From Desulfuromonadaceae bacterium (lineage in GTDB: Bacteria > Desulfobacterota > Desulfuromonadia > Desulfuromonadales > Geopsychrobacteraceae), in NCBI GenBank assembly GCA_013138655.1, contig WTCI01000119.1:1-11353 (forward strand): a stretch of DNA of 11,353 nucleotides, read 5' to 3'. Below, one piece after another: positions 1 to 11,353 of this stretch. The translations under genes were made by a program, and so were the position numbers. Every line of letters starts with the position of its first letter. The stretch's first letter is position 1. The notes beneath the pieces are model-generated. The model was given only the letters and a program-made list of their open reading frames with translations. It was not told the origin of the DNA and made no database searches.

Positions 1-353
1 ATTCTGTGCGCGATTTCATCCGTTGGTCGGCTGACGAGTTAGGCATCGGTTTGCAATTTGCGGGACGGGGAGTGGATGAAACGGCTGTCGTCACTGATAT
101 CATCGGTGAGGATGCCCCGGCATTGAAGGTGGGGGATGTCATTGTCCGGGTCGATCCCCGCTATTTTCGTCCAGCGGAAGTTGAAACCCTGTTGGGTGAC
201 CCGAGCAAAGCAAAAGAGAAGTTAGGTTGGGTGCCGGAAGTTACGGTGCAGGAGCTGTGCGCAGAGATGGTGGCGGAGGATCTCAAGGTTGCCCAGCGTC
301 ATGCGTTGTTAAAGAAGCATGGTTTTGAGATCCCGGTTTCTGTGGAGAATTGA
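1..353 (+). CDS. gmd: GDP-mannose 4,6-dehydratase, C-terminal part (5' truncated by window)
   Basis: This is the last ~116 codons of GDP-mannose 4,6-dehydratase, a cytoplasmic NADP-dependent short-chain dehydrogenase that turns GDP-D-mannose into GDP-4-keto-6-deoxy-D-mannose. The frame begins at base 3 (S-V-R-D-F) and runs to TGA at 351-353. The C-terminal signature is very close to the E. coli protein as I recall it: a [11 protein letters not shown] stretch, then [20 protein letters not shown], then KLGWVPE near the end. The catalytic N-terminal Rossmann half lies outside the window, so its active site cannot be judged. A GTG at base 6 could pass for a start, but homology plainly continues upstream of it. 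The stop codon touches the GTG start of fcl, so the two are surely co-transcribed and probably translationally coupled. Identity is near certain. Confidence 0.96.
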
Positions 354-1328
354 GTGGCTCCAGATAAAGCTAACAGGATTTTTTTTGCCGGGCACGGCGG
401 GATGGTTGGCTCGGCGATTGTCCGCCGGCTGAAATATCTCGGTGATGAAAATATCATCACCCGGAGCCGTGCTGAATTGGATCTGTTGGACCAAGCTGCG
501 GTCCGCACTTTTTTTGCAGCAGAGCAGATCGACCAGGTTTATCTTGCTGCCGCCAAAGTTGGCGGGATTCATGCCAACAATACCTATCCGGCTGAGTTTA
601 TCTACGAAAACCTGATGGTTGAGGCCAATGTTATCCATGCGGCCCATCGACAGGGAGTACAAAAACTGCTGTTCCTCGGATCTTCCTGTATCTACCCGAA
701 GTTTGCCGAGCAGCCGATGTCGGAGGAGGCTCTGCTGACCGGCGCCTTGGAGCCGACCAATGAGCCTTACGCCATTGCCAAGATCGCCGGAATCAAGCTC
801 TGCGAAAGCTATAACCGTCAGTATGGCCGCGATTACCGAAGCGTCATGCCGACCCACCTGTATGGCCCGCAGGATAATTTCCACCCCGAAAACAGCCATG
901 TGGTTCCGGCTTTACTGCGACGTTTTCACCAAGCAGTGAACAATAATGATGAAACGCTGGTCATCTGGGGCAGCGGGGCGCCGCTGCGGGAATTTTTGCA
1001 TGTTGATGATATGGCAGCGGCCTGTGTGCATGTCATGCAGCTTGATTCTGCCACCTATCAGGAGCACACCTCGCCGATGCTGTCGCACGTTAATGTCGGC
1101 TGCGGAGCCGATTGCTCCATCCGCACCCTGGCTGAGATCATCGCTAAGGTCACCGGCTTTCAGGGGGAACTGGTTTTTGATGACAGTAAGCCTGATGGGG
1201 CTCCTCGCAAGTTGTTGGATGTGTCGCGTTTGCTGGCTTTGGGCTGGCAGGCCAAAATCGGTTTGGAAGAGGGCTTGCAAGATACTTATCGGTGGTTTAA
1301 AGAAAATCAGAATAATTACAGATGCTGA
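354..1328 (+). CDS. fcl: GDP-L-fucose synthase (GDP-4-keto-6-deoxy-D-mannose 3,5-epimerase/4-reductase)
   Basis: Fcl (WcaG) epimerises and reduces the Gmd product to GDP-L-fucose, the donor for fucose in O-antigen, capsule or exopolysaccharide. The product has 324 residues, close to the usual ~320. Visible motifs are the NADP-binding GxxGxxG at G13/G16/G19, the catalytic serine in GSSCIYPK (S110, equivalent to E. coli S107), and the YxxxK pair Y139/K143 in EPYAIAK. The family blocks [22 protein letters not shown] and [12 protein letters not shown] are also present. The start is GTG, directly after the gmd stop; a GGAG at 344-347, six bases upstream, supports it. The gmd-fcl pair is the standard two-step GDP-fucose module. 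Nothing is missing or odd in the protein. A 63-bp gap follows before the scrambled heptose ORF, holding only a small GTTGAT/ATCAAC hairpin (1341-1355). Confidence 0.97.
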
Positions 1329-1391
1329 TCTTACCGTGGGGTTGATTGTATCAACGGCATATTTCGATTTTCTGAAAAGAGAAAGCTTAAA

Positions 1392-2057
1392 ATGGCTTCA
1401 ACCATTGAATCATCCCTGACCGAACATTTGGCGACAATCGAACTGGTCCGTGAACAGTTGCAGCCCGTGATTGCAGAGGTTGCCGGGAAGCTGTCTACGG
1501 CGTTGAGGTCCGGGGGGGAATTGTTGATCTGCGGCAATGGTGGTTCTGCTGCTGATGCCCAGCATTTTGCTGCAGAACTTGTCGGGCGCTTTGAGAAAGA
1601 GCGCAAGGGTTTGCCGGCAATCGCCTTGACGACCGACGCCGGACTGGTTGGTCACCACAACCAACAGGAAACCAGCCTCCTGAAGCCGCTTCAACGCCTG
1701 CGACACATGAGTCAACGTCTCCAGAAGTACGGTGTGCGCTTGTCCGGAATTTATGTCTGCCCGCATCACCCGACGGCCGGCACCGGTCAGTATCTGACGG
1801 TTTGCAATTGTCGCAAGGGAGAGCCGGGAATGCTGTTGCAGGCGGCTCAGGAGTTGACTATTGATCTGCAGCAATCGTACATGGTCGGAGACAAGGAGGC
1901 CGATATCCAGGCCGGTCAGGCGGCCGGGTGTCGATCGATTTTAGTGCAGACCGGTTATGGGTGCAGTGATACGGAAAACGCCCAGCGAGCGGGTGCAAAA
2001 ATTGTTGCGGACCTGACGGAAGCGGCAGAACAGATTCTCGCTGAGCAGAGGTTTTGA
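1392..2057 (+). CDS. Scrambled gmhA/gmhB chimera, probably non-functional
   Basis: This 221-residue ORF joins pieces of two LPS-heptose enzymes. Residues 1 to ~82 are the N-terminus of GmhA (sedoheptulose-7-phosphate isomerase), with the phosphate-binding [12 protein letters not shown] around S52 and zinc ligands H58 and E62. They end at ALTTD, where GmhA should continue with TSILT. Residues ~83-104 match neither enzyme in this frame; they are the antisense of gmhB. From about [11 protein letters not shown] (residue 104 on) the ORF is the C-terminal part of GmhB (heptose-1,7-bisphosphate phosphatase), with the zinc cluster C123-x-H125 and C138-x-C140, K142, and the acidic HAD motif D167-K-E-A-D. 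Lost are the C-terminal ~110 residues of GmhA with its later zinc ligands, and the GmhB N-terminus with the DxD nucleophile. The frame is open and could make protein, but neither activity is expected. The upstream Shine-Dalgarno is weak (AAAGAG). Automatic annotation may call it either enzyme. Confidence 0.85.
1629..1703 (-). other. Inverted ~75-bp gmhB segment inside the chimera
   Basis: Read on the minus strand, in register with the codons of the surrounding ORF, this block encodes [12 protein letters not shown] followed by [13 protein letters not shown]. This is the GmhB region ahead of and including HAD motif II (TNQSG). In gmhB it belongs upstream of the + strand sequence that resumes near 1704. 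It has therefore been flipped, and the flanking gmhA 3' end, the gmhB 5' end and about 13 codons after GVGR are gone. The left junction shares nine bases (ACGACCGAC, 1629-1637) that read Thr-Thr-Asp in gmhA and Val-Gly-Arg in inverted gmhB, so junction microhomology is possible. Exact edges are uncertain by several bases. Confidence 0.82.
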
Positions 2058-2163
2058 GAACACATTTGATTCTTTCCTCGAAATTGTAGAAATGCTATGA
2101 TCGCCTGACTTTTTGGGAAGGGATTATTAATGGCGAAAAGGGCTCTTTTATAGAACCCATACG

Positions 2164-2193
2164 CCCTTATTTATGGGGCCATAAAGGGAGGGG
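2164..2193 (+). promoter_or_regulatory. Hairpin next to the comEA ribosome binding site
   Basis: TTTATG (2170-2175) pairs with CATAAA (2180-2185) around a GGGC loop. An outer CCC (2164-2166) can pair with GGG (2186-2188) across a three-base bulge. The right arm runs into the purine-rich AGGGAGGGG Shine-Dalgarno that ends at 2193, just before the ATGATG start. Folding could partly limit ribosome access, but the GAGGGG core remains free. The rest of 2058-2163 shows no promoter I would defend. Confidence 0.3.
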
Positions 2194-2196
2194 TAA

Positions 2197-2487
2197 ATGA
2201 TGAGAATGTTGAAATGTGTTATTTTAACCCTGGTGCTGTTATTGGCACTGGGCAGTCTGCCGGTACTTGCGCAAGGTAAAGTCGTTTTGAATACGGCGAC
2301 CTTGGAGCAGCTGGTTGAGCTGAAGGGAATCGGTGATAAGACGGCGCAAAAGATCATCGATTATCGTAATGAGCACCAGGGTTTTTCCGCACTGGATGAA
2401 CTGGTCAATGTCAAAGGGATCGGAGAAAAGACCTTGGAATCTCTACTCCCCTATTTGATACTGGAAGAACCGGAAAAAACTCAGTAA
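2197..2487 (+). CDS. Small secreted ComEA-type helix-hairpin-helix protein
   Basis: This 96-residue protein has an N-terminal signal peptide (residues ~1-25: a charged start, a run of Leu/Val, then a likely cut after VLAQ). It is followed by a double helix-hairpin-helix module: LNTATLEQLVELKGIGDKTA, KIIDYRNEHQGF, then LDELVNVKGIGEKTLESL. This is the ComEA DNA-binding repeat, and the NTA-LxxLxGIG pattern is diagnostic. In competent bacteria ComEA binds incoming double-stranded DNA outside the inner membrane. Many Gram-negative genomes carry such short stand-alone proteins with unproven roles, so DNA uptake is inferred, not shown. The start may be either ATG of ATGATG (2197 or 2200); a strong AGGGAGGGG lies just upstream of both. 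No competence genes flank it. It appears monocistronic, ending at the terminator at 2517. Confidence 0.85.
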   Translation: MMRMLKCVILTLVLLLALGSLPVLAQGKVVLNTATLEQLVELKGIGDKTAQKIIDYRNEHQGFSALDELVNVKGIGEKTLESLLPYLILEEPEKTQ

Positions 2488-2516
2488 GCAACTTGATGTG
2501 AGCCGTTTTCGCACCG

Positions 2517-2548
2517 CTTGGGAGAGGAAATCCTCTCCCAAGTTTTTT
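2517..2548 (+). terminator. Intrinsic terminator of the comEA-like gene
   Basis: A perfect 12-bp stem, CTTGGGAGAGGA paired with TCCTCTCCCAAG around AA (possibly a slightly larger loop in practice), is followed by six T residues. It lies 29 bases after the comEA-like stop codon. Confidence 0.93.
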
Positions 2549-2554
2549 AGTACA

Positions 2555-2582
2555 ACAGGAAACCCCCCGGCTTTGCCGGGGG
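2555..2582 (-). terminator. Hairpin terminator for minus-strand transcript of repeat copy A
   Basis: On the minus strand CCCCCGGC pairs with GCCGGGGG around AAA (stem 2564-2571/2575-2582). A G and TTTCCTG follow. The stem is strong but the T tract is short. It sits at the 3' end of the structured repeat on the minus strand and faces the + strand comEA terminator, as expected where two transcripts converge. Confidence 0.6.
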
Positions 2583-2593
2583 TACGTGACTTT

Positions 2594-2754
2594 CGGTCCT
2601 TTCCCGTGTTCTCGGCGTTAATCAACACGCTCACTTGTGCGGCGTACTGCTTGTATGCCTCCGCGTAACCTCTTGATTCCCCTGATCCCACAAAATTTTC
2701 TCGTTTCCGATATGGAAACTTCATCGTGTCCATCTGGAGTTTTCAGATGGACAC
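2594..2754 (-). ncRNA. Structured repeat copy A, candidate small RNA
   Basis: This 161-nt stretch on the minus strand is a diverged copy of 4191-4351 on the + strand; the two align almost without gaps at roughly three-quarters identity by eye. It starts with an 11-bp perfect hairpin (GTGTCCATCTG with CAGATGGACAC, arms 2726-2736/2744-2754). Next come the conserved GACACGATGAAG and a GTTTCC/GGAAAC hairpin (2703-2719), then GCGGAGGC and a GGCATAC/GTACGCC hairpin (2641-2659), ending near GGACCG. Stem bases differ between the copies while pairing is kept, which points to a functional RNA fold. A good promoter lies upstream on the same strand (2802-2830) and a GC-rich hairpin terminator downstream (2555-2582), giving a predicted ~235-nt transcript. 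I do not recognise the family. Confidence 0.55.
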
Positions 2755-2775
2755 CAGTTAACATGTAATTTTTGT

Positions 2776-2804
2776 TTGACCTGTACTATGCAATCCCCTA
2801 GATT
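2776..2804 (+). promoter_or_regulatory. Sigma-70-like promoter of the chemosensory operon
   Basis: TTGACC (2776-2781) and TAGATT (2799-2804) are separated by 17 bases. Transcription would begin near 2811, leaving a leader of about 87 bases before the response-regulator ATG. The -10 box overlaps that of a minus-strand promoter (2802-2807). Confidence 0.5.
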
Positions 2805-2830
2805 ACAATGTAAGAATTTTCTTATGACAA
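2802..2830 (-). promoter_or_regulatory. Sigma-70-like promoter for repeat copy A transcript
   Basis: On the minus strand TTGTCA (2830-2825) and TGTAAT (2807-2802) each match the consensus at five of six positions and are spaced 17 bases apart. The start would fall near 2795, about 40 bases ahead of repeat A. The region is AT-rich, so a chance match cannot be excluded, but both boxes and the spacing are good. Its -10 overlaps the + strand -10 at 2799-2804, making a compact divergent pair. Confidence 0.5.
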
Positions 2831-2859
2831 ATAATGAATTTTAGCGTCAGCGAGATTTT

Positions 2860-2887
2860 GGCTGTATTTTCAGCCGATATTTTTTTT
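2860..2887 (+). promoter_or_regulatory. Attenuator-like hairpin and T8 run in the operon leader
   Basis: GGCTG (2860-2864) pairs with CAGCC (2871-2875) around TATTTT. After GATA comes a run of eight T residues (2880-2887), immediately before the GGAG Shine-Dalgarno (2888-2891). The stem is only 5 bp, so termination would be weak unless assisted. Confidence 0.3.
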
Positions 2888-2897
2888 GGAGACAGCA

Positions 2898-4187
2898 ATG
2901 GCAACAGAGGGAATAAAAGTGCTTTTGGTGGACGATTCACCGACCGTCCGACGTCTGGGGGAGTTGATTCTGTCTCAGCAGGGATACCGTGTTTTCACTG
3001 CTGAAGATGGGGAACAGGGTCTGAAAATGGTCCGCAAGATAAAGCCTGCGGTCATTCTGGTTGATTTTATTATGCCGAACATGAACGGCCACACCTTCTG
3101 CCGAAGGGTTCGGCAGGACGATAGCATAAAAAATATCCCGCTTATCCTGATTTCTTCAAAGGGAGAAGCGGTCGGCGAGGCCTTTGAGAAAGAGTTCGGG
3201 GTTCTTTATTCCTTTTCCAAACCGTTTGAGCCTGATGATTTAATCAATAAGCTGGAAGAGGTTTTACGGGATGTCAAAGTCGAAGATCCGTCGGCGAATG
3301 ACGAGACTCCGGGGAATGTCGCTATGGTGACTCCTGCTGCCTTGCATGAGATGGTCGACAAGCTGTTGCGACAGTATTTTCATAAAGATTTTCCGTTATT
3401 GATGCGTAATGTCATGTCCGACATATTGTGTGATGCGGGATTAGTTAAAAAGGGGGGTGTGGTATTTTCCGGCTCCTTGGATGAAGTCCCTTTGCCTGAC
3501 GTTATAAACTTCGTCTATAACTCCCGTCTATCAGGGCGTCTGACGATCTTTTCCGCTGAAGTTTTTGGGGAAATATTTATCGAAGATGGACAGTTTATCT
3601 TCGCTTCATGCAGTGTCAAGGGGGGGCAGCTGCCTTTTCTGACCGATCTGATGTGTAAACAAAAATTCCTTCAAGCTGATGACGAAACTATTCGACAGGT
3701 CGTGACTGAGGCTCGCGAACGGGAAATGCCGATTGGCCGGATGTTGGTAGCAAAGGGTTTGGTCAGTGAACCTCAACTGATGGCTGCTTTACGTCTGCAT
3801 GCTCAGGATGCGTTTGGTTCAATCCTGGCAGCAGAAACAGGCAGTTTTTTCCTGGAACGGGATGAACTGCCGACTAATTTGCGTGATTTGCAGGTCCGGA
3901 CTCCGCTTATTAATGTGTTGATGGAAGGGCTCAGTCATCTGGACGAGCGGCATCTTGCGGCAACCGAGTTCAAGGATGAATCGATGGTTATGGTCCGCTT
4001 GATCACCAACGAAGATGCGCTGGAAACAGTTCAACTGAAACCTCGTGAACTGGACCTTTTTGCTTTGATCGATGGCCGCAAATGTCTGTCGGAGATCATT
4101 GCTGAAAGTCAGCTTGATCCTCTTGAGACAAAGAGGATCTGTTATGCTTTACGTAAAGTCGGCCTGTTACGTGTGAAAGAGGCCTAG
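2898..4187 (+). CDS. Response regulator: N-terminal REC plus PATAN/DUF4388 output domain
   Basis: This 429-residue cytoplasmic regulator starts at ATG 2898, six bases after GGAG; an in-frame TTG at 2886 lacks such spacing. Residues ~5-125 form a REC domain with all key residues: D12/D13, phosphoacceptor D56 in LVDFIMPNMNG, S86/S87 and K108 in FSKPF. From about residue 190 (FSGSLDEVPLPDVINFV, then SGRLTIF and GEIFIEDGQFIFA) comes a PATAN/DUF4388 domain. A helical C-terminal region with a DGRKCLSEII motif and a likely winged-helix-like fold follows. There is no classic DNA-binding or enzymatic output. PATAN regulators such as cyanobacterial PixG sit beside chemosensory genes and are thought to act through protein contacts, often on pili-driven motility. 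It leads an operon with the Hpt-CheW fusion and CheA, so it is the likely phosphorylation target of that kinase. The exact output is unknown. Confidence 0.88.
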   Translation: MATEGIKVLLVDDSPTVRRLGELILSQQGYRVFTAEDGEQGLKMVRKIKPAVILVDFIMPNMNGHTFCRRVRQDDSIKNIPLILISSKGEAVGEAFEKEFGVLYSFSKPFEPDDLINKLEEVLRDVKVEDPSANDETPGNVAMVTPAALHEMVDKLLRQYFHKDFPLLMRNVMSDILCDAGLVKKGGVVFSGSLDEVPLPDVINFVYNSRLSGRLTIFSAEVFGEIFIEDGQFIFASCSVKGGQLPFLTDLMCKQKFLQADDETIRQVVTEAREREMPIGRMLVAKGLVSEPQLMAALRLHAQDAFGSILAAETGSFFLERDELPTNLRDLQVRTPLINVLMEGLSHLDERHLAATEFKDESMVMVRLITNEDALETVQLKPRELDLFALIDGRKCLSEIIAESQLDPLETKRICYALRKVGLLRVKEA

Positions 4188-4190
4188 GGA

Positions 4191-4351
4191 GTGTGCATCC
4201 GAAAACTTCGGATGCAGACGATGAAGTTTTCATATGGGAAACGAGCAATTTTTTTCAAGGTCAAGGAAATCAAGCAGTTGTGCGGAGGCGTGGTTTTCTA
4301 CGCCGCACAAGCAACTGCGCAGATTGACGCAGAAATTGTGAAAAAGGGCCG
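4191..4351 (+). repeat. Structured repeat copy B in the operon's first intergenic gap
   Basis: This is the second copy of the element seen on the minus strand at 2594-2754, here transcribed within the operon mRNA between the response regulator and the Hpt-CheW gene. Hairpin 1 is GCATCCGAA/TTCGGATGC with loop AAC (4195-4215). Hairpin 2 is GTTTTC/GGAAAC around ATATG (4226-4242). A long hairpin has outer GCAGTTG/CAACTGC (4274-4280/4312-4318), inner TGC/GCA and GGCGTGG/CTACGCC with loop TTTT. Compared with copy A, the hairpin arms differ but stay paired, while GACGATGAAGTTT, GGAAACGAG, GCGGAGGC and ACGCCGCACAAG are nearly unchanged. It ends 29 bases before the next start codon, so it could affect translation or mRNA stability of hpt-cheW and cheA. 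It lacks a terminator hairpin. Confidence 0.7.
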
Positions 4352-4380
4352 TTTCCGGATGAAAACTAGGGAGATTCCCG

Positions 4381-5682
4381 ATGGATGACATACGGCAGAA
4401 GCTGTTCCCTGTTTTCCTCAAGGAGGCAGAGCAAAATCTGAGAAAGCTACGGGGCTTTCTCGCCTGTGATGCCCCGCATAAATGCTGTGCTGAAGAGCTT
4501 GAGACTGCTTTTCGCGCTGCGCATACGCTCAAAGGTACGGCGCTGCTGGTTCAGGCGGGTTCTGTTCATAAAATCAGCCGGCGTCTGGAAGCTCTATTGG
4601 AAAAGCATTTTTCCGCAGAAACGCTTCCAACACTTGTCGAGTGTGAAGCGATGAGGCTGGCTGTTGATTGGTTGGTTCTATTGATTTCTGACTTGCGGGA
4701 AGATAGTGAGGAGCCGACACAGCTTGTCAATGAGGCGCTGCAAGCGCTCGATCTGGCTGAGCGCTTTCCAGGGAAAACCCCTCTTGTTGAATTGATCGAC
4801 AGCCACTGGCAAAAACGTTCTCCGCAGCTGGATGATCCGTTCTGTGCTGATCCTGAGCTGGATATTCACGCAGACGAAATTTTGCGTGCTGAGCAAGACC
4901 CTTTTGCAGATGATCCTGGTTTCGGTTTGGAGGTTGACTTGAACAGTTGGTCGGAAAACCACGCTAAAGCTCAGGCAGACAGGCTGACTTCTGTTGTTGA
5001 CCCCTTTGCCGATGACCCTGATTTCGAGACAGAGCTTATGCTCGCGGAGCAGGAACTACCGGAAGTCGCTGACAGTACGGACACTTTATCGCAGACGTCA
5101 ACAACCTTACCTCCCGACCTTTTTGCGGATGATCCCGAGTTTGAAGCCTCATTGGCCACAGAGTTGAGCCCTGATGATTTAATCTCCGGACGGTCAGACG
5201 AAGATCTGGAGGGTTCCGGCGGACCGGAGACTGGATCATCTGTTGTCGCTGAGAGTGAAATCGGTCGCGCTGCGCAGATTGCCGAATCGTTATTACTGCC
5301 GAAAGAAGAGGACGGTCCACGGTGCGAATATGTCTGTGGTTCGTTTGCAATCGGTGGCCGGGATTATTATTTACCGATTGAACAGATGTTTGAAATTGCC
5401 GAGTTGACGCAATTGTTCCCTTTACCGTTATCACCCCCAATGGTTGTTGGTCTGATCAATCTTCGTGGGCAAGTTATCCCGGTTATCGATCTTTCTATTC
5501 TGAATCAACATCAACGGACAGAGGTTTGTAAACAGCACCGGCTGGTTGTCGCAGAATACCAAGGGGAGTTTCTGGCTTTTCTCGCGGAGGGGATCCCCTT
5601 ACTTGCTGAAGAGTTCGTTGGGGAAAAAATTGATATGCCCAAGTTTCTTTCCCTCTACCGCGTGAGGGGCTCCGAAATATGA
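4381..5682 (+). CDS. Hpt-CheW fusion coupling protein with acidic repeat linker
   Basis: This 433-residue protein has three parts. Residues 1 to ~120 are a histidine phosphotransfer (Hpt) domain with phosphorylatable H48 in AAHTLKGTALL. Residues ~150-310 are an acidic, low-complexity linker with four DPFADDPxF-like motifs starting at D152, D173, D207 and D246. Residues ~313-433 are a CheW domain, recognisable by YYLPIEQMFEI and GLINLRGQVIPVIDL. There is no ATPase domain, so it cannot autophosphorylate. It probably couples receptor and CheA as CheW does and offers an extra Hpt site to accept or buffer phosphate from REC domains. The Shine-Dalgarno is AGGGAG at 4368-4373. That purine run can also fold into a small GGGA/TCCC hairpin (4369-4379). 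The gene overlaps cheA by four bases (ATGA), so translation is probably coupled. The fusion is unusual but the domain calls are firm. Confidence 0.88.
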   Translation: MDDIRQKLFPVFLKEAEQNLRKLRGFLACDAPHKCCAEELETAFRAAHTLKGTALLVQAGSVHKISRRLEALLEKHFSAETLPTLVECEAMRLAVDWLVLLISDLREDSEEPTQLVNEALQALDLAERFPGKTPLVELIDSHWQKRSPQLDDPFCADPELDIHADEILRAEQDPFADDPGFGLEVDLNSWSENHAKAQADRLTSVVDPFADDPDFETELMLAEQELPEVADSTDTLSQTSTTLPPDLFADDPEFEASLATELSPDDLISGRSDEDLEGSGGPETGSSVVAESEIGRAAQIAESLLLPKEEDGPRCEYVCGSFAIGGRDYYLPIEQMFEIAELTQLFPLPLSPPMVVGLINLRGQVIPVIDLSILNQHQRTEVCKQHRLVVAEYQGEFLAFLAEGIPLLAEEFVGEKIDMPKFLSLYRVRGSEI

Positions 5683-7946
5683 GTATCATGGATGAGGTCT
5701 TTGGTTTTTTCGTTGAAGAGGCAAATGACCATTTGCGAATCCTCGAAGAGGGTCTTTTGCAGCTGGAAAAAAATCCAGAGCTGGTTGAGGAGTTGATTGA
5801 ACCTCTTTTCCGTGCTGCCCACACCCTGAAGGGATCTGCCAATCTGGTCAATGTGACAGATGTCGGGGTGGTTGCCCATCGTCTGGAGGATCTTCTTGAG
5901 GGAATTCGCGATGGGGAAACCAATCTGACCCTTATTCGGGCAGATGGCATGTTGTTCGCGCTTGATCAGATGCGTGAATTGATCCATTTGCGGCAGTCGA
6001 ATGAAAATGCTCCGGAAGGCATGGTTGCCGATATCCTTGCCCGCCTGGCAACTGCTGACAGCCAGGAGGATCACGAAGAACTGCAAACCGATCACTCCCC
6101 GGACGTCAGCACCTCTGCTGAAGAAGGGGCCGACCAGTATATTGGGGTGGAAAGACGAGTGCCCTCGCGACGCAAGGATGAAGTCGGGGGCGTTCGGGTC
6201 AGCATGGAACGGATTGAGTCGCTGATGGGCTTGGTCGGTGAGTTTACCGTCACCAAAAATCACCTCCTGGATCGATTGCCGATCATGGTACGGATGCAGG
6301 AAGAGGTCGATTTTGCCGGCCAGCGGCTGTTGAAAGAGGTGTCAAGTTTCTCCGAACGATATGATTACACCATGCCAACCCGGAGTTCAGACGATCGGGA
6401 CGATGCCTTCGAGGAATTGGAATTCGATCGTTATGACGAATTGAATCTTTTCTCCCGGAAATTGCGTGAAATAACTGTTGACATTGAAGAAGCACTGAAA
6501 GAGATGACAGGCTTCTTTAGGGTTTTTTCTCAGGATATCCATTCGCTTGATCGGATGACCGATGAGATGAAAGAACAGATCTCGGCGGCTCGCACCGTTC
6601 AGGCCGAGCAGTTATTCAAGCGCTTCAACCGAGCAATCCGTGATCTTGCCCAGGAACAGAATAAGCCGGTAGAACTTTGTATTTTCGGTGGTGAAACGGC
6701 GATTGACCGGGTGATATATGATGGTCTTTTTGACCCGCTGCTGCATATCATCCGCAATTGCTTTGCTCATGGAATTGAGCCGACGGAAGAGCGGTTGGAA
6801 AAAGGCAAGCCCGCGCAGGCAACGATCTGTCTGAAGGCAGAGCGGCGGGGGAATACCGTGGAGATCAGTATTGAAGATGATGGCCGAGGCATAGATCTCA
6901 AGCGGGTCAGGGAGCGGGGAATCGAAAAAGGTTTTATTGCCGAACAGGATGAACTCTCCGAGCGCGATTTGATTCAATTAATCTTCCGGCCTGGGTTTAG
7001 TACCACTCTTTCAGTGGATAGCGAATCAGGCCGTGGGGTCGGGATGAATGTTGTCATGGACCGTTTGGCACACTTGAACGGAACCATTGATGTTTGGACT
7101 AAGGCCGGAGAGGGAACCCGTTTCCGTTTGCGGCTACCGCTGTCACTGGTGATTGTTAATGTGATTCAGTTTGTCTGCGGACAATTGAAACTGGTGATTC
7201 CGTCCGCCCAAGTCGATGAAATTGTCGATTTGACGTATCGTGCGAAAGACGCAGAAAACCAGAAGAAATATCAGGGGATAGAAACCATTGACCTGGCGCG
7301 GTTGCTGAAGCTTCCGGCAGCTCAGGAAACACCGATGTTCGGCGTACTGACCCAAGCGGAAGGGACCCCCATCATGTTGTTGGTTGGTCAGGTTCTGGGC
7401 CAGGAAGATACCGTGATCAAGCCGTTTGGATCTTTTCTGGAAGAGCTGCCCTGTTTTTCCGGATCCAGCCTCGCCGGCGACGGTAGCATGCGCCTGGTGC
7501 TGAACCCGGCACGGATGAAGCGTCAAGCAGCGGAAGTGCTTGAGAGTTCAGAACCCCTGCCTGCTGCGCCTTCCTTGCCTAAGGTTCTTGTTGTTGATGA
7601 CTCTTTGAGCGTCCGTAAATATGCTAACCTGTTGTTGACATCCAAGGGTTTTTCCGTGGTTACTGCAAATAATGGTGAAGACGCTTTGGAAAAATTGCAA
7701 GAGGAGAATATTTTTTCGATCATCACTGACCTGGAAATGCCGATCATGCATGGGTATGACCTGTTGCGTGAATTGCAGGACAGGAACCTGGGGCATATAC
7801 CGGTCGCGGTGTTGACGTCACGGGCCGGGGAACAACACCGCAAAGAGGCGTTATCTCTCGGGGCGACCGATTATTTGGTGAAACCTTTTGAAGAAGAGAG
7901 TCTGCTCAGTGTTGTTACACGGCACCAGCAAATAATGAGATCTTGA
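5679..7946 (+). CDS. cheA: Hybrid chemotaxis histidine kinase CheA (PilL/ChpA-like) with C-terminal REC
   Basis: This 755-residue cytoplasmic kinase has its domains in order. Hpt is at ~1-105 (H48 in AAHTLKGSANL). An acidic linker without a clear P2 domain runs to ~170. The dimerisation region is at ~172-335 (SMERIESLMGLVGEF) and carries an insert rich in Asp/Glu. The HATPase is at ~345-487, with N-box N360 and HGIE, G1 around D400-D-G-R-G, an RPGFSTT F-box and G2 SGRGVGMNVV near 451. The CheW-like P5 domain is at ~490-615. REC is at ~634-755, with D640/D641, phosphoacceptor D684 in TDLEMP, TS and K in VKPF. All catalytic boxes are intact, so it should be active. The C-terminal REC is typical of PilL/ChpA/FrzE kinases that drive surface or pilus motility rather than classic flagellar CheA. 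GAGGGG precedes the ATG, and the ATG overlaps the hpt-cheW stop. The symbol is a family label. Confidence 0.93.
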   Translation: MSIMDEVFGFFVEEANDHLRILEEGLLQLEKNPELVEELIEPLFRAAHTLKGSANLVNVTDVGVVAHRLEDLLEGIRDGETNLTLIRADGMLFALDQMRELIHLRQSNENAPEGMVADILARLATADSQEDHEELQTDHSPDVSTSAEEGADQYIGVERRVPSRRKDEVGGVRVSMERIESLMGLVGEFTVTKNHLLDRLPIMVRMQEEVDFAGQRLLKEVSSFSERYDYTMPTRSSDDRDDAFEELEFDRYDELNLFSRKLREITVDIEEALKEMTGFFRVFSQDIHSLDRMTDEMKEQISAARTVQAEQLFKRFNRAIRDLAQEQNKPVELCIFGGETAIDRVIYDGLFDPLLHIIRNCFAHGIEPTEERLEKGKPAQATICLKAERRGNTVEISIEDDGRGIDLKRVRERGIEKGFIAEQDELSERDLIQLIFRPGFSTTLSVDSESGRGVGMNVVMDRLAHLNGTIDVWTKAGEGTRFRLRLPLSLVIVNVIQFVCGQLKLVIPSAQVDEIVDLTYRAKDAENQKKYQGIETIDLARLLKLPAAQETPMFGVLTQAEGTPIMLLVGQVLGQEDTVIKPFGSFLEELPCFSGSSLAGDGSMRLVLNPARMKRQAAEVLESSEPLPAAPSLPKVLVVDDSLSVRKYANLLLTSKGFSVVTANNGEDALEKLQEENIFSIITDLEMPIMHGYDLLRELQDRNLGHIPVAVLTSRAGEQHRKEALSLGATDYLVKPFEEESLLSVVTRHQQIMRS

Positions 7947-8029
7947 AAAACCACTGAGCCTTGTAGAACCAAATTTTTGCTCAGCCATCTCAAGGTTTTT
8001 TGCGAAAGTATCGGTCTTTGATTGTAAGT

Positions 8030-8061
8030 AAAATGGCGAGCCATACGGCTCGCCATTTTTT
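8030..8061. terminator. Bidirectional terminator between cheA and the convergent MCP gene
   Basis: AAAATGGCGAGCC pairs perfectly with GGCTCGCCATTTT around ATAC (13 bp), followed by TT on the + strand and with a matching T tract on the minus strand. It lies between two convergent stop codons (7946 and 8117), so it should serve both transcripts. Confidence 0.93.
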
Positions 8062-8116
8062 GTGTCCAGATATTTAAACTATCGCTGAGCCGACCGGGGC
8101 GGCCTGTTTGTCGCTG

Positions 8117-10030
8117 TTATCCGCTTCCCGTGACAGGAAAAGTATTCGCGACAATATCATCTTCGGCAGCATCAGCACCGATCTCTGTCGGTTCTTCTGC
8201 CGCAGACAACTGGAATTGTCCAAGCGACTGGAGGAGCGATTCAGAAACACCATTAAGACCTTCCGAAATCTGCGAAGAGCTGGTAATTAATGAAGAGGTG
8301 CCGGCAGTGATTTCTGCCATCTTGAGAATCGTGACAACCATGCCGTCAGAAATTTTCTGCTGCTCCTGGGAAAGCTTGGTGATTTCTGTAACCACCTGCT
8401 TCGATTCATTGGTTGCTTGATGGATTGCAGCCAGTGCTTCACCAGTATCTTGGGCGACCCGTGTTTGTTCTTCAACGGTGCTGGTTTCTTCTTCCAGGGA
8501 GACGGTGACTTCATTGGCGACCGACTGGATTGCCTTGATGATCCCACCGATTTGCCGGGTCGCCTCTGAGGACTCGTCGGCGAGTCGCTTGATCTCATCA
8601 GAGATGACCAGAAAACCGCGCCCCTGTTCACCGGCTCGTGATGCTTCGATAGAGGCGTTCATAGCCAATATGGTGGTCCGGGTTGCCACATCTGAAATCA
8701 ATTGAGAAATAGTGCCGATTTCGAGCAGGCGTTCAGCCAGGGTTTTCATCTTTTTATTGATGACCTGCACGGTGACGCGAATTAACTGCATCCCTTCGAT
8801 GCTATGGTTAACTCGCTCATGACCGAGAGACGTTGCTTCATCGACCTTGGTTGAAGCCTGTTGGGCGAGAGCCGTTTTATTGGCGATCTGGGTCGCTGAA
8901 GCGGCGGTATCTTTAGCGGCGTCCGTCGCATTGGTAACATGCTGCAACTGGCTATCAGCACCTTCTTTCATGCTCTGGAAAATTTCCAGCAGTTGGCGTG
9001 ATTCTTCACCGACTTCTTCCGCATTGATGGTCGTGTCGGTCAAAAGGTCAGCCAAACTCTCAATCATCAGGTTATAGGCGTCGGCGATCGAACCGAAAGC
9101 ATCATTGGTCACCGGTGCCCGAAGAGTCAGGTCGCCGTCTGCTGCTTCACTGACAACTTCAAGGAAGTTGATGACATTTTCCTCGGTAGCCTGACGTTGT
9201 TCATCTGTTTTCAGATAAGCCTTGATGCGGTCAATGGTTGCATTGAAAATGCGGGCAATTTCGGCAAATTCATCTTTTGAAGTTACTGAAAGTTCAACAA
9301 TTTCTCCCTGGCCGACGGCTTCAATCCCCTCCATTATCTGATTGAGTGGCATGGTGATTCGATTAGAAACATAAAGACCGGCGAGAACACTAAGGAGGAT
9401 CATCCCCAGGCTTAATCCCAGCAGGGTGGCAACCATTTTAGCTTCAAAGGTGACAGCAGCTTGTCTTTGCGAATCCATCGACCGGCTCAGATGGTTTCTC
9501 AGTTTCCCGATACTCTCTTCCAGGGTATTAACACTGTTATTGTAATCAGTGTGGAGTTGTGAAACATTGGGAAAACTTTTTCCAGCAAGAATCTCGCTTG
9601 CCAGTGGGCGGAGATGATTCATCGTTGCGTTATGAGCTATGCGGATATCGTTTCTCAGTTTACGGCCAGTTTCCTGATCAGAGAAGTTGCCGCTATCAGC
9701 AAAAATAATGGCTTTTAACGCCGGTGGAATTTTCTTGTAGGTGGTAAAGAGTTCGGTATGAAGCTTCCCTTGTTTCTTTTTCAGCTCCGGTGTGTTGCCG
9801 AGGCGGGAGAAAAGGAAAAACTCCTTTTCATAAAGACGTGCCTTGGCAGTTATGGCATCAAGGTTATATGTGGCTTTAAGTGCCGGCAACTGGGGGGTTT
9901 TGTATTGCTCAAGTACCCGCGATAGGCCGTAAAGGGAGGCACCACCGACAACGATGGAAATGATAACCATCAACATGACCAATGCCAGCAACTTGGTTCT
10001 GATTCTCAGTCCTGATGTTTTAACTGCCAT
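8117..10030 (-). CDS. Methyl-accepting chemotaxis protein, membrane-anchored with HAMP
   Basis: This 637-residue receptor is convergent to the chemosensory operon. Transmembrane helix 1 spans ~14-36. A periplasmic helical sensor of ~160 residues follows, with no family I can name. TM2 is at ~201-223. Next comes a HAMP domain (residues ~224-277, with ITMPLNQIMEGIEAVGQGE) and a second HAMP-like stretch (SEAADGDLTLRAPVTNDAFG). A long coiled-coil signalling domain has its tip near residue 470: EASRAGEQGRGF then SDEIKRLADESSEAT. The tip differs a little from the common AVVADEVRKLAE form and resembles PilJ receptors, fitting the PilL-like CheA next door. The tail ends acidic, with no NWETF-type CheR/CheB tether. 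I chose ATG at 10030, nine bases after GGAG; an in-frame TTG at 10045 would overlap that site. The ligand is unknown. The pairing with the neighbouring kinase is inferred from position. Confidence 0.92.
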   Translation of the reverse strand: MAVKTSGLRIRTKLLALVMLMVIISIVVGGASLYGLSRVLEQYKTPQLPALKATYNLDAITAKARLYEKEFFLFSRLGNTPELKKKQGKLHTELFTTYKKIPPALKAIIFADSGNFSDQETGRKLRNDIRIAHNATMNHLRPLASEILAGKSFPNVSQLHTDYNNSVNTLEESIGKLRNHLSRSMDSQRQAAVTFEAKMVATLLGLSLGMILLSVLAGLYVSNRITMPLNQIMEGIEAVGQGEIVELSVTSKDEFAEIARIFNATIDRIKAYLKTDEQRQATEENVINFLEVVSEAADGDLTLRAPVTNDAFGSIADAYNLMIESLADLLTDTTINAEEVGEESRQLLEIFQSMKEGADSQLQHVTNATDAAKDTAASATQIANKTALAQQASTKVDEATSLGHERVNHSIEGMQLIRVTVQVINKKMKTLAERLLEIGTISQLISDVATRTTILAMNASIEASRAGEQGRGFLVISDEIKRLADESSEATRQIGGIIKAIQSVANEVTVSLEEETSTVEEQTRVAQDTGEALAAIHQATNESKQVVTEITKLSQEQQKISDGMVVTILKMAEITAGTSSLITSSSQISEGLNGVSESLLQSLGQFQLSAAEEPTEIGADAAEDDIVANTFPVTGSG

Positions 10031-10084
10031 AACATTTTTCTCCAAGAACGACTTTTATGGGGAGGTAAAAATCAAATTTTTCCA

Positions 10085-10113
10085 ATAATAGGGAAATAGC
10101 ATAAAAATTTCAA
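10085..10113 (-). promoter_or_regulatory. Sigma-70-like promoter of the MCP gene
   Basis: On the minus strand TTGAAA (10113-10108) and TATTAT (10090-10085) are separated by exactly 17 bases, each matching five of six consensus positions. The start would be near 10078, giving a leader of about 48 bases. No sigma-54 or flagellar sigma-28 pattern is visible. Positions 10114-10187 hold nothing else I can name. Confidence 0.65.
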
Positions 10114-10187
10114 TATTTATTAGGGTGATCAGGGATATTTTTTACATATTTGTGACTCTGCCGGGAGACTGTCGATGAGATGGTCTT

Positions 10188-10355
10188 CTAGGAGGTTGTC
10201 CGAGAATACGAGCCGTAGCGAGAAATCGGCTGTTCGAGGGCAGATTTTCGTAGGTTTGAGAGCGAATAGCATCGCTATTTGTCGAAAACTTACGGAAATA
10301 TGAACCGATCAGACGGTTTCGCAGTAGGTTCTTGTATTGTCGGACAGCCTCCTAG
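10188..10355. mobile_element. MITE-like fold-back element bounded by CTAG
   Basis: The ends are 24-base terminal inverted repeats: CTAGGAGGTTGTCCGAGAAT at 10188 onward matches the reverse complement of the right end at 10332-10355, with three mismatches over the 24. Inside, AGCCG/CGGCT (10211-10231) and AACCG/CGGTT (10303-10318) form a hairpin on each side. CGAATAGC/GCTATTTG around ATC (10263-10281) forms the centre, extended by CGTAGGTTT/AAACTTACG. The whole element folds as a clover-like structure and carries no ORF of its own. CTAG or TA at the outer edge fits insertion by an IS5- or IS630-type transposase, which prefer such targets. Because CTAG is palindromic, the target duplication cannot be separated from the repeat. 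No transposase is in the window. Confidence 0.7.
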
Positions 10356-10521
10356 GGGTAATGGAAGTCCAGGGCGATAACGTGCGAAGAGGTCTTTGTT
10401 CTGGTAGTTGGGGGGTCGTGTTGTACAAGGGCGGACTTTTTGCGACGCCAGTGTATTCTTTTTTTGCGAGACCATCAAAATTGATTGATCGGCGGCAATT
10501 TCAGCTCCGCAGTATTTTTGT

Positions 10522-10550
10522 TTGCAAATCTTCCCCCGGCATGCTAGAAA
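10522..10550 (+). promoter_or_regulatory. Promoter of the tRNA cluster
   Basis: TTGCAA (10522-10527) and TAGAAA (10545-10550) are 17 bases apart, and a GC-rich stretch follows the -10, as is usual for growth-controlled stable RNA promoters. Transcription would begin ~45 bases ahead of tRNA-Arg. Positions 10356-10521 between the fold-back element and this promoter show no gene or structure I can support. Confidence 0.45.
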
Positions 10551-10603
10551 CGCAGCCTGCCGCCGATGGTCCGCGCCTGAAGCTTGCGGTCTTAAGTGGC
10601 TGC

Positions 10604-10680
<77 letters not shown>

Positions 10681-10701
10681 TTTTTTAAATTGACAATGAC
10701 A

Positions 10702-10730
10702 GGCCATTTCCGTAACATGGCCGAGTTTTT
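10702..10730 (+). other. Hairpin with T tract between tRNA-Arg and tRNA-His
   Basis: GGCCAT (10702-10707) pairs with ATGGCC (10717-10722) around nine bases, then GAG and TTTTT. It could be a weak terminator, a processing signal, or chance. It lies directly ahead of tRNA-His. Confidence 0.3.
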
Positions 10731-10809
<79 letters not shown>

Positions 10810-10817
10810 ATAAATAT

Positions 10818-10876
10818 AATGCTCACCTTCCGCACTCAGTTAGCCCGTTAACGGGTGGGTATGGGAGGTGAGCATT
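10818..10876. repeat. Long nested hairpin between tRNA-His and tRNA-Leu
   Basis: AATGCTCACCTTCC (10818-10831) pairs with GGGAGGTGAGCATT (10863-10876), 14 bp with a single wobble. Inside it the perfect palindrome CCCGTTAACGGG (10844-10855) forms a second hairpin. No T tract follows, so it is not a standard terminator. It fills nearly the whole tRNA-His to tRNA-Leu gap. It may be a REP-like mobile palindrome or a processing signal. Confidence 0.6.
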
Positions 10877-10894
10877 GTTAATTTTAGCTTGTAC

Positions 10895-10979
10895 GCGGGC
10901 GTGGCGGAATTGGTAGACGCGCTAGATTTAGGATCTAGTGTCTTATGGCGTGGGAGTTCGAGTCTCCCCGCCCGCACCA
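10895..10979 (+). tRNA. tRNA-Leu (anticodon UAG)
   Basis: An 85-base tRNA with the long variable arm of leucine tRNAs and encoded CCA (10977-10979). The acceptor GCGGGCG pairs perfectly with CGCCCGC, discriminator A. The anticodon stem CTAGA/TCTAG holds TTTAGGA, anticodon TAG, reading CUN codons. Confidence 0.97.
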
Positions 10980-11016
10980 TGCAATTAAAATTCCATATGA
11001 GCAACTGAGGTCAGCA

Positions 11017-11049
11017 TATAATTTGAACAAGCCCCTTGATAATCGGGGC
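11017..11049 (+). promoter_or_regulatory. Possible -10 box and leader hairpin of tig
   Basis: A perfect TATAAT lies at 11017-11022, but no good -35 is found at 16-18 bases upstream. It is followed by a GCCCC/GGGGC hairpin (11031-11035/11045-11049) in the putative leader, 58 to 30 bases ahead of the tig start codon. Read-through from the tRNA cluster is an alternative. Confidence 0.35.
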
Positions 11050-11079
11050 GAAAATCAAGAAACCGGGAAGGATAAGCTT

Positions 11080-11353
11080 ATGAGTGTCACTGTTGAAGAG
11101 TTGAGCAGCATCAAGAAAAAGCTGACGATTGAGGTCGCAGCGGATATTGTTGCTGAGGAACTGGAGAATGGCTATAAAAAAGTTGCCAAAACAGCCAATA
11201 TCAAGGGCTTTCGTAAAGGGAAGATTCCCAAGGCGATGTTGGAGCAGCACTATGGGCCACGTGTTCAGTACGACGCGATCAACTCTCTGGTGAACAACAG
11301 TCTTTATAAGTCGATGGTTGAACATAAAATTGAAGCGGTTTCTCAACCTGAGA
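11080..11353 (+). CDS. tig: Trigger factor, N-terminal part (3' truncated by window)
   Basis: Trigger factor is the ribosome-bound chaperone and peptidyl-prolyl isomerase that first meets nascent chains at the exit tunnel. The window holds its first 91 codons. The start ATG follows GGGAAGGA (~11065-11072) at good spacing. The ribosome-docking signature GFRKGKIP is present, with G43-F44-R45-K46 at the same positions as in E. coli, and the protein opens with the typical beta-strand/helix N-terminal domain (VTVEELSSIKKKLTIEV). The PPIase and C-terminal domains are beyond the edge. In Desulfuromonadales tig is usually followed by clpP, clpX and lon, which I expect but cannot see. The gene directly follows the tRNA cluster on the same strand. 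Confidence 0.96.
   Translation, partial: MSVTVEELSSIKKKLTIEVAADIVAEELENGYKKVAKTANIKGFRKGKIPKAMLEQHYGPRVQYDAINSLVNNSLYKSMVEHKIEAVSQPE

Follow-up and report, generated by a model that had tools for sequence, protein, structure and literature searches.

What is a gene that begins as the phosphoheptose isomerase GmhA, ends as GmhB and reads, between the two, like neither enzyme? The question is raised by an open frame of 221 codons in the window, by which we mean the whole stretch of DNA that was analysed. The window comprises 11,353 bases and is the entire contig C89 of its own genome, G000, an assembly of 2.45 Mb in 364 contigs with a completeness of 93.1% and a contamination of 1.1% (figures as supplied) which, judging from its fragmentation, is a metagenome bin. 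An earlier note, made from the letters of the window, had read the frame as a fusion of gmhA and gmhB in which a piece of gmhB was flipped between two deletions.

The three-piece structure of the frame is confirmed and lies far beyond chance. Translated from the plus strand, the 221 residues contain a SIS_2 domain (residues 14-87) and a HAD hydrolase domain (residues 140-211); the phosphoheptose isomerase model NF010546 aligns to residues 3-86 (model positions 5-88 of 197), the GmhB model NF006506 to residues 104-219 (model positions 72-181 of 182), and the reading between the GmhA and GmhB parts resembles neither enzyme. On the minus strand, a frame over 1410-1874 matches GmhB positions 29-60 (NF006506, E 3.6e-7), and a scan of the own genome with the same model finds G000:C89:1626-1721 in the same orientation (E 1.0e-6). 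DNA of the congener G001 aligns to the window in three blocks, namely 543-1637 forward (75%, unbroken from fcl into gmhA), 1636-1702 reversed (88%, E 1.7e-16) and 1746-1960 forward (73%), and that of a second relative, G009, aligns at 1527-1636 forward, 1636-1706 reversed (82%) and 1750-1960 forward. The three DNA blocks from both relatives and the minus-strand match to NF006506 thus bear out the flipped gmhB piece between two deletions, and all three pieces indeed share one open frame. Some of the sizes given earlier need adjustment: the inverted piece is present but measures 67-71 bp in the alignments instead of about 75 bp, and gmhB codons are missing on both sides of it, but those after the piece number 15-16 rather than about 13, with about 33 missing before it (both by count on the G001 protein). 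The features are compiled in the table.

Features of the window at and around the fused frame
Feature	Position	Strand	Basis and remarks
gmd 3' end (GDP-mannose 4,6-dehydratase)	3..353	+	TIGR01472, E 2.6e-23, partial; gene cut by the contig start
fcl, GDP-L-fucose synthase	354..1328	+	NF047922, over cut-off; intact upstream neighbour, syntenic with G001
Fused frame, 221 codons: GmhA codons 1-82, antisense gmhB piece, GmhB C-terminal part	1392..2057	+	Domain and family matches
gmhA remnant, N-terminal 82 codons, ending ...ALTTD	1392..1637	+	NF010546 positions 5-88/197; 75% DNA identity to G001
Inverted gmhB piece	1636..1706	-	Identity on the opposite strand: 88% with G001 (67 nt), 82% with G009 (71 nt); NF006506 minus-strand match
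gmhB 3' remnant	about 1707-2057	+	Hydrolase_like, E 7.9e-18; NF006506 positions 72-181/182; later HAD motif region kept, motif I absent
Segment with second copy on C141 of the same genome	2064..2551	+	97.7% identity, 11 mismatches
comEA-like helix-hairpin-helix gene	2197..2487	+	TIGR00426, over cut-off; follows gmhB in several relatives

A single open frame that starts with the gmhA start and joins two well-conserved parental segments might be taken for a working new protein under selection. The openness of the frame as a sign of function was ruled out by simulation: when gmhA, a reversed gmhB piece and the gmhB 3' part were joined at random places near the breakpoints, using nine relatives and 20,000 joins each, the frame stayed open in 15% of the joins on average (range 12-17%). 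The open frame is therefore weak evidence and needs no special explanation. Nor is there a homologue of such an architecture in the genomes compared. Matches that cover the GmhA part together with the C-terminal part of GmhB occur in 0 of the 59 relatives, the widest match across the joint being a weak one in G009:C26 (residues 16-159, 29% identity, E 6.2e-6). A scan of GTDB, from which 80 of 575 loci were kept, likewise gave no match reaching from before residue 60 to beyond residue 150, with both gmhA and gmhB detectable by tblastn in 27 of the 80. The same 221-residue protein, which if conserved in orthologues under purifying selection had been put forward as a finding that would refute the proposed rearrangement, is thus lacking in both sets.

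The catalytic residues point in the same direction. GmhB requires the motif-I aspartates together with motif II, and GmhA requires residues of its second half. In the fused frame HAD motif I (DxDGT) is absent from the sense strand, while it is present in the related loci L036 and L037, and motif II, TNQSG, sits on the minus strand within 1636-1706. The product also remains below the cut-offs of both families, with 86.1 bits against 276 for NF010546 and 70 against 209.45 for TIGR00441 on the GmhA side, and 107.9 against 178 for NF006506 and 90 against 149.6 for TIGR00213 on the GmhB side. Judged by these motifs, neither enzyme would have its active core whole, as the second half of GmhA and motif I of GmhB are gone and motif II is reversed, and a product of this composition should not make heptose. 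We consider a new working gene most unlikely.

Which arrangement preceded the fusion can be approached through the relatives. On one strand of a G001 contig, part of which is masked, the order is fcl, gmhA, a gene of 324 amino acids, hldE, gmhB, comEA and an epimerase gene; the 324-aa gene belongs to the GSU2086 family (NCBI). The window tracks G001 from fcl into gmhA, and both G001 and G009 from gmhB into comEA, a gene that lies just 3' of gmhB in five of twelve loci by tblastn (L036, L037, L039, L045 and L048). By arithmetic from the DNA matches, the break corresponds to about 2,970 bases of the G001 layout, of which about 70 are kept in reversed orientation. If the parent was like G001, about 2.9 kb would have been lost, including hldE and the GSU2086 family gene. 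The earlier claim that the 3' end of gmhA and the 5' end of gmhB were deleted stands, but it had missed these two genes, which lie between them in the nearest syntenic relative.

We prefer the G001 layout, since G001 is a congener and likewise has fcl next to gmhA. Of the 59 relatives, 24 have a gmhA-type and then a gmhB-type match on one strand of one contig and no more than 15 kb apart, with 1.9 to 13.8 kb separating them; one further relative, G059, has a spacing of 33 kb, and in G009 the gmd-fcl stretch and a heptosyltransferase gene also sit between the two. As the spacing varies in this way, the loss may have been smaller or larger than 2.9 kb. The notion that gmhA and gmhB are never side by side in relatives was ruled out by four of the 80 GTDB loci (L069, L071, L072 and L083), in which the intact genes are directly adjacent in that order. 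Such normal adjacent genes, which had been named as a mark of an assembly artefact, are thus seen here in loci from other bacteria. If the parent resembled these four loci, the loss would amount to only some hundreds of bases, with hldE outside it. The reverse order gmhB-gmhA occurs in L113 and L141. At G042:C6 6717-7342, L113 about 5900-6936 and L141 5725-6913, a gmhA-like gene immediately follows a gmhB-like one, the gmhB-like part of L113 being the C-terminal half of a 418-aa frame.

The junctions bear on how the pieces might have been joined. The left joint of the window reads ACGACCGAC, and the earlier note had taken this nine-base word to fit both parents. Its fit to gmhA holds, with exact matches in L036 and L043. 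The fit to gmhB is doubtful, as it needs a glycine where the same-order loci, which read Gly-(Val/Ile)-Ala-Arg, have alanine. This holds for 34/34 gmhB-bearing loci in the same-order set (45 loci from 25 distinct genomes by our own count, some of them from the same genome), as it did for 16/16 gmhB loci in an earlier, smaller set (23 same-order loci given); among the wider GTDB loci (80 given), alanine occupies the position in 25/36 and glycine in 11/36. Depending on the lost codons, the overlap at the left joint is probably 2-4 bases and at most 9, and codon reading gives 0-6 bases at the right joint, so microhomology at the joints is possible. Hairpins at the breakpoints are mostly unremarkable: of the six stretches folded as DNA, five scored like their shuffled versions (z from -0.74 to +0.74), and the gmhB region of L037 gave -2.29.

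Should the fusion be real, the cell would have to do without the parental genes or use other copies. Further copies were sought in the own genome. Another gmhA was found neither by protein comparison nor by family model (only a weak SIS match on C43), another gmhB was not found by family model (only a weak match on C292), and comparison with the DNA of the congener gave no further intact copy, only short matches on C77 and C287. Neither parental gene is thus intact at this locus or elsewhere in the assembly. In addition, the own genome has no hldE over the cut-off (one 19-bit match) and no heptosyltransferase of family PF01075 (Glyco_transf_9), for which seven of the ten genomes searched have matches; the Kdo transferase gene waaA (PF04413) was not found in the own genome, in G002, in G005 or in G007. 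On the face of this gene content, the cell could not synthesize ADP-heptose. The absence of heptosyltransferase and waaA as support for pathway loss is undone, however, by kdsA, which is intact and over the cut-off in the own genome; a kdsA without waaA is likewise found in G002 and G007. With kdsA intact and waaA missing, the absence of LPS genes from this assembly is therefore an unreliable sign of loss, and the missing hldE may reflect a gap. As a cell would have little use for Kdo if it lacked the transferase, these data suggest that it is the assembly, and not the cell, that lacks LPS-core genes. The hldD gene proved uninformative as a pathway marker, as 0 of 10 genomes of the genus exceed the TIGR02197 cut-off. 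A further congener (G003, 99% complete) carries gmhA at G003:C72 (L044) 4547-5122 as well as waaA and Glyco_transf_9, whereas hldE does not pass its cut-off there and gmhB gives no match; visual inspection places this gmhA among glycosyltransferase-like frames and close to a GSU2086-like one.

How old the rearrangement might be was addressed by comparing nonsynonymous and synonymous differences. For the gmhA remnant, pN/pS is 0.27 and 0.38 between the window and G001 and G009, respectively, and 0.41 between the two relatives; the corresponding values are 0.34, 0.35 and 0.38 for the gmhB 3' remnant, and 0.10, 0.16 and 0.06 for the reversed piece on its own strand (23 codons). The intact fcl gives 0.18-0.19. 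In comparison with G001 and G009 the remnants thus display no sign of decay, and they contain no stop and no frameshift. The event is accordingly recent relative to the split from G001 and G009, or else it is not real. Synonymous differences from these two are near saturation (pS 0.42-0.75), which gives the test low power, and an event dating back to the divergence from the near-twins, at 97-98% identity, would therefore look the same.

This blindness at the 2-3% scale of the near-twins leaves room for the heptose branch of LPS synthesis having been lost throughout the clade before the split from G002 and G005, in which case the contig would keep a relic. In the near-twins (84% and 81% complete, respectively) gmhA and gmhB gave no convincing match and hldE did not pass its cut-off, and waaA was found in none of the three genomes. 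They also lack the gmd-fcl stretch, however, and the locus is therefore simply not in their assemblies. In addition, remnants without stop or frameshift look constrained, and kdsA is over the cut-off in both the own genome and G002. We thus hold such an old loss to be improbable. G002 matches the window from 2610 to 11353 at 98%, and in the place taken by comEA in the window, directly 5' of the che genes, it carries an ISL3 transposase remnant beside a truncated epimerase gene (L157, G002:C25 1-810); in G005 the 3' end of comEA leads into the che genes just as in the window (97%). As G002 illustrates, this part of the chromosome is rearranging within the clade, which speaks for a real event.

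The lack of decay would be expected just as well if the junction had never existed in a cell. It might be a chimera made in the laboratory or during assembly, by template switching during whole-genome amplification or library PCR, or by faulty joining or gap filling in a strain-mixed bin of low coverage; the cells would then have kept intact gmhA, hldE and gmhB, and their true sequence would be absent from the assembly. The under-assembled LPS core, waaA missing beside an intact kdsA as in G002 and G007, agrees with this possibility, and so does the state of the bin. The comEA segment exists in two versions in the own genome, window 2064-2551 and C141 (L156) 1244-757, which differ by five synonymous and no amino-acid changes within comEA; this doubling is either a strain mixture or a real duplication at a rearrangement. 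On C141 the comEA copy is followed by an epimerase gene, as comEA is in G001, and flanked on its other side by a TonB-receptor gene, with no gmhB. The 5' end of the trigger-factor gene (tig) also has a second version, window 11058-11353 against C26 (L164) 10690-10395 at 89.5%, with mismatches mostly within 11058-11250; the C26-like version is carried by G002 and G005. With two segments each in two versions, the bin looks mixed. Dispersed repeats at 10188-10356, 4190-4369 and 2594-2764 of the window recur many times in the own genome and, according to the element, also in G002, G005 and G006; among the matches listed, several copies lie at contig ends of the own genome, and they probably add to its fragmentation into 364 contigs.

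There is also a precedent for chimeras of this kind. In one multiple displacement amplification (MDA) reaction described in the part of Lasken and Stockwell 2007 drawn on here (PMC1855051), inversions made up 406 of 475 chimeras, in 337 of these the joined segments lay less than 10 kb apart, and more than 70% of the junctions had 2-21 nt of complementarity. Like these chimeras, the locus joins nearby segments in inverted orientation with an intervening deletion and, possibly, short complementarity. As characterized there, they have one junction, whereas at the locus there are two, and a chimera would need a second switch that leads back to the original strand. A single chimeric molecule would moreover have to prevail over the true path at either side. 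The possible overlaps at the joints, at most nine bases, fall short of the words used by assemblers, so that a pure graph error looks improbable and there should have been reads that contain the junctions. A chimera from laboratory or assembly thus remains a serious competitor, to which we assign somewhat less than an even chance.

Weighing these points, we give about an even chance to a real and recent mutation in the sampled population, consisting of deletion, inversion and deletion; set against a chimera, it is slightly favoured. In its support, both flanks are intact and ordered as in the relatives, fcl to gmhA as in G001 and gmhB to comEA as in G001 and G009. Against it count the missing decay, which fits an artefact equally well, the single instance, the hole in the LPS genes, the mixed bin and the mostly unremarkable breakpoint hairpins. 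In this reading, one complex rearrangement would have struck an LPS/surface-sugar cluster that, by analogy with G001, most likely had the former order fcl-gmhA-(GSU2086-like)-hldE-gmhB-comEA. DNA synthesis may have left gmhA after codon 82 and switched to the opposite strand inside gmhB, from which about 70 bases would have been copied backwards. A second jump would have brought it back, to resume gmhB about 16 codons further on, with everything between lost except the flipped piece. A cell that carries the fusion and no other copies would be expected to have heptose-less (deep-rough) LPS. It might be speculated further that the sample caught a wild population soon after a two-switch replication error that deleted its LPS heptose genes and left the flipped scrap at the joint, the junction having been raised by selection for heptose-less LPS, e.g. 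by phage, which would provide a natural case of template switching, resolved to the base, in an uncultured bacterium; this fuller scenario we regard as rather unlikely.

If the rearrangement is real, the locus would provide a clean natural inversion flanked by deletions, a kind of event that the cited parts of the literature otherwise describe from laboratory E. coli, and would predict a heptose-less surface for an uncultured bacterium. If it is an artefact, it is a warning that an open frame with two good domain matches may lead to a chimera being annotated as a bifunctional protein. In either case a new enzyme is very unlikely.

Each element of the proposed event has a counterpart in systems already described. 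Fusions born of deletions, through which the 5' part of one gene and the 3' part of another come to share an open frame, are reported in the cited part of Kaul et al. 2026 (PMC12803068), including two from Mycobacterium in which the parental catalytic motifs were lost and no immediate function was apparent. Similarly, parts of two genes that are separate in G001 are united here in one frame. The locus differs from the fusions as described there by the reversed 70-bp piece of one parent at the joint, and in resting on one assembled contig, whereas those fusions rest on isolates and large genome collections. For starving E. coli, the cited part of Lin et al. 2011 (PMC3161906) describes inversions with small losses or gains at their flanks and proposes two template switches in one fork. 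An inverted segment with flanking deletions is what the window contains, and its geometry fits, but the losses in E. coli, as given there, are of tens of base pairs, while the locus may be short of about 2.9 kb on one side, if the G001 layout applies, and its inverted piece is very short. With regard to the phenotype, E. coli C resistant to PhiX174 was found to carry mutations in hldE, waaC and gmhB (PMC10368449, in the part cited), and loss of hldE, waaC or gmhB function would in both cases lead to heptose-less or heptose-poor LPS. Those phage-selected mutants, according to the same text, are a laboratory strain with single mutations, whereas the present case would be a compound rearrangement in an uncultured organism with a predicted phenotype. 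Thus, nothing at this locus is a new type of system: fusion by deletion, a reversed segment between losses and the loss of heptose genes are all of known kinds.
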